From: Stigmatella ashevillena
Lineage (GTDB): Bacteria; Myxococcota; Myxococcia; Myxococcales; Myxococcaceae
Assembly (NCBI RefSeq): GCF_028368975.1
Contig: NZ_JAQNDM010000002.1
Coordinates: forward strand, 8,364,425 to 8,428,424
Direction: 5' to 3'
Length of the DNA: 64,000 nt
Of the stretch, positions 1-64,000 are shown piece by piece. The stretch's first letter is position 1, and each line of letters starts with the position of its first letter. The translations under genes were made by a program, and so were the position numbers. The notes under the pieces were generated by a model. It was not told where the DNA came from. It saw nothing but the letters and a program-made list of their open reading frames with translations, and searched no databases.

Positions 1-308
1 GAGGCGAAGAACTTCCGGTCGTCCCAGTCGCCTCCGAGCCACTTCACGTCCCGCTCGATGGACTGGACGTAGTCGGTGTCCTCGGTGAGGGGGTTGGTGT
101 CATCCAGGCGCAGGTTGCACTTGCCGCCGTATTGCTGGGCCAGTCCGAAGTTCAGGCAGATGGCCTTGGCGTGCCCGATATGAAGGTAGCCATTGGGTTC
201 TGGGGGGAAGCGTGTGTGCACCCGCCCGCCGTGCTTTCCCGAGCGCCGGTCCTCCTCGATGATCTCCTGGAGGAAATTCTGGCCCTGCGCCTCACTGATC
301 GTCGTCAT
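1..308 (-). CDS. glnS: Glutaminyl-tRNA synthetase, N-terminal part (cut by window edge)
   Basis: The first 102 codons of a class I aminoacyl-tRNA synthetase are present; the rest lies left of the window. The ATG is at 306-308. Residues 35-41 read PPEPNGY, followed by HIGHAK at 43-48, the ATP-binding signature of the GlnRS/GluRS family. Cytoplasmic GlnRS charges tRNA-Gln with glutamine. The short leader [14 protein letters not shown] followed directly by the nucleotide-binding fold, and the LRLDDTNP segment, fit GlnRS better than GluRS. Class assignment is very secure; GlnRS rather than GluRS is likely but rests on the N-terminus only. Confidence 0.93.
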
Positions 309-408
309 GGCCGCCCATCCTCTTGGAGCTTTCCAGCATCGGCAAGGGGAACGGAGTTCACGCGGTGTAAATGTCCGCGCAGGCTTGCCCTGCGGCCCAG
401 CTCAGAGG

Positions 409-436
409 GAAGCGCGCGTGGCTCCCCGCGCGCTTC
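409..436. terminator. Perfect 10-bp hairpin between PilZ gene and glnS
   Basis: GAAGCGCGCG (409-418) pairs perfectly with CGCGCGCTTC (427-436) across an 8-nt loop. It lies 22 bp past the stop of the minus-strand PilZ gene. Read on the minus strand it is followed by CCCTCTG, so the U tract is weak. A stem-loop terminator or 3' stabiliser is the likely role. Confidence 0.5.
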
Positions 437-457
437 TTTCCAGGCTGTCGGGACTCA

Positions 458-946
458 TCAGGCGGGGATGCGGGACAGGGCCGCGTCGAACAGGATCATC
501 TCCAGCCGGTCCTGGTCGTACTCGGACATGCCCTCGAAGGCGAACGAGAGCCGGTAGTTGCCGATCTGCTTCTTGGAGGCCATGACGCGGGCGCGGCCAA
601 TGACGGGATCCATGCCGTCTGGCATCCGCAGGGTGTAGCCCACCAGCTCCTTCTCCCCGGGGGCCTTGGTGAGCACCACCGAGAAGCCCCCCTTGGAGAT
701 GTCCAGGGTCATCGCCCGGACGATGCCGGTGTTGAGGCTCAGTTCGATCTGCATGGCTTGCGCGACGCGGAACGTCTGGCGGGCCATCTCGCCGGGCCGC
801 AGGGTCATCCCCTGGGCCGCGGTCAGCGCGCGGGCGAATTGCTCCCGGGCCATGAGGTAGAGCTGCTTCTCGTCGTCGTTGAGCTGCTTTTGACGGGCTC
901 TCTTGTGGAGCGCCCGGAATTCCTGGAGCCAAGCGTTGATGCTCAT
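458..946 (-). CDS. PilZ domain protein
   Basis: 162 residues. A helical N-terminal segment (1-50) is followed by a PilZ barrel. The c-di-GMP-binding signature is intact: RQTFR at 56-60 (RxxxR) and DISKGG at 82-87 (D/NxSxxG). PilZ proteins bind c-di-GMP and pass the signal to motility, exopolysaccharide or transcription targets. There is no effector domain, so it probably acts through a partner. It is transcribed alone, divergently from the PLP lyase gene, with only about 140 bp between them. No strong ribosome-binding site precedes the ATG at 946. Family assignment is secure; the target is unknown. Confidence 0.87.
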   Translation of the reverse strand: MSINAWLQEFRALHKRARQKQLNDDEKQLYLMAREQFARALTAAQGMTLRPGEMARQTFRVAQAMQIELSLNTGIVRAMTLDISKGGFSVVLTKAPGEKELVGYTLRMPDGMDPVIGRARVMASKKQIGNYRLSFAFEGMSEYDQDRLEMILFDAALSRIPA

Positions 947-1084
947 GGTGAGATGCTATGCGCCACGGACAAGGAAGTGCACGTCCTCGATGGTGCTCCA
1001 CCCGGGAGCTGGCGCTCCTTTCAGCTCTTTCCATTCTGACGTGGGAGGTGCTGGGAGCGGTACGAAATGTGCGAGGGAGCTGGG

Positions 1085-2407
1085 ATGACGTCGAAGCCGC
1101 TGCCAAAGAACAAGCGCTCGAAAGAGGATGTGCTCGCGGAGTTGCGGACCCTGCGCGCGGAGGACGCGCGCTGGAAGGAGGGGCGCACCTTCAGCCTCGT
1201 CTACCACGTGGATGACGAGCACTCGGCGCTGCTCAAGGAGGCCTATGGCGAGTTCATCTCCGAGAACGGGCTGTCGCCCCTGGCCTTTCCGTCCTTGCGC
1301 CGCATGGAGTCCGAGGTGATTTCCATGGCCGCGGGGCTGTTCCACGGCAATGAGGACGTGGCGGGCACGATGACCACGGGGGGCACCGAGAGCATCATGA
1401 TGGCGGTGAAGGCCGCCCGGCAGTGGGCCCGCGAGGAGAAGGGAATCGGCCGCCCGGAGATGATCGTCCCCCTGTCGGTCCACCCCGCCTTCGAGAAGGC
1501 GGCGCACTACTTCGACGTGGACATCCAGCACGCGGCCCTGGGGGCGGACTTCCGGGTGGACGTGCGGGACGTGGAGCGCCTCATCACCCCGCGCACGGCG
1601 CTCATCGTGGGCAGTGCCCCCCCGTACCCCCAGGGGGTCATGGACCCCATCTCCGAGCTGGCCGCGCTGGCTCAGGCCCGGGGGTTGCTGTTCCATGTGG
1701 ATGCGTGTCTGGGCGGGTTCTTCCTGCCGTTCGCGAGGAAGCTCGGCCGGGACATTCCCCCGTTCGACTTCGAGGTTCCCGGCGTCACCTCGCTGTCCGC
1801 GGACCTCCACAAGTATGGCTATGCGGCCAAGGGGGCCTCGGTGGTGCTGTACCGGGACCGCGCGTTGAGGCGGCACCAGTTCTTCACCTATGGCGGGTGG
1901 CCGGGCGGGTTGTATGCCTCCCCGTCGATGACGGGGACGCGGCCTGGGGGGGCGATCGCCGCGGCCTGGGCGGTGATGCACGCCCTGGGCGAGGAGGGCT
2001 ACCTGGAGAACGCGCGGCGCGTCCTGTCCGCCACCGACACCCTCATCGCGGGCATCAACGCCATTGCCGGCCTGCGGGTCCTGGGGGCTCCCCAGATGGG
2101 GGTCTTCGCGTTCAGCTCCGAGTCTCTCAACGTGTACGAGCTGGGCGATGCAATGGAGGCCCGGGGCTGGAAGATGGACCGGCAGCAGAATCCGCCCGCG
2201 CTGCACTGCATGATGACCCCCTCGCATGAGCGCATCGTGGAGCCCCTGCTCGCGGACCTGAGGGACTGTGCGTCCCGGCTGGCGGCAGGGGAGCCCGCCC
2301 CGGAGGGCAGCGCGGCCATGTATGGCATGGTCGGGGCCATTCCGGATTCGAAGCAGGTGGACGGCTTCTTGTTGGAGTTCCTGGACGGGGTCTTCGACCG
2401 GACCTGA
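1085..2407 (+). CDS. PLP-dependent lyase, sphingosine-1-phosphate lyase-like (group II decarboxylase family)
   Basis: 440 residues from the ATG at 1085, preceded by GAGGGAGC. An upstream in-frame ATG at 1067 would add six residues and cannot be excluded. Numbered from 1085, the PLP-binding Asp is D206 in VDACLGG, and the Schiff-base lysine is K243 in SADLHKYGYAAKG, the pattern of the GadB/Dpl1 branch. TTGGTESI at 97-104 is the cofactor phosphate loop. The HKYG...KG context and overall spacing resemble sphingosine-1-phosphate lyases, which split phosphorylated long-chain bases into an aldehyde and phosphoethanolamine. Myxobacteria make sphingolipids, so the role is plausible. A glutamate or tyrosine decarboxylase is the alternative. 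It lies 22 bp before the DUF819 gene, probably in one transcript. Confidence 0.8.
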   Translation: MTSKPLPKNKRSKEDVLAELRTLRAEDARWKEGRTFSLVYHVDDEHSALLKEAYGEFISENGLSPLAFPSLRRMESEVISMAAGLFHGNEDVAGTMTTGGTESIMMAVKAARQWAREEKGIGRPEMIVPLSVHPAFEKAAHYFDVDIQHAALGADFRVDVRDVERLITPRTALIVGSAPPYPQGVMDPISELAALAQARGLLFHVDACLGGFFLPFARKLGRDIPPFDFEVPGVTSLSADLHKYGYAAKGASVVLYRDRALRRHQFFTYGGWPGGLYASPSMTGTRPGGAIAAAWAVMHALGEEGYLENARRVLSATDTLIAGINAIAGLRVLGAPQMGVFAFSSESLNVYELGDAMEARGWKMDRQQNPPALHCMMTPSHERIVEPLLADLRDCASRLAAGEPAPEGSAAMYGMVGAIPDSKQVDGFLLEFLDGVFDRT

Positions 2408-2429
2408 GGTGGTGGAAGGGGATGCGTTG

Positions 2430-3566
2430 ATGACAGCCGTTCAGGTGGTGTTCTTCCTGCTGTTCCCGGCGCTGGCGATCTGGATAGGCGAGCGGTTTCG
2501 CGTGGCGAAGATCCTCGGCCCGGTGACGCTCTGTTACGCGGCGGGCCTTCTCTGCGCCAACCTGCCGGGGGTGAAGCTGTCCTCGGCCGCCTCGATGCAG
2601 GTGAGCGAGATCGCTGTCCCGTTGGCGATTCCGTTGCTGCTCTTCTCCGCGAACGTGCGTGTGTGGCCGAAGCTTGCGCGCCCGCTGCTTATCTCCTTCA
2701 GCCTGGCGTGTGTCGCGGCGGTCCTGGCCGCTGGCAGCGTCAGCTGGTTCTTCCGGGGGGAGACCGATGAGTGGTGGAAGATCGCCGGCATGTTGGTGGG
2801 GGTTTACGTGGGCGGCACCGCCAACATGGCCGCCATCGGGCGGGTGCTGGAGGCGCACAGCGAGACCTTCATCCTGCTCAACACAGCGGATCTGGCCGCG
2901 GGCGGCGTCTACCTCCTCTTCCTGCTCACCTTCGCGCAGCGGCTGCTGCTGCGGTTCATGCGGCCCTTCACGGCGTCGGCGCACCCCGCGCTCTTCGAGC
3001 ATTCGGGCGAGCCGCTCGGCACCTGGACGCGGCACCACCTCCGGGACATGGGGGTGGGCTTCGGGCTCGCGGTGGCCATCGTCGGGGTCGGGGTGGGGAT
3101 GACGCAGCTCGTGCTGGAGAAGGTGGAGGCGGGCCCCGCGCTGCTGATCATCACCACGCTGGGAATCGCCGTGTCCTTGTGGAAGCGCGTGCACGCGCTC
3201 GTGGGGACCTACGAGTTGGGGGAGTATGTGCTGCTCATCTTCTGTGTGGCCATGGGCTCCCTGGCCGATCTGCGGATGTTGAGCGGAGGCAGCACGATGC
3301 TCGTGCTCTTCGTGGCGGTGGTGATGGGGCTGGCCATTGTGCTCCACGTGGCGTTCTCGGCGCTTTTGCGCATCGATGTGGACAGCACGCTGGTCTGCTC
3401 GACGGCGACCATCTACGGCCCGGCCCTGATCGGCCCGGTAACGGCGGCCTTGCGCAACCGTGCGCTCGTGGGGCCTGGCCTGACGCTGGGGCTGGCGGGG
3501 ATTGCGCTGGGCAACTACCTCGGGCTCGCGACGGCGTGGGGCTTGCGCTGGCTTGCGGGTGGGTGA
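2430..3566 (+). CDS. DUF819 family integral membrane protein (YjcL-like)
   Basis: 378 residues, almost wholly hydrophobic, with about ten predicted membrane helices. The ATG at 2430 has GGAAGGGG eight bases upstream. Conserved DUF819 features are visible: a GVYVGGTANMAAIG segment near residue 130 and a second Gly/Asn-rich helix near the end (GLAGIALGNYLGLA). The family resembles sodium-coupled or aspartate-type transporters, but its substrate is unknown. The gene follows the PLP lyase by 22 bp with no terminator, which suggests a functional link such as moving a lyase substrate or product. That link is inferred from position only. Confidence 0.82.
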   Translation: MTAVQVVFFLLFPALAIWIGERFRVAKILGPVTLCYAAGLLCANLPGVKLSSAASMQVSEIAVPLAIPLLLFSANVRVWPKLARPLLISFSLACVAAVLAAGSVSWFFRGETDEWWKIAGMLVGVYVGGTANMAAIGRVLEAHSETFILLNTADLAAGGVYLLFLLTFAQRLLLRFMRPFTASAHPALFEHSGEPLGTWTRHHLRDMGVGFGLAVAIVGVGVGMTQLVLEKVEAGPALLIITTLGIAVSLWKRVHALVGTYELGEYVLLIFCVAMGSLADLRMLSGGSTMLVLFVAVVMGLAIVLHVAFSALLRIDVDSTLVCSTATIYGPALIGPVTAALRNRALVGPGLTLGLAGIALGNYLGLATAWGLRWLAGG

Positions 3567-3584
3567 GGCCCGGGGGCGGAAGGG

Positions 3585-5246
3585 CTATTCGCGCGTGACG
3601 GCCCGCAGGATGAGCTCCCGGCGCTGCTCCAGCAGGCGCAATGCCAGGGGGAGGGCCCGCCGGTAGACCATGGCGTACAGCACGGCGCTCAGGGCAATCA
3701 TGGCCACCGTCTGGAGGGTGGGCCCTGACTTGCCCGCGAGCTTCAAGGCCCACCCGAAGGGCATGCTGCCCAGCGCGGCGGCCACGATGCCAAGCAGGGA
3801 GGCGACGAGGGGCAGCTTGTCGCGCCGCTGGAGGCTGGCGTGGAACTTCACCGGGAAGTACAGCGACAGGAAGTTGCCTGCCGCCAGCGTGAGGGGCACC
3901 AGGGCGGCCACGGAGGCCATGGCGCACAGGAAGTCCACCCACGCGCCATGGCCGAAGTACACGCGGTAGAAGAGGCTGACGAGCAGGGCCATGCCCAGGC
4001 CCGCTCCCCCCTGCACCAGGTTCTTGGCGCGCAACACCTCCGCCAGCTCCACGGGCGCGGCCAGGAACACGGCGAAGCCCTGCCCGTCGTAGGCGAAGGT
4101 GTTTTGCGAGAAGGTGGAGGAGATGACGATGGCGCCGTAGACGGCCAGCCCGCCCATGAGCCACGCGTCCGCGGATTGTCCGAGCAGGTATTCGAAGAGC
4201 GCCCGCCCGGACAGGAGCTTCAGGAGGATGGCCAGCACGAAGGGCACGGACAGGAGCAGCCGGGCCCGGGGGTTGCGCCACAAGTCCAGGGCCTCGCGCG
4301 TGACGAGCGTGCGGAACCGGCTCCCCGTCCGGGCGAAGGGATCCCGGTCTCCGGACTCCTTCCGCGCCGGCCCCGCCCGCCCCGATTGACGGTGAAAGCG
4401 CAGCAGGAGGACGTAGGCCACCGCCAGCCCGATGAGGGCGAACACCCCCAGTCCGAAGGACTCGGCCAGGGCGATGCTCACGCGCCCGTGGGCGAGCTGC
4501 CCCAGGGAGTCCCCGAAGAAGCCCGAGGGAACGCGGCTGAGCGCAATGGCGGCATGGATGATGAGGCTCATGTCCAGGGCCTCCATGCCCCCCGCCTCGC
4601 TCATGGCCGTCAGCCACGAGGTGTCGATGGGGGGAATGAGCGACGCCGCGAAGAGGAACAGGGCAAAGCCGCCGCCGATGATTTCCGCGCTGCGCTTGGC
4701 CCTCAGCACGTTGAGCACGGCGTGCAGCCCGGCGCGGCTCCAGGCGGCACACAGCAGCGCGAACAGCGCATAGTTGAGGGCCGCGAGCCAGGGGGCCCGG
4801 AGTCCGTTCACCGAGGCATAGCCGAGGGCCGCGCCCGTCAGGGGCGCGTAGAAGACGAGGGCCCGGGGCTCGAAGAGGCTGGCCACGGTGGAGGCGATGA
4901 GCAGCCGGAAGGGGGAGATGGGAAAAGGGGCGTACCGGCTCAGCTCCGAGTGGTCATCCACCCCCGCGGACAGAAGGGGCCAGGTCACCCACACCGCAGC
5001 CGTGACGAAGCACAACAGGTTGAGGATGAAGTAGGGCCAGACATTGCTGAGGGCCACTGGCCGCCACCGCATCAGGCCAAAGAAGACGAGTCCGAAGAAG
5101 AGGGCTGGGGCGCTGGAGAGGAGGAAGGTGGCCACCGCCAGCAGGCGGTTGGGACGCCCGGCCCCCCGGTTGAGCCCGATTTGCAGCCTCAGCCCCCACA
5201 GCAGTCCCAGGTGCCGCAAGAAGCCGGGCGCGCGGGGCGGACTCAC
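3585..5246 (-). CDS. ABC transporter permease, large ABC-2-like membrane protein
   Basis: 553 residues from a GTG at 5244-5246 that overlaps the stop of the ATPase gene as GTGA, so the two are translationally coupled. Many hydrophobic segments are present: four to six in the first half, a cytoplasmic basic loop around residues 235-265, then about six more in the second half. The layout is like two fused ABC-2 permease halves and like the large permease partners of putative bacterial exporters. The substrate is unknown. The frame stays open upstream into the ATPase gene, but that part is out of frame with the ATPase and is not coding. The gene ends 19 bp from the convergent DUF819 gene. Confidence 0.82.
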   Translation of the reverse strand: MSPPRAPGFLRHLGLLWGLRLQIGLNRGAGRPNRLLAVATFLLSSAPALFFGLVFFGLMRWRPVALSNVWPYFILNLLCFVTAAVWVTWPLLSAGVDDHSELSRYAPFPISPFRLLIASTVASLFEPRALVFYAPLTGAALGYASVNGLRAPWLAALNYALFALLCAAWSRAGLHAVLNVLRAKRSAEIIGGGFALFLFAASLIPPIDTSWLTAMSEAGGMEALDMSLIIHAAIALSRVPSGFFGDSLGQLAHGRVSIALAESFGLGVFALIGLAVAYVLLLRFHRQSGRAGPARKESGDRDPFARTGSRFRTLVTREALDLWRNPRARLLLSVPFVLAILLKLLSGRALFEYLLGQSADAWLMGGLAVYGAIVISSTFSQNTFAYDGQGFAVFLAAPVELAEVLRAKNLVQGGAGLGMALLVSLFYRVYFGHGAWVDFLCAMASVAALVPLTLAAGNFLSLYFPVKFHASLQRRDKLPLVASLLGIVAAALGSMPFGWALKLAGKSGPTLQTVAMIALSAVLYAMVYRRALPLALRLLEQRRELILRAVTRE

Positions 5247-6061
5247 GCGGACTCCCTGTGCAAGGGCGTCACCGCGCCGGGGCTCTCCCCGTAAAAAGAC
5301 AGGCGGGCATTGCGCGCGGCGGGCACGCCGATGAGCTTCTCGAAGAGGGCCTCCAACGAGGCCGTGCCGTGCCGTGCCAGCAGCTCTCCCACCGGCCCCT
5401 GATCCAGCATCTTTCCGCCGCGGAGGATGCCCGCGTGGGTGGCCAACCGCTCGGCGATCTCCAGCACGTGCGTGGTGAGCAGCAGCGTCACCCCGCGTCG
5501 GCTCAACTCGCGCAGCAGCTCCCGGATGACGCCCGCGGCCAGCACGTCGATGCCCTCGAAGGGCTCGTCCAGGAACACCAGCTCCGGGGCGTGGATCAGC
5601 GCGGCGGCGATGGCGAGCCGCCGCCGCATGCCCTTGGAGTACTCGGCGACGAGCGCGCCGGCCTTGTACGTGAGCTCTGTCAGCTCCAGCAGTTCCGCGG
5701 CCCGCGCCGCGGCCTCCTCGCCCTCCAGGCCGTACATGCGCCCGCAGAAGGTGAGGTACTGGCGCCCGGTGAGCCGCTCGAAGAGGCTCAGCTCCTCGGG
5801 CACCATGCCCACGCGGCGCTTCACCTGGAGGGGCTGCCGGACCGCGTCCCACCCCAGCAGCTGGATGGTGCCCGCGTCCGGGCCGTAGATGCCGGTGAGC
5901 AGGGCGAGCGAGGTGGACTTCCCCGCGCCGTTGGGTCCGAGATAGGCGTAGAAGGCGCCCCGGGGAATCTGGAGATCCAGCCCGTTGAGCGCCGTGAAGC
6001 TCCCGAAGCGTTTGATGAGCCCTCGGGCGTCGACGGCCAGATCCATGGAGGAGTGCGGCAT
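5243..6061 (-). CDS. ABC transporter ATP-binding protein
   Basis: 272 residues. The complete nucleotide-binding domain is visible: Walker A GPNGAGKST at 42-50, a signature motif variant YSKGM at 141-145, Walker B LVFLDEP at 161-167 and the H-loop TTH at 196-198. The YSKGM signature is typical of ABC-2 exporters. It is expected to energise the permease encoded by the next gene, with which it overlaps by 3 nt. The single response regulator gene is 51 bp downstream on the other side of its start and could belong to the same transcript. Confidence 0.94.
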   Translation of the reverse strand: MPHSSMDLAVDARGLIKRFGSFTALNGLDLQIPRGAFYAYLGPNGAGKSTSLALLTGIYGPDAGTIQLLGWDAVRQPLQVKRRVGMVPEELSLFERLTGRQYLTFCGRMYGLEGEEAAARAAELLELTELTYKAGALVAEYSKGMRRRLAIAAALIHAPELVFLDEPFEGIDVLAAGVIRELLRELSRRGVTLLLTTHVLEIAERLATHAGILRGGKMLDQGPVGELLARHGTASLEALFEKLIGVPAARNARLSFYGESPGAVTPLHRESA

Positions 6062-6112
6062 GGGTGGCCGGAGTCTCGGCTGGCCATGCCCTCGCCGACA
6101 ATCCCCCTGGGC

Positions 6113-6490
6113 TTAGTGCATCATCGACATCTCGGGCGGCCCGACGATCTGCTGCACCGTCATCCGCACCTTGTCCAGGTCCACCGGCTTGGAGATGTAG
6201 CCGGCGGCGCCGACCAGCTCGGCTTCCCATTCGAAGCCGTAGCCGGAGATGATGATGATGGGCAACCCGCGCGCCCGGGGCATCTTCTTGAGTGCGTCCA
6301 AGAGGCCCCAGCCGCTCATGACGGGCATGCGGAGATCCAACAACACCGCGGCGGGCATATCGCCCTCGAGCAGATCCAGCGCCTCGCGGCCGTTGGCTGC
6401 CTGGACAGTGCGGTAGCCCAGTTCCTCGAGGGCATCGCAGATGAGCGTGCGGTGGCTCGCGTCGTCGTCGACGACCAGGATGTGAGACAT
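6113..6490 (-). CDS. Single-domain response regulator (CheY-like receiver)
   Basis: 125 residues, one receiver domain and nothing else. The acidic pocket is D8-D10, the phosphoacceptor is D52 in LLDLRMP, S82 takes the Thr/Ser position and K101 is the conserved lysine in YISKP. Such stand-alone receivers act in phosphorelays or bind a partner when phosphorylated. No sensor kinase gene is adjacent. It precedes the ABC exporter genes on the same strand, with 51 bp to the ATPase start, so it may be co-expressed with them. The target is unknown. Confidence 0.94.
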   Translation of the reverse strand: MSHILVVDDDASHRTLICDALEELGYRTVQAANGREALDLLEGDMPAAVLLDLRMPVMSGWGLLDALKKMPRARGLPIIIISGYGFEWEAELVGAAGYISKPVDLDKVRMTVQQIVGPPEMSMMH

Positions 6491-6626
6491 GGTGGTGCCT
6501 CGGTCAGACAGCCAGTGGGGGTTGGCGTGATTTTATGGACCGCAACATGGGATCTCCCTTTGAAATACGGAAGGGGGGGATCCGTTTTTCAACAAGTTCA
6601 GGCGCGAGAATCATGCACTTTCCGGG

Positions 6627-7568
6627 CTAGAGCAGCCCATAGAGCCGCAGGGCGTTCTGTCCCAGGATTCCCGCCTCCACCTCATCCCCCAGCCGCAAGC
6701 CTAGCAGGGTCTTCACCTCGCGGTCCCAGGCATACGGCAGGTGGGGGAAGTCCGTTCCATAGAGGATGCGCTCGGGGCGCACTTCCAGTGTCCGGCGGGG
6801 CAGCGCGATGGGGAAGTAATCCGCCGCCGCCATGGTGGTGTCCAGCCAGAGGGTGTCGTAGCGCTCCAGCAGGCGGGCATAGCCCTCGAACTCGTCTGCC
6901 CCCAAGTGCGGCACGCACAGCTTCAGGCGGGGGTGGTCCTGGAGGACGCGCTCCACCCGTTCCGCCGAGCAGAGCGCATGGGGATCGCATTGGTAATGGG
7001 GGCTGGAAGGTTCACGGCCGGCGTGCATGACGAGGGGGCGCCCGGCCTTCGCGCAGGCCTCGTACACCTCGTGGAGGGCGGGATCATCCGGGGCGAAGCA
7101 CTGGACATGGCAGTGCAGCTTCACGCCCTGAAGCCCCGCGGCGAACGCCTCCGCGAGGATGTCCGCCGCGCCCGCCTCGCCGGGGAGCACGGTGGCCAGC
7201 CCCACCACGCGCGGCTCGGAGCGCATCACCTCGGCCATGTAGGCATTGAGGAACCGGGCCATCCCCGGCTTGTGCGCGTAGTGGAGCGCCACCACCCGGC
7301 TCACCCCCCGGGACAGCAGGAAGTCCAAGACCTGGGGGGTGTGGAGCTTGTAGCGGATGGGCCAGCCATACCGCTCGAACCAGCGCCAGATGGCCTCGAA
7401 GACGCCATCCGGGAAGAGGTGGACGTGGGCATCCACCACGGGGGGCAATCCCTCGGGCAGCCGCGGCCCCTCGGCGTCATTCAGGGCGGGCAGGGGTGGG
7501 GAGCGGCCGGGGGTGCCCAGCCAGGCGGTGGCGGGACCCAGGCAGGCGGGGGCTTCGTCGGAAGACAT
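6627..7568 (-). CDS. Amidohydrolase-related TIM-barrel metallohydrolase
   Basis: 313 residues of the amidohydrolase-2 type. The metal site begins with DAHVH at 46-50. Later ligand candidates are HCH in VKLHCHVQ, HAG in VMHAGREPSSP, and the C-terminal Asp in YGTDFPHLPY. Members hydrolyse or decarboxylate ring compounds (ACMSD-like) or lactones; I cannot name the substrate. It lies 16 bp after a small unknown gene on the same strand, and a GGAGG about 11 nt before the ATG may serve as its ribosome-binding site. Cytoplasmic, no signal peptide. Confidence 0.86.
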   Translation of the reverse strand: MSSDEAPACLGPATAWLGTPGRSPPLPALNDAEGPRLPEGLPPVVDAHVHLFPDGVFEAIWRWFERYGWPIRYKLHTPQVLDFLLSRGVSRVVALHYAHKPGMARFLNAYMAEVMRSEPRVVGLATVLPGEAGAADILAEAFAAGLQGVKLHCHVQCFAPDDPALHEVYEACAKAGRPLVMHAGREPSSPHYQCDPHALCSAERVERVLQDHPRLKLCVPHLGADEFEGYARLLERYDTLWLDTTMAAADYFPIALPRRTLEVRPERILYGTDFPHLPYAWDREVKTLLGLRLGDEVEAGILGQNALRLYGLL

Positions 7569-7584
7569 GCGGGAGAGACCTCCG

Positions 7585-7815
7585 CTACTCCTTCTTGGAG
7601 GGAGGCACTGGGTCCTGATCCAACCGCCGCAGGAAGTTGTTCTGCTGGGTGTACCCCTGCCGCTCCAGCCGCTGGGCCTCGATGAGGTCCGCGACCTTGG
7701 CGCACACCTGCCCCAAGGTTCGGAGGGACTCGGCGAGCAACTTCTCCATCTGCGCCTGGGGCTCCTCGCCTTGGCGGATGGCTTTGTCGCGGCGGAACAG
7801 CAAGGGCAACTTCAT
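7585..7815 (-). CDS. Small conserved-looking protein of unknown function
   Basis: 76 residues from the ATG at 7815, preceded by GGGCGGG. The sequence is charged and largely helical (residues 10-60), with a basic start MKLPLLFRRDKAIR and the tail DPVPPSKKE; a coiled coil or helical hairpin is likely. No signal peptide or membrane segment. The frame continues upstream to 7989, but that part is rich in Pro, Arg and rare patterns and lies in AT-richer intergenic DNA, so I do not use it. It is probably the first gene of an operon with the amidohydrolase. I do not recognise the family. Confidence 0.68.
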   Translation of the reverse strand: MKLPLLFRRDKAIRQGEEPQAQMEKLLAESLRTLGQVCAKVADLIEAQRLERQGYTQQNNFLRRLDQDPVPPSKKE

Positions 7816-8096
7816 CCCGCCCAATCTAGGGGATGTGGTGCCTGCGTGCCACTCGGCCTCTGGTGGACCGGAAGGCTGTTGTAGGTGCCGCGGCGGGTCG
7901 ATCTCAACAGATTTACAAGGACGCAAATTTACGGAAAGTGCTTTCGAACCCGGTTTTCCCCTCTGAAAAGCCGTGGGGTGGGCTGCCAAGAGCCTGAAAC
8001 CCCAAAGGTTTGACGAATTTTCAAAAGGGGGGGTGACGCGAAGTTAATTCATGCCTAAAGTTCCGCCATCCTACTTAACCCCACGGGGGACTGCGC

Positions 8097-8369
8097 ATGG
8101 CTTACGACGGCGAGCTGGTGAAGATGGAAAATGGTCGCTGGGCGCGGTTCCAGCGATGCCGGATGTTCCGTCCCGATGGGGCGGACGCTGGCGAGACGAT
8201 GCTGCTCATCGCGGTGGAGCTCGATGAGCGTTACCAGGGGCTGCTGGACGAGGTAGAGGACTCGCTGGCCCAGTACCGTCGGCAGGGCATTCCGGTACAG
8301 GTCCAGATGCATCCGGACGCGCAGGGCGTCATCCTCCAGCCCGAGGTCGCGGCACAGAGCGTCCACTGA
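8097..8369 (+). CDS. Small protein of unknown function
   Basis: 90 residues. The ATG follows GGGGGAC closely. The protein is acidic in the middle (ELDERYQGLLDEVEDSLAQYRRQG) and has no membrane segment. Codon third positions are strongly G/C, as in the neighbours, which supports coding. A good intrinsic terminator lies 50 bp after the stop. The 280-bp divergent region upstream (7816-8096) is unusually AT-rich for this window, with TACTTAAC near 8073 as a possible -10, but no convincing -35. Function not recognised. Confidence 0.7.
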   Translation: MAYDGELVKMENGRWARFQRCRMFRPDGADAGETMLLIAVELDERYQGLLDEVEDSLAQYRRQGIPVQVQMHPDAQGVILQPEVAAQSVH

Positions 8370-8418
8370 CGTCTCTCACCCCCCGGGGTGAGGACGCTGT
8401 TGACGGATGAACAGAACG

Positions 8419-8456
8419 AGGCCCCGCGGCTTTTCTGGCGCGGGGCCTTGGCTTTT
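8419..8456 (+). terminator. Rho-independent terminator
   Basis: AGGCCCCGCG (8419-8428) pairs perfectly with CGCGGGGCCT (8439-8448). The loop contains TTTT and a TGGCTTTT stretch follows. It ends the short 8097 transcript. A smaller perfect inverted repeat, CTCACCCC/GGGGTGAG, sits just upstream of it. Confidence 0.68.
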
Positions 8457-8486
8457 ACAACGCATCGCGGCCAAGCCCCGGAATTT

Positions 8487-9284
8487 TCAGGAAGTGACCT
8501 GAAAAAAGCGCTCGGCGTTCTCGCACGCCACCCGGCGCACCACCCGTTCGGAAAGATTGGCCTTGGCCAGCAGGCGCGCCAGCCGGGCCAGTCCCAGGAT
8601 GTCTCCTGCCCCGTCTCCGGCATCGGAGTTGAGCACCAGCCGCTCGCTGCCCAGCTTTCGCACCAGCGCCACCGCCCGTTCGGCCTTCAGGGCCTCGGGG
8701 TGCAGGGTCAGCCCCGCCCAGTGGCCGCAGCCCAGAATGGGCCCCACCGTGCGCGCGGTGGCGTGGTCCACCAGCACGCGCGAGGGCAGGGTGCCCGCGG
8801 TGCGCAGCAGCGTGAGGATGCGCCGGGTGTGGCGCTCCTTGTCCTGGGTAGGCGTGTGGACCACCACCCGGAGCTTGAGCCGCCGGGCCAGGGCGAGCTG
8901 CTCCAGGAAGGCTTCCTCCTCCTCTTCGCCCCCCGCGTGCAGCCCGGTCTCGCCCAGGGCCACCACGCGGCCTCCTTGAAAGTAGTCCGGCAGGCTGGAG
9001 AGCACCTCGGACAGCCCCCGCCGGGGGATGCAGCGGGGGTGGACTCCCAGCGCGGCGTAGGCGCGGATGCCCAGCCGGTCGAGCCGGGGAATCTGTCGGC
9101 CCACCAGGTCATCGAAGTGGAGCCGCAGGGCCTTGGGGGTGGGCTCCGCGAAGTGGTGGGCCACCACCAGCGCCCGCTCCACTCCGAAAAAGCGCATGGA
9201 CTCGAGATCCTGATCGCTCAAGGACTCGGGATGAAGGTGCGCATCGAAGAGGGGCAACAACTCGGGCACGGCAACCTCGATCAT
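8487..9284 (-). CDS. TatD-related metal-dependent hydrolase
   Basis: 265 residues. The metal-binding motif DAHLH is at 14-18. Further ligand candidates are the Glu in VALGETGLHAG, His in VVVHTPTQ, His in VLVDHATART and Asp in LVLNSDAGDG. The order and spacing follow TatD-type hydrolases, which include 3'-5' DNA exonucleases. The sequence is closer to the divergent TatD-related branch than to E. coli TatD, so nuclease activity is uncertain. Single gene, minus strand; it runs toward the terminator of the 8097 gene. Confidence 0.82.
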   Translation of the reverse strand: MIEVAVPELLPLFDAHLHPESLSDQDLESMRFFGVERALVVAHHFAEPTPKALRLHFDDLVGRQIPRLDRLGIRAYAALGVHPRCIPRRGLSEVLSSLPDYFQGGRVVALGETGLHAGGEEEEEAFLEQLALARRLKLRVVVHTPTQDKERHTRRILTLLRTAGTLPSRVLVDHATARTVGPILGCGHWAGLTLHPEALKAERAVALVRKLGSERLVLNSDAGDGAGDILGLARLARLLAKANLSERVVRRVACENAERFFQVTS

Positions 9285-9402
9285 AAGTCTGGGCGGTGTC
9301 CCCCCCTCCAGACAATTTCAGCGTGACGAAAGTTTTGAACTTGCTCTGGTGTAAGAATCCAGACAGAGTGGAAACGTCATGCGTCGCCCATCGGGGTAGG
9401 TT

Positions 9403-9573
9403 ATGAGCACCACCGCCGTCAAGCCCGCGCAGTTCCCCCCCTCCCGAGAGCAGGAGGTAAGGGTTTTTTTCAAACCACGGTTTGGCATCCGGGTCGTCGC
9501 GGGCGGCCTGTCAGTGGATGTCCGCACCGGGCCGGATGAGGACAAGGAGAAGTCCGAGCCCTCGCACGGTTGA
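9403..9573 (+). CDS. Possible small protein upstream of glmU
   Basis: 56 residues, starting MSTTAVKPAQFPPSREQEV and ending in the charged tail DEDKEKSEPSHG. GGGGTAGG lies 4 bp before the ATG. Third codon positions are mostly G/C except in a short FFKP stretch. The stop is 33 bp before glmU, so it would be co-transcribed with it. The core (RVFFKPRFGIRVVAGGLSVDVR) looks like a small beta fold. No recognised family; too short for certainty. Confidence 0.55.
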   Translation: MSTTAVKPAQFPPSREQEVRVFFKPRFGIRVVAGGLSVDVRTGPDEDKEKSEPSHG

Positions 9574-9606
9574 CGATCCTGTCGGCGCTCCTTATCTCTG
9601 CGCCGC

Positions 9607-10995
9607 ATGTCAGCTCCCCTCGCGGCGGTGGTGTTGTGTGCCGGCAAGGGCACCCGGATGAAGTCGGAGAAGGCCAAGGTCCTTCACCCCATCCTGGGCA
9701 AGCCCCTGTGCGCATATCCTTTGAAGCGTGCCCTGGAATTGGGCGCCTCTCCGTTGGTGCCGGTGGTTGGGCACCAAGCGCCTGAGGTGGAGAAGGCCAT
9801 CCGGACGCAATTTCCGGCGGCCACCCTGCGCTTCGCCCTTCAGAAAGAGCAGCGGGGCACCGCGGACGCGGTCCGCTCGGCGGAAGGGGCGCTGAAGGAC
9901 TTCTCGGGCCGCGTGCTCATCCTCTATGGGGATGTGCCGCTGCTGCGCCGCGAGACGCTGGAGGCGCTCGTCGCCGCGCACGAGGCGGGCAAGGGGCCGC
10001 TGTCGCTGGTGGCCACCCAGTTGGAGGACCCCACCGGCTATGGCCGCGTCATCCGCGAGGGCGGCAAGGTGACGCGCATCGTGGAGCACAAGGACTGCAC
10101 CCCGGAGCAGCGCGCGGTGCGGGAGTGCAACGCCGGTATCTACCTGGTGGAGTCGTCCTTCCTGTGGCGGGCGCTGGCGGAGATTCGCCCGCAGAACGCC
10201 CAGGGCGAATACTACCTGACGGACCTCGTGGAGATGGCCGCGCGGCAGGGGCCGGTGGCCTCGATCGACTCGGACGCCACGGAGACGGCCGGGGTGAATG
10301 ACCGCGTGGAGCTGGCGGCGCGCGCCCGGGTGATGCAGCAGCGCATCAACGAGCGCCACATGCGCGCGGGCGTCACCCTGCAGGACCCGGCCACCACCTT
10401 CATTGATGAGGACGTCACCGTGGGTGAGGACACGGAGCTGGGTCCGCTGGTGTCCCTGGCGGCCGGGACCGTGGTGGGGCGCAACGTCACCATCGGCCAG
10501 GGCAGCGTGTTGACCGCTTCCACCGTGGCGGATGGCACCGCCATCAAGCCCTACTCGGTGTTCGAGGAGGCCCAGGTGGGCGAGCGGTGTGTCATCGGGC
10601 CTTTCGCCCGCCTGCGCCCGGGCACCGAGCTGGCGGAGGAGGTGCATCTGGGCAACTTCGTGGAGACGAAGAAGGCCACCCTCGGCAAGGGCTCCAAGGC
10701 CAACCACCTGGCGTACCTGGGGGACGCGAAGATCGGCTCCAAGGTGAATGTTGGGGCGGGCACCATCACCTGCAACTACGACGGGGTGAACAAGCACCTC
10801 ACCGAACTGGGGGACGGGGTGTTCATCGGCTCGGACACACAACTGGTGGCCCCGGTGTCCGTGGGCGACGGTGCGTATGTCGCCGCGGGCACGACCGTGA
10901 CGAAAAATGTACCGCCTGGAAGCCTCGCCGTGTCCCGATCTCCACAGGTGAACAAGGAGGGTTGGGTGGCTCGGAAGAAGGCGAAGCAGGGCTAA
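9607..10995 (+). CDS. glmU: Bifunctional GlmU: GlcN-1-P acetyltransferase / GlcNAc-1-P uridyltransferase
   Basis: 462 residues, normal for the family. The N-terminal uridyltransferase carries the nucleotide loop [15 protein letters not shown] (about 10-24). The C-terminal half is a left-handed beta helix built of hexapeptide repeats from about residue 255 on, with [16 protein letters not shown] and the [13 protein letters not shown] segment that hold the acetyltransferase site. It makes UDP-GlcNAc for peptidoglycan and LPS. The next gene on the strand is glmS, which feeds the same pathway. A 9-bp hairpin follows the stop. Confidence 0.98.
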
Positions 10996-11006
10996 ATCTT
11001 GGAAAT

Positions 11007-11031
11007 CCGGGCAGTTAGCTGGACTGCCCGG
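11007..11031 (+). terminator. Perfect 9-bp hairpin after glmU
   Basis: CCGGGCAGT (11007-11015) pairs with ACTGCCCGG (11023-11031) across a 7-nt loop, 11 bp past the glmU stop. No U tract follows, so this may be an attenuating or Rho-assisted terminator. It separates glmU from the candidate glmS promoter. Confidence 0.45.
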
Positions 11032-11045
11032 GCTGCGCTAGAATG

Positions 11046-11061
11046 TGGCGCGGCTTTTGCT
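11046..11061 (+). promoter_or_regulatory. Candidate sigma-54 promoter for glmS
   Basis: TGGCGC-GGCTT-TTGCT matches the -24/-12 pattern TGGCAC-N5-TTGCW with one mismatch. The invariant GG-N10-GC spacing is exact. The start site would be near 11073, giving an 80-nt leader for glmS. A TAGAAT at 11039-11044 could instead be a sigma-70 -10, but it has no good -35. Confidence 0.45.
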
Positions 11062-11153
11062 CAGTAGGTCGTGGGCAGCGCAGCGAGGCAGTGGTTCGGG
11101 AAGCCCGCGGATCATTCCGACGGGCGAGGGCGTGTGACAGAGAGGTCTGATCT

Positions 11154-12989
<1,836 letters not shown>

Positions 12990-13017
12990 CCGCCGCCGTT
13001 CTGCCGCGGTGAGTGCG

Positions 13018-13053
13018 AGCCCAGGTGTCTCCCTCCGGGAGCCCTGGGCTTTG
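13018..13053. terminator. Hairpin between convergent glmS and kinase genes
   Basis: AGCCCAGG (13018-13025) pairs with CCTGGGCT (13043-13050), enclosing a smaller CTCCC/GGGAG stem; TTG follows on the plus side. Its place between two convergent stops suggests a shared terminator. Confidence 0.5.
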
Positions 13054-13059
13054 CCGCGT

Positions 13060-14049
13060 CTACAGCAGGGGCGGGCCCGAGAGCGTCTTCAGCCAGTCCT
13101 GGAGCTGGAGTCGGGAAGGGCTCTGGCCCGAGTCCAGGAGCCAGGCGAAGAGCGCGCCGGCGAACTCTCCCGCCGTGTGGTAGCGGCTGGCCGTGTCGGG
13201 CGCGAGCGCGCGGCGGAGGATCTGCGCCAGCGGGCGGTCCAAGGCGTCTGGCAGGTTCAGCTTGCCCGCCCGGATGGCCGCCATCACCCGTGCCTCGTCC
13301 GTCTCCTCCCGCAGGAAGGGATGGGTGCCCACCACCAGCTCGTGCAGGACGATGCCCAGGGCGAACAGGTCCGAGGCCGGGGTGGGCGGCTCCCCGCGTG
13401 TCTGCTCTGGGGCGAGGTAGTGCAGCTTGCCCGCGAGGATGCCGTCCTGCGGGCCGATGTCCGCCCCGCGGGACTTGGCCACCCCGAAGTCGCCCAGCTT
13501 CACCTCGCCCTCTCCCGAGAAGAAGATGTTGGAGGGGGTGATGTCGCCGTGCACCAGCTCCAGGGGTCGGCCGCTGCGCGTGCGCGCCTGGTGGAAGTAG
13601 GCGAGCGCGCGCAAGACTTCGATGCAGATATGGATGGCCATGCCCAGGGGCACCCGGCGGAGGAGCCGCTCATGGGTGCGCAGCAGCCGCTCCAGGTCTC
13701 CTCCGGACAGGAACTCGATGGCGATGAAGGGGCGTCCGAAGGCCTCGCCGTCCTCCAACTTGCGCACCAGGTTGGGGTGGTCCAGCACGCCCATCAGATC
13801 GGCTTCGTCCGCGAAGGCCTCGACCGAGACGTCCTTGCGCATCAGCTTGAGCGCCACCGAGAAGGGCTGGCCCCGCGAGTCCACCGCGTCCGCCAGGAAC
13901 ACCTCCGCCATGCCCCCCTCGCCGAGGCGAGAGCGGAGCCGGTACCGGCCATACCTCCGGGAGGGAACCTCCACGGTCTTGGCGGAGCCCGTCTGCACGC
14001 CCGCAAGTAAGCCACAGGCGGGGCTGGTTCGGTACTGCCACCGTCTCAT
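13060..14049 (-). CDS. Hanks-type serine/threonine protein kinase
   Basis: 329 residues, a single kinase domain without membrane segment or sensor domain. Gly-rich loop GEGGMAEV at 43-50, ATP lysine K68, catalytic loop HGDITPSN at 167-174 (HGD instead of HRD, so a non-RD kinase, with D169 as catalytic base), DFG at 187-189 and APE at 213-215. All residues needed for activity are present. It is the last gene on the minus strand after the sigma-factor operon (65 bp away) and could be partly read through from it, but no signal in the gap decides this. Such soluble kinases are common in myxobacterial regulation. Confidence 0.92.
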   Translation of the reverse strand: MRRWQYRTSPACGLLAGVQTGSAKTVEVPSRRYGRYRLRSRLGEGGMAEVFLADAVDSRGQPFSVALKLMRKDVSVEAFADEADLMGVLDHPNLVRKLEDGEAFGRPFIAIEFLSGGDLERLLRTHERLLRRVPLGMAIHICIEVLRALAYFHQARTRSGRPLELVHGDITPSNIFFSGEGEVKLGDFGVAKSRGADIGPQDGILAGKLHYLAPEQTRGEPPTPASDLFALGIVLHELVVGTHPFLREETDEARVMAAIRAGKLNLPDALDRPLAQILRRALAPDTASRYHTAGEFAGALFAWLLDSGQSPSRLQLQDWLKTLSGPPLL

Positions 14050-14114
14050 CTCCTCAAGAACGGAGAAACTTCACGGAGCCCGCAAAAATCGGGTCAGGAT
14101 GTGCCCTCCGAGGT

Positions 14115-14351
14115 TCAGTCCTCCCGGGCGAGCTCCAGCAGCAACTCGAGGTCCTCGGCTTCCTCCAGGCGCTCCAGCAGCTCGAGGTTCTCCACCACCT
14201 CCCGGTCCTCCGAGGAGAGCTCTTTCGGAGCAGGGCGCTCCGCGGGGGCCTTCGGCGCCTGGAGGGGGACAGGGGGAGAAGGCGTCTCCGGAGGGGAGGC
14301 GGGGCTGGCCCAGAGGGTGGTGGCCATGAGCGCGGTAAGGAAACCGCTCAC
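14115..14351 (-). CDS. Small exported acidic protein of ECF sigma operon
   Basis: 78 residues. A short hydrophobic leader (MSGFLTALMATTLWASPA) looks like a signal peptide. A Pro-rich linker and an acidic, Leu-rich helix near residues 45-76 (NLELLERLEEAEDLELLLEL) follow. The start overlaps the stop of the DUF3106 gene by 4 nt (ATGA), so translation is coupled. The same kind of acidic Leu motif ends the anti-sigma factor of this operon (NLELVEDYDVVGLDSFEDM). I infer a periplasmic interaction role within the sigma system; no family function is known to me. Confidence 0.75.
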   Translation of the reverse strand: MSGFLTALMATTLWASPASPPETPSPPVPLQAPKAPAERPAPKELSSEDREVVENLELLERLEEAEDLELLLELARED

Positions 14352-14845
14352 CGGCGTCGCCTCTCACGCATGCGGTCGCGCAGCTCCTGGCGCTGCTCGG
14401 GGGACAGCTGGCGCCAGCGGCGCAGGTTCTCCCGCATCTGCTCACGCCGCTCCGGGTGCGCGCGCAGGTACTCCCGCATCCGCTTGCGCAGCTCCGCCTT
14501 GCGCTCCGGGCTCAGGTTCTGGAATTCGCCGAAGCGCTCGCGCAGCAACTGGCGCTCCGCGGGGGAGAGCCTGTTGAAGTCGCTCAGGTTGGCGCGCAGC
14601 CGCTCCCGCTCCTCGGGAGACATGCGCTGAATGCGCTCCAGATTGCCCCGGATGCGCTTCTGGTCCTCTGGGGGCAGGGCCTTGAACTCGCGCAGCTTCG
14701 CCCGCAGGGCGTCCTTCTGCTCGGGAGAGAGTTTCTCGAAGCGCTCTGCCGCCGTGGGCGCCCGCTCGGGCTCCTGCGCCTGGGAGGAGGCTCCCGCCAA
14801 CAGCACCACCATCCACCCGACGATGGTCAGGGTCCGTCTCATCAC
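14348..14845 (-). CDS. DUF3106-type Arg-rich exported protein
   Basis: 165 residues: a signal peptide with a likely cut after SSQA (about residue 23), then repeated short helices marked by LSPEQ, LPPEDQ, MSPEER, LSPAER, LSPERK and LSPEQR. This is the DUF3106 pattern, reminiscent of the LTxxQ repeats of CpxP/Spy periplasmic chaperones and stress sensors. The mature protein is extremely basic and ends RRRR. It overlaps both neighbours by 4 nt. A periplasmic stress or chaperone role under the ECF sigma factor is inferred from the operon and the CpxP resemblance. Confidence 0.86.
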   Translation of the reverse strand: MMRRTLTIVGWMVVLLAGASSQAQEPERAPTAAERFEKLSPEQKDALRAKLREFKALPPEDQKRIRGNLERIQRMSPEERERLRANLSDFNRLSPAERQLLRERFGEFQNLSPERKAELRKRMREYLRAHPERREQMRENLRRWRQLSPEQRQELRDRMRERRRR

Positions 14846-15306
14846 TGCACCTCCAGCTCATGCAGGTGGGTGACCACCTCCATGTCTTCGAAGCTGTCCA
14901 ATCCGACCACGTCGTAGTCCTCCACCAGCTCCAGGTTCGCCGCCAGTTCCAGCGCGCCTGGGTCTGCTTCGTCCACCCCTGGCCGTGAGCGCGGATAGAC
15001 CGCGAGCGCCATCACCGCCGCCAGGCCCAGGGCGGGAACCAGCACCCGGGGGCGCAGCAGGGCCAGCAGCCGTTCCTTCAAAGGAGGGGGCAGCGCATCC
15101 ACCTGGGCCAGCACCTGTCGCCGGGTGGCGGGGGAGGGGATGGACTCGGGCAGCAGCGCCATCTTCGCCAGCGTGCCTCGCAGCAGGGCCTCGGTGCTCT
15201 GGCACTGCGCGCACGTTCCCAGGTGCACCGCGATTTCCGCGTGCCGCGGGGGGGACAGCTCCCCATCGATGAATGCCGTCAGCTCCTCCTCGAACGTGCA
15301 ACTCAT
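14842..15306 (-). CDS. Zinc-finger (zf-HC2) transmembrane anti-sigma factor
   Basis: 154 residues from the ATG at 15306, which overlaps the sigma stop by 4 nt. The N-terminus has the anti-sigma zinc motif HLGTCAQC (H28, C32, C35) with an earlier ligand at C3 or H22. One membrane helix spans about 88-104 (LVPALGLAAVMALAVY). The C-terminal tail is outside the cytoplasm and acidic (NLELVEDYDVV...EDMEVV). The cytoplasmic part should hold the ECF sigma factor; the tail is the likely sensor. Confidence 0.91.
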   Translation of the reverse strand: MSCTFEEELTAFIDGELSPPRHAEIAVHLGTCAQCQSTEALLRGTLAKMALLPESIPSPATRRQVLAQVDALPPPLKERLLALLRPRVLVPALGLAAVMALAVYPRSRPGVDEADPGALELAANLELVEDYDVVGLDSFEDMEVVTHLHELEVQ

Positions 15307-15902
15307 GCCCTGCTCCTCTCGGGCCCGATGCCCGCCTGCAACGCTTCCACCTTCCGGGCAACGGCCAGCGTCGCCCGGTGGATGAGGCTCTTCACGGCGG
15401 CCTCGCTCGCCTCCAGCGCCGTGGCGATGTCTCGGTAGGCCATGCCCTCGAAGCGGCACATGGTAAAGGCCGCCCGCTCGCGCTCGCTCATCCCCTGCAG
15501 GGCCTCGCCCACGGCCCGTTCCAGCTCCCGCCCCGCCACCGCCTCGTCCGGACGCTCCGCCTGGGCATCCACTGCCTCCACCCCCTTCTCGTCCTCGTCC
15601 GCCGGTGAAGAGGTCGAGCGTGTCACCCGGTACTCCCCCCGGCGCACCTCATTGAGGCAGTGGTTGGTGGCCACCCGGAACAGGAACGTCTTGAACTGGG
15701 CGGTGGGCTTGTAGGCCTTCGCGTTCCGGTACAGCTTCACGAAGATGTCCTGGGTCAGCTCTTCGGCCCGGGCCCGGTCCCCCACGAAGCGGTAGGCAAA
15801 ACGCGCCACGCTGGCGTGGTAGCGGTCGAACAGCAGGGCGAACGCCTTCCGGTCGCCTGCCGCCACCCTCAACATCACCTGTGCGTCCGAATCCTCATCC
15901 AC
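15303..15902 (-). CDS. ECF-family RNA polymerase sigma factor
   Basis: 199 residues from a GTG at 15900-15902 with GGAG seven bases upstream. Region 2 is visible at about 22-65 (FDRYHASVARFAYRF, EELTQDIFVKLY), and region 4 near the end (MSERERAAFTMCRFEGM, then the helix-turn-helix DIATALEASEAAVKSLIHRA). The frame stays open to 16046, but that stretch is Pro-rich, overlaps the divergent gene and would give an abnormally long N-terminus. It leads a four-gene overlapping operon: sigma, anti-sigma, DUF3106 protein and small acidic protein. It probably directs its own operon. Confidence 0.92.
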   Translation of the reverse strand: MDEDSDAQVMLRVAAGDRKAFALLFDRYHASVARFAYRFVGDRARAEELTQDIFVKLYRNAKAYKPTAQFKTFLFRVATNHCLNEVRRGEYRVTRSTSSPADEDEKGVEAVDAQAERPDEAVAGRELERAVGEALQGMSERERAAFTMCRFEGMAYRDIATALEASEAAVKSLIHRATLAVARKVEALQAGIGPERSRA

Positions 15903-15988
15903 GCCCGACTCCAACCCCGTTGCCTTCCGGAAGTTGCAGGGCGGGTGCGTTTTGAAGCCGGCGGGGGGGGACGGGTACAGTTTTTGGC

Positions 15989-16798
15989 GTGGCCACCCGT
16001 TCGCGCACCCCGCCTCCCTCCTCTGAGCACTCAAAGGAGCGCTCAAAGGAGCGCTCCTTACGGGACGCGGAGGGCGAAGAAGTGCCCGGTTCCCTGGAGT
16101 TCCCGGGTGAGGAGGCGGTCTCCGAGGCGGAGCCGCGCAAGGGCCTGGCGCCCAACTCCCCCACGCCCCCCTTGGGACTCCCGCTGCCAGTGATGGTCCT
16201 GGTGGAGCAGGCCCAGCGGGCGGAGGGGGCGGAGCAGCAGCAACTGGCGCTGCGCATCAACCAATGGCTGGCGAAGCTGGCCCGCGAGGACGGGGGCCGC
16301 CCCGCCGCGGAGGTGTTCCACCGTCTGCTCGAGGGCGGAAGGCTCGAGGGGCTGGTGGATGAGACGGGCGAGGCCTGTGGGGATGCCGCCGTCCGGGGGT
16401 TGCTCGCCCTGGGGTTTCCCTACGCCCTGGAGGTCCGGCCCGAGGATCTGGAGCGGCTCCGCACCCGCCAGCCGCTCCCCGCTTCCCGGCGCCTGGACCG
16501 CAAGGCCCTGGCCGCTGCGGCCGTGGGGGCCGGGGCCGTGGGGCAACTGGGCCTGGAAGGGGTGTTGTCGGGGGGGCTCTCGCCGAAGGTCACGCTGGAG
16601 GTAGGGGCCCTGCTGCTGGCGCTGGTGCCCGGGCTGATGAGCGCTCCGGGGACCCCGTTGCGGCGCCTGGGGCTGGTGGTGCTGGTGCTGGTGTCCGTGA
16701 CAGAAATATTCCTAGGGATGTCGCCGGGTTATGCTGGGCTGGTGTCCGGGCTGGCGGGACTGGTGGCCTGTCTCCTGATCGCTGGCCACGAGGGCTGA
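15989..16798 (+). CDS. Hypothetical protein with C-terminal membrane helices
   Basis: 269 residues from a GTG at 15989. The N-terminal 60 residues are charged and low-complexity (SKERSKERS, from a DNA tandem repeat). A soluble helical middle part (about 65-160) contains [15 protein letters not shown]. Three or four hydrophobic segments follow (residues 170-265), for example [12 protein letters not shown] and [18 protein letters not shown]. No family recognised. It diverges from the ECF sigma gene with only 86 bp between starts and ends 134 bp before recA. Because the N-terminus is weakly conserved-looking, a later start is possible. Confidence 0.68.
16030..16053 (+). repeat. Two 12-bp tandem copies inside coding sequence
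   Basis: CTCAAAGGAGCG occurs twice in direct tandem, followed by a partial third copy (CTC). It encodes SKER-SKER-S in the membrane protein gene. In-frame 12-bp expansions change length without a frameshift. Confidence 0.85.
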
Positions 16799-16830
16799 GA
16801 TGTTCTCTGGCCACCCGCATGTCAGAGGGG

Positions 16831-16859
16831 TGGACTAGGGTCTACCTACCGCGTATTAA
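16831..16859 (+). promoter_or_regulatory. Candidate sigma-70 promoter for recA
   Basis: TGGACT (16831-16836) and TATTAA (16854-16859) are 17 bp apart, four and five matches to the consensus. Transcription would start near 16866, just before the LexA-type box, so a bound repressor would block clearance. Confidence 0.5.
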
Positions 16860-16872
16860 AGCGTTTCGCGTT

Positions 16873-16888
16873 CTGAACGCGGGTTCAG
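16873..16888 (+). promoter_or_regulatory. LexA/SOS operator upstream of recA
   Basis: CTGAAC-GCGG-GTTCAG is a perfect inverted repeat with a 4-bp spacer. It matches, from memory, the myxococcal LexA motif (CTRHAMRYBYGTTCAGS) at all but one position. It lies 45 bp before the recA start and just after the proposed promoter. DNA damage should relieve repression. Confidence 0.72.
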
Positions 16889-16932
16889 GTGGGCCGGGGT
16901 GGCCCACCGCATACAACTGGAGGAGTCGGAAG

Positions 16933-18015
16933 ATGGCCGTGAATTCAGAGAAGGAGAAGGCGATCGAGTTGGCGATGTCCGCCGTCGAGCGTCAATTTGG
17001 CAAGGGTTCCATCATGCGGCTCGGCAAGGACGAGCCGCTGATGCGTGACATCCAGGCCATTTCGACCGGATCGATCTCGCTCGACATCGCGCTGGGGGTG
17101 GGCGGCGTTCCCAAGGGACGCATCGTCGAGATCTTCGGGCCGGAGTCCTCCGGAAAGACGACCTTGTGCCTTCACATCGTCGCCGAGGCGCAGAAGCGGG
17201 GCGGTATCTGCGGCTACATCGACGCGGAGCACGCGCTGGATGTGGGGTACGCCCGCAAGCTGGGCGTGAGGACCGACGACCTGCTGCTCAGCCAGCCGGA
17301 CACCGGTGAGCAGGGGTTGGAAATCGCCGAGATGCTGGTCCGCTCGGGGGCCATCGATGTGCTGGTGGTGGACTCGGTGGCGGCCCTGGTGCCCAAGGCC
17401 GAGCTCGAGGGCGAGATGGGCGATGCGCACATGGGCGTGCAGGCCCGCCTGATGAGCCAGGCCCTGCGCAAGCTCACGGGCACCATCTCCAAGAGCCAGA
17501 CGTGCGTCATCTTCATCAATCAGATCCGCATGAAGATCGGCGTGATGTTCGGCAACCCGGAGACGACCACGGGCGGCAACGCGCTGAAGTTCTACGCGTC
17601 GCAGCGTCTGGACATCCGCCGCATCGGCGCCATCAAGAATGGCGAGAACGTGGTGGGCAGCCGCACCCGCGTGAAGGTGGTGAAGAACAAGGTGGCGCCT
17701 CCCTTCAAGGAGGTGGAGTTCGACATCATGTACGGCACGGGCATCTCCCGCGAGGGAGACCTCATCGACTTGGCCTCCAACGAGAACATCGTCGAGAAGA
17801 GCGGCAGTTGGTTCGCCTTCAAGGGCGAGCGCATTGGCCAGGGCCGGGAGAACGCGAAGGACTACTTGCGGGAGCATCCGGACACCTACAAGGAGATCGA
17901 AGCCCGCGTCCTTGAGAAGTACGGCGTCACCAAGTCCGCGGTCGCGGCGGTGCCGGACGAGCCTGAGCCTTCGGGTGAGGGTGAGAAGCGTCCGCGCGTG
18001 AAGGCCGTGAAGTAG
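16933..18015 (+). CDS. recA: Recombinase RecA
   Basis: 360 residues from the ATG at 16933, with AGGAG upstream; the frame is open further 5' but that is the promoter region. Walker A GPESSGKT is at 69-76. The full RecA core follows, including [18 protein letters not shown] and the L2 loop region with [17 protein letters not shown]. The acidic C-terminal tail is short and ends in basic residues (KRPRVKAVK). It forms filaments on single-stranded DNA, drives strand exchange and triggers LexA self-cleavage. An operator and promoter upstream and a terminator downstream mark it as a single-gene unit. Confidence 0.99.
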
Positions 18016-18037
18016 GCGGATTCCGCGTGTGAAGTGG

Positions 18038-18069
18038 CGGGGCGGTCCATCAAGAGGTGGGCCGCCCCG
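18038..18069 (+). terminator. Terminator hairpin after recA
   Basis: CGGGGCGGTCC (18038-18048) pairs with GGGCCGCCCCG (18059-18069 region) in an 11-bp stem with one G-T pair, followed by TGTCATTT. It begins 23 bp past the recA stop. Confidence 0.62.
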
Positions 18070-18179
18070 TGTCATTTCGAGGCGCGGCGCGTCACACGGA
18101 TGTTTTGGTCGCCCGGACGGGAAGCACCATAGACTCCGCGCCCGCAGAAGCCCTCAAGGCCCGCGCATTGGAGGATTCC

Positions 18180-20291
18180 TTGTCCCAGAAACTGCATCGC
18201 CGCACCCTCCTTCAGTCCATCGTCGCTGTTGCCGCGACGACGGCATTTGGCTGTGGCGAGGATGAGCCGGGCCTCGGCCCGTCGGATCGGTCGCGCGCGT
18301 ACTTCCCGCAATCGGTGGCATCCGGGGAGCCGCGGCCCGACAGCGTGGTGCTGTGGACGCGCGCGGTGGATCCAGAGCATGGGGGCGACACGGCGCTCAC
18401 GCTGGAGGTGTCCGAGGAGGAGTCCTTTGGCACGTTCGTGCTCCAGCTCGAGGTCTCCGCGAGCGTCGCGCATGACAACGCCGTCAAGGTGAAGGTGACG
18501 AACCTCAAGCCTCGCACCACCTATTATTACCGCTTCGTCTACGCGCACGATGGCGAGCGGTTCTCCTCCGCGGTGGGCCGGACCCGCACCGCCCCCGCCG
18601 CTGGGGACGATGTGCCGGTGAAGTTCGTCTTCGCCAGCTGCCAGGACTACGTGGGCCGCTACTTCAACACCTGGAACCGGCTGCTGCAGCTCGACGAGGA
18701 TCTGGACTTCGTCATGTTCCTCGGGGACTACGTGTACGAGACGACGGGGGACCCGTCTTTCCAGTCCACCAACAGCCTGCGAAGCATGACCTTCAGCGAT
18801 CCCGAGGGGGCGCTGGTCCAGAAGACGGGCATCTTCGAGTACTACGCCGCCGCGTCGCTCTCCAACTACCGGGAGCTCTACAAGACCCTCCGCTCGGATG
18901 TGCTCCTGCAGCGGGTCCACGAGCGCTACCCCTTCATCGTCATCTGGGATGACCACGAGTTCTCCGACGACTGCTGGGGCGCGCATGCGACCTACAAGGA
19001 TGAGCGCAGCTCCGAGCTGCAGCTCGACCGGAAGCGCAACGCGGAGCAGGCCTTCTTCGAGTTCATCCCCATTGATGCCACCCCCACGGGCGCGGCCCAG
19101 GGGGCCATCGACGTGGGCAGCGAGCCCCGCTTCCCGGACACCCGCGTCTACCGGGACTTCGAGTTCGGCAAGCACCTGAAGCTCATCGTGACCGATTACC
19201 GCACCTACCGGCCCGACCACCTCATCGCCGAGGACGCCTATCCGGGCACGGTGGTGATGGATGGGCCGACCCTGACGGCCTTGGGGGCGGCCCCGGCCTT
19301 CGCCTCAGAGCAATTCGCCTATATCAATGTGGATGCGCCCGAGTACGCCCAGGTGAAGGGGGCGCTGCGCCAGGTCTATGTCCAGCTCGCCACCCAGGCG
19401 GGGGCGGAGGACCCCCAGGGCAAGGCGGAGACCTGGGTGAAGGGCAATCTGGCGCTGGCGTACGTCAACCCCGTCCTGGCGCAGATTGGCGTGGCGTCCA
19501 TCCCCACCACCCACCAACCCCGCGGCATGGCCTACGTGCACATGGGCAAGGTGGGCCTCTTCGACATCCGGGGCTCGCGCTACGTGGTGGTGAAGGACAC
19601 GTTCGATTTGTACGCGCAGTACCGCTATGCCACCTCGGGAGGGGCCAGCGAGAACGTGCTGGGTGGCCCCCAGGAGACGTGGTTGAAGGAGCGGCTGGCC
19701 GCGCAGAACACCTGGAAGGTGATCGTCAGCTCCGTCTCGTTGACGCCGCTGGTGTGGGACCTGCGCGCCAAGACGGACATTCCGGACGCCACGCTGCGCC
19801 AGCGCTTCACCTTCAACGCGGACGGGTGGGACGGGTTCCCCACCAAGCGCAAGGAGCTGTTGCAGTACGTGAACGCCCATGCCCAGAACGCGCTCTTCAT
19901 CTCCGGGGACATCCATGCCGCGTACGCCTCGGTGGAAGAGGGCGTGCCCGCGCTGACGACGCCCGCCATCTCGTCCGGCGTGGTGAAGGATCTGGCGAGC
20001 ACGGCGGTGGTGGCCGCGGGCTACGCGCAGGGGAGCTCCCTTTACCGCTACACCATCGCCGAGCTGGATCAGACGCTCCGGGCGAGCAACCCGAACATCG
20101 TCTTCTCCAACTCGGAGGACCACGGCTTCGTGGTGCTCGAGGTGCGCTCGAACGAGGCGCTGGCCTCCTTCCACCTCATTCCCGGCGGCGAGGTGAACAA
20201 GGACTACTCGCAGCGAGGGGCGAGCGAGCTGCGCAACCGTTTCAGCCGCCAGGATCTGCGGGTGCAGAACGGGAAGATCTCCACCCTCTGA
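18180..20291 (+). CDS. phoD: PhoD-type alkaline phosphatase / phosphodiesterase, Tat-exported
   Basis: 703 residues from a TTG at 18180 with GGAGG exactly five bases upstream. An earlier in-frame ATG (18057) falls inside the recA terminator and is rejected. The N-terminus HRRTLLQSIVAVAATTAFGC has the twin arginines of a Tat signal, with C25 as a possible lipid-modified residue. A fibronectin-like N-domain (YFPQSVASGEPRPDSVVLWTR) precedes the catalytic domain. Metal ligands are seen in FASCQDY, MFLGDYVYE, WDDHEFSDD and SGDIHAAY, as in PhoD. It releases phosphate from mono- and diesters outside the cytoplasm; Ca/Fe dependence is known for the family. No Pho box was found. Confidence 0.93.
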   Translation: MSQKLHRRTLLQSIVAVAATTAFGCGEDEPGLGPSDRSRAYFPQSVASGEPRPDSVVLWTRAVDPEHGGDTALTLEVSEEESFGTFVLQLEVSASVAHDNAVKVKVTNLKPRTTYYYRFVYAHDGERFSSAVGRTRTAPAAGDDVPVKFVFASCQDYVGRYFNTWNRLLQLDEDLDFVMFLGDYVYETTGDPSFQSTNSLRSMTFSDPEGALVQKTGIFEYYAAASLSNYRELYKTLRSDVLLQRVHERYPFIVIWDDHEFSDDCWGAHATYKDERSSELQLDRKRNAEQAFFEFIPIDATPTGAAQGAIDVGSEPRFPDTRVYRDFEFGKHLKLIVTDYRTYRPDHLIAEDAYPGTVVMDGPTLTALGAAPAFASEQFAYINVDAPEYAQVKGALRQVYVQLATQAGAEDPQGKAETWVKGNLALAYVNPVLAQIGVASIPTTHQPRGMAYVHMGKVGLFDIRGSRYVVVKDTFDLYAQYRYATSGGASENVLGGPQETWLKERLAAQNTWKVIVSSVSLTPLVWDLRAKTDIPDATLRQRFTFNADGWDGFPTKRKELLQYVNAHAQNALFISGDIHAAYASVEEGVPALTTPAISSGVVKDLASTAVVAAGYAQGSSLYRYTIAELDQTLRASNPNIVFSNSEDHGFVVLEVRSNEALASFHLIPGGEVNKDYSQRGASELRNRFSRQDLRVQNGKISTL

Positions 20292-20309
20292 GGCTTGGCG
20301 GTGCCCTCC

Positions 20310-20894
20310 ATGCAGACCTCTGATGTCCGGCCTGAGATCCGGCCTGATGTCCGGCTTGTCCCCGCCCGTGCCGAGCACCTCGATGTGTGGCTCGAGATCC
20401 GGGCGGGGGCCACCTCGCGCCGCCTGCTTCCCCTGGAGGAGGTTCCCCGGGAGTCGCTGCTGCGGCGCCTGAGCGAGTCAAGCAGTGACATCTTGGATCT
20501 CCAGGCCACGAGCTTCCGGTGGATGGTGGAGTCCGAGGGCCGCATCATCGGGACGGTGTCCGCGCGCGAGCTGTCGCGCTTTCACGGCCGGGTGGAGGTG
20601 GGGTACATGCTCGCCGAGGGGAGCCTGGGCCGCGGTCTGGGGACGCGGGCCGTGGCGCTCCTGCTCGAGCGGCTCTACACGATTCCCTCGCTCCACCACA
20701 TCTGGCTCACCACCACGGTGGCCAACCTGGCTTCTCAAGGCGTGGCGCGCAAGCTGGGCTTCCGCCTGGAAGGCGTGCTGCGCGGCCATTGCATCGTCCA
20801 GGGCGAGCGGATGGATCAGCAGGTGTGGGGCCTGCTGCGGCCCGAGTGGGAGGCGCGGCGCGGCGAGCTGTCCTTGGAGCCCCCCCGGCGGTGA
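20310..20894 (+). CDS. GNAT family N-acetyltransferase (RimJ/RimL-like)
   Basis: 194 residues from the ATG at 20310; a TTG 15 bp earlier is an alternative. The fold runs from VRLVPARAEHLDVWLEIR to VWGLLRPEW. The acetyl-CoA loop is at GYMLAEGSLGRGLGTRAVALLLE, followed by NLASQGVARKLGFRLEGVLRG, the layout of RimJ/RimL-type enzymes that acetylate protein N-termini or small amines. The first codons hold three 12-bp near-repeats (20321-20356) that encode VRPEIRPDVRL. It sits 18 bp after phoD and 15 bp before tex, so the three may share a transcript. Substrate unknown. Confidence 0.86.
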   Translation: MQTSDVRPEIRPDVRLVPARAEHLDVWLEIRAGATSRRLLPLEEVPRESLLRRLSESSSDILDLQATSFRWMVESEGRIIGTVSARELSRFHGRVEVGYMLAEGSLGRGLGTRAVALLLERLYTIPSLHHIWLTTTVANLASQGVARKLGFRLEGVLRGHCIVQGERMDQQVWGLLRPEWEARRGELSLEPPRR

Positions 20895-20909
20895 TAGGGT
20901 GGGGGCGCC

Positions 20910-23237
<2,328 letters not shown>

Positions 23238-23249
23238 GGGAGGCGCGGC

Positions 23250-24257
23250 ATGTCCCGTCAGCCCTGGGCGTTTCTCGCGGTCTCCCTGGTGCTGCACGGC
23301 ATCCTTCTGAGCGGGCTCCTGTGGTGGGCGCCCGCGGAGTCTGTCTCGGGCCGCGCCCCTCCGGTTGCGCCCCTCTGGATGGACATCCAGGAGGTGGCTC
23401 CAGCGCCTCCCCCGCCGCCTGTTCCGGCTCCCTCCGCGGAAGTGGACTCGCCCCCGCCCAAGCGGCGCGTGGCGGCTTCTCGCGAGGTGCCCCGGGCGGT
23501 GGCCTCCGTCCCGCAGGGCACCCCCGAGGCCCTGGCGGCCCCCGCCCCGCGGGATGTCCCCCTCGCCTCGGATGAGCCTCGGAGGCCTTTCCTCGTGCCG
23601 CCTGCGCCAGAAGTCCCGGTTCCGGTGGAGAAGAACGAGCAGGAGCGCGTCGCCGAGCGGGTCGACTTGTTGCTGCGCGGAGATCAAGCCGCCTCCCAGG
23701 TGAGCCATGGGCACGTGGATGCCTACTTCACCGGGCTCCGGCAGGCGATGGAGCAAGGGGTGGGAGGGCGTGTTCCAGAAGGGGGCCCGGTGCCCTCGCC
23801 GCCGCCTCAAGAGCAGGGGGGCTTCGTCGAGGACCGTCCTGTTCCACCGCCCTCCGCCGATCGCGTGGAGGTGGTGGAGCGCTATTCGGCGAATACCCAG
23901 GCGGTGAAGCGGGATCCCTTCGGGTTGACGCCCGGGGGACTGATTGGCCGTGCCTTGATGATGCCCATCTTCAGCACGGACCTGGAGGCCCCGGATGCCC
24001 GGCTGCCCCTGAGGGCCGTCATCGAGCTGCGGCAGGTCCGCTCGTCCAAGGAGTCCTCCGCCCGGCTGCTCAAGTCCTCCAAGAACGCGGCCTTCGACAC
24101 GCACGTGCTGGCCCGGGCTCCCGAGGCGGCGTCCCAGTTGCCGTTGCCGGCCCGGCGGGTGGGTAGCTCAATGGATGAAGTGCGCAGCGTCTGGTCCTTC
24201 GAGGGGACGGCCCAGCCTCCCACCGTGGTGAGGCTCCGGTTGCTGCGAATCTTCTGA
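23250..24257 (+). CDS. TonB-like protein with Pro-rich linker
   Basis: 335 residues. The only membrane helix is N-terminal (about 6-27) and contains S12-x3-H16, the SxxxH motif by which TonB and TolA contact ExbB/ExbD or TolQ/R. A long Pro/Ala-rich stretch (40-135), typical of a periplasm-spanning linker, follows. The C-terminal 110 residues do not show the usual TonB fold signature (YP..A...G), so its partner is unclear. It follows tex by 12 bp on the same strand. No exbB/exbD genes are in the window. TonB-like is supported by the helix; the function is inferred. Confidence 0.65.
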   Translation: MSRQPWAFLAVSLVLHGILLSGLLWWAPAESVSGRAPPVAPLWMDIQEVAPAPPPPPVPAPSAEVDSPPPKRRVAASREVPRAVASVPQGTPEALAAPAPRDVPLASDEPRRPFLVPPAPEVPVPVEKNEQERVAERVDLLLRGDQAASQVSHGHVDAYFTGLRQAMEQGVGGRVPEGGPVPSPPPQEQGGFVEDRPVPPPSADRVEVVERYSANTQAVKRDPFGLTPGGLIGRALMMPIFSTDLEAPDARLPLRAVIELRQVRSSKESSARLLKSSKNAAFDTHVLARAPEAASQLPLPARRVGSSMDEVRSVWSFEGTAQPPTVVRLRLLRIF

Positions 24258-24264
24258 GCGCGGG

Positions 24265-24315
24265 CAAGACAACGGAGCAAGACAACGGAGCAAGACAACG
24301 GGGCAAGACAACGGG
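24265..24315 (+). repeat. Four tandem copies of a 12-13 bp unit
   Basis: GCAAGACAACGG(A/G) is repeated four times in direct tandem (24265, 24278, 24291, 24303), starting 8 bp after the stop of the TonB-like gene. It is noncoding. It could be a protein-binding array, a transcript-end element or simple slippage. Confidence 0.85.
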
Positions 24316-24620
24316 AGCAGCGCGACACTCCACGGGCTGGCCTCCTGGTGGACACTGCCCTTTGGTCCTAAGCTGTATTCCGAGCGGCACACGCTGCGCT
24401 CTCACGTCTGTTCGCCCGACGGGCATTGCCATGGCGTGTTCATCCCAGACAAAAGTGCCGGTGGGGGGGGGCGGTGAGTGAACCGGTTGCTGACGATGCC
24501 CATGTTGATGCCCTGCGACACGAGGTTTGGAGGCCGGTTGGTTCGCACCATCAATAGAATAACCATCCAGCCATGCGCTCGGAGTCCGTCAGGCCCCTCG
24601 CTGTCGAGAGAGCCTGATCC
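24316..24620. other. Gene-free stretch before sensor kinase gene
   Basis: About 300 bp without a supported gene. It contains the poly-G run GGGGGGGGCGG near 24465 and an AT-richer part near 24545-24565 (ATCAATAGAATAACC) that may hold the promoter of the sensor kinase gene. No hairpin or RNA gene stands out. Confidence 0.5.
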
Positions 24621-26582
24621 ATGAGCGGAGACGGGGCTTCCCGCGTGGCCCTCACGGCTTTCGTGGAAAGCCGGAGGGCGGACATTCTCCAGCGCTGGAC
24701 GAGCCGCGTCCGAGGCGGACTGGATCAGATGCTCGTCTCCAGGAAGTTCCTGGACACGCTCCCAGAGGTCTTTGATGCCTGGCTCTCCACGCTCGTGGGG
24801 TGGCGGGGCCAGTTGACCTTGGATGCCTCGCTCGATGCGATCTCCGCGATTCAGAAGTATGGTCGGCAATGTTTCCAGCTGGGCCTGAGCATTGGAGAGC
24901 TGGTCCGCGACCACCAATTGCTGCGCGAGGCCGTGTTCGAGTTGATGGAGGAGACCCAGGAGCGGCCGGGGTTCGCCGAGCTTCGCGTCCTGACGGGAAC
25001 CCTGGATGCGACCCTGGCCGAGGCCCTGCGCCAGTACACGCAGACGCACGAACAAGCGATGCGGATCAGCACGGACCAGCGTGTCCAGTTGGAGCGGGAG
25101 GAGGCGCGCCGGAACCTGCGCGAGCTGGTGGACCTGCTGCCCATCGTCTTCTGGAGTTTCGACGCCCAGGGCATCTTCACCCTGTCGAAGGGCAGCGGCC
25201 TGGCGGCGGTGGGGCTCATCTCGGATCAGGCCGTGGGACAGTCCCTGTACACGTTGTATGGGGACCGGCCGGAGGTGCTCAGCGCGGTGGAGCGGGCGTT
25301 GAATGGGGAGCGGTTGTCGGTGGAGGTGAAGCTGGGCGAGGCTTGGTTCGACATGCGCTTCCAGCCCCAGTTCGGGCCCGATGGGCGGGTGTCCGAAGTC
25401 TTAGGGCTGTCCCTGGACATCACCGAGCGGCGGCTCACCCAGGATGCGCTCAAGAAAACCGAGGTGCGCTACCATTTGGCGACGCTGGCCACCCGGGACA
25501 CCATCTGGGATTGGGATATCCAAGCCCAGACCATCCATTGGAGTGACAACGTCCACCGCTTGACGGGCTACCTGCCCGGGGAGATGGAGCACTCATTGGC
25601 GTGGTGGAGGCAACGCATGCACCTTGAGGACAAGCTGCTCTTGGATCGCACCCTCCAGGAAGCGATAGAGGGGGAAGGGGAGCATTGGGCGTGCGAGTAC
25701 CGCTTCATGCACAAGGATGGTTCGTACATCATCCTCGAGGACCGGGGTTACATCGTGCGTGACGCGCAGGGCAAGGCCGTGCGCATGGTCGGCGCGCTGG
25801 AAGACATCACCGAGCGTCGGCTGGCGGAGGAGCGGGCCCGGCGTCGCGCCGAGTTCGAGCAGTACCTCATCGGCATCGTCAGCCATGATCTGCGCAATCC
25901 GCTCAACGCCATCACCCTGGCCGCCTCCCTGCTCATCAAACGCGACAGCACGGATGCGAACCAGCAGCAGGTGCTCAACCGCATTCTTTTCAGCGCCCGG
26001 CGTGCCAACCGCATGCTCCGCGATCTGCTGGACTTCACCCAGGCGCGCCTGAGCGGAGGCATTCCGCTCAAGCCCCAGCCGTTGGATCTGCACGGCTTCG
26101 CGCGGCAGATCCTGGAGGAGGTGCAGTTGGCCTTTCCAGGCCGGCGGGTGCTCGTGGAGCACCGGGGGGACGGCAAGGGGGAGTGGGATGCGGACCGCCT
26201 GGCGCAGGTCATCACCAACCTGATGAACAACGCCCTCACCTACAGCCCGAGCCACTGCCCGGTCCAGGTCCGGACCCGCGGGGAGCGCGACAGCGTGGTG
26301 CTCTCCGTCCACAACGATGGGGAGCCCATCCCCGCGGAGATGCTGCCGAAGCTCTTCCAGCCGCTCAAGCGCGGACCGCACAAGCAGGGCAAGGCACAAG
26401 GCTCCATTGGCCTGGGGCTCTTCATCGTGAAACACATCGTGGAGGCCCACGGGGGAATCATCTCCGTTCACTCCACCGCGGCGAACGGGACGACCTTCCT
26501 GGCACGCCTTCCCCGGTACACGAACGTCACCCCCGAGCGGTCCTCGTCCGAGGCGCCCTTGCCCAACGACTCCAGGCACTGA
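24621..26582 (+). CDS. Cytoplasmic PAS-PAS sensor histidine kinase
   Basis: 653 residues, no membrane segment. An all-helical N-terminal domain (about 5-150; FVESRRADILQRWTSRV) resembles the RsbRD-like input domain of bacterial regulators. Two PAS domains follow: about 165-275, ending in LSLDITERR, and about 290-395 (WDWDIQAQTIHWSDN, MVGALEDITERR). The dimerisation helix holds the phosphoacceptor H422 in SHDLRNPLNAI. The ATPase has the N-box LMNNALTYS and the GLGLFIVKHIVEAHGG loop. No receiver domain or adjacent regulator, so it is an orphan kinase. The PAS domains suggest a soluble ligand, redox or energy signal. Confidence 0.93.
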   Translation: MSGDGASRVALTAFVESRRADILQRWTSRVRGGLDQMLVSRKFLDTLPEVFDAWLSTLVGWRGQLTLDASLDAISAIQKYGRQCFQLGLSIGELVRDHQLLREAVFELMEETQERPGFAELRVLTGTLDATLAEALRQYTQTHEQAMRISTDQRVQLEREEARRNLRELVDLLPIVFWSFDAQGIFTLSKGSGLAAVGLISDQAVGQSLYTLYGDRPEVLSAVERALNGERLSVEVKLGEAWFDMRFQPQFGPDGRVSEVLGLSLDITERRLTQDALKKTEVRYHLATLATRDTIWDWDIQAQTIHWSDNVHRLTGYLPGEMEHSLAWWRQRMHLEDKLLLDRTLQEAIEGEGEHWACEYRFMHKDGSYIILEDRGYIVRDAQGKAVRMVGALEDITERRLAEERARRRAEFEQYLIGIVSHDLRNPLNAITLAASLLIKRDSTDANQQQVLNRILFSARRANRMLRDLLDFTQARLSGGIPLKPQPLDLHGFARQILEEVQLAFPGRRVLVEHRGDGKGEWDADRLAQVITNLMNNALTYSPSHCPVQVRTRGERDSVVLSVHNDGEPIPAEMLPKLFQPLKRGPHKQGKAQGSIGLGLFIVKHIVEAHGGIISVHSTAANGTTFLARLPRYTNVTPERSSSEAPLPNDSRH

Positions 26583-26592
26583 GGCCCGGAGG

Positions 26593-27720
26593 TCAGCGCC
26601 CGTGGGTGGGCAGGGGAAACGGCGAGACTTCCTTCACGAGCTGCCCGGTGCGCTCCAGCAGCTTCTGGAAGCGGGGGGTTCCATTGCGCGCATCGAAGCG
26701 CGCCGCGATGTCCTGGGACTGGGCCTCCAGCCATCCGTGAAGGGCGCGCGTCTCGTAGAGGCCCTGGGCTTGGTAGAGCGCGAAGGTTTTCGGCAAGCGC
26801 AGGCTGACCGTCTCCCGGTTCTCGTCTCGCAGGCGTGAGAGCAGGAAGCCCGCCGCGGTGAGGAAGGTGAAGCGGTCGCGGTGGCTGGAGTGATCCAACG
26901 CCCACCCGAGATGCCGCTCGAACAGCGTCAGCCCGGGGGCGAGGTTGTGGGTGAGCACCAGGAACTCGAGGTGCTCGCCCACCGTGGCCAGGAAGTCCCG
27001 GTTGCGGTGGACGAGGGGGTAGCCGAGCTGGTGGTAGCGCAGCGCCTCCTCCATCTCTCCGAGCTTGAACAGCGGATAGAGGAGGCTGCCGTAGGTGAGG
27101 TGGGGAATCTCCGCGCACCCCTTGTGGCCCAGGAGGATGGGCGCGGCCTTCTGGTGGGCCCGCCGGTACTCGCCCCGGTCGATGTGGTAGTCGATCTCGT
27201 CGTCGAGATCGCACGCGGGGCAGTCGGTCAGATGATCCCTGGGCGCCACCACCCATTGGGCCCAATACGTCTCCGCCTCGGCCTCGTCTCCCATGTCCCG
27301 CGCGGTCTGGTAGCGCAGCTTGAGCACCGCGCGCTTGCCCGCATCCACCCGGGCGAAGGTCTCCTCGATGTCGTTCAGCGCCTCCTGGATCTTCTTGCGG
27401 CTGATGTGAGGGAACTCGTCCAGGCGGCCCACCACCCACTTCTGCTTCCACAGGAGCAGGTGGGCGTCGAAGCGGTCCGGGTTCTTCTTCTGTTGCGCCC
27501 GGCACCAGGCGAAGGCCACCAGGGCCTTGTCCGGGTACCCACCGAAGGTAGCGGCATCGATGAGCTCGTCCCGCACCTGGAAGGCGAGGACCAGGTCCCC
27601 ATGCACCTCGGCCATGCGCGCGGCCTCCTCGAGGGCCATCACCTTGGCCTCGCCGGGCCGCTGGCGGGCGGCGCGCGCCTGGAGCTGTTCGACCTGGGTG
27701 CGCCAGTCCTGGGCGGTCAA
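26593..27720 (-). CDS. Tetratricopeptide-like protein coupled to HSP90-like chaperone
   Basis: 375 residues from a TTG at 27718-27720 that overlaps the stop of the chaperone gene (TTGA); GGGGAGG lies six bases upstream inside that gene. The protein is helical throughout with TPR-like pairs (AYHQLGYPLVHRNRDFLATVGEHLEFLVL; AGKRAVLKLRYQTARDMGDE). A CPACDLDDEID segment near residue 165 has two cysteines that might bind metal. No signal peptide. Because eukaryotic HSP90 works with TPR co-chaperones, tight coupling here suggests a partner or client adaptor; that is inference. The gene ends 10 bp from the convergent kinase gene. Confidence 0.77.
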   Translation of the reverse strand: MTAQDWRTQVEQLQARAARQRPGEAKVMALEEAARMAEVHGDLVLAFQVRDELIDAATFGGYPDKALVAFAWCRAQQKKNPDRFDAHLLLWKQKWVVGRLDEFPHISRKKIQEALNDIEETFARVDAGKRAVLKLRYQTARDMGDEAEAETYWAQWVVAPRDHLTDCPACDLDDEIDYHIDRGEYRRAHQKAAPILLGHKGCAEIPHLTYGSLLYPLFKLGEMEEALRYHQLGYPLVHRNRDFLATVGEHLEFLVLTHNLAPGLTLFERHLGWALDHSSHRDRFTFLTAAGFLLSRLRDENRETVSLRLPKTFALYQAQGLYETRALHGWLEAQSQDIAARFDARNGTPRFQKLLERTGQLVKEVSPFPLPTHGR

Positions 27721-29555
27721 TGCAGGCCTCCCCGGCCCGGGGGCTCGCCTCCGCCCTCCAGCTTCGATGCGATGAGCCCCAGCAGGCCCTGGTTGAGCAG
27801 CAACATCTCCCGGGCATTCAGCGGCCGGTGGCCGAGCAGCAGGGCCTGCACGTACAGCATCTCCACCGACAGCTTCATCAGGTGGGGGTCCGTCACCGCC
27901 GCGAGCCTGCGCACCACGGGGTTGTGGAAGTTGAAGGTCAGCAGGGGCTGATCGCTCCCGGGAGCGCCGGAGACCACGCCGTCCAGCATGGAGGCGTACA
28001 GGTCGTCACTCTCCTCGCGGGCCCGCTCCGCGTCCCGCCGGAAGGAAGTCCCCGTGTCCGAGCTGTAGAGGGTGGGCACCTCCTTGGGGCGGAACTTCTT
28101 CACCACCACGCCGCAGCCGAAGGGTTGGAGCACCTCCTCGGCCAGCTTGCGCAGAGAGAAGACGGTCTCGCGCTCGTCCAGCGTCAGCTCGTCGAAGCTC
28201 TGCGGCAGGTCCGAGGCGGAGAAGCGCTCCACCTGCGCGTCCTGGAAGACGCGAGGCAGCTTCTCCAGCAGGTCCGTGTCGTAGACATAGGCGGCGTTCA
28301 GCACGCACAGTCCCTGGGCGGCGGCCACCCGGGACACCTGCCGGAACTCGTCCAGGGAGGAGACGTAACGCACCGAAGAGGACGTCCGCCGGTAGTCCGC
28401 CAGCGTCATCGCGCCCAGGGAGGTCTCGAAGGGCAGCCAGCCGATGATGAGCCGGTAGAAGTCGTCGTCATCCAGGGCGAGGGCCTTCATGGAGAGGGCG
28501 TGCAACTGGATGAGCCCTTGGAGGGCGCGCGGGTCGTCCTTGGCCAGCTCCACCAGGTAGCGCCGCAGGGCCTGGCCCAGGGCCGTGCGCGCGCGCGTCA
28601 GGGTCTCATTTTCGTAGAAGGACTCGCGGCTGGCGGTGGGGCGCAGCTCATTGGCGTTCACCACGCACTTCACGAAGAAGGCCCACTCGGGCAGCAGGTT
28701 CTCCGCGCTTTCGGACAGGAGCATGTTCTTCAGGTACACGCGGTGCTTCTGCTTGGCGTTGTAGTGGGGGCTGAAGGGCAGCACGAAGGCCACGCCCTCC
28801 ACGTCTCCCTCCTCGGACTTCAGCGGGATGCAGTCGATGAAGGTCATGCCGAAGACGTCGCGCCCATAGGCCAGCAGTGCCGCCCGCCGCTCCGAGGCGC
28901 TGCCGTAGGTGCGGCGCCACGGGGCCCCCTCGACGTTGATGCGCCCGGTGTGGCCGCCCGCCGTCAGGTGGATGGGGAAGGGCAGCAGGCCTCCATAGTG
29001 GAGGGCCAGCTCCCGGACGCGCTGGGGGGTGAAGAGGCCCACCGCATCCGGCCGGGCCACCAGGAACACCTGGGTGCCCGGGCGCTCCAGAGGGTGTTCC
29101 GAGGGCCGCACGGTGTAGGTCCCGTCATGGCGGCCCCGCCACTCCATGGTGTGGGTGCCGCCCCTGGCGGAGCGCGTCACCACGAGTACCTCATCGCACA
29201 CCATGAAGCAGGACAGCAGCCCGATGCCGAACTGGCCGATGAAATCGCCCCGCCGCTCGGCGAGGACTTCTCGCTTGGAGCTCTCGCCAATGGTGGCCAG
29301 GAAGCGGTGGATTTCGTCTTCCGTCAGCCCGATGCCGTCATCGCTGAAGAGCAGGGTGGGTGGGCCCCCATCTTGTTTCTCGATGAGTTCGACCCGGACG
29401 CTGCCTTCATGGCCAGGCTCGAGGTGTTGCCGTGCCCGGATGGCGTCCGTGGCGTTCTGGAGCAGCTCTCGGAGGAAGACGTCCGGCGAGCTGTAGAGGT
29501 GGTGGGACAGGAGGTCGATGACCCCACGGAGGTTGATTTGGAATCGGTGGTCCAC
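27717..29555 (-). CDS. HSP90-family molecular chaperone (HtpG-like)
   Basis: 612 residues from a GTG at 29553-29555 (VDHRFQINLRGVIDLL). The ATPase domain is intact: FLRELLQNATDAI, DDGIGLTEDEI and GQFGIGLLSCF. The middle-domain catalytic arginine appears in NELRPTASRESF. It lacks the charged linker and ends GRGGLH, without the eukaryotic MEEVD peptide. It is divergent from classical HtpG (for example NELRPTASR instead of the usual DLPLNVSRE), so it may be a paralogue with its own clients. It is the first gene of a two-gene operon with the TPR protein and lies 200 bp from the divergent 29756 gene. Confidence 0.9.
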   Translation of the reverse strand: MDHRFQINLRGVIDLLSHHLYSSPDVFLRELLQNATDAIRARQHLEPGHEGSVRVELIEKQDGGPPTLLFSDDGIGLTEDEIHRFLATIGESSKREVLAERRGDFIGQFGIGLLSCFMVCDEVLVVTRSARGGTHTMEWRGRHDGTYTVRPSEHPLERPGTQVFLVARPDAVGLFTPQRVRELALHYGGLLPFPIHLTAGGHTGRINVEGAPWRRTYGSASERRAALLAYGRDVFGMTFIDCIPLKSEEGDVEGVAFVLPFSPHYNAKQKHRVYLKNMLLSESAENLLPEWAFFVKCVVNANELRPTASRESFYENETLTRARTALGQALRRYLVELAKDDPRALQGLIQLHALSMKALALDDDDFYRLIIGWLPFETSLGAMTLADYRRTSSSVRYVSSLDEFRQVSRVAAAQGLCVLNAAYVYDTDLLEKLPRVFQDAQVERFSASDLPQSFDELTLDERETVFSLRKLAEEVLQPFGCGVVVKKFRPKEVPTLYSSDTGTSFRRDAERAREESDDLYASMLDGVVSGAPGSDQPLLTFNFHNPVVRRLAAVTDPHLMKLSVEMLYVQALLLGHRPLNAREMLLLNQGLLGLIASKLEGGGEPPGRGGLH

Positions 29556-29755
29556 GCTCGGCCAAAGCGTAGCGCACCCCTTGCCTTGCCTGGGGGGGGA
29601 AGGTGGCGGGTAAGACAGGGACCTACGGATCACCTTCGCCGACGCTCGGTCGCCTAACCCGCATTCCCCGGGAGACGAGGTTGTCATTCAGAAGGAAGGT
29701 GGGGTATTCCCCGGACTGACGCGAGGCGTTGCGCGTCCTCGGGTGGAAAACGGTC

Positions 29756-31207
29756 ATGGATTTTGGCAAGGCGGGTTGGCTCTCCTCGATCATTGAGGAG
29801 GCGGTGGCGGCACACCCCCAGGTGTCGCCCTCCGTGCCTGCCCCGGTGCTTCCGGAGGGCCGCTCCGGGCGGGCCCAGGCCCGGGCGTACCTGCGCCAGG
29901 CGCTCCGGGCCAGTGGCCTCTTGCAGGGTCCTTCGCTCGAAGACGGGGAGGCCACCGGAGAAGCGGAGCGGCCCGCCGAGATGCGGCTGTTTCTGTCGTT
30001 GGTGCGCACGCTGGCCCGGATGGGGCTGGACATCGCGCTGCTGACGGGAGCGCCCGAGGGCCCGCGCGCGGAGCAGCTCTTCCTGTTGTTCGCCGTGTTC
30101 TCCGGCGAGCTGGACGTGGCCGAGGCCCTGGACGCGAAGCTCCTGGCGAAGCACGAGGTGCCCAAGCGCCTGCATGGAAAGGTGGAGAACGCGCTGGCGC
30201 GGCGCGCCCTGTCCCTGGCGGGAGACCCTGTCTACGGGTTGGTGCTCCACACGGGGGCGCTGTACGCGGATGCGCAGCTCTTCGGGCGGCAGGCCATCGC
30301 CTACTTCGCGCGAGGACGGTTCCAGCGCCCGGAGACGCTGCGGCGCATCGGCTTCGTGGCACGGCAAAAGGCGATCCTGGTGGAGGTGCTGGCGGGGCTC
30401 GCCGTCGCGGACCACAAGCCGAGCTATGCCTCGCGCCGCGCCATCCTCCGGCAGGTGGAAGGCTTGGAGTTGCCGGAGGCCATCGAGGCCGAGCTGCGGG
30501 GTGTGGTGAAGAAGTCGTTCGAGCACCCCCTGGACGTGCGGGCGCTGGTGGCCGGAGTCCGCAGCCAGGACACGCGGCACTTCCTCCTGGAGCAGGCGCT
30601 GCTGGCCTCGTTGGTGGATGGGCAGCGCTCCCAGGGCGAGCGGAGCTTCATCCGGGAATTGGCGGAGGCCCTGGGCGTGCCGGAGGCCGAGCTCCACCGG
30701 CGGGAGCTGGAGACGGCGGGGTTCTACGCTCGCAACCGCTCAGTGGTGGATGTGTTTACCGGGTCGACCCCCGCGAGCCTCATGGGCGAGGACTTCATCC
30801 TCCGGATGCAGGCCGTGCTGGAGAAGAACTTCCAGGCGATGATGCAGGAAGCGCGGGAGACGGGTGACCTGGCGCTGCTGCTGGCCAAGGCGGCACGGGG
30901 GCAGAAGCTGACGGCGGACGAGCGCCGACGGATGCGGGCGCAGCTCATCGACGTGGCCAAGGTGATTCCCGCGCTGGCCATCTTCGCCGCTCCGGGCGGG
31001 CTCCTGTTGCTGCTGGCCGTGGCCAAGGTGCTGCACATCAACCTGCTGCCCAGCGCCTTCCAGTCCGTGTCCGAGCCTTCCAGCGGGCCTGTGCCGGTGG
31101 AAGTGGGCGGAGACGCCGCGCGTTCCCCGGGCGAGGTTTCGGCCCTGGCACTTCCCCGGGACGAGCCAGCGCTCGAGCCCCCCTCCCAGAACAGGCGATG
31201 TGGGTGA
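29756..31207 (+). CDS. TerB-like / LETM1-like domain membrane protein
   Basis: 483 residues from the ATG at 29756; a TTG nine codons upstream is possible. Residues about 255-320 look like a TerB-type helical bundle (LLEQALLASLVDGQRSQGE, FIRELAEALGVPEAE). Residues about 385-435 read LTADERRRMRAQLIDVAKV, IPALAIFAAPGG and INLLPSAFQ. This follows the LETM1 pattern LT..ER...D....VP...F..P...L...K.....LPS.FQ, including one membrane helix. LETM1 is a mitochondrial inner-membrane cation-exchange protein; bacterial relatives are little studied. It is followed by a sensor kinase 17 bp downstream. Confidence 0.72.
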   Translation: MDFGKAGWLSSIIEEAVAAHPQVSPSVPAPVLPEGRSGRAQARAYLRQALRASGLLQGPSLEDGEATGEAERPAEMRLFLSLVRTLARMGLDIALLTGAPEGPRAEQLFLLFAVFSGELDVAEALDAKLLAKHEVPKRLHGKVENALARRALSLAGDPVYGLVLHTGALYADAQLFGRQAIAYFARGRFQRPETLRRIGFVARQKAILVEVLAGLAVADHKPSYASRRAILRQVEGLELPEAIEAELRGVVKKSFEHPLDVRALVAGVRSQDTRHFLLEQALLASLVDGQRSQGERSFIRELAEALGVPEAELHRRELETAGFYARNRSVVDVFTGSTPASLMGEDFILRMQAVLEKNFQAMMQEARETGDLALLLAKAARGQKLTADERRRMRAQLIDVAKVIPALAIFAAPGGLLLLLAVAKVLHINLLPSAFQSVSEPSSGPVPVEVGGDAARSPGEVSALALPRDEPALEPPSQNRRCG

Positions 31208-31223
31208 CAGTTGAGGGGAGCCC

Positions 31224-32525
31224 ATGAACGCGCCTCAAGACGAGGCGGGCTCTGGGCTCATGGCCCAGCGGGTCAGGGATCGCCTGGGGCTGTTCTCGGC
31301 CCTGGGGGTGGTCTGCATCTACTTCCTGATGGTGCTCTCCATCTGGGGACAATGGGTCTCCATTGCCCTCCTCTCGGGCACGTTCACCTTCGTCTTCGTC
31401 TTCAGCATCGTGCTGGAGCTTTGGAATTCCGAGCGGGAGACGCGGCCTCCCAGACTCGAAGTGCTCCGGCTGTCGCTGGAGATGGGGGCCATGCTCATCT
31501 ACGGAAAGTTGACCTCCTGGGCAGTGCCCGTCTGGTTGTACCTGCCCCTCAACGCCCTCTGGTCCGATCACAGCACGGAGCTTCGTTGGATGCGCGGCCT
31601 GCTGCTAGGGCAGGCCGTGGTGGTGACGGCCGTCGCGGTCATGCAGGGCTGCTCCATCCTCGTTCCGCTCAGCTTCATCCTCCTGTCCCTGCTCGCCCAG
31701 TCGCTCCTGGGCATGCGGCTTCTCTTGTTGCGCCATGTCATGGACCGGCTCTCCCACCGCCATGGCGAACTGGCGCGGGCGCATGCCGATCTGGACAGGG
31801 CCCATGAGCGCGCCCGGGAGCAGGACCGGCTCTCCAGCCTGGGCATGCTCGCCGCTGGCATCGCCCATGAGATCAACAACCCGCTCAGCTATGTGAAGAG
31901 CAACGTGAATGCCCTCTACCGGGACCTCAAGGTCCGGCAGGGCCAGATCGCTCCAGAGCTGGGCGAGTATGTCGATGAAGTGCTGCCAGCCACCTTGGAT
32001 GGCATCCACCGGATTGCCTCCATCGTCACGGATCTCCGCCGCTTCGCCAGGGGCGAGCCCGAGCCGATGGTCGAGTACGACTTGAACGCGGAGGTCCAAG
32101 TGGCCCTGCGCATGACGCAGGGCCGGCTCCATGCCCACTGTGACTTGGAGGTGGACCTGGCGCCGGAGTTGCCCCGGATGCAGGGCCGTCCCCGGCAGAT
32201 CGTCCAGGTGGTGATCAACCTGATCGTCAACGCGGCCCAGGCCATGCCAGGGCATGGGAAGATTCGTGTCTCCACGCGTCAGGAGGACGGCGAGGTGCTC
32301 CTGTCGGTCCGGGACACCGGGATGGGCATGTCGCCGGAGACCCTCTCGCGCATCTTCCAGCCCTTCTTCACCACCAAGCCGCTGGGGGAGGGGACGGGCA
32401 TGGGGTTGGCGGTGGTGCACGGCATCGTCTCCGCCCATGGCGGACGCATCCAGGTCGAGAGTGAGCCGCTCAAGGGCAGCGACTTCATCATCCGGTTGCC
32501 GCGAGGCGTTCCGGCGTCCTCGTGA
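31224..32525 (+). CDS. Membrane sensor histidine kinase
   Basis: 433 residues; ATG with GGGGAG three bases upstream. About six membrane helices fill residues 20-175 with no large periplasmic loop, so it probably senses a signal in the membrane. A short coiled coil (HGELARAHADLDRAHERARE) leads to the HisKA helix with H215 in AAGIAHEINNPLSYVKSN. The ATPase holds NLIVNAAQAMPG, DTGMGMSPETLSRIFQPF and GTGMGLAVVHGIV, the NtrB-like subgroup often paired with sigma-54 activators. No regulator gene is next to it. Its closeness to the LETM1-like gene implies co-transcription. Confidence 0.94.
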   Translation: MNAPQDEAGSGLMAQRVRDRLGLFSALGVVCIYFLMVLSIWGQWVSIALLSGTFTFVFVFSIVLELWNSERETRPPRLEVLRLSLEMGAMLIYGKLTSWAVPVWLYLPLNALWSDHSTELRWMRGLLLGQAVVVTAVAVMQGCSILVPLSFILLSLLAQSLLGMRLLLLRHVMDRLSHRHGELARAHADLDRAHERAREQDRLSSLGMLAAGIAHEINNPLSYVKSNVNALYRDLKVRQGQIAPELGEYVDEVLPATLDGIHRIASIVTDLRRFARGEPEPMVEYDLNAEVQVALRMTQGRLHAHCDLEVDLAPELPRMQGRPRQIVQVVINLIVNAAQAMPGHGKIRVSTRQEDGEVLLSVRDTGMGMSPETLSRIFQPFFTTKPLGEGTGMGLAVVHGIVSAHGGRIQVESEPLKGSDFIIRLPRGVPASS

Positions 32526-32697
32526 CGCGCGGCGACAACGCGGTGCGTCTGATCGGTTTCCAACGATGACGCAGGTTCCTCGTTCGACGGCCGGGCGCTC
32601 GCGTTTCTAGCATCGGCTCGCGCACGGCTTGCCCGGTCCATCCTGTTTGCCCATATCGTGCGCCTGCTTCCCCAACACACGAAAGCCAGGTCCCGCG

Positions 32698-34224
32698 ATG
32701 ACGAAGATCTATGAAGCCCCCGGTCAGCCGGGCAGCAAGATCCAGTTCTCCAGCCGCTATGGCAACTTCATCGGAGGTGAGTTCACCCCGCCCGTGAAGG
32801 GCCAATACTTCGAGAACATCTCGCCTGTGACGGGCAGGCCGTTCTGCGAGGTGGCCCGCTCCAACCACGAGGACATCGAGAAGGCGCTGGACGCGGCCCA
32901 CAAGGCGAAGACCGCCTGGGGCAAGACGTCCGTCACCCAGCGCTCGGAGATCCTGCTCAAGATCGCCGACCGGATGCAGGCCAACCTGGAGATGCTCGCC
33001 GTGGGCGAGACGTGGGACAACGGCAAGCCCATCCGCGAGACGCTCGCGGCGGACCTCCCGCTCGCGATTGATCACTTCCGGTACTACGCCGGCTGCATCC
33101 GCGCCCAGGAAGGCACCATGGGCGAGCTGGACGAGAACACCGTCTCGTACCAGTTCCACGAGCCGCTGGGCGTCGTGGGGCAGATCATCCCCTGGAACTT
33201 CCCGCTGCTGATGGCCGCGTGGAAGCTGGCGCCTGCCCTGGCTGCTGGCAACTGTGTCGTCATCAAGCCCGCGGAGCAGACGCCCGTCACCCTGCTCAAG
33301 CTCATGGAGCTGGTGGGAGACCTGCTGCCCGCCGGTGTGCTCAACGTGGTGAATGGCTTTGGCATCGAGGCGGGCAAGCCGCTGGCCAGCAACAAGCGCA
33401 TCGCCAAGATTGCCTTCACGGGCGAGACGACCACGGGTCGGCTCATCATGCAGTACGCCTCCGAGAACCTCATCCCGGTGACGCTGGAGTTGGGGGGCAA
33501 GTCGCCCAACATCTTCTTCGCGGACGTGTTCGACAAGGACGATGACTTCGCGCAGAAGGCGCTCGAGGGCTTCGCGATGTTCGCCCTCAACCAGGGCGAG
33601 GTGTGTACCTGCCCGTCGCGTGCGCTCGTCCAGGACCGCTTCTACGACAACTTCATCCAGAAGGCCGTGGAGCGGACGAAGAAGATCGTCCAGGGCAACC
33701 CGCTGGATCCCCGGACGATGCTTGGCGCCCAGGCGTCCAATGATCAGCTGGAGAAGATCCTCTCGTACATCGACATCGGCAAGAAGGAGGGCGCCAAGGT
33801 GCTCACCGGTGGCGGCCGCGCGTCCATGCAGGGCTCGCTGGCGGAGGGCTACTACGTGGAGCCCACCATCTTCGAGGGCAACAACCGGATGCGCATCTTC
33901 CAGGAGGAGATCTTCGGCCCGGTGGTCTCGGTGGCGAAGTTCAAGGACATGGAGGATGCCCTCTCCACCGCCAATGACTCGCTCTACGGGTTGGGCGCCG
34001 GCGTGTGGACGCGGGACACGAACACGGCGTACCGCATGGGCCGCGCCATCCAGGCGGGCCGCGTGTGGGTGAACTGCTACCACCTGTACCCGGCGCACGC
34101 GGCGTTCGGGGGTTACAAGCAGTCGGGCATCGGCCGCGAGACGCACAAGATGATGCTCAGCCACTACCAGCAGACGAAGAACATGCTGGTGAGCTACGAC
34201 CCGAAGCCCATGGGCTTCTTCTAG
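32698..34224 (+). CDS. NAD-dependent aldehyde dehydrogenase (acetaldehyde dehydrogenase ExaC/AcoD-like)
   Basis: 508 residues, typical length. The catalytic cysteine is C303 in [11 protein letters not shown] and the general base is E264 in LELGGKSPN. The cofactor segments IPWNFPLLM and [13 protein letters not shown] are present. The end, [19 protein letters not shown], is characteristic of the ExaC/AldB-type acetaldehyde dehydrogenases. It oxidises acetaldehyde and related aldehydes to acids in the cytoplasm. A DUF779 gene follows 23 bp later, a pairing known for this subgroup. In other bacteria such genes are often driven by sigma-54 activators; I saw no convincing site in the 170-bp upstream gap. 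Confidence 0.96.
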
Positions 34225-34247
34225 ACGTTCGCCCGAAGGGAGGCACC

Positions 34248-34637
34248 ATGAGCGTAAATCGAGTGACGGTGACGCCAGCGGCCGAGAAGTTGCTGCGCAA
34301 GCTGCAAGAACAGCATGGGCCGTTGATGTTCCACCAGTCGGGTGGCTGCTGTGATGGCAGCGCGCCCATGTGCTTCCCCCGGGGGGATTTCAAGATCGGC
34401 CAGGAGGACGTCTTCCTGGGGACGATCGTGGACACGCCCTTCTACATCTCGGGCCCTCAGTTCGAGTATTGGCAGCACACCCACCTCACGGTGGATGTGG
34501 TGCCTGGAAGGGGCAGCGGCTTCTCGGCGGAGGCTCCCGAAGGGGTGCGCTTCCTCATCCGCTCGCGGATCTTCGAGGATGCGGAGTACCACGCGCTCCA
34601 GCAAGCCGGTCCTCCCCTCCGAGGGCTGCAACACTGA
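34248..34637 (+). CDS. DUF779 family protein
   Basis: 129 residues; AAGGGAGG precedes the ATG. The family core is clear: LMFHQSGGCCDGSAPMCFP at 26-44 with C34, C35 and C42, and FYISGPQFEYWQHTHLTVDV. The cysteine cluster suggests metal or redox chemistry. DUF779 genes are repeatedly found next to acetaldehyde dehydrogenase genes, and the two probably work together, for example in enzyme maturation or protection; the molecular role is unknown to me. A perfect hairpin follows the stop. Confidence 0.92.
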   Translation: MSVNRVTVTPAAEKLLRKLQEQHGPLMFHQSGGCCDGSAPMCFPRGDFKIGQEDVFLGTIVDTPFYISGPQFEYWQHTHLTVDVVPGRGSGFSAEAPEGVRFLIRSRIFEDAEYHALQQAGPPLRGLQH

Positions 34638-34645
34638 GCAGGACG

Positions 34646-34667
34646 GGGGCAGGGTTCGCCCTGCCCC
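34646..34667. terminator. Hairpin with TTCG tetraloop between convergent genes
   Basis: GGGGCAGGG (34646-34654), TTCG, CCCTGCCCC (34659-34667): a perfect 9-bp stem closed by a very stable tetraloop. It lies between the stops of the DUF779 gene and the convergent lipoprotein gene, so it probably ends both transcripts. Confidence 0.65.
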
Positions 34668-34681
34668 TGATGCCCTGGCAG

Positions 34682-35029
34682 TCAGCGGTTCTTGCTGCCG
34701 TCCAGCGGGCCTTCGCCATCGTTGAGGATCGTCTTGTCCTCTCCGGGCCGGGCCGGTTGTTCGAACGGGCCTTCCCCGTCGTTGATGACCCCCTCGCGGT
34801 CGCCGATGTGGCCATCGCCAGGGGTGTCCACGCCCGAGCCGCCCACCCCTTCTTGGAAGCCCTCGGCGGCTTCACGGGTGGCCTCCTTCACGCTCCGGGC
34901 GGCGTTGCCGACCCCTTGGCCCACTTGCCGGGCATTCTCGCGCGTCTCCTGCTCGGTGCAGCCCGTCACGAGCGCCGCCATCCCGAGCAGTCCCACCACC
35001 ATCCCTGTCTTCCAACCGTGTCGTGCCAT
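34682..35029 (-). CDS. Small lipoprotein with NDGEGP repeats
   Basis: 115 residues from the ATG at 35029. A lipoprotein signal with lipobox LVTGC (C24) starts it. An amphipathic helix (about 25-62) of the apolipoprotein-like kind (VGNAARSVKEATREAAEGF) follows, then an acidic Gly-rich tail holding two copies of I(N/L)NDGEGP. The protein is anchored in the envelope. The tail resembles calcium-binding or linker sequence, but no known motif is complete. Lone gene; function unknown. Confidence 0.77.
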   Translation of the reverse strand: MARHGWKTGMVVGLLGMAALVTGCTEQETRENARQVGQGVGNAARSVKEATREAAEGFQEGVGGSGVDTPGDGHIGDREGVINDGEGPFEQPARPGEDKTILNDGEGPLDGSKNR

Positions 35030-35160
35030 GGTGTTTCTCCCTGGTCGTGAAGCGGTTCCGGGGGGAAACGTAGGCATCGTGCTCCGGGCGGGAGCAGCCC
35101 AGGCAGCGGCCGTTGGGCAGGCGTGAAGCCGGGGGCCTGCCTCCTTGGCCGCTCGGGGGC

Positions 35161-36753
35161 TCAGGTCCGTTCCAGCCGGAAGATGAGCCGGCGCAGGTCC
35201 TCGTTCACCTTGAGGAAGCGGGAGTTGCCCTTCTCCTCGGCGAGCTGGGCCTGGAGCTTCGGCAGCGCCTCGCGGGCCTTGGCCGCGGCTTCCTTCGAGT
35301 CGCCCACCAGCCAGTCCAGCGACTGGAGCAGCGCGGAGCGGGCCTCCAGGTCCTTCCCGGAGACGCGCCCCGCGAGGGCCGCCGCGTGGGGGGCACCTCC
35401 CCCGCGTCCCAGCTCCAGGGCCGCCCGCTCCACCACCAACGCGTCCGGGCTCGACACCTTCTGGGCCCAGCAGCCACCGTCCGTCCCACAGGCCTTGGCC
35501 TCCTCCAGGAGCTTGCCGTAGCCGGTGAGGGTCTGCGCCCGCTTCTGGGCGAGCGCGGCGGGGTCCTCGCATCCTTCGCCCCCATAGTCCTGGCACTCGC
35601 TGGCGGTGCGCGCGGGCTCTGCCTCCGCCCACTTCACGAACAGGGGCTGCTCGCGCGCGTCTCCCAGCAACGCCAGGCCCCGCATCGCCGTCTCCCGGGC
35701 GTACCAGTCTCCCTGGCCCGCGGCCTTCTCCAGGGCGGGCAGGGCCTCACGTCCGCCGATCAGGGTCAGCGCCCGGACGTAGGCGGCCCGGATCGTGGGG
35801 TCCTCCTCGGAGACGAGCGTGGAGAGGGGACGCGCCGCCGGGCCGGTGCGCATGCGGCCCAGGGCCTCCGCCGCCTGCATCCGGACCAGGGCTTGGATGC
35901 GAGGGTCCGTGTTCGTGAAGGTGAGCTGCTTGAGCAGCGTCGCCTCCGCCCGGCGATCCCGGAAGTCGCCCAGCAGTTGCGCGGCCTTCATGGCGTAGCT
36001 GGCGGGATGGACCCCTTGCTGCCCGGCCCACTTCGTCAGCTCCGCGTCCCGTCCCTCCAAGGCGGCCAGCAGGGCATCGGCCGCGGGGGCGCCCAGTTGG
36101 TAGAGCGCAAAGGAGCTCTCCACATAGAAGGAGACGCCCTGACGCTCCTTGGTCAGCATGCGCATGAGCACGGGCACCGCGCGGGCGTCGCCAATGCGGC
36201 CCAGCGCCTCGATGGCCTTCTTGTTGAGGAAGGGCTCGGTGCTCTCGTCCGAGGCGAGCTGGAGCAGCGGCTCCACCGCCTCGGGCGCGCGCAGGGCCCC
36301 CAGGGCCTGAATGGCCTCGATGCGGGTGTAGTTGTCCCGGGAGCCGAGCAGCTTCGTCAGCGCGGGCGCGGCCTTCGCGCTGCCCACTTTGCCGAGCGCC
36401 GCGGCCAGCTCCTTGTTGGCCAGGTGCGCGTCGGTGTCCGAAGCGCCCGGGTCCAGCGCGGCCTGGAGCGGCTCCACCGAGGAGGGGTGCTTCAGGTCGC
36501 CGAGGACGCGCGCCAGGGCGGTGATGACTTCGGGCCGCTTCTCGGCGGCCAGCCGAGCGTGCAGCATGGGCAGGAAGCCCTCCTGGAGGTTTCCCGAGGT
36601 GCGCAGCGCATCCACCACCTGGACCTTGGCACTCGTCTTGCGCGCTCCCTCCAGCTTTTTCTCCCAGTACTCGGGGGTTTTGGGGTCTCCCTTGCAACCG
36701 GACAGGGCAAAGAGGGCGACGGTGAGGCTCAGCGCAGCGACGAGACGGGGCAT
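35161..36753 (-). CDS. HEAT-repeat lipoprotein
   Basis: 530 residues; AGGAGG six bases before the ATG. Signal peptide with lipobox ALSGC (C20). From about residue 40 to 470 the protein is a solenoid of HEAT-like helical pairs, for example LNKKAIEALGRIGDARAVPVL and YTRIEAIQALGALRAPEAVEPL. Two pairs of cysteines near 400 (CQDYGGEGCED) and 430 (CGTDGGCW) suggest disulfides, as expected outside the cytoplasm. Such solenoids are protein-binding scaffolds; the partner is unknown. It is a single gene, convergent with nothing obvious, and diverges from the HAMP-like gene. Confidence 0.86.
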   Translation of the reverse strand: MPRLVAALSLTVALFALSGCKGDPKTPEYWEKKLEGARKTSAKVQVVDALRTSGNLQEGFLPMLHARLAAEKRPEVITALARVLGDLKHPSSVEPLQAALDPGASDTDAHLANKELAAALGKVGSAKAAPALTKLLGSRDNYTRIEAIQALGALRAPEAVEPLLQLASDESTEPFLNKKAIEALGRIGDARAVPVLMRMLTKERQGVSFYVESSFALYQLGAPAADALLAALEGRDAELTKWAGQQGVHPASYAMKAAQLLGDFRDRRAEATLLKQLTFTNTDPRIQALVRMQAAEALGRMRTGPAARPLSTLVSEEDPTIRAAYVRALTLIGGREALPALEKAAGQGDWYARETAMRGLALLGDAREQPLFVKWAEAEPARTASECQDYGGEGCEDPAALAQKRAQTLTGYGKLLEEAKACGTDGGCWAQKVSSPDALVVERAALELGRGGGAPHAAALAGRVSGKDLEARSALLQSLDWLVGDSKEAAAKAREALPKLQAQLAEEKGNSRFLKVNEDLRRLIFRLERT

Positions 36754-36851
36754 GGAACCCTCCTGGGCGGCGTGCGGCGGGTTCCGTCGTATCTCTCTCT
36801 TAAAGAACGGATCAAATCCCCCCGGGAGGATGGGGTACGCTGGTTAACGGC

Positions 36852-37454
36852 ATGTCCTCCGAAACCGTCATTGCTTCACAGAAGCCCGGCTGGCGCCGCC
36901 GGACCTACCTCATCGATCGCGAGTTTCAGCTCAAGTACATCGCGATGTTGACCTCCATCGGCTCGGGCAGCATCGGCCTCTTTGGCTTGCTTGCCTGGTG
37001 GGCCCACTCATCGGCCGTCGAGACAGGCTCCTCGTCCGAGGGGCTGGCGGGGATGACGATTCTTTGGCTCACCGTGTTAGGGGTGGTGGGGACGGGGGCG
37101 GCACTGGGCCTCTTTGGCCTGTTGTTCACCCACCGCGTCGCGGGGCCCGTGCACGTGATGAACCTCTATGTGGAAGCGCTGGCGGCGGGGCACTACCCCC
37201 GGCTGCGCCCGCTGCGCCGGTATGACGAGCTGAAGCGCTTTTTTGACCGGTTCAGCCACGCCGTGGAGCGCATCCGCTCGCGTGAGGCCGAGGAAGCCCA
37301 TGCGCTCGCGCAGGCGCTGAGCGCCTTCCAGCCGCTGGCCAACACCGAGGAGGCCCGCGCCGCGCTCCAGGTGCTCGAGGAGCTCCACTCGCGCAAGCGC
37401 CAGGCCGTGGACAACCCCATCAGCACCCGGACCCCCATTCTTCCTACCCGCTGA
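36852..37454 (+). CDS. Membrane protein with two helices and HAMP-like domain
   Basis: 200 residues. Membrane helices lie at about 28-50 and 66-92 with a short loop between. After the second helix comes THRVAGPVHVMNLYVEALAAGHYPRLRPLR, a HAMP-type linker (the xRVAGPv signature), and then a charged helix (DELKRFFDRFSHAVERIRS). There is no kinase, cyclase or methyl-accepting domain, so it would pass conformational signals to a partner. Its stop is 10 bp before fmt, so it leads the fmt operon. Confidence 0.8.
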   Translation: MSSETVIASQKPGWRRRTYLIDREFQLKYIAMLTSIGSGSIGLFGLLAWWAHSSAVETGSSSEGLAGMTILWLTVLGVVGTGAALGLFGLLFTHRVAGPVHVMNLYVEALAAGHYPRLRPLRRYDELKRFFDRFSHAVERIRSREAEEAHALAQALSAFQPLANTEEARAALQVLEELHSRKRQAVDNPISTRTPILPTR

Positions 37455-37464
37455 GGTCCGCGCC

Positions 37465-38418
37465 ATGAGCCGTCCCCGCATCGTCTTCATGGGTACGCCC
37501 GAGTTCGCCGTGGCGTCGCTCGCCGCGTGCCTCGACATCGGCGAGGTGGTGGCCGTCGTCACCCAGCCGGACAAGCCCAAGGGGCGCGGCAACGCGCTCT
37601 CCGCGCCGCCCGTGAAGGTGCTGGCGCTGGAGCGCGGCGTGCCGGTGCTCCAGCCGCCGAAGCTGCGCACCCCGCCGTTCTCCGAGGAGCTGCGCAAGCT
37701 GGCGCCCGACGTGTGTGTGGTGACGGCCTACGGGAAGATCCTCCCCAAGGACTTGTTGGAGGTACCGCGCCGGGGCTGCGTCAACGTGCATGCCTCCCTC
37801 TTGCCGCGCTTCCGGGGCGCGGCCCCCATTCAGTGGGCCCTCGCGCACGGGGATGCGGAGACGGGCGTGTCGCTCATGTGCATGGACGAGGGGCTGGACA
37901 CCGGGCCCGTGCTCGCGATGAAGCGGCTGCCCATCGCGCCGGAGGACACGAGCGCCACCCTCCACGACAAGCTCTCGCAACTGGGGGGCAGCATCCTGCG
38001 CGAGTCCCTGCCGGCGTACTTGAGCGGAGCGCTGAAGCCCGTGCCCCAGCCCACCGAAGGCGTCGTGCTGGCGCCCATCATCCAGAAAGAGGATGGGCTG
38101 CTGGACTTCACCCGGCCCGCGGTGGAACTGGAGCGCCGGTTGCGCGCCTTCACCCCCTGGCCGGGGGCCTTCACCGGCCTGAATGGCGCCCGGCTCAAGG
38201 TGCACCGGACGAAGGTGGGGACGGGGCAGGGGGCTCCGGGCACGGTGCTCGCCGCGTCCCCGGGCGGCATCGAGGTGGCCTGCGGGGAGGGCTCGCTCCT
38301 CTTGTTGGAGGTGCAGCCCGAGGGCCGGCGCGTCATGAATGCCCATGAGTTCCTGGCGGGCCACAAGCTGGCGCCCGGCAGCCAACCGTTCTCGGCGCCG
38401 GTGGAAGCCAAGGGCTGA
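37465..38418 (+). CDS. fmt: Methionyl-tRNA formyltransferase
   Basis: 317 residues, normal length. GAGG nine bases before the ATG. The catalytic domain shows MGTPEFAVASL, the formyl-folate site NVHASLLPRFRGAAPIQWAL and the following DTGPVLAMK. The C-terminal OB-like domain starts about residue 210. It formylates initiator Met-tRNA with 10-formyl-THF. Its operon partners are an AroQ-like protein and rsmB; fmt-rsmB linkage is common in bacteria, while the gene in between is not. Confidence 0.98.
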   Translation: MSRPRIVFMGTPEFAVASLAACLDIGEVVAVVTQPDKPKGRGNALSAPPVKVLALERGVPVLQPPKLRTPPFSEELRKLAPDVCVVTAYGKILPKDLLEVPRRGCVNVHASLLPRFRGAAPIQWALAHGDAETGVSLMCMDEGLDTGPVLAMKRLPIAPEDTSATLHDKLSQLGGSILRESLPAYLSGALKPVPQPTEGVVLAPIIQKEDGLLDFTRPAVELERRLRAFTPWPGAFTGLNGARLKVHRTKVGTGQGAPGTVLAASPGGIEVACGEGSLLLLEVQPEGRRVMNAHEFLAGHKLAPGSQPFSAPVEAKG

Positions 38419-38450
38419 GCCGTGGGGAACGAACAAAGGGAGACACACGG

Positions 38451-39227
38451 ATGGGCATGACACTCCTGGTGTTGCACGGGCCGAGCCTGACCTTCCTCAA
38501 GGAGTTCGAGGGACTCGATGGTGTGTTGCGCCTCCGGGCCGCCAGCCACGGCCTGGCGCTGAAGATCGTCCAGTCCAACCACGAAGGCGTGCTCATCGAC
38601 ACCCTTCAGGCCGAGCGCCGGGGCATTGATGGGGTGGTGGTGAATCCCGCGGGCCTCTTCTCTTCCTATCCGCTCCGGGATGCGCTGGAGACGATGGGCG
38701 TGCCCGTCTTCGAGGTGCACCTGGAGGGGGCCCGCGCGAAGCTGTCCGTGTTGAAAGAGGTGTGCACGGAGCAGTTTTCGGGGAAGGGGGCCGATCCCTA
38801 TCTCCAGGCGATCGACCAATTCATCCAGACGAAGACCTCGGCGGGCGGTGGGAAGGGCAAGGCCGCGGCGGTCTCGAAGATGAAGACGCTGGGCCGGAAG
38901 ATTCCCCGGGAGCCCAAGGCTTCCCCGTCTTCGCCCGCGGGGAAGACGCTGGGCCGGAGCGCGAAGGCCCTCTCCTCGGAGGGCATGCTCTCCCGGAAGT
39001 TGATACGCCAGAAGATCGCCGAGCGGCTCGCGGGTAAGCTGTCCGCCGCGGAGCTGGCCACCTGGGCGCGCATGCAGTGGATGGAAGTGCAGCGGGGCGC
39101 CCCCGCCGAGAGTGGTTATCGAGACATGCTGGAGGACAGCCTGCAGACCCTGACCCTTTCCACGATGCCCGCGAGCCGCCTGACGGACGAGCAACTCGTG
39201 GACCTGATGGCGCAGCTCGAAGGATGA
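38451..39227 (+). CDS. Degenerate type II 3-dehydroquinase (AroQ)-like protein with C-terminal extension
   Basis: 258 residues; AAGGGAGA precedes the ATG. Residues 1-125 keep the AroQ flavodoxin-like frame: LLVLHGPSL, QSNHEGVLIDTLQ, VVNPAGLFSSYPLRDAL and VFEVHLEG. The active-site loop is changed: where enzymes have NGPNLN...GxREP...YG, this protein reads HGPSLTFLKEFEG, so the essential Arg and Tyr are gone. It may therefore be inactive and only bind. Residues 130-258 add a Lys/Pro-rich linker with two MKTLGR/GKTLGR-like copies and a helical tail. The stop overlaps the rsmB start (ATGA). The role is unknown; the context suggests translation or ribosome maturation. Confidence 0.8.
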   Translation: MGMTLLVLHGPSLTFLKEFEGLDGVLRLRAASHGLALKIVQSNHEGVLIDTLQAERRGIDGVVVNPAGLFSSYPLRDALETMGVPVFEVHLEGARAKLSVLKEVCTEQFSGKGADPYLQAIDQFIQTKTSAGGGKGKAAAVSKMKTLGRKIPREPKASPSSPAGKTLGRSAKALSSEGMLSRKLIRQKIAERLAGKLSAAELATWARMQWMEVQRGAPAESGYRDMLEDSLQTLTLSTMPASRLTDEQLVDLMAQLEG

Positions 39228-40540
39228 GCGCCCGGACCCTTGCCATCCAGGTGCTGGCGCGTGTGCGCGCCACCGACGCCTACCTCAACGTCGTCCTCGA
39301 CACGGCCCTGTCCGAAGCGCCCCCGAAGGATGCGCGCGACGCCGCGCTCGCCACGGAGCTGTCCTACGGCACCACCCGTCGGCAGCTCGCGCTCGACTAC
39401 GCCATCACCCGCTTCGCGGACCGGAAGTTGGATGCGATGGAGGACCGCGTTCTCGCCGCCTTGCGAGTCGGGGCCTACCAGCTCTTCCATACCCGGGTGC
39501 CCGCGCGCGCGGCGGTCGCCGAGACGGTGCAGGCCCTCAAGGACCTGGGCGTCGAGCGCGCCGCCGGCTTTGTCAACGCCATCCTGCGCAAGCTGGCCGC
39601 GCTGCCCGCGGCGCCGCTGCCGCCCGAGAGCGATGTGGCCGAGTACCTCTCCATCCGGGAGAGCCACCCGAAGTGGCTGGTGGAGCGGTGGCTGCGCCAG
39701 TTCGGCCGCGAGCGTGCCGAGGCGATGCTGGTGGCCGACAACCAGACGCCGCCGGTGGTGGTGCGCACGAACACCACGAAGGTGACGCGCGAGGCGTTGC
39801 TGGCCCAGTTCCGCGAGGTGGGGTTGGAGGTTCAGCCCACGTCCGTGTCCCCGGTGGGCATTGTCCTGCCCTCCCTGGGGCGGCTGGAGGACGTGTACGG
39901 CTATTCCGAGGGGCTCTGGCAGGTGCAGGATGAGGCGGCCCAGCTCGTGGGCGTGTACTCCGCCATTCCGGAGAACGCGCGCATGCTGGATGTCTGTGCG
40001 GCGCCTGGAGGCAAGGCGTGCCACCAGGCCGAGACGCACGAGGTGGTGGCCATGGATCTCCATGCCAACAAGCTGCCGAAGATCGTCTCGGAGGCGAAGC
40101 GGCTGGGGTTGCTGAGCAGGCTTCGCGCGGTGGCGCACGATGCCACCCGGCCCTATTCCGAAGAGCTGGGAGCGTTCCAGGCGGTGTTGGTGGACGCGCC
40201 GTGCTCCGGGTTGGGCACCCTGCGCCGCCACCCGGAGTTGCGCTACCGGCGCAGCGAGGCGGACCTGGGACGGCTGGCCACGCTCCAGCGCCGCATCTTG
40301 GAGAACTGCCAGGAGGTGGTGCCCCCCGGAGGGCTCCTGGTCTACGCGGTCTGCACCCTGGAGCCGCAGGAGGGACAGGACCAGGTGGACATGTTCCTGC
40401 GCAGCCACCCCGAGTGGACGGCGGAGCCACCGGTGCTCTCGGGCGTGAAGCTCCCCATGAGTCAGGCATGGCTGCGCACGCTGCCCGGCCCGGAAGGGTG
40501 GGACGGCTTCTTCGCCGCCCGCCTGCGCAAGCTGTACTGA
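39224..40540 (+). CDS. rsmB: 16S rRNA (cytosine-967-C5)-methyltransferase RsmB
   Basis: 438 residues from the ATG at 39224. The NusB-like RNA-binding domain covers 1-135 (QVLARVRATDAYLN, ELSYGTTRRQLALDYAI). The methyltransferase domain has the SAM loop LDVCAAPGGKACH, motif IV DAPCSGLGTLRRHPEL and motif VI VYAVCTLEPQEG; the two motif cysteines are the release and attack residues of m5C enzymes. The usual PGGKTTH is PGGKACH here, a mild change. It is the last gene of the fmt operon and runs convergently into the Rieske gene with 1 bp between the stops. Confidence 0.95.
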   Translation: MSARTLAIQVLARVRATDAYLNVVLDTALSEAPPKDARDAALATELSYGTTRRQLALDYAITRFADRKLDAMEDRVLAALRVGAYQLFHTRVPARAAVAETVQALKDLGVERAAGFVNAILRKLAALPAAPLPPESDVAEYLSIRESHPKWLVERWLRQFGRERAEAMLVADNQTPPVVVRTNTTKVTREALLAQFREVGLEVQPTSVSPVGIVLPSLGRLEDVYGYSEGLWQVQDEAAQLVGVYSAIPENARMLDVCAAPGGKACHQAETHEVVAMDLHANKLPKIVSEAKRLGLLSRLRAVAHDATRPYSEELGAFQAVLVDAPCSGLGTLRRHPELRYRRSEADLGRLATLQRRILENCQEVVPPGGLLVYAVCTLEPQEGQDQVDMFLRSHPEWTAEPPVLSGVKLPMSQAWLRTLPGPEGWDGFFAARLRKLY

Positions 40541-40541
40541 G

Positions 40542-41054
40542 CTACAGGGGCCGGTGGATCCACAGCGAGTGGCCCACGCGCGCGGTGCGGAACACCGCGA
40601 GGGGACGGGTGGCGGGACCTTGAAGCACCTGTCCGTCCTCGCCGAAGCGTGAGCCGTGGCACGGGCACTCCAGGAGTGCTTCCTGGGGCACATAGGCCAC
40701 GCTGCAGGCGCCGTGGGTGCAGATGCTCCACACCGCCGTGTAGCAGTCCTGGGCCGTGTGCAGGACCACCACATCCAACAGGGCCTCGGGGATGCGCACC
40801 GCCGAGAAGCCCCCGGGTTCGAGCAGGGCGGGGTGCTCGGACAGCGGGACTTCCACCCAGCCGTCCTCGGGCCTTCCCGGGAGGACACCGCAGCGCGCGT
40901 TGCCGTCCTCTTCCGGTGGAGGGGAGGGCGAGGGCTCGGCTCCTCCGCACCCGGCACAGGCTGCGGCGAGGGCGCAGGTGCCTCGCAGCAGCGTGCCGAG
41001 CGCCGTCCGGCGGCCGATCCGCTGAACAGAAGGAGGAGCCCCCGCCGTGCTCAC
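40542..41054 (-). CDS. Exported Rieske [2Fe-2S] protein
   Basis: 170 residues. The N-terminus IGRRTALGTLLRGTCALAAACAGC has a twin arginine followed by a hydrophobic stretch, a likely Tat signal, with lipobox-like Cys near 33-36. The cluster ligands are C112-x-H114 in CTHGAC and C130-x2-H133 in CPCHGS; C117 and C132 can form the stabilising disulfide of respiratory-type Rieske domains. No oxygenase or cytochrome partner is next to it. Its start overlaps the stop of the surface lipoprotein gene (ATGA), so it is the third gene of the cobalamin-riboswitch operon. An electron-transfer or cobalamin-reducing role outside the cytoplasm is a guess from context. Confidence 0.9.
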   Translation of the reverse strand: MSTAGAPPSVQRIGRRTALGTLLRGTCALAAACAGCGGAEPSPSPPPEEDGNARCGVLPGRPEDGWVEVPLSEHPALLEPGGFSAVRIPEALLDVVVLHTAQDCYTAVWSICTHGACSVAYVPQEALLECPCHGSRFGEDGQVLQGPATRPLAVFRTARVGHSLWIHRPL

Positions 41055-41767
41055 GGAGAGGGCCCCAGCAGGCTCACACCGTTGACGACGGCCACCGCGT
41101 CCAGATCGAACCCTCCGGAAGTGCCGCTGTAGCCGTTGGCGCCACTGTCACGGATGCGCACGAAGCGCGCCCGAGAGAGCCCGAGCGCCGCCAGATCGAA
41201 CCCATCGCCCCCGGCCACGGCGGGGTCCGTGGGGCTGATGCCGTTGTCGGGGTGGGAGAACACGGGCTTGACGCCCGCGCACCCGGGGAAGCCGCCGGCA
41301 CGGTTCGTGGCGTCGCAGGGAAACTCGCTCCACGTCACGCCGTCGTCGCTCACCGCCACCACGCCCGTTTCGGGGAATCGCACGAAGGCATTCTCGAAGA
41401 CGATCAGGTCCACGCCGGGGCCATCCACCACGGCGATGTCGGTGAACTCCAGGACGATGACGCCTTGCCGTCCCAGGCTGAGCACGTCCAGGGAGCCGGC
41501 GCTGCTGCCTTCACCCCGGGGCGGCCCGAGCACGACAGTCGGAAACAGGTCCTGGCCGAAGCCCGCCGACGCCCCAGGCTGAAACGAGACCACGCGGTCC
41601 GCGAAGGGATTGGCAGGGGGGGAGATTTCGGGATCGGTGCCCGCGTCCTCCTGCTCGCCGTTCCCATCCCCGGGCTCCTTGTCTCCCGAGCCACCACAGG
41701 CGGTCAGGCCCAGGAACGTGGCCAGCCCCAGACTCCACATCCATGAGGGAAGCGAGGGTGTTCTCAT
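41051..41767 (-). CDS. Surface lipoprotein of B12-regulated operon
   Basis: 238 residues. The lipobox LTAC (C24) is followed by an acidic flexible linker (GDKEPGDGNGEQEDAGTDPE). The folded part is beta-rich with typical segments VVSFQPGASAGFGQD, VVLGPPRGEGSSAGSLDVL, LGRQGVIVLEFTD and VDLIVFENAF. This matches a widespread cell-surface protein family, often annotated only as such, that I recall near cobalamin transport genes in other bacteria. Two cysteines in the mature part (FPCDATNRAGGFPGC) may bridge. Coupled by 4-nt overlaps to both neighbours. I infer a role in capturing cobalamin or a corrinoid at the surface. Confidence 0.82.
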   Translation of the reverse strand: MRTPSLPSWMWSLGLATFLGLTACGGSGDKEPGDGNGEQEDAGTDPEISPPANPFADRVVSFQPGASAGFGQDLFPTVVLGPPRGEGSSAGSLDVLSLGRQGVIVLEFTDIAVVDGPGVDLIVFENAFVRFPETGVVAVSDDGVTWSEFPCDATNRAGGFPGCAGVKPVFSHPDNGISPTDPAVAGGDGFDLAALGLSRARFVRIRDSGANGYSGTSGGFDLDAVAVVNGVSLLGPSP

Positions 41768-43101
41768 GGCTGGTGGATGCGGACGAGCCGCTCTCCGTTC
41801 TTGTCGGACACGCCCACCAGCAAGTCTCCGCCCAGATGCGTGAGCGACTGGAGCTGGGTGCAGCTGTCGACGAACTTCAGCACGGGGGTGGTGGCCCCGG
41901 GGGTCACGGTCTGTGGCGTGCCGCTGAGGGGCAGCGCGATGCGTGAAACGTCCGTGTAGACCGGAGGCCAGCCCGAATCATCTCCGAGCAGCAGGGCCAC
42001 GCCGTCGCCGAAGGCCGCCACGTTGAGGATGCTGCTGCCGGGGGTGAGCTCGGTGGCGTCCGCGAGGTTGAATGGCACGCCGTTGGTGAGCGCCGGCTGA
42101 TAGAGGGAGGGGGCCGCGGCGCGCAGGCGGTTGGTGAAGACCGTCCCGTCGAAGTAGCCCAGCACGGCCACACCATTTTCCGTCACCGCCGTGTACCCGC
42201 TGGAGGCCTCCCAGGCAGGGTCGAACGTGGCGAGCAACGAGGTGGTGGGCGGATCCGTCTGGGGTTGCAGGGCGTAGATGCCCACCTCGGGCGTGGCGTT
42301 GCCCAGACCCAGGCCATTGATGAGGAAGGCATTGGGGAGCGCGGCGGCGGTGTAGTTGCCGGGCGCGGAGAGGTACTGGAGGCTGGAGGGCGCAGCGGTC
42401 GGGTAGAGGGAGACGTAGCCGGGGAAATTGGCCCCGGACTTGGTGTAGCCGCTGAGCAGCCGCGAGCCATCGTTCACCAGGTAGCCGCCCAGGAAGAACG
42501 TGCCGCCGCGGTCCGAGGGCTCGATGACCGAGAACAGGGACTGGGAGTTGGCCTGGATCGAGGGCCACGTTCCCAGCGAATACACGTTCTGGTCCGCGCC
42601 GCTCAGGCCATAGACGGTGTACAGCGGGCCGGGGCCCACGGCCGTCACCGCGATGATGCCCGCAGGAAGCCCGGCGGATTCCGTGGCGGCGAAGCCGGTT
42701 TGCAGTTGAAGCGTGCCCAGCTTCGGGTCGTGCGCCACCGAGCACGGGCCCGTGCCTCCGTCGGTGTCTGGCCCCGCGTCGGTAGGCCCCGCGTCGGTAG
42801 GCCCCGCGTCGGTAGGCCCCGCGTCGGTAGGCCCCGCGTCGGTGGGCCCCGCGTCGGTGTCTGGCCCCGCGTCATTGCCCGAGCCCGCATCCGGGGGCGC
42901 TCCGCCCGGGTACAGGGGGACACACTTCTCTTCCTGGCAGACATAGGGATTGCGCGGGTCGCTCCGCTCGGGAGTGCCCTGGCAATCAAAGGAATTGATG
43001 CACTCCTCGCCGCAGCCGGTGCTCAGGCTTGCGAGGGCGAGGGTGCCCAGGACAGGCAGCCATCGCGTCCACTTCGTTCCCAGTCTCATCGTGTTCTTCA
43101 T
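41764..43101 (-). CDS. DAGP-linker lipoprotein, probable beta-propeller, first gene of B12 riboswitch operon
   Basis: 445 residues; the ATG at 43101 has GGAG five bases upstream. Signal peptide with lipobox STGC (C30). A Cys-rich short module (CGEECINSFDCQG...CQEEKC) comes next, then a PTDAGPTDAGP linker (about 73-112) made by 15-bp DNA repeats. The remaining 330 residues are rich in Gly, aromatic and beta-type repeats (GPLYTVYGLSGADQNVYSLG; GVAVLGYFDGTVFTNRL; DLLVGVSDKNGERLVRIHQP), suggesting a six- or seven-bladed propeller. BtuG, the Bacteroides surface B12 binder, is also a lipoprotein propeller, which makes the analogy attractive given the riboswitch. No direct similarity is claimed. Confidence 0.82.
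   Translation of the reverse strand: MKNTMRLGTKWTRWLPVLGTLALASLSTGCGEECINSFDCQGTPERSDPRNPYVCQEEKCVPLYPGGAPPDAGSGNDAGPDTDAGPTDAGPTDAGPTDAGPTDAGPTDAGPDTDGGTGPCSVAHDPKLGTLQLQTGFAATESAGLPAGIIAVTAVGPGPLYTVYGLSGADQNVYSLGTWPSIQANSQSLFSVIEPSDRGGTFFLGGYLVNDGSRLLSGYTKSGANFPGYVSLYPTAAPSSLQYLSAPGNYTAAALPNAFLINGLGLGNATPEVGIYALQPQTDPPTTSLLATFDPAWEASSGYTAVTENGVAVLGYFDGTVFTNRLRAAAPSLYQPALTNGVPFNLADATELTPGSSILNVAAFGDGVALLLGDDSGWPPVYTDVSRIALPLSGTPQTVTPGATTPVLKFVDSCTQLQSLTHLGGDLLVGVSDKNGERLVRIHQP
42776..42850 (-). repeat. Five tandem 15-bp units encoding DAGPT repeats
   Basis: GCGTCGGTAGGCCCC occurs four times and GCGTCGGTGGGCCCC once, in exact tandem; a longer variant follows. Read on the minus strand this gives repeated PTDAG. 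Near-identity of the copies indicates recent expansion; linker length probably varies between strains. Confidence 0.92.
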
Positions 43102-43245
43102 GGGTCTCCGCGCTCCTTCGCCCCCTCCGGGCGAATGGCCTTCGAGGCGCGTGCGCGGAGGCGCTCCGGGACGAGCCGGAAGACGCCTCCGTCACCTCCC
43201 CTCGGAGGTTTCGGTGGTAGCCGTGCCGTTGCGCGGCACGGGACC

Positions 43246-43412
43246 TCGGCAGGTCTTCGGACTCACAGGCGCGGAGGGCTCGGAAGAGTCCTCCTTCTAC
43301 TGGCTGTCGCTTCCCAGCCCCGTGAGGGGCCAGTGCTTGCATGGACGGCGGTCGTTCCTGTTCACCGCTGCGGGGCAGTCCCGGAATCACACCGGGTTCC
43401 CTTGAGCACCCA
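43246..43412 (-). promoter_or_regulatory. Cobalamin riboswitch (adenosylcobalamin aptamer)
   Basis: On the minus strand the aptamer reads, in order: GGTGCTCAAGGGAA, CCCGGTGTGATTCCGGGACTG, CCCCGCAGCGGTGA, AAGCACTGG, GCTGGGAAGCGACAGCCAG and GAGTCCGAAGACCTGCC (43262-43248). These are the conserved blocks of the cobalamin riboswitch in the right order and spacing. It starts about 25 nt after a promoter and ends about 145 nt before the first gene. Downstream leader hairpins include CCGTGCC/GGCACGG (43221-43241) and a perfect 7-bp stem at 43117-43135 whose loop is GGAGG, next to the start site. With no U tract, control is probably at translation: cobalamin binding should lower expression. Confidence 0.94.
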
Positions 43413-43443
43413 TGACGTCATGGGCGCGCCGAGGACAGGGCCG

Positions 43444-43472
43444 GGGATAGGCGGCACGCGGGCGTTTGTCAA
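43444..43472 (-). promoter_or_regulatory. Sigma-70 promoter for the B12 riboswitch operon
   Basis: On the minus strand, TTGACA (43472-43467) and TATCCC (43449-43444) are 17 bp apart. The -35 is perfect, the -10 weak. The start would be near 43437, just before the aptamer. Confidence 0.6.
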
Positions 43473-43478
43473 ACGGCA

Positions 43479-43496
43479 CCCCGGATTTGACCGGGG
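43479..43496 (-). terminator. Hairpin after LysR gene
   Basis: CCCCGG (43479-43484) pairs with CCGGGG (43491-43496) around a 6-nt AT-rich loop, 22 bp past the LysR stop and just before the riboswitch promoter. It insulates the B12 operon from LysR transcription. Confidence 0.45.
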
Positions 43497-43517
43497 CCTC
43501 CGACGGGCCCGGACGGG

Positions 43518-44411
43518 CTAGTCGTCGCTGGAGGTGGCCAGCTTGAAGGCGTCGAGCACCGCGGCGGAGGCGCGGTCCAGGTACTTGCCCTTGCGGATCA
43601 GCAGGCCGATGGGGCGCGAGACGGGGCCTTCCGCGAACGGCTTGACCATGAGCGAGTTGGCCTGCACTTCGGCTTGGCAGGTGGACAGCGGCAGGATGGC
43701 CACCCCGAGTCCCATCTCCACCGCGCGCTTGATGGTCTCGACGTTGTCCATCTCCATCACCGGGTTGAGGTCCAGGTTCTTCTCGCGGAACAACCGGTCC
43801 AGCGCCTTGCGCGTGGGGGCCTCCCGGTCAAAGGCGATGAAGGGCACGCCCGACAGGGCCGTGAGGCTCACCTTGGCCTTGCTGGAGAACGGGTGGCTGG
43901 GCGCGCACACCACCGCCAGCTTGTCGTCCCGGAAGGGCAGGATGTCCACGCCCGCGCGCGGCTGGGGGTAGGCGACGATGCCGATCTCCGCCGCCCCGAG
44001 GATGACGTCGTCGTAGACCTGATCATTGCGCCGGTAGTTCAGGCGCATGTTCACCTTGGGGTGCGTCTTGAGCAGCTGCTTCTGCACGCTCTGCAACTCG
44101 TGCAGACCCACCGAGTAGATGGTGGAGACGGTGGTCGTCCCCTGCACCTCGGCGGCCTGCTCGCGGATCTCCTGCTCGACTTCCGCGAAGCGGGCGAGGA
44201 TTTCCTTGCAGCCGCGGAACAGCCGCTCGCCTGCCGGAGTCGGGGTGACCTGGCGCGCGCTGCGCGACAGCAACTTCTGCTCGTAACGGTTCTCCAGCGC
44301 GCGAATCTGCTGGCTGACCGCCGATTGCGTCACGTGATTCAGTTGCGCCGCGCGGGAGAAGGAGCCCGTCTCCACGACGTCACAGAACATCTTCAGGCTT
44401 TCGAGCTGCAT
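43518..44411 (-). CDS. LysR-type transcriptional regulator
   Basis: 297 residues. The N-terminal winged helix-turn-helix is clear (LKMFCDVVETGSFSRAAQLNHVTQSAVSQQIRALE, about 6-41 in parts). A linker helix and a two-lobed effector-binding domain (92-290) follow with ELGIVAYP-like and PFIAFDRE segments. The overall sequence resembles the CysB/Cbl-like branch, but the ligand cannot be told. No target gene is divergent; upstream on the other side is a small membrane protein gene on the same strand. Terminated before the B12 operon. Confidence 0.95.
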   Translation of the reverse strand: MQLESLKMFCDVVETGSFSRAAQLNHVTQSAVSQQIRALENRYEQKLLSRSARQVTPTPAGERLFRGCKEILARFAEVEQEIREQAAEVQGTTTVSTIYSVGLHELQSVQKQLLKTHPKVNMRLNYRRNDQVYDDVILGAAEIGIVAYPQPRAGVDILPFRDDKLAVVCAPSHPFSSKAKVSLTALSGVPFIAFDREAPTRKALDRLFREKNLDLNPVMEMDNVETIKRAVEMGLGVAILPLSTCQAEVQANSLMVKPFAEGPVSRPIGLLIRKGKYLDRASAAVLDAFKLATSSDD

Positions 44412-44467
44412 CGGTGGCGGGTCCTACACCCGCAGCCAGGGATAAGGCTAGAGGTAATTAGCTGGGC

Positions 44468-44809
44468 TTACATGTCCCCCGGTCCTGGAGGGGGCTCAGA
44501 GGGAGGCGCGGAAGGGGGTGGAGGAGGGGAGAGGTAGGGGCGTGCCAGGACAAGGAGGCACAGACCGAGCGCAATCAGCGCGCCGCCGCAGAGGGTCTGA
44601 ACCCTGCCCACGTGCAGGACCGTGTCGACGAGGTCCTCGCACTCCAGCTTGCTGCGCCCCGTGCAGTCCGGATCTCCGAAGAGGCCGCGCAGGCCGTAGA
44701 AGAGCAGCAAGACACCTCCGCTGAACAGCCCGCCGCACAGCCCCAGGAAGGCGGCGCGTGCGAGGCTGGGCAGGGGCGAGCGGCCCGGGCTGTTCGAGGC
44801 AGCGGTCAT
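44468..44809 (-). CDS. Small membrane protein with two helices
   Basis: 113 residues. Two hydrophobic segments (about 15-42 and 75-92) flank a loop that contains two cysteines (GDPDCTGRSKLECEDLV), which could form a disulfide in the periplasm. The C-terminal tail is almost all Pro and Ser. It lies upstream of the LysR gene on the same strand (56 bp) and diverges from the glycosyltransferase. No family recognised. Confidence 0.66.
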   Translation of the reverse strand: MTAASNSPGRSPLPSLARAAFLGLCGGLFSGGVLLLFYGLRGLFGDPDCTGRSKLECEDLVDTVLHVGRVQTLCGGALIALGLCLLVLARPYLSPPPPPSAPPSEPPPGPGDM

Positions 44810-44867
44810 GCGCGAAGGCTACAACGGTGCGGGCACGGGCGCCTCTTCCTGCGTATGCTGAACCGCC

Positions 44868-45968
44868 ATGAGGATCCTCTACGGAGTGGTGGGCGAGGGC
44901 ATGGGCCACGCGACGCGCTCGCGCGTCTTGCTCGAGGAGCTCACCCGGGAGCACGAGGTTCACATCGTCGTCTCGGGCAGGGCCCAGGAGTACCTGTCCC
45001 GGAGCTTCCAGAACGTGCACGGCATCTGGGGGCTCACCCTGGCGTACGAGGGCAACTCGGTGAAGAAGTGGCAGACAGTGCTTCAGAACCTCCAGGGCGC
45101 GGTGACCGGCTGGCCCAGGAACATCCGCCAGTATTTCGAACTGGTGGAGACGTTCCGTCCGGAGGTGGTCGTCAGCGACTTCGAGACGTTCAGCTACCTG
45201 TTCGCCAAAGCCCACCGGCTGCCGGTGATCAGCGTGGACAACATGCAGATCATCAACCGGTGCAGCCACGAGCCGGGGCTGCTGGCGGGGTACGAGGATG
45301 CCTTCGAGGGCACACGGGCCATCGTCAAAGGCAAACTGCCAGGGGCCTTCCACTACCTCATCACCACCTTCTTCTATCCGCCGGTGCGCAAGGAGCGCAC
45401 CACGTTGGCGCCGTCCATCCTGCGGCCGGAGATCCTGGCGGCGAAGTCCGAGCCCGGGGAGCACCTGCTGGTGTACCAGACCGCCACCACCAACACGCGG
45501 CTGCCGGAGATCCTCCAGCAGAGCGGGCTGCCCTGCCGCATCTACGGCGTGCGCAGGCAGATCACCGAGGATCAGGTGGAAGGCAACCTCACCTACAGGC
45601 CCTTCAGCGAGAAGGGCTTCATCGAGGATCTGCGCACGGCGCGCGCGGTGGTGGCCGGGGGCGGATACACGCTGATGAGCGAGGCGGTCTACCTGCACAA
45701 GCCGGTGCTCTCGATTCCCGTCGAGGGCCAGTTCGAGCAGATCATCAATGGGCTCTACCTGGAACGGTTGGGCTACGGGATGCATGCCCGGCAGCTCACG
45801 GGCGAGGCGCTGGGGGAGTTCCTCGCCCGGGTCCCCCAGTGCCAGGAGGCGCTGAAGGGCTATGTGCAGGAGGGCAATGCGAAGATCCTCGCCGCCCTGC
45901 GCGAGCAACTGGCGCGTGCCTACGAGCACCGGGGGCACTGGCGTGCCGAGATGGCGGAGCAGGACTGA
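44868..45968 (+). CDS. MurG/UGT-like glycosyltransferase (GT-B)
   Basis: 366 residues. The start MRILYGVVGEGMGHATRSRVL has the Gly-rich acceptor-side loop (GEGMGHATR) of GT-B enzymes such as MurG. The C-terminal half holds the nucleotide-sugar site: VVAGGGYTLMSEAVYLHKPVLSIP, then the EGQFEQIINGLYLERLGYG segment. It probably uses a UDP-sugar; family members act on teichoic acids, lipids or secondary metabolites. Cytoplasmic or membrane-associated. The ribosome-binding site is weak. The FolB-like gene follows after 3 bp. Confidence 0.87.
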   Translation: MRILYGVVGEGMGHATRSRVLLEELTREHEVHIVVSGRAQEYLSRSFQNVHGIWGLTLAYEGNSVKKWQTVLQNLQGAVTGWPRNIRQYFELVETFRPEVVVSDFETFSYLFAKAHRLPVISVDNMQIINRCSHEPGLLAGYEDAFEGTRAIVKGKLPGAFHYLITTFFYPPVRKERTTLAPSILRPEILAAKSEPGEHLLVYQTATTNTRLPEILQQSGLPCRIYGVRRQITEDQVEGNLTYRPFSEKGFIEDLRTARAVVAGGGYTLMSEAVYLHKPVLSIPVEGQFEQIINGLYLERLGYGMHARQLTGEALGEFLARVPQCQEALKGYVQEGNAKILAALREQLARAYEHRGHWRAEMAEQD

Positions 45969-45971
45969 CCC

Positions 45972-46805
45972 ATGAGTGAGTTTCTGAGCCTGCCCGTGGT
46001 CAAGGATGCCCACGGCAGCCCGCTGGATGTCATCGAGCTGCGGAACCTGGCGATGGATTGCATCGTGGGCGTCTACCCCCGCGAGCGCATCGTGGCTCAG
46101 CCGCTGCGGCTGGACGTGGCCCTCTTCCTGGACACGCGCGAGGCCCCGGGAGAAGGACGCCTGATGCACTCCGTGCACTGGGGGCGCCTGGCGGGAGAGC
46201 TGCGGTTCCTCCTGGATGCGTGCCGCTTCAAGGTGCTGGAGTCGGCGGCGGAGGCGGTGGCCCGCTATGTGTTGCTGCCTCCTTGCGCGGATGCGCCGCA
46301 CGTCCCGGTCCGGGCCGCCACCGTGCGGGTCACCAAGCCCAACGCGCTCGCGGGACATGCCGTGCCGTCCCTACAGGTGCACCGGACGGCGGAGGAACGG
46401 GTGGGCCAGGGGGATGAGTTCTCCCCGCCTGGAGCGGTGGATCTCGTCCATGAGGGGCCCGGCTACAGCATCTATCGCCTGCGCATCCCGCCCGGGGGCT
46501 CCGTGACCCACGCCGTTCCACCGCGGGTGGAGCAGAGCGAGCTGGTCCTGGGCGGAGGGCTTCTCCAGCAGGGAACGCCGGTGGTGCGCGGCATGGCCTT
46601 CCATTGGCCGAAGGGCGCCGCCCGCAGGTACGACAACCCCACCTCCACCGAGCAGTCGCTGTTGTGTGTCAGCCAGCCCCGCTTCATCCCTTCTGGCGAG
46701 GAAGCAGGGGCGCCTGTACCGGAAGGAGGGCTCCCGGTCCAGGCGCACGCCTATTACCCCTCCGAGGCGGAGGGGTCCGCAGAGGGCCCGTCAGCTCGCC
46801 GGTAA
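45972..46805 (+). CDS. FolB (dihydroneopterin aldolase)-like protein fused to a cupin-like domain
   Basis: 277 residues. The first half (about 18-120) follows FolB: IELRNLAMDCIVGVYPRERIVAQPL, FKVLESAAEAVA with the catalytic-type Glu, and VRVTKPNAL with the conserved Lys. FolB cleaves dihydroneopterin to hydroxymethyl-dihydropterin in folate synthesis. The second half (about 145-250) is beta-rich and cupin-like (YSIYRLRIPPGGSVTHAVPPRVEQSELVLGGG), including His near metal-ligand positions. Normal FolB is about 120 residues, so this is a fusion or extension. Coupled to the glycosyltransferase gene. It overlaps the convergent transporter gene by 15 bp. Confidence 0.82.
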   Translation: MSEFLSLPVVKDAHGSPLDVIELRNLAMDCIVGVYPRERIVAQPLRLDVALFLDTREAPGEGRLMHSVHWGRLAGELRFLLDACRFKVLESAAEAVARYVLLPPCADAPHVPVRAATVRVTKPNALAGHAVPSLQVHRTAEERVGQGDEFSPPGAVDLVHEGPGYSIYRLRIPPGGSVTHAVPPRVEQSELVLGGGLLQQGTPVVRGMAFHWPKGAARRYDNPTSTEQSLLCVSQPRFIPSGEEAGAPVPEGGLPVQAHAYYPSEAEGSAEGPSARR

Positions 46806-49112
46806 CGAGGGCTCTTCCGGAGCAGCGTCCTTCGTGTCTGGCCCAGCGGGGAGGTCCTTTTCATTCCCCAATGGGAGGTAGCGGCCCGCGGAAGGGGACC
46901 ACTCCAGCAGCTCCGAATGGGCAACGTCGTAGAACCACGCGCTGATGCGGATCTCTCCGGCGTCCACCTTCTCCCGCATCCCTGCGTAGCCGAGCATGTT
47001 CTCGACCTGGGCCAGGGCGCTTTGCTTGGCGGCATCCTCGGCGGAGCAGTCCTCGGGCAGGTGCTTCAGCACCGGTTCGGCCTCCTTGAGCCAGGCCGCC
47101 ACGCTGGGCAATCCCTGAGGCGGCTTCCGGGCGATCAAGGCCGTCATGGCCCCGCAGGCCGAGTGGCCGCAGACAATGATGTCCGTCACCTTCAGCACGT
47201 TCACCGCATACTCGACGGCGCTGGCCACCGCGACCGAGGCGGGCGAACTCGCGGGGGGGACCAGGTTTCCCACGTTGCGCACGATGAAGAGCTCCCCGGG
47301 GTCCGTGGAGGTGATGAGGTTGGGGTTGATGCGGCTGTCGGCGCAGGTGATGAGCAGGGTGTGCGGCGCCTGCCCCTCGGCGAGCCGGTCGAAGAGCGGT
47401 CCATACCGCCTCAACCCGTCCTGGCGGAACTGTTCGACACCGTGGACCAGCCGTTCCCGGGCCGAGTGATAGCCCGTCCCCTGGAGGATGGCGACCACGT
47501 CCGTCTCGGTGAGGGCGAAGAGTGGCTGTAGCGCCTCGCCGTGTGCCTGGCTGCGGAGCGCCCGCTGGAACTCGGGCTGCAGTCCCTGGAGCGCGACCTT
47601 GATGTCCGCGTCCAGCAGGTCATTCACCAGCCCGATGAGCATGTCCGCGCCCGAGGCATCCACGGCCGTCACCGCCGTCATGTCGATGACCACACCGCGC
47701 GACCGGTCCATCCGGGTGGACTGGGTCCTCAGCGTGTCCAGCTTCGAGGAGGACATGAACGTCAACGGCCCGCTGAGCACGACGCGGTAGGAACCAGGCG
47801 TTTCCCGCTGGAGCAGACCGCCCTGCGTCTGGCCGAGCCGTATCGCGGCGATGGCCAGCGCCGCGAGGATGCCCGCCTGCACGCCCACGGTGAAGTCCAC
47901 CAGCACGATGACCATGAAGGTGACGGCGTAGACGGCCGCATCCATCCGGGAGACCTTCCACAAGGTCATCAGCTCGCGCGGATGCAGCATGCGCAGCGCC
48001 CGGAAGAGCAGCACGCCCGCCAGGGAGGCGATGGGGATGTAGCCCAGCAGCGGGGCGAAGAGCACGAGCACGGCCAGCAGGACCACCGAGTGGATGATGG
48101 ACGCGCGCCGGGTGCGGGCCCCCGCCAGCGCATTCGTCGCGGAGCGCACGGTGACGCCCGTGACCGGGATACCGCCAAACAGCGCCACCACGGCATTGCC
48201 GAGCCCCTGGCCCACCATCTCCTGATCGGGATCATGGCGCAGGTCCTTGACGAGCCTGTCCACGGCGGCTCCTGCCAGCAGGGCCTCCAGCGAGGCGAGC
48301 GCATAGACAATGAGGGCGGTGCCCAGCAGCGGCATCAGGTTTCCCTCGGGCAGCGTCGGCAGCCTGGGCAGCGGGAGGAAGCGGGACATCTCCCCCACCG
48401 TTGCGGCCTCCAGCCCCAGCACGGCATTGAGCACCGTGGCGGTGATGATCGCGATGAGCGGCGCGGGCACGCGGGGCCACACGCGGGGCATCAACAGGCT
48501 GATGGCCAGCGTCAGCGTGGCGAGGAGGAGCGCCGCGGGCTGGAACTCATGAATGAGCGGGCCCAAGTGCGTCAGCATCTCCACCACATGCCCTTGGTCC
48601 GGCGACGCCAATCCGAATGCCCGGGGAAGCTGCCAGATGAGGATGATGGCCCCGATGCCGGCGGTGAAGCCGGACACCACCGGCAGGGGCACGAAGCGGA
48701 TGATCTTCCCCAGCCCCAATACGCCCGTGAGGATCTGGAGGAGGCCCACCAGCAGGCCAATGATGAGCACCCCTCCCAGCCCGTATTGCTGCACGGCGTT
48801 GGCGATGAGGACCGACATGGCCACGGCCGGCCCGCTGACCGTCAGGGGCGTGCCGCCGAACAGCGAGCACATCACGCCCGCGATGATGGCCGTTACCAGC
48901 CCCATCTGGGGCGACACGCCCGAGGCCAGCGCAATGGACAAGGAGAAGGGGATGGCGATGGCGGCCACCGTGAGCCCCGCCCGTGTGTCCTCCCGGAGGT
49001 ACTTCGGCGAGAAGAGCGCCTTCCACTCCGGCAGCAGGGACCGGATGCCGAGATCAAACCGCAGCTTGGAGGCAGGCAGGGTCTGCGGCTTGGAGTGCGC
49101 TTGCTGCTGCAT
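46791..49112 (-). CDS. SulP-family anion transporter fused to beta-carbonic anhydrase
   Basis: 773 residues from the ATG at 49112; in-frame starts up to 49271 exist but lie in the intergenic region. The SulP transporter part (about 25-400) has ten or more helices. A STAS domain follows (about 430-540; VIDMTAVTAVDASGADML). The last 200 residues are a beta-carbonic anhydrase: C590 in CADSR gives C-x-D-x-R, and the zinc pair H-x2-C is in VCGHSACGAM. All three zinc ligands and the Asp/Arg dyad are present. The fusion should import bicarbonate and interconvert it with CO2 at the membrane. Sulfate transport is the alternative. Confidence 0.94.
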   Translation of the reverse strand: MQQQAHSKPQTLPASKLRFDLGIRSLLPEWKALFSPKYLREDTRAGLTVAAIAIPFSLSIALASGVSPQMGLVTAIIAGVMCSLFGGTPLTVSGPAVAMSVLIANAVQQYGLGGVLIIGLLVGLLQILTGVLGLGKIIRFVPLPVVSGFTAGIGAIILIWQLPRAFGLASPDQGHVVEMLTHLGPLIHEFQPAALLLATLTLAISLLMPRVWPRVPAPLIAIITATVLNAVLGLEAATVGEMSRFLPLPRLPTLPEGNLMPLLGTALIVYALASLEALLAGAAVDRLVKDLRHDPDQEMVGQGLGNAVVALFGGIPVTGVTVRSATNALAGARTRRASIIHSVVLLAVLVLFAPLLGYIPIASLAGVLLFRALRMLHPRELMTLWKVSRMDAAVYAVTFMVIVLVDFTVGVQAGILAALAIAAIRLGQTQGGLLQRETPGSYRVVLSGPLTFMSSSKLDTLRTQSTRMDRSRGVVIDMTAVTAVDASGADMLIGLVNDLLDADIKVALQGLQPEFQRALRSQAHGEALQPLFALTETDVVAILQGTGYHSARERLVHGVEQFRQDGLRRYGPLFDRLAEGQAPHTLLITCADSRINPNLITSTDPGELFIVRNVGNLVPPASSPASVAVASAVEYAVNVLKVTDIIVCGHSACGAMTALIARKPPQGLPSVAAWLKEAEPVLKHLPEDCSAEDAAKQSALAQVENMLGYAGMREKVDAGEIRISAWFYDVAHSELLEWSPSAGRYLPLGNEKDLPAGPDTKDAAPEEPSLPAS

Positions 49113-49419
49113 GAAAATAAGACCCTTCTGCTGGATGTGAATGGGAGACTTGGCATGCCAGGTCTCGGTGGCCATTGGGAGACGGGGGCCCGCATGGCCG
49201 GACGCTGCTCCAGGTATAACCACGGTGGAATCTTCCGGTCCCGCCTTCGGCTCGGCATTCGCAACATCCACGTACAGTCCTGGACAATTTCTGGGCAGTC
49301 TTTCTGGATTTATGCGGGTCCATTCAAAGTGATGCCGTGGGGCAACTTGGCGCGGCTCGCCCAGACAATCCGTGAGGTTCAGCGAAGCAGGTCAGACCCA
49401 CCCCACTTGGAGCCCGTTC
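49113..49419. other. Divergent intergenic region
   Basis: About 307 bp between the transporter and the protease-like gene, with no supported gene. The transporter frame is open through 49271, but the translated part has no conserved look. An AT-richer part (49262-49330; CAATTTCTGGGCAG, TCTGGATTTATG) probably holds divergent promoters. No clear -35/-10 pair. Confidence 0.5.
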
Positions 49420-50679
49420 ATGAGCATCCGTCGCTCTTCCACGACTGAGTTGCTGCCGGTCCAAGCCCCCCGGGCAGAGGGGGCCACCTCCTTGCCGCAC
49501 ATCAATCAGCTCCGGCCGAAGGGGGCCAACTCGAATTACGTGAATGGTCCCTACAACTGCGCTCCGGCCGTCGTGGCCATGGTGGCGCGGAGCTGGGGCA
49601 AGCAGGGCCACCTCAACGATGCGCAGCTCATCAACAACCTCGGCCAGGGCCTCGTCACCTCCCAGGGGACGACCCCGGAGGGGGTGGCGCAGATGCTCGG
49701 GCGGGTGGGAGTCCCCCTGGCGGGAGAGGCCCTCGCGGGCAAATACAGTGACGCGGCCCTGAAGCAGCACCTGCAGCAGGGCAACAGCCTCATTGCCCAG
49801 GTGGGGGTGAATGATCCCGCCACGGGGCAGGACAGCGCGCACTACGTGCTCATTCAGAAGGGGACCGCTGACGGGAACTACGTGGTCTCGGACCCGATGG
49901 CCAACAAGCCCTACGTCATCACCCCGAAGCAGCTTCGGGAGGCGGTCGGCCGTGCGCCGCCGGACGGTGGCCTGTTGATCCCCGTGGGAGGCCCTGGGAA
50001 CGCATCGGCGGCGGCCACGGCCACGGCCCTGGCTTCCACGCCGTCCTTGCCGGCCGGGCCCCGGGCCACGTTCGCTCCGAGCCGCGCGGTGTCGGATGCC
50101 TTCGAAACCTCGCGTCCCTCGCTGCTTGCGCCGAGCGCTTCGGAGGGGGCCGCGGGCGCCACCGTCATCCCCTCGCGCGCCGGGGCGGAGTTCCTGTTGC
50201 AGGGGTTGAACACGGCGACCCTTGCGTCGACCACGGGCGCGTTCGCGGCCAGCCCGCAGACGACGACGTTCGCGCCGGTCGAGCCCCTGGCAGCACCGGT
50301 GCCCGCGCCTTTCTCGGTGCCCGACAATGCCCTGGAGGGGATCGACACGAGCTTCCACGAAACCCCCGAGGCCGTGCAGGACCTCCCTCTGAGCACCGCG
50401 GAGCAGCACAACCTCGCCGCCCTGGACATCAGCTATGGCTCGCAGAGCGTGGCGGCGGCCCCCGTGAGCGAGCAGATCACCTCTCAGGAGCAGAACGTCG
50501 AGGAGATCTCCCGCGACCTGCTGGCCCGCAAGGAGCAGAAGGATCCCGAGGTGAACACGCTCCTGGCCCAGCTCGAGTCCAGCGGGTTCGCCAAGGATCA
50601 GCAGGTGCTGGACCGGATCAAGAGCGAGGACCTCAAGGATCCGGGCATCGGCAAGAAGACCTGGATCGACTCTTTCTGA
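49420..50679 (+). CDS. Papain-like (C39-type) cysteine peptidase domain with long linker
   Basis: 419 residues from the ATG at 49420, TTGGAG upstream; no signal peptide. The peptidase-like domain (about 28-190) shows a plausible triad: C47 in GPYNCAPAVVAMV, H141 in DSAHYVLIQ and D158 in VSDPMANKPYVI, the order of C39 peptidases. A 150-residue Ala/Pro/Ser-rich linker and an acidic helical C-terminus (EEISRDLLARKEQKDPEVN) follow. C39 domains process leader peptides or act inside toxins and surface proteins. Without a transporter domain the role is open. It precedes the Ser/Thr kinase by 70 bp. Confidence 0.74.
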   Translation: MSIRRSSTTELLPVQAPRAEGATSLPHINQLRPKGANSNYVNGPYNCAPAVVAMVARSWGKQGHLNDAQLINNLGQGLVTSQGTTPEGVAQMLGRVGVPLAGEALAGKYSDAALKQHLQQGNSLIAQVGVNDPATGQDSAHYVLIQKGTADGNYVVSDPMANKPYVITPKQLREAVGRAPPDGGLLIPVGGPGNASAAATATALASTPSLPAGPRATFAPSRAVSDAFETSRPSLLAPSASEGAAGATVIPSRAGAEFLLQGLNTATLASTTGAFAASPQTTTFAPVEPLAAPVPAPFSVPDNALEGIDTSFHETPEAVQDLPLSTAEQHNLAALDISYGSQSVAAAPVSEQITSQEQNVEEISRDLLARKEQKDPEVNTLLAQLESSGFAKDQQVLDRIKSEDLKDPGIGKKTWIDSF

Positions 50680-50749
50680 GCAGACGCAGGGCACGCAGCG
50701 CCCGCCAGTCTCGTGACAGAGGGGTGGGTTCGACTAGTATTTCGAGGCG

Positions 50750-53482
50750 ATGGCTGGCCCCCCAACGGATGGAAGAACTGGAAAGTCCTCCGTCAAGCAC
50801 CGGCGGCCCGCCTCGGATGAGAGTTCCAAGGGCTCGAAGGTGCTGGAGCAGGGGGCCCGCATTGACCGCTATGTCCTCCTCAAGGTCGTGGGGCAGGGGG
50901 GCATGGGCACGGTCTATGCCGCGTATGATCCGGAGCTGGACCGCAAGGTAGCCCTCAAGCTGCTGCGCCCCGGCAAGGGGGATGCGGAGGACTCGGAGGG
51001 CCGCGCCCGGCTGCTGCGGGAGGCGCAGGCCATGGCCCGCATCTCTCACCCCAACGTCATCACCGTGCACGACGTGGGGACCTTTGGCTCCCAGGTGTTC
51101 ATCACCTTGGAGTTCATCCAGGGGCAGACCTTGCGCGAGTGGTTGCGCAAGGACCGGCACCCCTGGCAGCAGATCCTCCAGCGCTTCCTGGAGGCGGGCC
51201 AGGGGCTGGTGGCCGCCCATCAAGCGGGTCTGGTGCACCGGGACTTCAAGCCGGCCAACGTGCTCATCTCCGACAGCGGACGGGTCTACGTCACCGACTT
51301 CGGTCTGGCGCGGCTGGCAGAGGCCGCGGGGCAGGAGGAGGCCGCCTTCGATGCGGGCGGGGTCTTCGAGGAGCAGATGAGCGCGGCGCTCTCCTCGCCC
51401 CTGACGTCCGAGGGGGTCATCGTGGGCACGCCCCAGTACATGCCGCCCGAGCAATACCTGGGCAATGCCGGGGACGCGCGCCTGGACCAGTTCAGCTTCT
51501 GTGCCTCGCTGTACTGGGCGCTCTACGGCAAGCGTCCCTTCGAGCCGCAGCAGATGGCCGCGATGGCGGCCGAGGTCAGTCAGAGCCTTCAGGCGCAGAG
51601 CCCCCAGGAGATCCGGCGCAGGCTGGGACATGGCACCATCGTCCAGGATCCGCCTCGCGACACGCGGGTGCCTTCCTGGGTCCGGCGCGCGGTGCTGCGC
51701 GGGTTGTCGCTGGCCCCAGAGGACCGTTTTCCGTCCATGCAGGCCCTGCTGACGGCGCTGTCCCAGCAGCAGCGGCGAGTGCGCCGGCGCAAGGTGATCG
51801 CCGCAGTGGGGGCGGTCGCGGTGGCCGGGGCGGGGGTGGGCTTGTACTTCCAGCACCGCAGCCAGCTGTGCACGGGGGCCGAGTCGCTCATGGCCTCCGT
51901 CTGGGGACCGGCCCCGCGGCAGAAGCTCGAGGCCGCCTTCTCCGCCACGGGCAAGCCCTTCGCACCGGAGAGTGCCCGCCGGGTGGTGCAGGAACTGGAT
52001 GGGTATGCGCAGGGCTGGGCGCGCATGCACACCGAGGCCTGCGTGGCGACCCGGATCCAGGGGATGCAGACGGAGGCCCTGCTGTCCCTGCGCATGGTGT
52101 GTCTGGATCGGCGCCGCAGGGACCTGCGGGCGCTGGTGGGCTTGCTGACGGAGGCGGACGGCAAGGTGGTGGAGCGCTCGGTGGATGCCGTCGCCGCGCT
52201 CCCGTCGCTGAAGGCGTGCCAGGACATCGAGTCGTTGACCGAGCAGTCCCCGCTGCCCGAGGATCCCGCCCGCCGCGCCACCATCGAGCGGCTTGGCGAG
52301 CAGCTCTCCCAGATCAAGGCCCTCCATGACGCGGGCCGCTACCAGGCCGCGCTGACGCTGGCCCGGACGATCGAGCCCGAGGTGGTCGCCACCACCTACC
52401 TGCCGCTCCAGGCGGAGCTGCGCTACCACCTGGGCTGGTTGCTCCAGCAGAGCGGGGAGGCGGAGGAAGGTCTGCGCGAGTTGGAGCGGGCCTTCGACGA
52501 TGCGGAGTCGAGCCGGTCCGACAGGACGCGGCTGGAGGTCCTCATCAAGCTCATCTTCACGCTCGCCACCAACGGTCATCCGGAGCAGGCCCAGCGCTGG
52601 GGCGAGGTGGCGGTCGCGGTCCTCAACCGGCTCGGGGGCGAGCCCTCGCTGGCGGGCGATCTGATGGGCAACCTGGGCAGCGTGGCCTTGATGCAGGGGC
52701 GCTACCAGGAGGCCACGGGCTATTTCGAGAAGGCGCGCGCGCTGCAGCTCGACCCCCTGGGCAGGGAGGACCCGAAGCAGGCCAAGGTGAGCTATGGGCT
52801 GGGGCTGGCAGCCCTGCGCCAGGGGGAGCATGCCCGCGCCATCCAGATGCTCGGCGAGGCGCTTCAGCAGACCCAGTCGGCCAAGGGGGCGCAGCACCCA
52901 GAGATGGGCAGCCGCCACGTCATGCTCGCCACCGCCTACCGGGAGAGCGGAGACCCGGTTCAGGCGCTGGCCCATGCCGAGTCCGCCCTGAAGCTGCGCA
53001 AGGCGGCCCTGGGGGCAAACCACCCCGCCGTGGCCGATGCGCTCGACGAGATGGGCGAGTGCCTCCTTCTGATGAAGCGCTATGAGGAGGCGATGGAGGC
53101 CTTTCGCAAGGCCGTGGACATCAAGGGCGAGAAGCTGGGGATGGACCACCCGGACCTGTCCTACTCCTATGATGGGATGGGCAAGGCGCTGCTGGCGTGG
53201 GGCCGGGCCGAGGAGGCCATCGCCTACCTGAAGCAGGCGCTCGCGTACGAGAACACCGAGCCCGAAGCGCTCGCGGAGACGGGCTTTCGCCTCGCCCAGG
53301 CGCTCTGGGAGACGGGAAAGGCCCCCCAGGGTGCCCGTGAAGAGGCGATCCGGGCCCGTGAAGGCTACGCGAAGCTGGAGAAGCCCCAGCAGGTGGCGGA
53401 GATCACCGCCTGGCTCAAGGCGCGGGAGGCCCCGCCGAGCCCCGCCCATTCCGTGCGTCCCCCCCGTCGCCAACGGCGCTGA
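50750..53482 (+). CDS. Ser/Thr protein kinase with transmembrane helix and TPR sensor
   Basis: 910 residues. The kinase domain spans about 44-340: GQGGMGTVYAAYD loop, ALKLLRPG with the ATP lysine, catalytic HRDFKPANVLI, DFGLAR and an APE variant MPPEQ in GTPQYMPPEQY. All catalytic residues are present (RD kinase). One membrane helix lies at about 347-367 (VIAAVGAVAVAGAGVGLYF). The outside part carries a Cys-containing domain (370-500) and about eight TPR repeats (510-890; kinesin light chain-like pattern). The layout is the common myxobacterial receptor kinase that binds proteins or peptides through TPRs. Confidence 0.94.
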   Translation: MAGPPTDGRTGKSSVKHRRPASDESSKGSKVLEQGARIDRYVLLKVVGQGGMGTVYAAYDPELDRKVALKLLRPGKGDAEDSEGRARLLREAQAMARISHPNVITVHDVGTFGSQVFITLEFIQGQTLREWLRKDRHPWQQILQRFLEAGQGLVAAHQAGLVHRDFKPANVLISDSGRVYVTDFGLARLAEAAGQEEAAFDAGGVFEEQMSAALSSPLTSEGVIVGTPQYMPPEQYLGNAGDARLDQFSFCASLYWALYGKRPFEPQQMAAMAAEVSQSLQAQSPQEIRRRLGHGTIVQDPPRDTRVPSWVRRAVLRGLSLAPEDRFPSMQALLTALSQQQRRVRRRKVIAAVGAVAVAGAGVGLYFQHRSQLCTGAESLMASVWGPAPRQKLEAAFSATGKPFAPESARRVVQELDGYAQGWARMHTEACVATRIQGMQTEALLSLRMVCLDRRRRDLRALVGLLTEADGKVVERSVDAVAALPSLKACQDIESLTEQSPLPEDPARRATIERLGEQLSQIKALHDAGRYQAALTLARTIEPEVVATTYLPLQAELRYHLGWLLQQSGEAEEGLRELERAFDDAESSRSDRTRLEVLIKLIFTLATNGHPEQAQRWGEVAVAVLNRLGGEPSLAGDLMGNLGSVALMQGRYQEATGYFEKARALQLDPLGREDPKQAKVSYGLGLAALRQGEHARAIQMLGEALQQTQSAKGAQHPEMGSRHVMLATAYRESGDPVQALAHAESALKLRKAALGANHPAVADALDEMGECLLLMKRYEEAMEAFRKAVDIKGEKLGMDHPDLSYSYDGMGKALLAWGRAEEAIAYLKQALAYENTEPEALAETGFRLAQALWETGKAPQGAREEAIRAREGYAKLEKPQQVAEITAWLKAREAPPSPAHSVRPPRRQRR

Positions 53483-53502
53483 AAGGGGGGGCTGAAAAAG
53501 CA

Positions 53503-53533
53503 GTGAGGCCGGAACCAGGGGTTCCAGCCTCAC
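53503..53533. terminator. Long hairpin between convergent kinase and Gly-rich genes
   Basis: GTGAGGCCGGAACC (53503-53516) pairs with GGTTCCAGCCTCAC (53520-53533) with one mismatch and a 3-nt loop. It lies between convergent stops, with an A-rich run (GAAAAAG) at 53494 that is a U tract on the minus strand. Confidence 0.68.
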
Positions 53534-53565
53534 GTCCTACCAGCGATTGCCGGGAAGGTTCGGGA

Positions 53566-54207
53566 TCAGCCGAGGCTCACGGGAGCCGGGGCCGCGGCTG
53601 CCTGGAACTGGCTGACGCCCGCGATCTCCGGAGGAGCGCCCGCGGCCATCGCCTTCAGCGCCTCGGGGTTCTGCGCCACCTGCTGGAGCAGCTCGGGGTT
53701 CTGGGCCAGCTTCTGGAGCAGCTCAGGGTTCTTGAGCAGCTCCTGGGCCATCTCCGGGTTCTCCTTCAGCATCTTGAGCAGCGTCTCGATCAGACCGCCC
53801 GCTCCGCCCGCGCCCGCCCCACCGGCGCCCGCGGCCTCGCCGCCGCCCGCGCCACCCGCGCCGCCTGCGGCCTCGCCGCCGCCCGCGCCGCCCGCGCCGC
53901 CCGCGCCCTCACCACCGCCCTTGCCACCGGCGCCTGCGGCCTCGCCGCCGCCCTTGCCACCGGCCTTGCCACCCTCGCCCAGCCCGAGCGCCTCGAGCAG
54001 CTTCTTGGAGTCCACGCCCAGGGAGTCGAACAGCTTCTTGAGACCCTCCACCGCTCCCTTGAGATCTCCCGACTGCAGCTTCTGGCTGATGTCCGAGACG
54101 AGCCCGTCCAGCTTCGCCTGCGGCGCCTGCGAAGCGCCCGCGGTCGGCTGCTGGGAGACGTTGGAGATGGAAGGAGTCGCGCTGCCCTTGATGGAGGAGA
54201 TGCCCAT
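53566..54207 (-). CDS. Gly/Ala-rich repeat protein with STI1-like NPEL repeats
   Basis: 213 residues, no signal peptide. Residues 1-75 are a helical head (LDGLVSDISQKLQSGDLKGAVEGLKKLFDSLGVDSKKLLEALGLGEGG). Residues about 75-140 are almost only Gly, Ala, Glu and Lys, in GGEAAG and GAGGAGGAGG blocks. Residues about 145-195 repeat NPEMAQELLK, NPELLQKLAQ, NPELLQQVAQ and NPEALKAM, an 11-residue helical repeat resembling the NP-type repeats of STI1/HOP chaperone-binding domains. RBS AGAGG nine bases before the ATG. A structural or matrix-like protein is possible; function unknown. It may belong with the C39 and kinase genes. Confidence 0.78.
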   Translation of the reverse strand: MGISSIKGSATPSISNVSQQPTAGASQAPQAKLDGLVSDISQKLQSGDLKGAVEGLKKLFDSLGVDSKKLLEALGLGEGGKAGGKGGGEAAGAGGKGGGEGAGGAGGAGGGEAAGGAGGAGGGEAAGAGGAGAGGAGGLIETLLKMLKENPEMAQELLKNPELLQKLAQNPELLQQVAQNPEALKAMAAGAPPEIAGVSQFQAAAAPAPVSLG

Positions 54208-54671
54208 GGTCTTAGACCTCTTGATTTGGGTGAGGGTGGAGGTAATGAGACTGCTTACTTGGAAGTCAGTGGGTGCGCTTTGATTACATTGTCGGAGCTT
54301 GCCGCCGATTGTTTCCTAGGTTCGATTAAAAAGTGATTTCGGGGGATGGGAGGAGTTCGCTCACAGGCGAAAGGACCACCGCCGCTGTATAAAACCGCAA
54401 CGAAAACGCAGGGTTTGCCCGTCTCAGGGGGCCGGTGGCACGGGCGCATGGGGGGGTCAGGAGCCGAAACCTGGGTGGCACTTGACCCATCCGCAGAGGC
54501 AGCCGGCTTCCATCCCGACAGGCAGAATCCCACCACATAAAATTTACGGCCTCAAACGGTCCGGTGCGTCAACAAGCAATCTGTAGCCGTGCAGTGGGGG
54601 TCGACAGGAGGGCACTCAGCCGGGCTCGGCTTCATCCATGCAATGGCCTCCCCGCGAAGGGGAGAGCGTCC
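54208..54671. other. Divergent intergenic region
   Basis: 464 bp without a supported gene between two divergent starts. AT-rich patches (TTCGATTAAAAAGTGATT near 54322; CATAAAATTTACGG near 54535) are probable promoter areas. A TATAAA at 54387 has no matching -35 on either strand. No RNA gene or repeat was recognised. Confidence 0.5.
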
Positions 54672-55025
54672 ATGACCAAGTTGCTGCTTATCGGGTTGGC
54701 TGCGCTGAACATCACCACGGCAGAGCTTCAGGAGACGGCGGCTTCGTGCACGGCCACCGTGACGGGCCCCACCTTCGGTTTCAGCGGGCGCATGTATTTC
54801 CACTTCACCACCACGTGTGACGCCGTCGTGGACAGCATCACGATTGACGCCACCGTCTCGGGGCCGAGCCGGGCTTCTGGGACGACGACGTGCACCCAGA
54901 CGGATACGTGCTCGTTCATGCTGCCGGTGACCTACAAGCGGGGCACGTGGACCTGGACGAACGACAGCTCTTATACGGCCGATGGCGCGTCGGTCGAGAC
55001 GAAGACCATGACGTTCATGCAGTAG
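54672..55025 (+). CDS. Small exported protein
   Basis: 117 residues from the ATG at 54672, with AAGGGGAGAG upstream. The first 17 residues (TKLLLIGLAALNITTA) act as a signal peptide. The mature part is beta-rich with an N-terminal Cys and three more (SCTATV, TTTCDAV, TTTCTQTDTCSF), fitting two disulfides in an immunoglobulin-like or small beta fold. No enzyme motif. Stand-alone gene. An upstream in-frame ATG (54564) would put the hydrophobic stretch internally and is less likely. Confidence 0.68.
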   Translation: MTKLLLIGLAALNITTAELQETAASCTATVTGPTFGFSGRMYFHFTTTCDAVVDSITIDATVSGPSRASGTTTCTQTDTCSFMLPVTYKRGTWTWTNDSSYTADGASVETKTMTFMQ

Positions 55026-55224
55026 CCCCGAGCGGTAGGCCGTTTTGATTCCGGCGGGTGGGCCGCTCCGGTGTGCCCCGCCAGTGGATCCGGCTCGGGA
55101 AGTCCCCTCAGACAGACGGTGGAACTGGCCGCACGGGTGGGCTGGCCCTGCAGGGCGGGATGCTGCCTCCTCTCTTCGTCCGCGCGAAGGAGTAGACTGC
55201 GGCCACGGCCATGGGGGTGCTCCA

Positions 55225-55659
55225 GTGAATTCCGCGTCCTTCACTCTGAGGAATGAGCTCCAGGAGCGTACCCTCTACGTCCGCCTGGAGGGGTTTTTCG
55301 AAGAGCGAGAGATGAAGGAGTTCATTCGCCTCTACCGCGAGGCCACCGCCTGCTATGGCGGCCAGCCGCACCTGGTGCTGGCGGACATGCGGAGCATGCG
55401 GATCGCCAGCCTGGCCGTGTCCCAGCTCTTCGGCGGACTCATTCATGAGGCTCGGCAGCAGGGGGTGGTGTGCTGTGCCCACCTGTCCTCGACCACCGTC
55501 CAGCGGTTGCAGGTCGCGCGGCTCGCCCGCGAGCACTCCGGGGAAAGTGATGTGACAATTCACGTCACCTCGCTCGAAGAGGCGCGCGAGGTGCTCGAAG
55601 CGCAGCGCAGCCGGTTGATCCTGGAAGCCCAGACGTCTCGGGGGCCGCACCGTCCTTGA
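55225..55659 (+). CDS. STAS-like small cytoplasmic protein
   Basis: 144 residues from a GTG at 55225. The pattern of strand-helix pairs is STAS-like: TLYVRLEGFFEEREMKEFI, PHLVLADMRSM, VSQLFGGLIHEARQQGVVCCAHL, then VTIHVTSLEEAREVLE. The usual phospho-Ser/Thr loop is not evident. STAS proteins take part in anti-sigma or partner-switching control. No kinase or phosphatase is adjacent. The assignment rests on fold pattern only. Confidence 0.66.
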   Translation: MNSASFTLRNELQERTLYVRLEGFFEEREMKEFIRLYREATACYGGQPHLVLADMRSMRIASLAVSQLFGGLIHEARQQGVVCCAHLSSTTVQRLQVARLAREHSGESDVTIHVTSLEEAREVLEAQRSRLILEAQTSRGPHRP

Positions 55660-56129
55660 CGGAGGCTTGCCGGGCTGCAAGGGCAGCCGTCGTACACCGT
55701 TGCGCTTCACCCAGGTGATGACTTCATTGGCCCGGGCGCGGCGCTCCCCCCGGCTCATGATTGATGACAAGCATTGCCATTCGCCCACGTGGGAGTGTTT
55801 CCCTTCCCGGCCAGGGTGTTTCTGGGCGGGCTCTCGTTTCCCTCGGGAAATGGGCCCGTGGGCCGGGTATGATGAGCGCACGTTGTAACAAGCTCATGGC
55901 GTGTCACCAGGGCTTGAATGAATTTCCTGAAATACCTGTCTTTTCCCTTGAAGGTCCCGAAGTGCTGAATAAGATGAGGGGTCCGTGCTGGGACATGGCT
56001 GGGCGCCCTCTGATAGGTCGGTCTCTGAGGTGCCGCGGCGCGTAGTGATTCAGGGCAACGGTCCGCCACGCCTGTGAGCGGCTTGCCACTCTCCCCCACA
56101 CTGGCTCCTTTGGAGCCAAGGAGTGCAGC
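55660..56129. other. Gene-free stretch before glycosidase gene
   Basis: 470 bp with no supported gene. The central part (about 55890-56000) is AT-richer than the surroundings (GAATTTCCTGAAATACC) and may hold the promoter of the glycosidase gene. A perfect GGCTCC-TTT-GGAGCC hairpin (56103-56117) sits right before AAGGAG and the GTG start and could affect translation. A minus-strand frame across the region (ERRARANEVITWVKRNG) looks weakly protein-like but is unsupported. Confidence 0.5.
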
Positions 56130-57923
56130 GTGAACAGCGTGAACAAAGAGGTGCGCAGTCCGGGAAATCTTCGGCGGGCCGTGGTGCTGATGGCCACCGT
56201 GTTGGGAGCCTGTGGGCCCGTGGATGAGGGCTCGAGTGGGGCCGGTGACGCCACGGCCGGCACGGTCAAGCAGGAGGCCCTGGCGGGTCTGACCCTGGGG
56301 CTCGTGGCGGGCAACATCCGCACGGCGAACCCGCAGCCGCTCAGCACGCACGCGGACCAGATCTACTGTGAATTCAACCAGCTGGGAGCGCAGTGGGTCC
56401 GCATTGACGCGAACCAGTTGGACACGGGCACGCCCGTCTACGAGGCCATCGTTCAGAAGGCCCACGCCAAGAACATCAAGGTCAACGTCGTGGTGCCTGC
56501 GCGCTACTGCGGCTCGGACACCGACGATGCGGCGATCGAACTGTTCGCCAACGCCTACAAGACCCAACTGGCGGCCCTGGCCAATGGCCTTTTCACGGGC
56601 ACGGCGAAGGCGGACGCGTATGAAATTGGCAACGAGCCGAACGTCACCGAGGCGGCCTGTCCGGATGGGGTGAGCCGCTACCGGGTGTCGCCCAAGGCCT
56701 TCGCGGCGCTGCTGCGCAAGGTGTGGCAGTGGAAGACCGACAATGGCCGCACGGAGCTCATCATCAGCGGCGGCATGCGCAATACCTACCTCACCGAGCC
56801 TTACTGGACGCCCTTCTTCAACGCGCTGGCGGCCCCGCCGAATGGAGTGCCGAAGTACCGGCCCTTCGACTACTTCGGCATCCACCCGTACAACCCGAAC
56901 AACCTGGACGTGCAGTGCATCAACACGGGCAGCAGCGCGTGCTTCGGCACGTGGAAGGCCAACCTGACCTCGGGGTTGAAGAGCGTGGCCGCGCGGGTGA
57001 ACACCGCCACGGGCAAGACGGACTCGAAGCTCTTCGCCACGGAGTTCGGCCTCCAACTGGCTGAGCCCGTCGTTTCGCCAGCCATCACCCTGTGCGGCCC
57101 CAACAACTGCGTGCTCAACCAGCAGCAGATGGCCGCGGGCATGGACGCGGCGGCCAATGCGCTGGTGAGCAGCGGCGTGACGCCCTTTGGCCTCTGGTAC
57201 AACTACCGCGACGACTCGGTGGAGCGCTTCGGCCTGCGCGGTGTGTGGAACGGCAACACGTACCTGCCGAAGACGCAGGTGTGGAACAAGTACCGCAACC
57301 TGGCCGGCGGCTCCACGAACACGGACCCGGACGTGTGCTGGTCGCTGGGCGCGACGTATTTCTCGCTGGACTTCGACACCAAGGACTCGCGCCGCACCAC
57401 CGTCACCTACGAGTGGTTCCTGGACCACTACAAGGCCGAGTGTGCTCCGGGTGAGCGCCTCCTGGGCCTATCCCGGGCCACCACGGGCGGTTGGGCCCGC
57501 ACGGCCCTCTGCTACACGGACACCGTGTCCGCGCCTCGCTACGAGCACCCGGTCCAGGGCGTTCCTCCCACCGGTTGCCAGTCCCGCTCCGTCCTCGGTG
57601 GGGACAACCGCGGGACGACGGCCTCGGGAGACTGGGACTCGGGCTACGCCAAGGCGGAGTGCGGCCTCAACGAGTACGTTGCCGGCGTGGCGCAGAGCCC
57701 GGACAACAACTTCGCGGGCATCCTCTGCTGCCCGGCGGCGGGGACGGCGCGGACCTCTTGCACGCCGCGCGTCTTCGCCAGCCAGGACAACCGGGAGACG
57801 ACGGCCTCGGGCAACTGGGACGCCGCGGGCACCAAGGGCGAGTGTGGCACCGCGAGCTTCGTGGCGGGTGTGAGCCGCGACGCCAACGGAGACCCGCACG
57901 CCCTGCTGTGCTGCGCCGAGTAG
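56130..57923 (+). CDS. Clan GH-A glycoside hydrolase-like lipoprotein with C-terminal repeats
   Basis: 597 residues from a GTG with AAGGAG six bases upstream. Lipobox LGAC (C28). The catalytic TIM barrel covers about 50-395: the acid/base Glu is E169 in YEIGNEPNV and the nucleophile candidate E305 in LFATEFGLQ, the GH39/GH5-like order. WVRIDANQL and YFGIHPYNP are further barrel strands. The last 165 residues contain two clear repeats and a diverged first copy (GLSRATTGGWARTALCY; VAGVAQSPDNNFAGILCC; VAGVSRDANGDPHALLCC), each with a Cys, perhaps binding carbohydrate. It probably degrades polysaccharide at the cell surface. Confidence 0.87.
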   Translation: MNSVNKEVRSPGNLRRAVVLMATVLGACGPVDEGSSGAGDATAGTVKQEALAGLTLGLVAGNIRTANPQPLSTHADQIYCEFNQLGAQWVRIDANQLDTGTPVYEAIVQKAHAKNIKVNVVVPARYCGSDTDDAAIELFANAYKTQLAALANGLFTGTAKADAYEIGNEPNVTEAACPDGVSRYRVSPKAFAALLRKVWQWKTDNGRTELIISGGMRNTYLTEPYWTPFFNALAAPPNGVPKYRPFDYFGIHPYNPNNLDVQCINTGSSACFGTWKANLTSGLKSVAARVNTATGKTDSKLFATEFGLQLAEPVVSPAITLCGPNNCVLNQQQMAAGMDAAANALVSSGVTPFGLWYNYRDDSVERFGLRGVWNGNTYLPKTQVWNKYRNLAGGSTNTDPDVCWSLGATYFSLDFDTKDSRRTTVTYEWFLDHYKAECAPGERLLGLSRATTGGWARTALCYTDTVSAPRYEHPVQGVPPTGCQSRSVLGGDNRGTTASGDWDSGYAKAECGLNEYVAGVAQSPDNNFAGILCCPAAGTARTSCTPRVFASQDNRETTASGNWDAAGTKGECGTASFVAGVSRDANGDPHALLCCAE

Positions 57924-57942
57924 CAGAAGCGCCGTGCGCCTG

Positions 57943-57988
57943 GGAGGGCAGCCCTGTCTTCGCTGCCCTCCTGGGGGTGTGCACCCCC
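57943..57988. terminator. Two hairpins between convergent genes
   Basis: GGAGGGCAG (57943-57951) pairs with CTGCCCTCC (57963-57971). Directly next, GGGGGTG (57973-57979) pairs with CACCCCC (57982-57988). They lie between the glycosidase stop and the SDR stop and probably terminate both transcripts. Confidence 0.6.
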
Positions 57989-57993
57989 GGTCC

Positions 57994-59037
57994 TCAGTGA
58001 AGGGGGACCTCGTTCTCGTTGTTGCGCGCGGCGGCCCGGCGCGACAGCTCTGTGAGCCAGGAGCGCGTCAGGGGGGTCTCGCTCTGGCTGCCCTTGAAGC
58101 GCTCCGGGTTGCTGTCCTGCGGCAGGTGCCGGTTCACGAAGGCCAGCAGCGCCGCCGTCAGGTTGGGGGCCAGCGTGCGCGCCACGGCGCCCAGCTTCGC
58201 GGGCAGGCCCACCAGCAGCTCCGCGTCCCCCCGGCGGACGGCATCGAGGATCTTCCTGGCCACCTTCTCCGCGCTCATCGAGAACCCCGGCAGGGAGTCG
58301 CTCACGTAGAACCAGGCGTATTCCCCCTCGTGGTCTCCCTTGAAGGAGGCGTTGCGCGGACTGCCCGTTCGCATCAGCCCCGGGCAGACCGTGGTGACTT
58401 GGATGCCGTCCTGGGCCAGCTCCACGCGCATCCCGTCCGACAATCCGACCAGCGCGAACTTGCTCGCGCTGTAGGGCACCAGGTGCGGCACGCTGATCTT
58501 CCCGCCGATAGAGGCGATGTTGACGATGCGTCCCTGCCTCCGCTTCTTCATCTCCGGCAGCACCGCCAGCGTCGTGTAGAGCGGCGCCCAGAGGTGGATG
58601 TCGATCGCCTCTTCGAAGTCCTCCAGCGTCATGGCCTCGATGGGGCCCGCCTGGATGAGGCCGGCGTTGTTCACCAGCACGTCCACCGGGCCCAGCGTTT
58701 CCTGGACCTCGGCGACCATCGCCTCCACCTGGACGGGGTCCGTCACATCACAGGACACGGCCATGGCCTGTCCTCCCAGGGCATCCAGCTCCGCGCGGGC
58801 GCGCGCCAGCGTGGACTCCTCCCGGGCACAGATGGCCACGCGCGCGCCCTCCTGGAGGAACTGCCGCGCGAGGATCAACCCCAGTCCTCGGGAGCCCCCG
58901 GTGATGAGCACCGTCTTGCCCCGGAAGCTCAGGTTCGAGCGCCACAGGGCCCGGAACCCCATCACCGTGCCGAGTCCGGCGGCGGCGAATGTCCCGAAGG
59001 TGAAGCGAGAGGATTCCTTCTTGTGGCGCTCTGCCAT
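57994..59037 (-). CDS. Short-chain dehydrogenase/reductase
   Basis: 347 residues from the ATG at 59037 (GGGAG seven bases upstream). The Rossmann motif TGGSRGLG is at 46-53, NNAG near 128, and the catalytic set is S in NIASIGGKIS and Y-x3-K in VPYSASKFAL. A hydrophobic leader (FGTFAAAGLGTVMGF, 14-28) may anchor it at the membrane, and the C-terminal 60 residues are an extension beyond the core. NADPH is likely because of the basic SR in the loop. Substrate unknown. It diverges from the aminotransferase gene with 175 bp between. Confidence 0.94.
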   Translation of the reverse strand: MAERHKKESSRFTFGTFAAAGLGTVMGFRALWRSNLSFRGKTVLITGGSRGLGLILARQFLQEGARVAICAREESTLARARAELDALGGQAMAVSCDVTDPVQVEAMVAEVQETLGPVDVLVNNAGLIQAGPIEAMTLEDFEEAIDIHLWAPLYTTLAVLPEMKKRRQGRIVNIASIGGKISVPHLVPYSASKFALVGLSDGMRVELAQDGIQVTTVCPGLMRTGSPRNASFKGDHEGEYAWFYVSDSLPGFSMSAEKVARKILDAVRRGDAELLVGLPAKLGAVARTLAPNLTAALLAFVNRHLPQDSNPERFKGSQSETPLTRSWLTELSRRAAARNNENEVPLH

Positions 59038-59212
59038 GGTGCGCTCCCTGTCTGCCGTGGCACTCACGAAAGGGTGCAGGCCTGGACCTCCCTCAAGGTA
59101 TTCATCCTGTCCGGGTGTCCTCTGTCCCAGGGCTCGGGCAGCGCTTGTCTGCCCGAGCGGAGGGGAGAGGCCCGGACGGTGGCAGGGCAAGCAGGCAGAG
59201 AGAGGACTCGCG

Positions 59213-60328
59213 ATGCGCATTCCGGACTTCAAGCTGGAGCGGTACTTCGCGCGGTGGGAGTTCACCGCGCCCCACCTGCTGTGCTCCTCGGACATCGAGG
59301 GATGGCGCATGGCGGAGCTGCTGGCGCTCGCGGATCCCGAGGCCCGGGCCCGGTGGGAGCATTTGACGCTCGGCTACACCGAGTCCACCGGCCTGCCCGC
59401 GCTGAAAGAGGCCATCGCGGCGCTCTACCCGGGCCTCTCCGCCGAGCAGGTGCTCACCTTCGCGGGGGCCGAGGAGGCCGTGTTCGTCCTCATGAATGTG
59501 TTGCTGGGGGCGGGGGACCACGCCGTGGTGACGTGGCCGGGCTACCAGTCCTTGCACGAGGTGGCCCGGGCGGCCGGGGCCGAAGTGACGTTGCTGCCCC
59601 TGCGAGAGGAGGAGGGGTGGGCGCTGGACCTCGATGCCTTGCGCTGCGCCCTTCGCCCCAACACCCGGTTGATCGTGGTGAACTTTCCCCACAACCCCAC
59701 AGGCGCATTGCCCGGGCCCGCCGACTTCGAGGCGCTGTGTGCGCTGGCCGAGGAGCGGGGGGTGTACCTGCTGTCCGATGAGGTGTACCGCCTGCTGGAG
59801 CATGGCTCCGCTCAGCCGTTGCCCGCGGCGGTGGAGCGCACGGCGCGGGGCCTCAGCCTCGGGGTGATGTCCAAGGCCTTCGGTCTGGCGGGGCTTCGGG
59901 TGGGGTGGCTCGCGTGCCGCGACGCGGAACTGCTGCGACGGTGCGCGGCTTACAAGGACTACACCTCCATCTGCAACAGTGCCCCGAGTGAAGTGCTCGC
60001 CCTCATCGCCCTGCGTGAGAAGCAGCGGGTGCTGGCCCGGAGCCGGGCGATCCTCGAAGACAACCTGAAGCTCCTGGATGCCTTTTTCCTCCGCCACTCG
60101 GACACCTTGAGCTGGGTGCGGCCTCAAGCCGGCAGCGTGGCCTTTCCGCGCCTGCTGCGAGACATGCCCGTGGCTGACTTCTGCCAGGCGCTCGTGGAGC
60201 GAGAAGGGGTGTTGTTATTGCCGGGCACCGTCTATGACTTTCCCGGCAATCACTTCCGGATGGGGTTCGGCCGTACCCGCCTCCCCGAAGCCCTGACCCG
60301 GTTGGAGCACTTCATCGAGACACTGTGA
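59213..60328 (+). CDS. PLP-dependent aminotransferase (class I/II, fold type I)
   Basis: 371 residues from the ATG at 59213. The PLP lysine is K221 in GVMSKAFGLAGLRVGW, and the cofactor is held by NFPHNPTGALP (Asn) and LLSDEVYRLLE (Asp). GAEEAVFVLMN is the cofactor-phosphate loop. The sequence resembles class I/II aminotransferases of the aspartate/capreomycidine-synthase-like group. The substrate amino acid is unknown. Monocistronic between the divergent SDR and the secreted protein gene. Confidence 0.94.
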   Translation: MRIPDFKLERYFARWEFTAPHLLCSSDIEGWRMAELLALADPEARARWEHLTLGYTESTGLPALKEAIAALYPGLSAEQVLTFAGAEEAVFVLMNVLLGAGDHAVVTWPGYQSLHEVARAAGAEVTLLPLREEEGWALDLDALRCALRPNTRLIVVNFPHNPTGALPGPADFEALCALAEERGVYLLSDEVYRLLEHGSAQPLPAAVERTARGLSLGVMSKAFGLAGLRVGWLACRDAELLRRCAAYKDYTSICNSAPSEVLALIALREKQRVLARSRAILEDNLKLLDAFFLRHSDTLSWVRPQAGSVAFPRLLRDMPVADFCQALVEREGVLLLPGTVYDFPGNHFRMGFGRTRLPEALTRLEHFIETL

Positions 60329-60505
60329 GGTCGCTTCCAACCCACTCAATACATTTGACACATCGAGTCAGCTTCTTCAGGGAACCCTCATTCTTCATGG
60401 CTATCGCTTTGTCAGGGAATAGCGCCATAAGCTGCGCGCGCTCCCCAGCCGGATCCGATCTCGCGGGGGACACACTCTCATTCCCCCTTTGCTGGAGGCG
60501 CTCGC

Positions 60506-61390
60506 ATGAAGAAGCTGTTCTCTGCCGTCATCTTGGCCCTGACCTTTCTGGTCGTCCCAGAAGCATCCGCGACCAACTACACCCTGTGGATTCACGGCCG
60601 GAACAGCGGCAAGACCCAGGCTGGCAATTACAATGACTTCAGTTATTGGGGTCCCAGCAGCGCCGCCGCGGGGGTGAACAAGAAGGCGGTGAACTGGAAT
60701 GGAACGCAGAGGGTCGGCAGCGAGAACGGCCGCATCCGGGATGCGCTGGATTGCTTCTGCACGGGAACCAACTGGTGCTACATCGCGGTGCACAGCGCCG
60801 GGAATCTGCAGATTGGCTATGCGCTGTCGCTGCATGGCGGGTCGGCGCGTTACAAGAAGAACGCCACTCCCAACGCCAGTGGCGTGTGCGGCAATACGGA
60901 TGGCACCACGCAAACCGGTTGGAACATCAAGTGGGTGGACGTGGCCTCGGGCGCGGGCGGCGGCAGTGAGCTGGCCGACGTGGGCGAGTGGGCGGTGAGC
61001 GAGCCGCTGGTAAGCGATCTGGTCACCACCACGTCACGCGCCATGTATGACCACAATATTACGCGTTCCAAGTGGTTCTACATGTTCGCGGGCGCCAAGG
61101 GGACGTTCTACGCGGCCATCCTCCCGGGCCAGGATGACGAGGCGGTGTCCTACCACTCCACGGGAGGCGTCTCGGGCACCTCCGGCGGCTCCTACTGCAA
61201 CCCTGGAGACCTGCTCTGCTCCGGCACGCTGAACGCTGGCACCAACGCGTGCAGCAATGGAAAGGCCAAGTGGAGCTACCACTCCCTGTCCCTGCGCGAT
61301 GATGGAGAAGCCTACAACCACCACGCCAACGGCAACTGGGCGGGCATCATCGCCCCGGTCCGCGCGGACGTGGCCACGTACGCCTACTGA
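60506..61390 (+). CDS. Secreted alpha/beta-hydrolase-like protein
   Basis: 294 residues; GGAGG seven bases before the ATG. Signal peptide 1-22 (cleavage after ASA). LWIHGRNSG at 27-35 is an oxyanion-type HG loop and the nucleophile elbow is VHSAGN with S97, a variant of GxSxG. His candidates are in YNHHANGNW near the end. Eight cysteines (for example CFCTGTNWC, CNPGDLLC) suggest disulfides. The fold and secretion fit a lipase or esterase, but the elbow is atypical. A TTGACA at 60355 has no clear -10. The gene is followed 14 bp later by an anchored protein, perhaps its partner. Confidence 0.72.
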   Translation: MKKLFSAVILALTFLVVPEASATNYTLWIHGRNSGKTQAGNYNDFSYWGPSSAAAGVNKKAVNWNGTQRVGSENGRIRDALDCFCTGTNWCYIAVHSAGNLQIGYALSLHGGSARYKKNATPNASGVCGNTDGTTQTGWNIKWVDVASGAGGGSELADVGEWAVSEPLVSDLVTTTSRAMYDHNITRSKWFYMFAGAKGTFYAAILPGQDDEAVSYHSTGGVSGTSGGSYCNPGDLLCSGTLNAGTNACSNGKAKWSYHSLSLRDDGEAYNHHANGNWAGIIAPVRADVATYAY

Positions 61391-61403
61391 GTGACTCGCC
61401 CCC

Positions 61404-62693
61404 ATGTCTCTGCCCCCTTCTGGCTCTGTTTCCGGTTCCCGGTCCCGCCGTGCGGCGTGGCTGTTGTTGCTCGTGCCTCTGCTGTTCGGCGGATGGTGGT
61501 GGGGCCGGGGCTCCGGAGGGGATGGCGAGGCAGAGTCCCCAGGGGGCGCTGACAGGGCGGGGGCGGAGGGGCTCGCGGGCAACCGCGGGGACCCTCGTGC
61601 TTCGGCCCGGCTGGACCGGAAGGCCGCGCCCCTTCAAGCGGCGAAGCCTTCTGGAAAGCCCTCTCGCTCTCCCGAGGAGGAAGAGCGGGAGGCGAAGCGC
61701 GAGCTCTGGGAGAAGCGGCTCGAGAGGGCCCGGTTCACGCTCGACACCTACCGGCAGGGGACGCGCTATCCCCCCCAGTCGCGGCCCATTCGAGAGCATC
61801 CGGATCAGGAGCAGCTCCCCGCGCCGGAGCGCTCCCAGCCTCTGAGCAAGGACGCTCGGGATGTGGAGCTTCGGCTGAAGCAGGAGAAAGTCTTTGTCGT
61901 GGGCGACGAGGCCGTCCACTTCTACGTGGGGTGCGAGAATGCGAACACCCACGAGCCCCTGCCTTGCGAAGTGGTGGGGGGCATGGCCCACGAAGCCGAG
62001 CACATGGTGGGGGCCGCGGGTGGCCCCCCGGCGGTTCCCCTGGCCTTCGGAGATGAAGGCAGCCAAGGGGATGTGCTCGCCCGGGATGGCACCTTCACGG
62101 CGCGCTTCCAGCCGTCGAAGCAAGGCTTTGCGATGTTCTCTGGCACGCTGCGCGTCGAGTTCCAAGTCCGGTCGAGAGGCCAGGAGGGGCGTGCGTTCTT
62201 CGACATCCTCTATACGCCCATTCCGCCCGCCCAGTTGACGGGCAAGGTGCGCGAGGTGGTGGAGCAAGGGTCTCTTCAGCTCTATCTGGGCATTCACGTG
62301 CGCAAGGCGGGCCGCTACGTGCTGACGGGGCGTGTGGATGATGAGGGGGGCGTGCCCTTTGGGCATGTGTCCTTCAATGAAGAGCTGGCCGCGGGGACGC
62401 ACGAGGTGAAGTTCACGCTGTTCGGCAAGCTGCTCATCGACGAGGCGCCCAGCTTTCCCTTGAGGCTGCGCGATGTGGATGGGTTCCTCTTGAAGGAAGA
62501 GGGAGATCCCGATCGCGAGTTGATGGCGGCCCTGCGAGGGCCTGTCCACGCCACGCGAGAGTACCCGCCCACGGTCTTCTCTCCGGATGAGTGGCAATCG
62601 GAGGAGCGCACCCGCTACCTCGACGAGTTCACCCGGGATGTGAACGAGGCCCAGGAGCAACTCGGCTCTGTCTCGGGGCCCGGCGCACCGTAG
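61404..62693 (+). CDS. Membrane-anchored periplasmic protein, unknown family
   Basis: 429 residues. An N-terminal membrane helix (about 19-36, LLLLVPLLFGGWWW) serves as an anchor. A flexible, charged linker (40-100) and a helix (EREAKRELWEKRLERARFTLDTY) follow. The body (about 150-400) is beta-rich, with Ig-like segments (VFVVGDEAVHFYVGCE, GTFTARFQPSKQGFAMFSGTLRVEFQ, GRYVLTGRVDDEGG). The shape (N-terminal anchor, long spacer, periplasmic domain) resembles lipase foldases in layout only. It is probably co-transcribed with the secreted hydrolase. No function assigned. Confidence 0.68.
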   Translation: MSLPPSGSVSGSRSRRAAWLLLLVPLLFGGWWWGRGSGGDGEAESPGGADRAGAEGLAGNRGDPRASARLDRKAAPLQAAKPSGKPSRSPEEEEREAKRELWEKRLERARFTLDTYRQGTRYPPQSRPIREHPDQEQLPAPERSQPLSKDARDVELRLKQEKVFVVGDEAVHFYVGCENANTHEPLPCEVVGGMAHEAEHMVGAAGGPPAVPLAFGDEGSQGDVLARDGTFTARFQPSKQGFAMFSGTLRVEFQVRSRGQEGRAFFDILYTPIPPAQLTGKVREVVEQGSLQLYLGIHVRKAGRYVLTGRVDDEGGVPFGHVSFNEELAAGTHEVKFTLFGKLLIDEAPSFPLRLRDVDGFLLKEEGDPDRELMAALRGPVHATREYPPTVFSPDEWQSEERTRYLDEFTRDVNEAQEQLGSVSGPGAP

Positions 62694-62703
62694 GCGCGCG
62701 GGG

Positions 62704-63951
62704 TCAGCCTTCTGCGCCGTCCGGCGTGTCCTCGGCAGAGGGTGCGAAGGTGGAGGGGGTGGGGGCCATGCCCCCGAGCAGGGCGGCGGTGAGGGCAGGC
62801 TCCCCAGGGGCCAGGCCTCCCGCGAACAGGCCCGCTCCGCGCCCTTGAGACTCGGCCAGGGCCTCGGCGGGCGTCACGTTCGCCGAGGAGATGGCCTCGA
62901 TGAGCTCGTCATTGCCCAGTACCGCCACGGCCCGGGCCGCGCTCGCGGCGTAGAGCGTGCTCAGCGTTTCGGCCGGAGTCTCCGCGGGGAGGCTGTAGCC
63001 AAGGAATATCTGGCTTTGAGCGTGGAGGGCGGGGACCACCGTCTCCCAGGCAAAGGCACCCACCGTGCCTCCCACGAGCAGGATGCGCAGCACCTCCGCG
63101 CGCAGCGAAGCGTCCGCGCCCAGGAACTCCTCCATGCGCTCGGGGTCCGTGAGGAGGTGCGTCCAGGCGGCGCCGAGCCCCTCCACCTCTCCTTGAAAGA
63201 GCAGGGGGGCCAGGGGGCCCAGCAGGCTGGCGGTATCATCCCCGAGCTGCGCGAGCTGGGAGGCGTAGAGCTGGGTGAGCGCCGCCGCCACCTCGCCCAG
63301 GGCGTGCGGTGCCAGTCCCAGCCCGGGAATGCCAAGCACCTCGCCGCTCAGCGCGCCCAGCGGGAGCCGCTCTCCGGTGCGCAGCCCTTCCACGGTCTGG
63401 CAGGCGCTCTGGGTAATCATGCGCGCCACCGCCGAGCCCACCGGCCCGCCCAGCGCCATGCCCAGGTGGCCCATGGCGGTGGCCAGGAACCCGAGCGCCA
63501 CGCTGTCGCTCACCCCGGAGGGCTGGGATTGCCGGGCCAGGGCTTCCTCGGTGAACGCGGGCAGGTTCTGGAAGAAGCACTGGTGCTGCAAGGCCGCCAG
63601 CACCAGGAACTGGGCCACCTGCTGGGGCGCGCTCTCGGCGAGACATGGCTCTTCCAACTCGCGCAGCCCCTCCGCGGCGGCGCTCGCGAGCGCCCGCCGG
63701 TGCTCTTTCACGGGGCTGTCTTCCTGGGCCGTCTGGAGGATCTCGTCCGCCAAGGCGTGCACGAGCTGCGCGGCTTGATCCGGGCGCAGCACGTGGGGAA
63801 TCAGAACCGCGAGCGCCTGGGCATCCACGGGCCGAGACAGCGAGGCCAGTTCGGGGAAGCGGGGCACCAAGGCCTCGGGAAACCGCGCAATGGGAGCGAC
63901 TTGCCCGGGCTCGAAGGCTTGCAGTGAGAGCTGGGCCTCGTGGGCGGCCAT
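62704..63951 (-). CDS. Hypothetical Ala/Leu-rich protein, frame open at window edge
   Basis: At least 415 residues from the ATG at 63951. The frame stays open to 64000 with protein-like sequence (LELLSLYRGNLTS), so the true start may lie outside the window; no good ribosome-binding site precedes 63951. The protein is helical, rich in Ala, Leu and Gly, with several hydrophobic stretches (LGFLATAMGHLGMALGGPVGSAVA; ILLVGGTVGAFAWETVVPAL) and three cysteines. No signal peptide seen. The tail is acidic and Pro-rich (SAEDTPDGAEG). No family recognised. Confidence 0.62.
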   Translation of the reverse strand: MAAHEAQLSLQAFEPGQVAPIARFPEALVPRFPELASLSRPVDAQALAVLIPHVLRPDQAAQLVHALADEILQTAQEDSPVKEHRRALASAAAEGLRELEEPCLAESAPQQVAQFLVLAALQHQCFFQNLPAFTEEALARQSQPSGVSDSVALGFLATAMGHLGMALGGPVGSAVARMITQSACQTVEGLRTGERLPLGALSGEVLGIPGLGLAPHALGEVAAALTQLYASQLAQLGDDTASLLGPLAPLLFQGEVEGLGAAWTHLLTDPERMEEFLGADASLRAEVLRILLVGGTVGAFAWETVVPALHAQSQIFLGYSLPAETPAETLSTLYAASAARAVAVLGNDELIEAISSANVTPAEALAESQGRGAGLFAGGLAPGEPALTAALLGGMAPTPSTFAPSAEDTPDGAEG

Positions 63952-64000
63952 GCTGGTGAGGTTGCCCCTATATAAGGAGAGCAGCTCCAGCAGGAACGTG

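Follow-up and report, generated by a model that had tools for sequence, protein, structure and literature searches.

A cobalamin-riboswitch operon of Stigmatella ashevillena with a probable role in cobamide capture at the cell surface

Lipoproteins of the BtuG/BtuH type that capture B12 at the cell surface have been described in gut Bacteroides. BtuG1 of Bacteroides thetaiotaomicron (BT_1490; PDB 8blw) is described as a surface lipoprotein that joins a beta-propeller to a BtuH domain and pairs with BtuB1 (PMC10404256). BtuH1 and BtuH2 (BT_1488 and BT_1956; BtuH2 is PDB 7biz) are described as accessory proteins of B12 transport loci, and the B12 contacts given for BtuH2 are Gln333, Asn399, Phe401, His476, Tyr510, Trp511 and Trp577 (PMC8941943). 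A third group, the BtuJ/DUF4465 proteins, comprises jelly-roll B12-binding lipoproteins (PMC12751083, PMC13398666) that are exported, lie in B12 loci and are reported from Myxococcota also (PMC13398666).

We analysed a 64,000-nt window, the whole stretch of DNA under study, from Stigmatella ashevillena (NZ_JAQNDM010000002.1, GCF_028368975.1), in which an operon occupies positions 40,542-43,472. The ORF map and cmscan place an RF00174 aptamer ahead of the genes G1, G2 and G3, the last of them a Rieske gene, all on the minus strand:

43231..43448, minus strand: full-length cobalamin riboswitch aptamer, RF00174 (cmscan, 85.5 bits)
43102..43230, minus strand: leader from the aptamer to the G1 start codon, putative expression platform (terminator-like-site scan and fold z)
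41764..43101, minus strand: G1, first operon gene, lipoprotein with a predicted beta-propeller, 445 aa (ORF, AF2)
42751..42891, minus strand: DAGP/TDAGP repeat stalk of G1, residues 71-117 (translation)
41051..41767, minus strand: G2, lipoprotein with a predicted BtuH-like jelly-roll (discoidin-like) domain, 238 aa (ORF, AF2, Foldseek, VIA-align)
40542..41054, minus strand: G3, Rieske [2Fe-2S] protein with a twin-arginine N-terminus and a possible lipobox at Cys36, 170 aa (ORF, PF00355)
40656..40721, minus strand: Rieske cluster motif CTHGAC...CPCHG of G3, with Cys112, His114, Cys117, Cys130, Cys132 and His133 (translation)

The preliminary description of this DNA had reported three overlapping genes, for a DAGP lipoprotein, a second lipoprotein and a Rieske protein, behind a full cobalamin aptamer with its own promoter. 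The gene arrangement was borne out by minus-strand ORFs whose coordinates overlap by 4 nt at both the G1/G2 and the G2/G3 junction; third-codon-position GC of the three genes is 0.84-0.87, which is high and typical of genes in the window. The covariance model likewise confirmed the aptamer: the match at 43448..43231 (-) scored 85.5 bits against a gathering threshold of 31.5 (E 1.1e-19) and covered the whole model uncut (1-189/189). It is one of 4 RF00174 riboswitches in this genome. The promoter was not confirmed, as a scan for a sigma-70-type consensus found 0 sites against 0.1 expected, a result that neither proves nor excludes one. The aptamer and leader fold with z = -2.66. Between the aptamer and G1 there was no terminator-like site, the single match of that scan lying inside G2; since the leader has no such site, translational or Rho-dependent control of the operon is more likely.

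The first gene encodes a predicted beta-propeller lipoprotein, with a lipobox at Cys30 by eye, DAGP repeats, and residues 117-445 modelled by AF2 as a propeller of 23 strands (pLDDT 95.1). A fold search was dominated by generic propellers, with BtuG absent from the best 50 matches listed, and G1 had no Pfam match, an insignificant NCBIfam match and nothing credible in PDB sequence searches with the single sequence or a profile.

The product of the second gene, G2, has a lipobox at Cys24 by eye and a confident AF2 model (pLDDT 92.8), for which Foldseek ranked 8blw_B, 7biz_B and 7biz_A, chains of BtuG1 and BtuH2, first to third among 350,542 PDB chains; the matches are modest (E 1.5e-4 to 1.1e-3, TM 0.51, rmsd 9.8-11.9 A over the Foldseek alignment). 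VIA-align gave Z 13.9 over 147 residues at 2.6 A for 7biz (BtuH2) and Z 12.5 for 8blw (BtuG1, chain residues 391-660), with only Z 10.2 for the next entry and Z 8-10 for the other rows. BtuJ was absent among the fold matches listed. At the sequence level G2 had no Pfam match, PDB searches with the single sequence or a profile returned nothing credible, and the profile of 63 sequences did not retrieve 7biz or any BtuH even at E 10. Prompted by the B12 literature, we also considered membership of DUF4465 and rejected it, with no match at E 1 for the window G2 or at E 0.5 for the 63 family members. The N-x-F of the FENxF motif in G2 has the same spacing as Asn399/Phe401 of BtuH2, which we record as a lead only. 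G2 shares with BtuH-type proteins the domain fold in the model and, for the family, gene linkage to a riboswitch and btuB-like genes, though not beside the window copy, and we propose it as a cobamide-binding protein on the basis of fold and genomic context.

The fold itself belongs to a large discoidin/CBM32-like class that many carbohydrate- and protein-binding modules share; among the 63 G2 homologues, 10 have a marginal match to Pfam F5_F8_type_C (E 0.045 at best). G2 might then be an ordinary adhesive domain of this class, in a module that binds carbohydrate, the surface of another organism or some other non-cobamide and is merely regulated by B12. The same reading gains from Leptospira LIC_13355, a distant sequence relative of G2 and a putative adhesin, for which binding of laminin and plasminogen is reported (PMC11891782): its model NF033170 was the only NCBIfam model matched by G2 and its relatives (60/63 members at E 0.01, best E 2.5e-15), with the window G2 itself, at 31.3 and 31.9 bits, far under the cut-off of 120 and outside the family. 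We consider this alternative unlikely, as each of the top three Foldseek matches carries a B12-binding domain, VIA-align sets 7biz and 8blw clear of CBM32, and the association with btuB-like genes and B12 riboswitches holds across distant lineages.

That association was seen when, as the preliminary description had suggested, the gene trio was sought behind the switch in other genomes. In a survey of 58 family genomes with 40 strong G2 places, the G1-G2 layout recurred throughout, G1 being directly upstream of G2 at 40/40; a same-strand B12 riboswitch lay <=3 kb upstream of G2 at 35/40 (0.015 expected), at a distance of 1.3-1.8 kb, and a Rieske gene directly followed G2 at 24/40. All three genes are present in Myxococcus xanthus strain AM003 (record L086). 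Three of the five places with no riboswitch (G012, G004, G056) stop at a contig edge just upstream of G1, and at the others (G028, G037) three tRNA genes stand before G1 instead. A wider scan of genome contigs included a subset searched with Rfam (39 loci, namely 37 of the 42 loci L105-L146 plus L095 and L073), in which a same-strand riboswitch was found upstream of G2 at 20 loci and not detected at 19. G1 hardly occurs beyond the family: its profile matched 5 of the 42 loci L105-L146, where the neighbours of G2 vary and some are plainly unrelated. The G2 lipoprotein family itself was present in 96 of the 193 Myxococcota genomes searched and in none of the plasmid records. Five long G2 ORFs (L112, L121, L126, L131, L140) were considered as fusions of G2 to a propeller, and none proved to be one; by eye their extensions look like out-of-frame upstream sequence.

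The window contains no btuB. Among 28 family loci, 17 had a btuB-cluster receptor gene on the fetched stretch, as had 24 of 74 genome-scan loci (2 of those 24 on the opposite strand); a receptor gene directly follows G2 in L061/L108, L134, L140 and L143. The receptors of L007, L108 and L143 have the B12 receptor model TIGR01779 as their best NCBIfam match, far below its cut-off. In S. ashevillena itself, btuB-, btuF- and btuC-like genes lie together at L007 behind a different B12 riboswitch, and in relatives G1-G2 occur near receptor and ABC-transporter genes. Directly behind btuB in relatives is a lipoprotein gene of cluster c9, whose product is a better genomic candidate than G1 for the BtuB lid. 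Two further clusters that follow the module in relatives, c4 (FHA/GAF/cyclase) and c2 (protein kinase-like by eye), were excluded from it on three grounds: both products seem to be cytoplasmic, the mapped part of the window lacks a c4 gene, and the c2 cluster is broad, its window member lying at 50750. Our survey of B12-synthesis genes in the host genome covered CobS and CobJ, and because CobS was not found and CobJ matched only below cut-off, yet nine B12-binding domains are encoded, S. ashevillena is probably a cobamide scavenger, seemingly unable to make B12.

B12 riboswitches control B12-independent isozymes elsewhere, and an enzyme might in principle include a Rieske component, so the operon might instead encode a B12-independent replacement of a B12 enzyme, as the preliminary description had allowed. 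We regard this as highly improbable: by eye all three proteins have export-type N-termini, family scans contained no such enzyme, and G1-G2 are accompanied by receptor and ABC-transporter genes in relatives.

The third protein matches PF00355 at E 3.2e-11, and its motif CTHGAC...CPCHGS holds the C-x-H and C-x-x-H ligands and both second cysteines. This motif and the two extra cysteines recall the high-potential Rieske proteins of bc1/b6f complexes, from which G3 differs in its place in a B12-riboswitch operon without cytochrome b (none among the other two operon genes and four flanking genes scanned) and in scoring far below the NCBIfam Rieske cut-offs, including that of the bc1/b6f family (52.2 bits for a cut-off of 250 and 43.8 for one of 97.4). 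Judging from its sequence, the cluster is likely to be functional, because the ligands and both extra cysteines are kept in 22/23 homologue matches with E <1e-20. With an N-terminus that looks exported, such a cluster could supply an electron to a cobamide bound by G1/G2 and bring Co(III) to Co(II), or it could assist in removal of the upper ligand, either ahead of the transfer to BtuB or while it takes place. Besides the conserved cluster, the frequent position of the gene directly after G2, and its occurrence in L113, where another gene stands first, speak for this redox role. We still judge it unlikely, since 16 of the 40 modules have no detected Rieske gene, the operon has no electron-donor gene, and the literature matches listed hold no precedent. 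A complete surface relay, in which the propeller and BtuH-like lipoproteins bind the cobamide and, ahead of BtuB, an exported Rieske protein reduces the cobalt or takes off the upper ligand, appears slightly less likely again; if it operates, extracytoplasmic redox chemistry would be coupled to B12 uptake. In our preferred reading the Rieske protein is an optional third member of the module and may be a redox accessory.

Taken together, the operon is probably an accessory, B12-repressed module for cobamide capture at the surface of a scavenging myxobacterium, feeding a BtuB encoded elsewhere by a BtuG/BtuH-type strategy. Going by the riboswitch family, expression would be permitted when cobamide is scarce and shut off when it is plentiful. 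The BtuH-like jelly-roll domain of G2 would then bind cobamides at the cell surface, as fold and context suggest, together with the G1 propeller on its flexible DAGP stalk, and the cobamide would be handed to a TonB-dependent BtuB and on to BtuF/BtuC, encoded in this genome by the separate L007 riboswitch operon and in many relatives beside the module. The preliminary description had proposed an undescribed B12-responsive envelope system. Its capture function has good support: the riboswitch recurs, btuB-like genes lie nearby in relatives, and the model of G2 has a BtuH-like fold. On the reduction of cobalamin that it named alongside capture, with the Rieske protein as the candidate agent, the evidence is neutral. 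Its novelty stands in part: no sequence family labels these genes as B12 genes, and such a module was not described in myxobacteria among the literature matches listed, whose coverage mostly excludes subscription journals and preprints, but the fold of G2 is known from Bacteroides BtuH and the BtuG1 H-domain, as described in PMC8941943 and PMC10404256.

If this reading is right, a surface strategy described in gut Bacteroides has a counterpart of the same kind in predatory soil bacteria from a different phylum, split between two proteins and joined by a Rieske protein. It would explain how cobamides, possibly those of prey, reach big-genome myxobacteria in which B12 synthesis seems to be absent. 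The module points to several unannotated, testable proteins, and the fold gives grounds to re-examine the unannotated G2 lipoprotein family of Myxococcota.

Among the described systems, the BtuJ/DUF4465 proteins resemble G2 as exported jelly-roll proteins of B12 loci, but G2 does not match DUF4465 and, judged by eye, lacks a TPAY motif. BtuH proteins are closer: BtuH2 is the best VIA-align match of G2, and BtuH1, like G2, has no extra N-terminal domain, whereas BtuH2 carries PKD domains, neither shows a sequence-level match to G2, and the BtuH domain is ~100 residues longer than G2. BtuG1 differs from the operon in that its two domains are fused, the domain of G2 is smaller, no btuB stands in the operon, a Rieske gene is added and the phylum is another; its propeller resembles G1 at the level of propellers in general, G1 having no PDB sequence match. 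What BtuG1 shares with the operon is a riboswitch-controlled B12 locus, lipoprotein anchoring, one propeller with one BtuH-like domain and a tie to BtuB. Because G1 models as a propeller and G2 as a BtuH fold, the pair resembles a split BtuG1, and the two would be counterparts of its propeller and H-domain, made as two co-regulated proteins.

The cobalamin riboswitch reported in the preliminary description is present, and the three genes behind it do overlap by 4 nt and lie together on the minus strand; the operon's own promoter, also claimed there, was not confirmed. The nearest flanking genes are ordinary.

43518..44411, minus strand: LysR regulator, flanking gene
43448..43231, minus strand: cobalamin riboswitch (Rfam RF00174, 85.5 bits), ahead of the three operon genes
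43101..41764, minus strand: ORF of G1, the DAGP-repeat lipoprotein; 4-nt overlap with G2
41767..41051, minus strand: ORF of G2, the second lipoprotein; 4-nt overlaps with G1 and the Rieske gene
41054..40542, minus strand: ORF of the Rieske protein; 4-nt overlap with G2
39077..40540, plus strand: RsmB-type 16S rRNA methyltransferase, flanking gene

We searched 58 genomes of the family Myxococcaceae for each part of the operon and retained 40 strong G2 places from 36 genomes, leaving out five weaker matches; 21 of the 58 gave no G2 match and one further genome only a weak one. G1 is the immediate upstream neighbour of G2 at all 40 places; the Rieske gene follows G2 immediately at 24 and was not detected at the other 16. 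A same-strand B12 riboswitch stands 1.3–1.8 kb upstream of G2 at 35 of the 40, compared to ~0.015 expected given the 121 riboswitches counted in 492 Mb. Since it recurs in family genomes, the riboswitch-operon layout is not chance. At three of the five places without one (G012, G004 and G056), the contig ends shortly before the upstream side of G1. In G028 and G037, no aptamer was found before G1 even with a more permissive Rfam search, and three tRNA genes sit at its usual position. These tRNA genes lie between btuC and G1 (L047:5883-6165 and L048:6315-6596, both minus strand), where relatives have the riboswitch, which therefore seems lost or replaced. Separately, G1 has 49 places in all, and at 9 of them no G2 follows; these G1-like propeller genes lacking G2 include one in the Stigmatella ashevillena genome itself (G000:C2:6193459-6194589) and one that a B12 riboswitch of its own precedes by 198 bases (G057:C1:8038251-8039465).

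G2 is the more widespread component, occurring in 96 of 193 phylum genomes (72 in its own family, 24 elsewhere). A scan of 84,980 species genomes yielded 74 loci, some on contigs met before; among these loci, drawn from the best 80 of 115 relatives, labels are mainly myxobacteria or Deltaproteobacteria with a few Planctomycetaceae, Sumerlaeota and others, and the btuB-cluster receptor gene is on 24 stretches, two on the opposite strand. The Rfam search covered 39 of them (37 of the 42 loci L105-L146, plus L095 and L073) and found a B12 riboswitch at 20, always on G2's strand and upstream of it. G1 is narrower, its profile matching 5 of the 42 loci L105-L146, where G2 has other, partly unrelated neighbours. 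At seven loci (L095, L105, L106, L110, L113, L118, L121), apparent lipoproteins with a repeated ~110-residue Trp/Cys-rich domain (motifs WxDNWGG, AIAQN, WSRFDW, YYCQTAY, GCGGFSWT) take G1's place between riboswitch and G2. This candidate new B12-binding domain had no Pfam match in four members scanned and no PDB match; it occurs in 17 of 193 phylum genomes, at least one copy adjoining a B12 riboswitch or G2 in 16. The Rieske protein, which at L113 follows a different first gene, has the motif CTHxxC / CPCHGS (kept in 22 of 23 homologue matches with E < 1e-20, the exception being L101), a twin-arginine N-terminus and a possible lipobox. It possibly has a redox role in B12 handling; the operon contains no redox partner gene.

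Gene maps of 28 G2-bearing family stretches place the receptor gene on 17. One order, shared with variations by several genera, is riboswitch, receptor, c9 (a propeller-like lipoprotein), btuF and/or btuC, riboswitch, G1, G2, Rieske; at L061 (the same place as L108) a single run reads riboswitch, G1, G2, receptor, c9, btuF. The receptors of L007, L108 and L143 best match the B12-receptor model TIGR01779, the L007 permease best matches BtuC, and BtuF is the second NCBIfam match of the L007 binding protein; all fall below curated cut-offs, so the names btuB, btuF and btuC rest on best matches and context. The c9 lipoprotein directly behind the btuB-like gene (L007:8457-10337 and L050:9214-10830, both minus strand) has STIG1-like cysteine repeats and by eye looks propeller-like; its profile had no match among PDB sequences, and it is a candidate for the true myxobacterial counterpart of BtuG.

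The 10.95-Mb genome (two contigs, completeness 100) carries four RF00174 riboswitches. CobS was not found in it, in a search whose control was positive for 10 of 14 genomes; CobJ gave only a sub-cut-off match of 32 bits, yet there are nine B12-binding domains, and at L007 genes resembling btuB, btuF and btuC follow a B12 riboswitch of their own. Stigmatella ashevillena is therefore probably a cobamide scavenger, the synthesis side being judged from CobS and CobJ. Behind another riboswitch (L005:6844-14506, minus strand), Pfam assigns a class III aminotransferase, an aldehyde dehydrogenase and a CoA transferase subunit, and by eye the genes there also include a thiolase and one more aminotransferase. 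They may serve a catabolic route that is either independent of B12 or linked to it; most of these gene clusters are likewise behind a riboswitch at L058. The third (L006:12050-12879, minus strand) lies ahead of a short FAD_binding_4 fragment flanked by two genes of 233 aa that are nearly identical and, by eye, transposase-like, so that the controlled gene looks broken.

The G2 model, from a 63-sequence alignment, has a pLDDT of 92.8. Searched against the PDB with Foldseek, it has BtuG1 (8blw_B) and BtuH2 (7biz_B, 7biz_A) as its first three matches, at modest values (E 1.5e-4 to 1.1e-3, TM 0.51, rmsd 9.8–11.9 Å) with muskelin tied at rank 4. VIA-align gave Z 13.9 for 7biz (2.6 Å over 147 residues) and 12.5 for 8blw, ahead of PAPP-A (10.2, the next entry) and CBM32 modules (~9). 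The aligned part of 7biz, residues 316–592, is described as the B12-binding C-terminal domain (PMC8941943), and that of 8blw_B, residues 391–660, lies within a C-terminal extension described as BtuH2-homologous (PMC10404256). Sequence profiles by themselves did not detect this likeness of G2. The sole NCBIfam relative found, NF033170 (Leptospira LIC_13355 lipoproteins), is matched by 60 of 63 G2 members; LIC_13355 has been studied as an adhesin (PMC11891782), and its family may be worth a look as a candidate cobamide binder.

The reading that fits the operon best is a cobamide-capture module, exposed at the surface and repressed by B12, that would work like Bacteroides BtuG/BtuH. The preliminary description correctly stated that no sequence family identifies any of the operon's genes as a B12 gene and was, as a putative reading, right about a B12-responsive envelope system for capture; its alternative, a B12-independent substitute for a B12 enzyme, is disfavoured. 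The G2 module resembles Bacteroides BtuH in fold and genomic context and is called "BtuH-like" here rather than BtuH. G1 residues 117–445 give a confident beta-propeller model (pLDDT 95.1) whose fold matches are generic propellers. As Bacteroides BtuG1 is described as a propeller and a BtuH domain in one protein, and BtuH1 as a BtuH domain without the extra N-terminal domain (PMC8941943), G1 and G2 look like a split BtuG1: whereas BtuG1 is one fused protein, the putatively corresponding propeller and BtuH-like domain are here separate.
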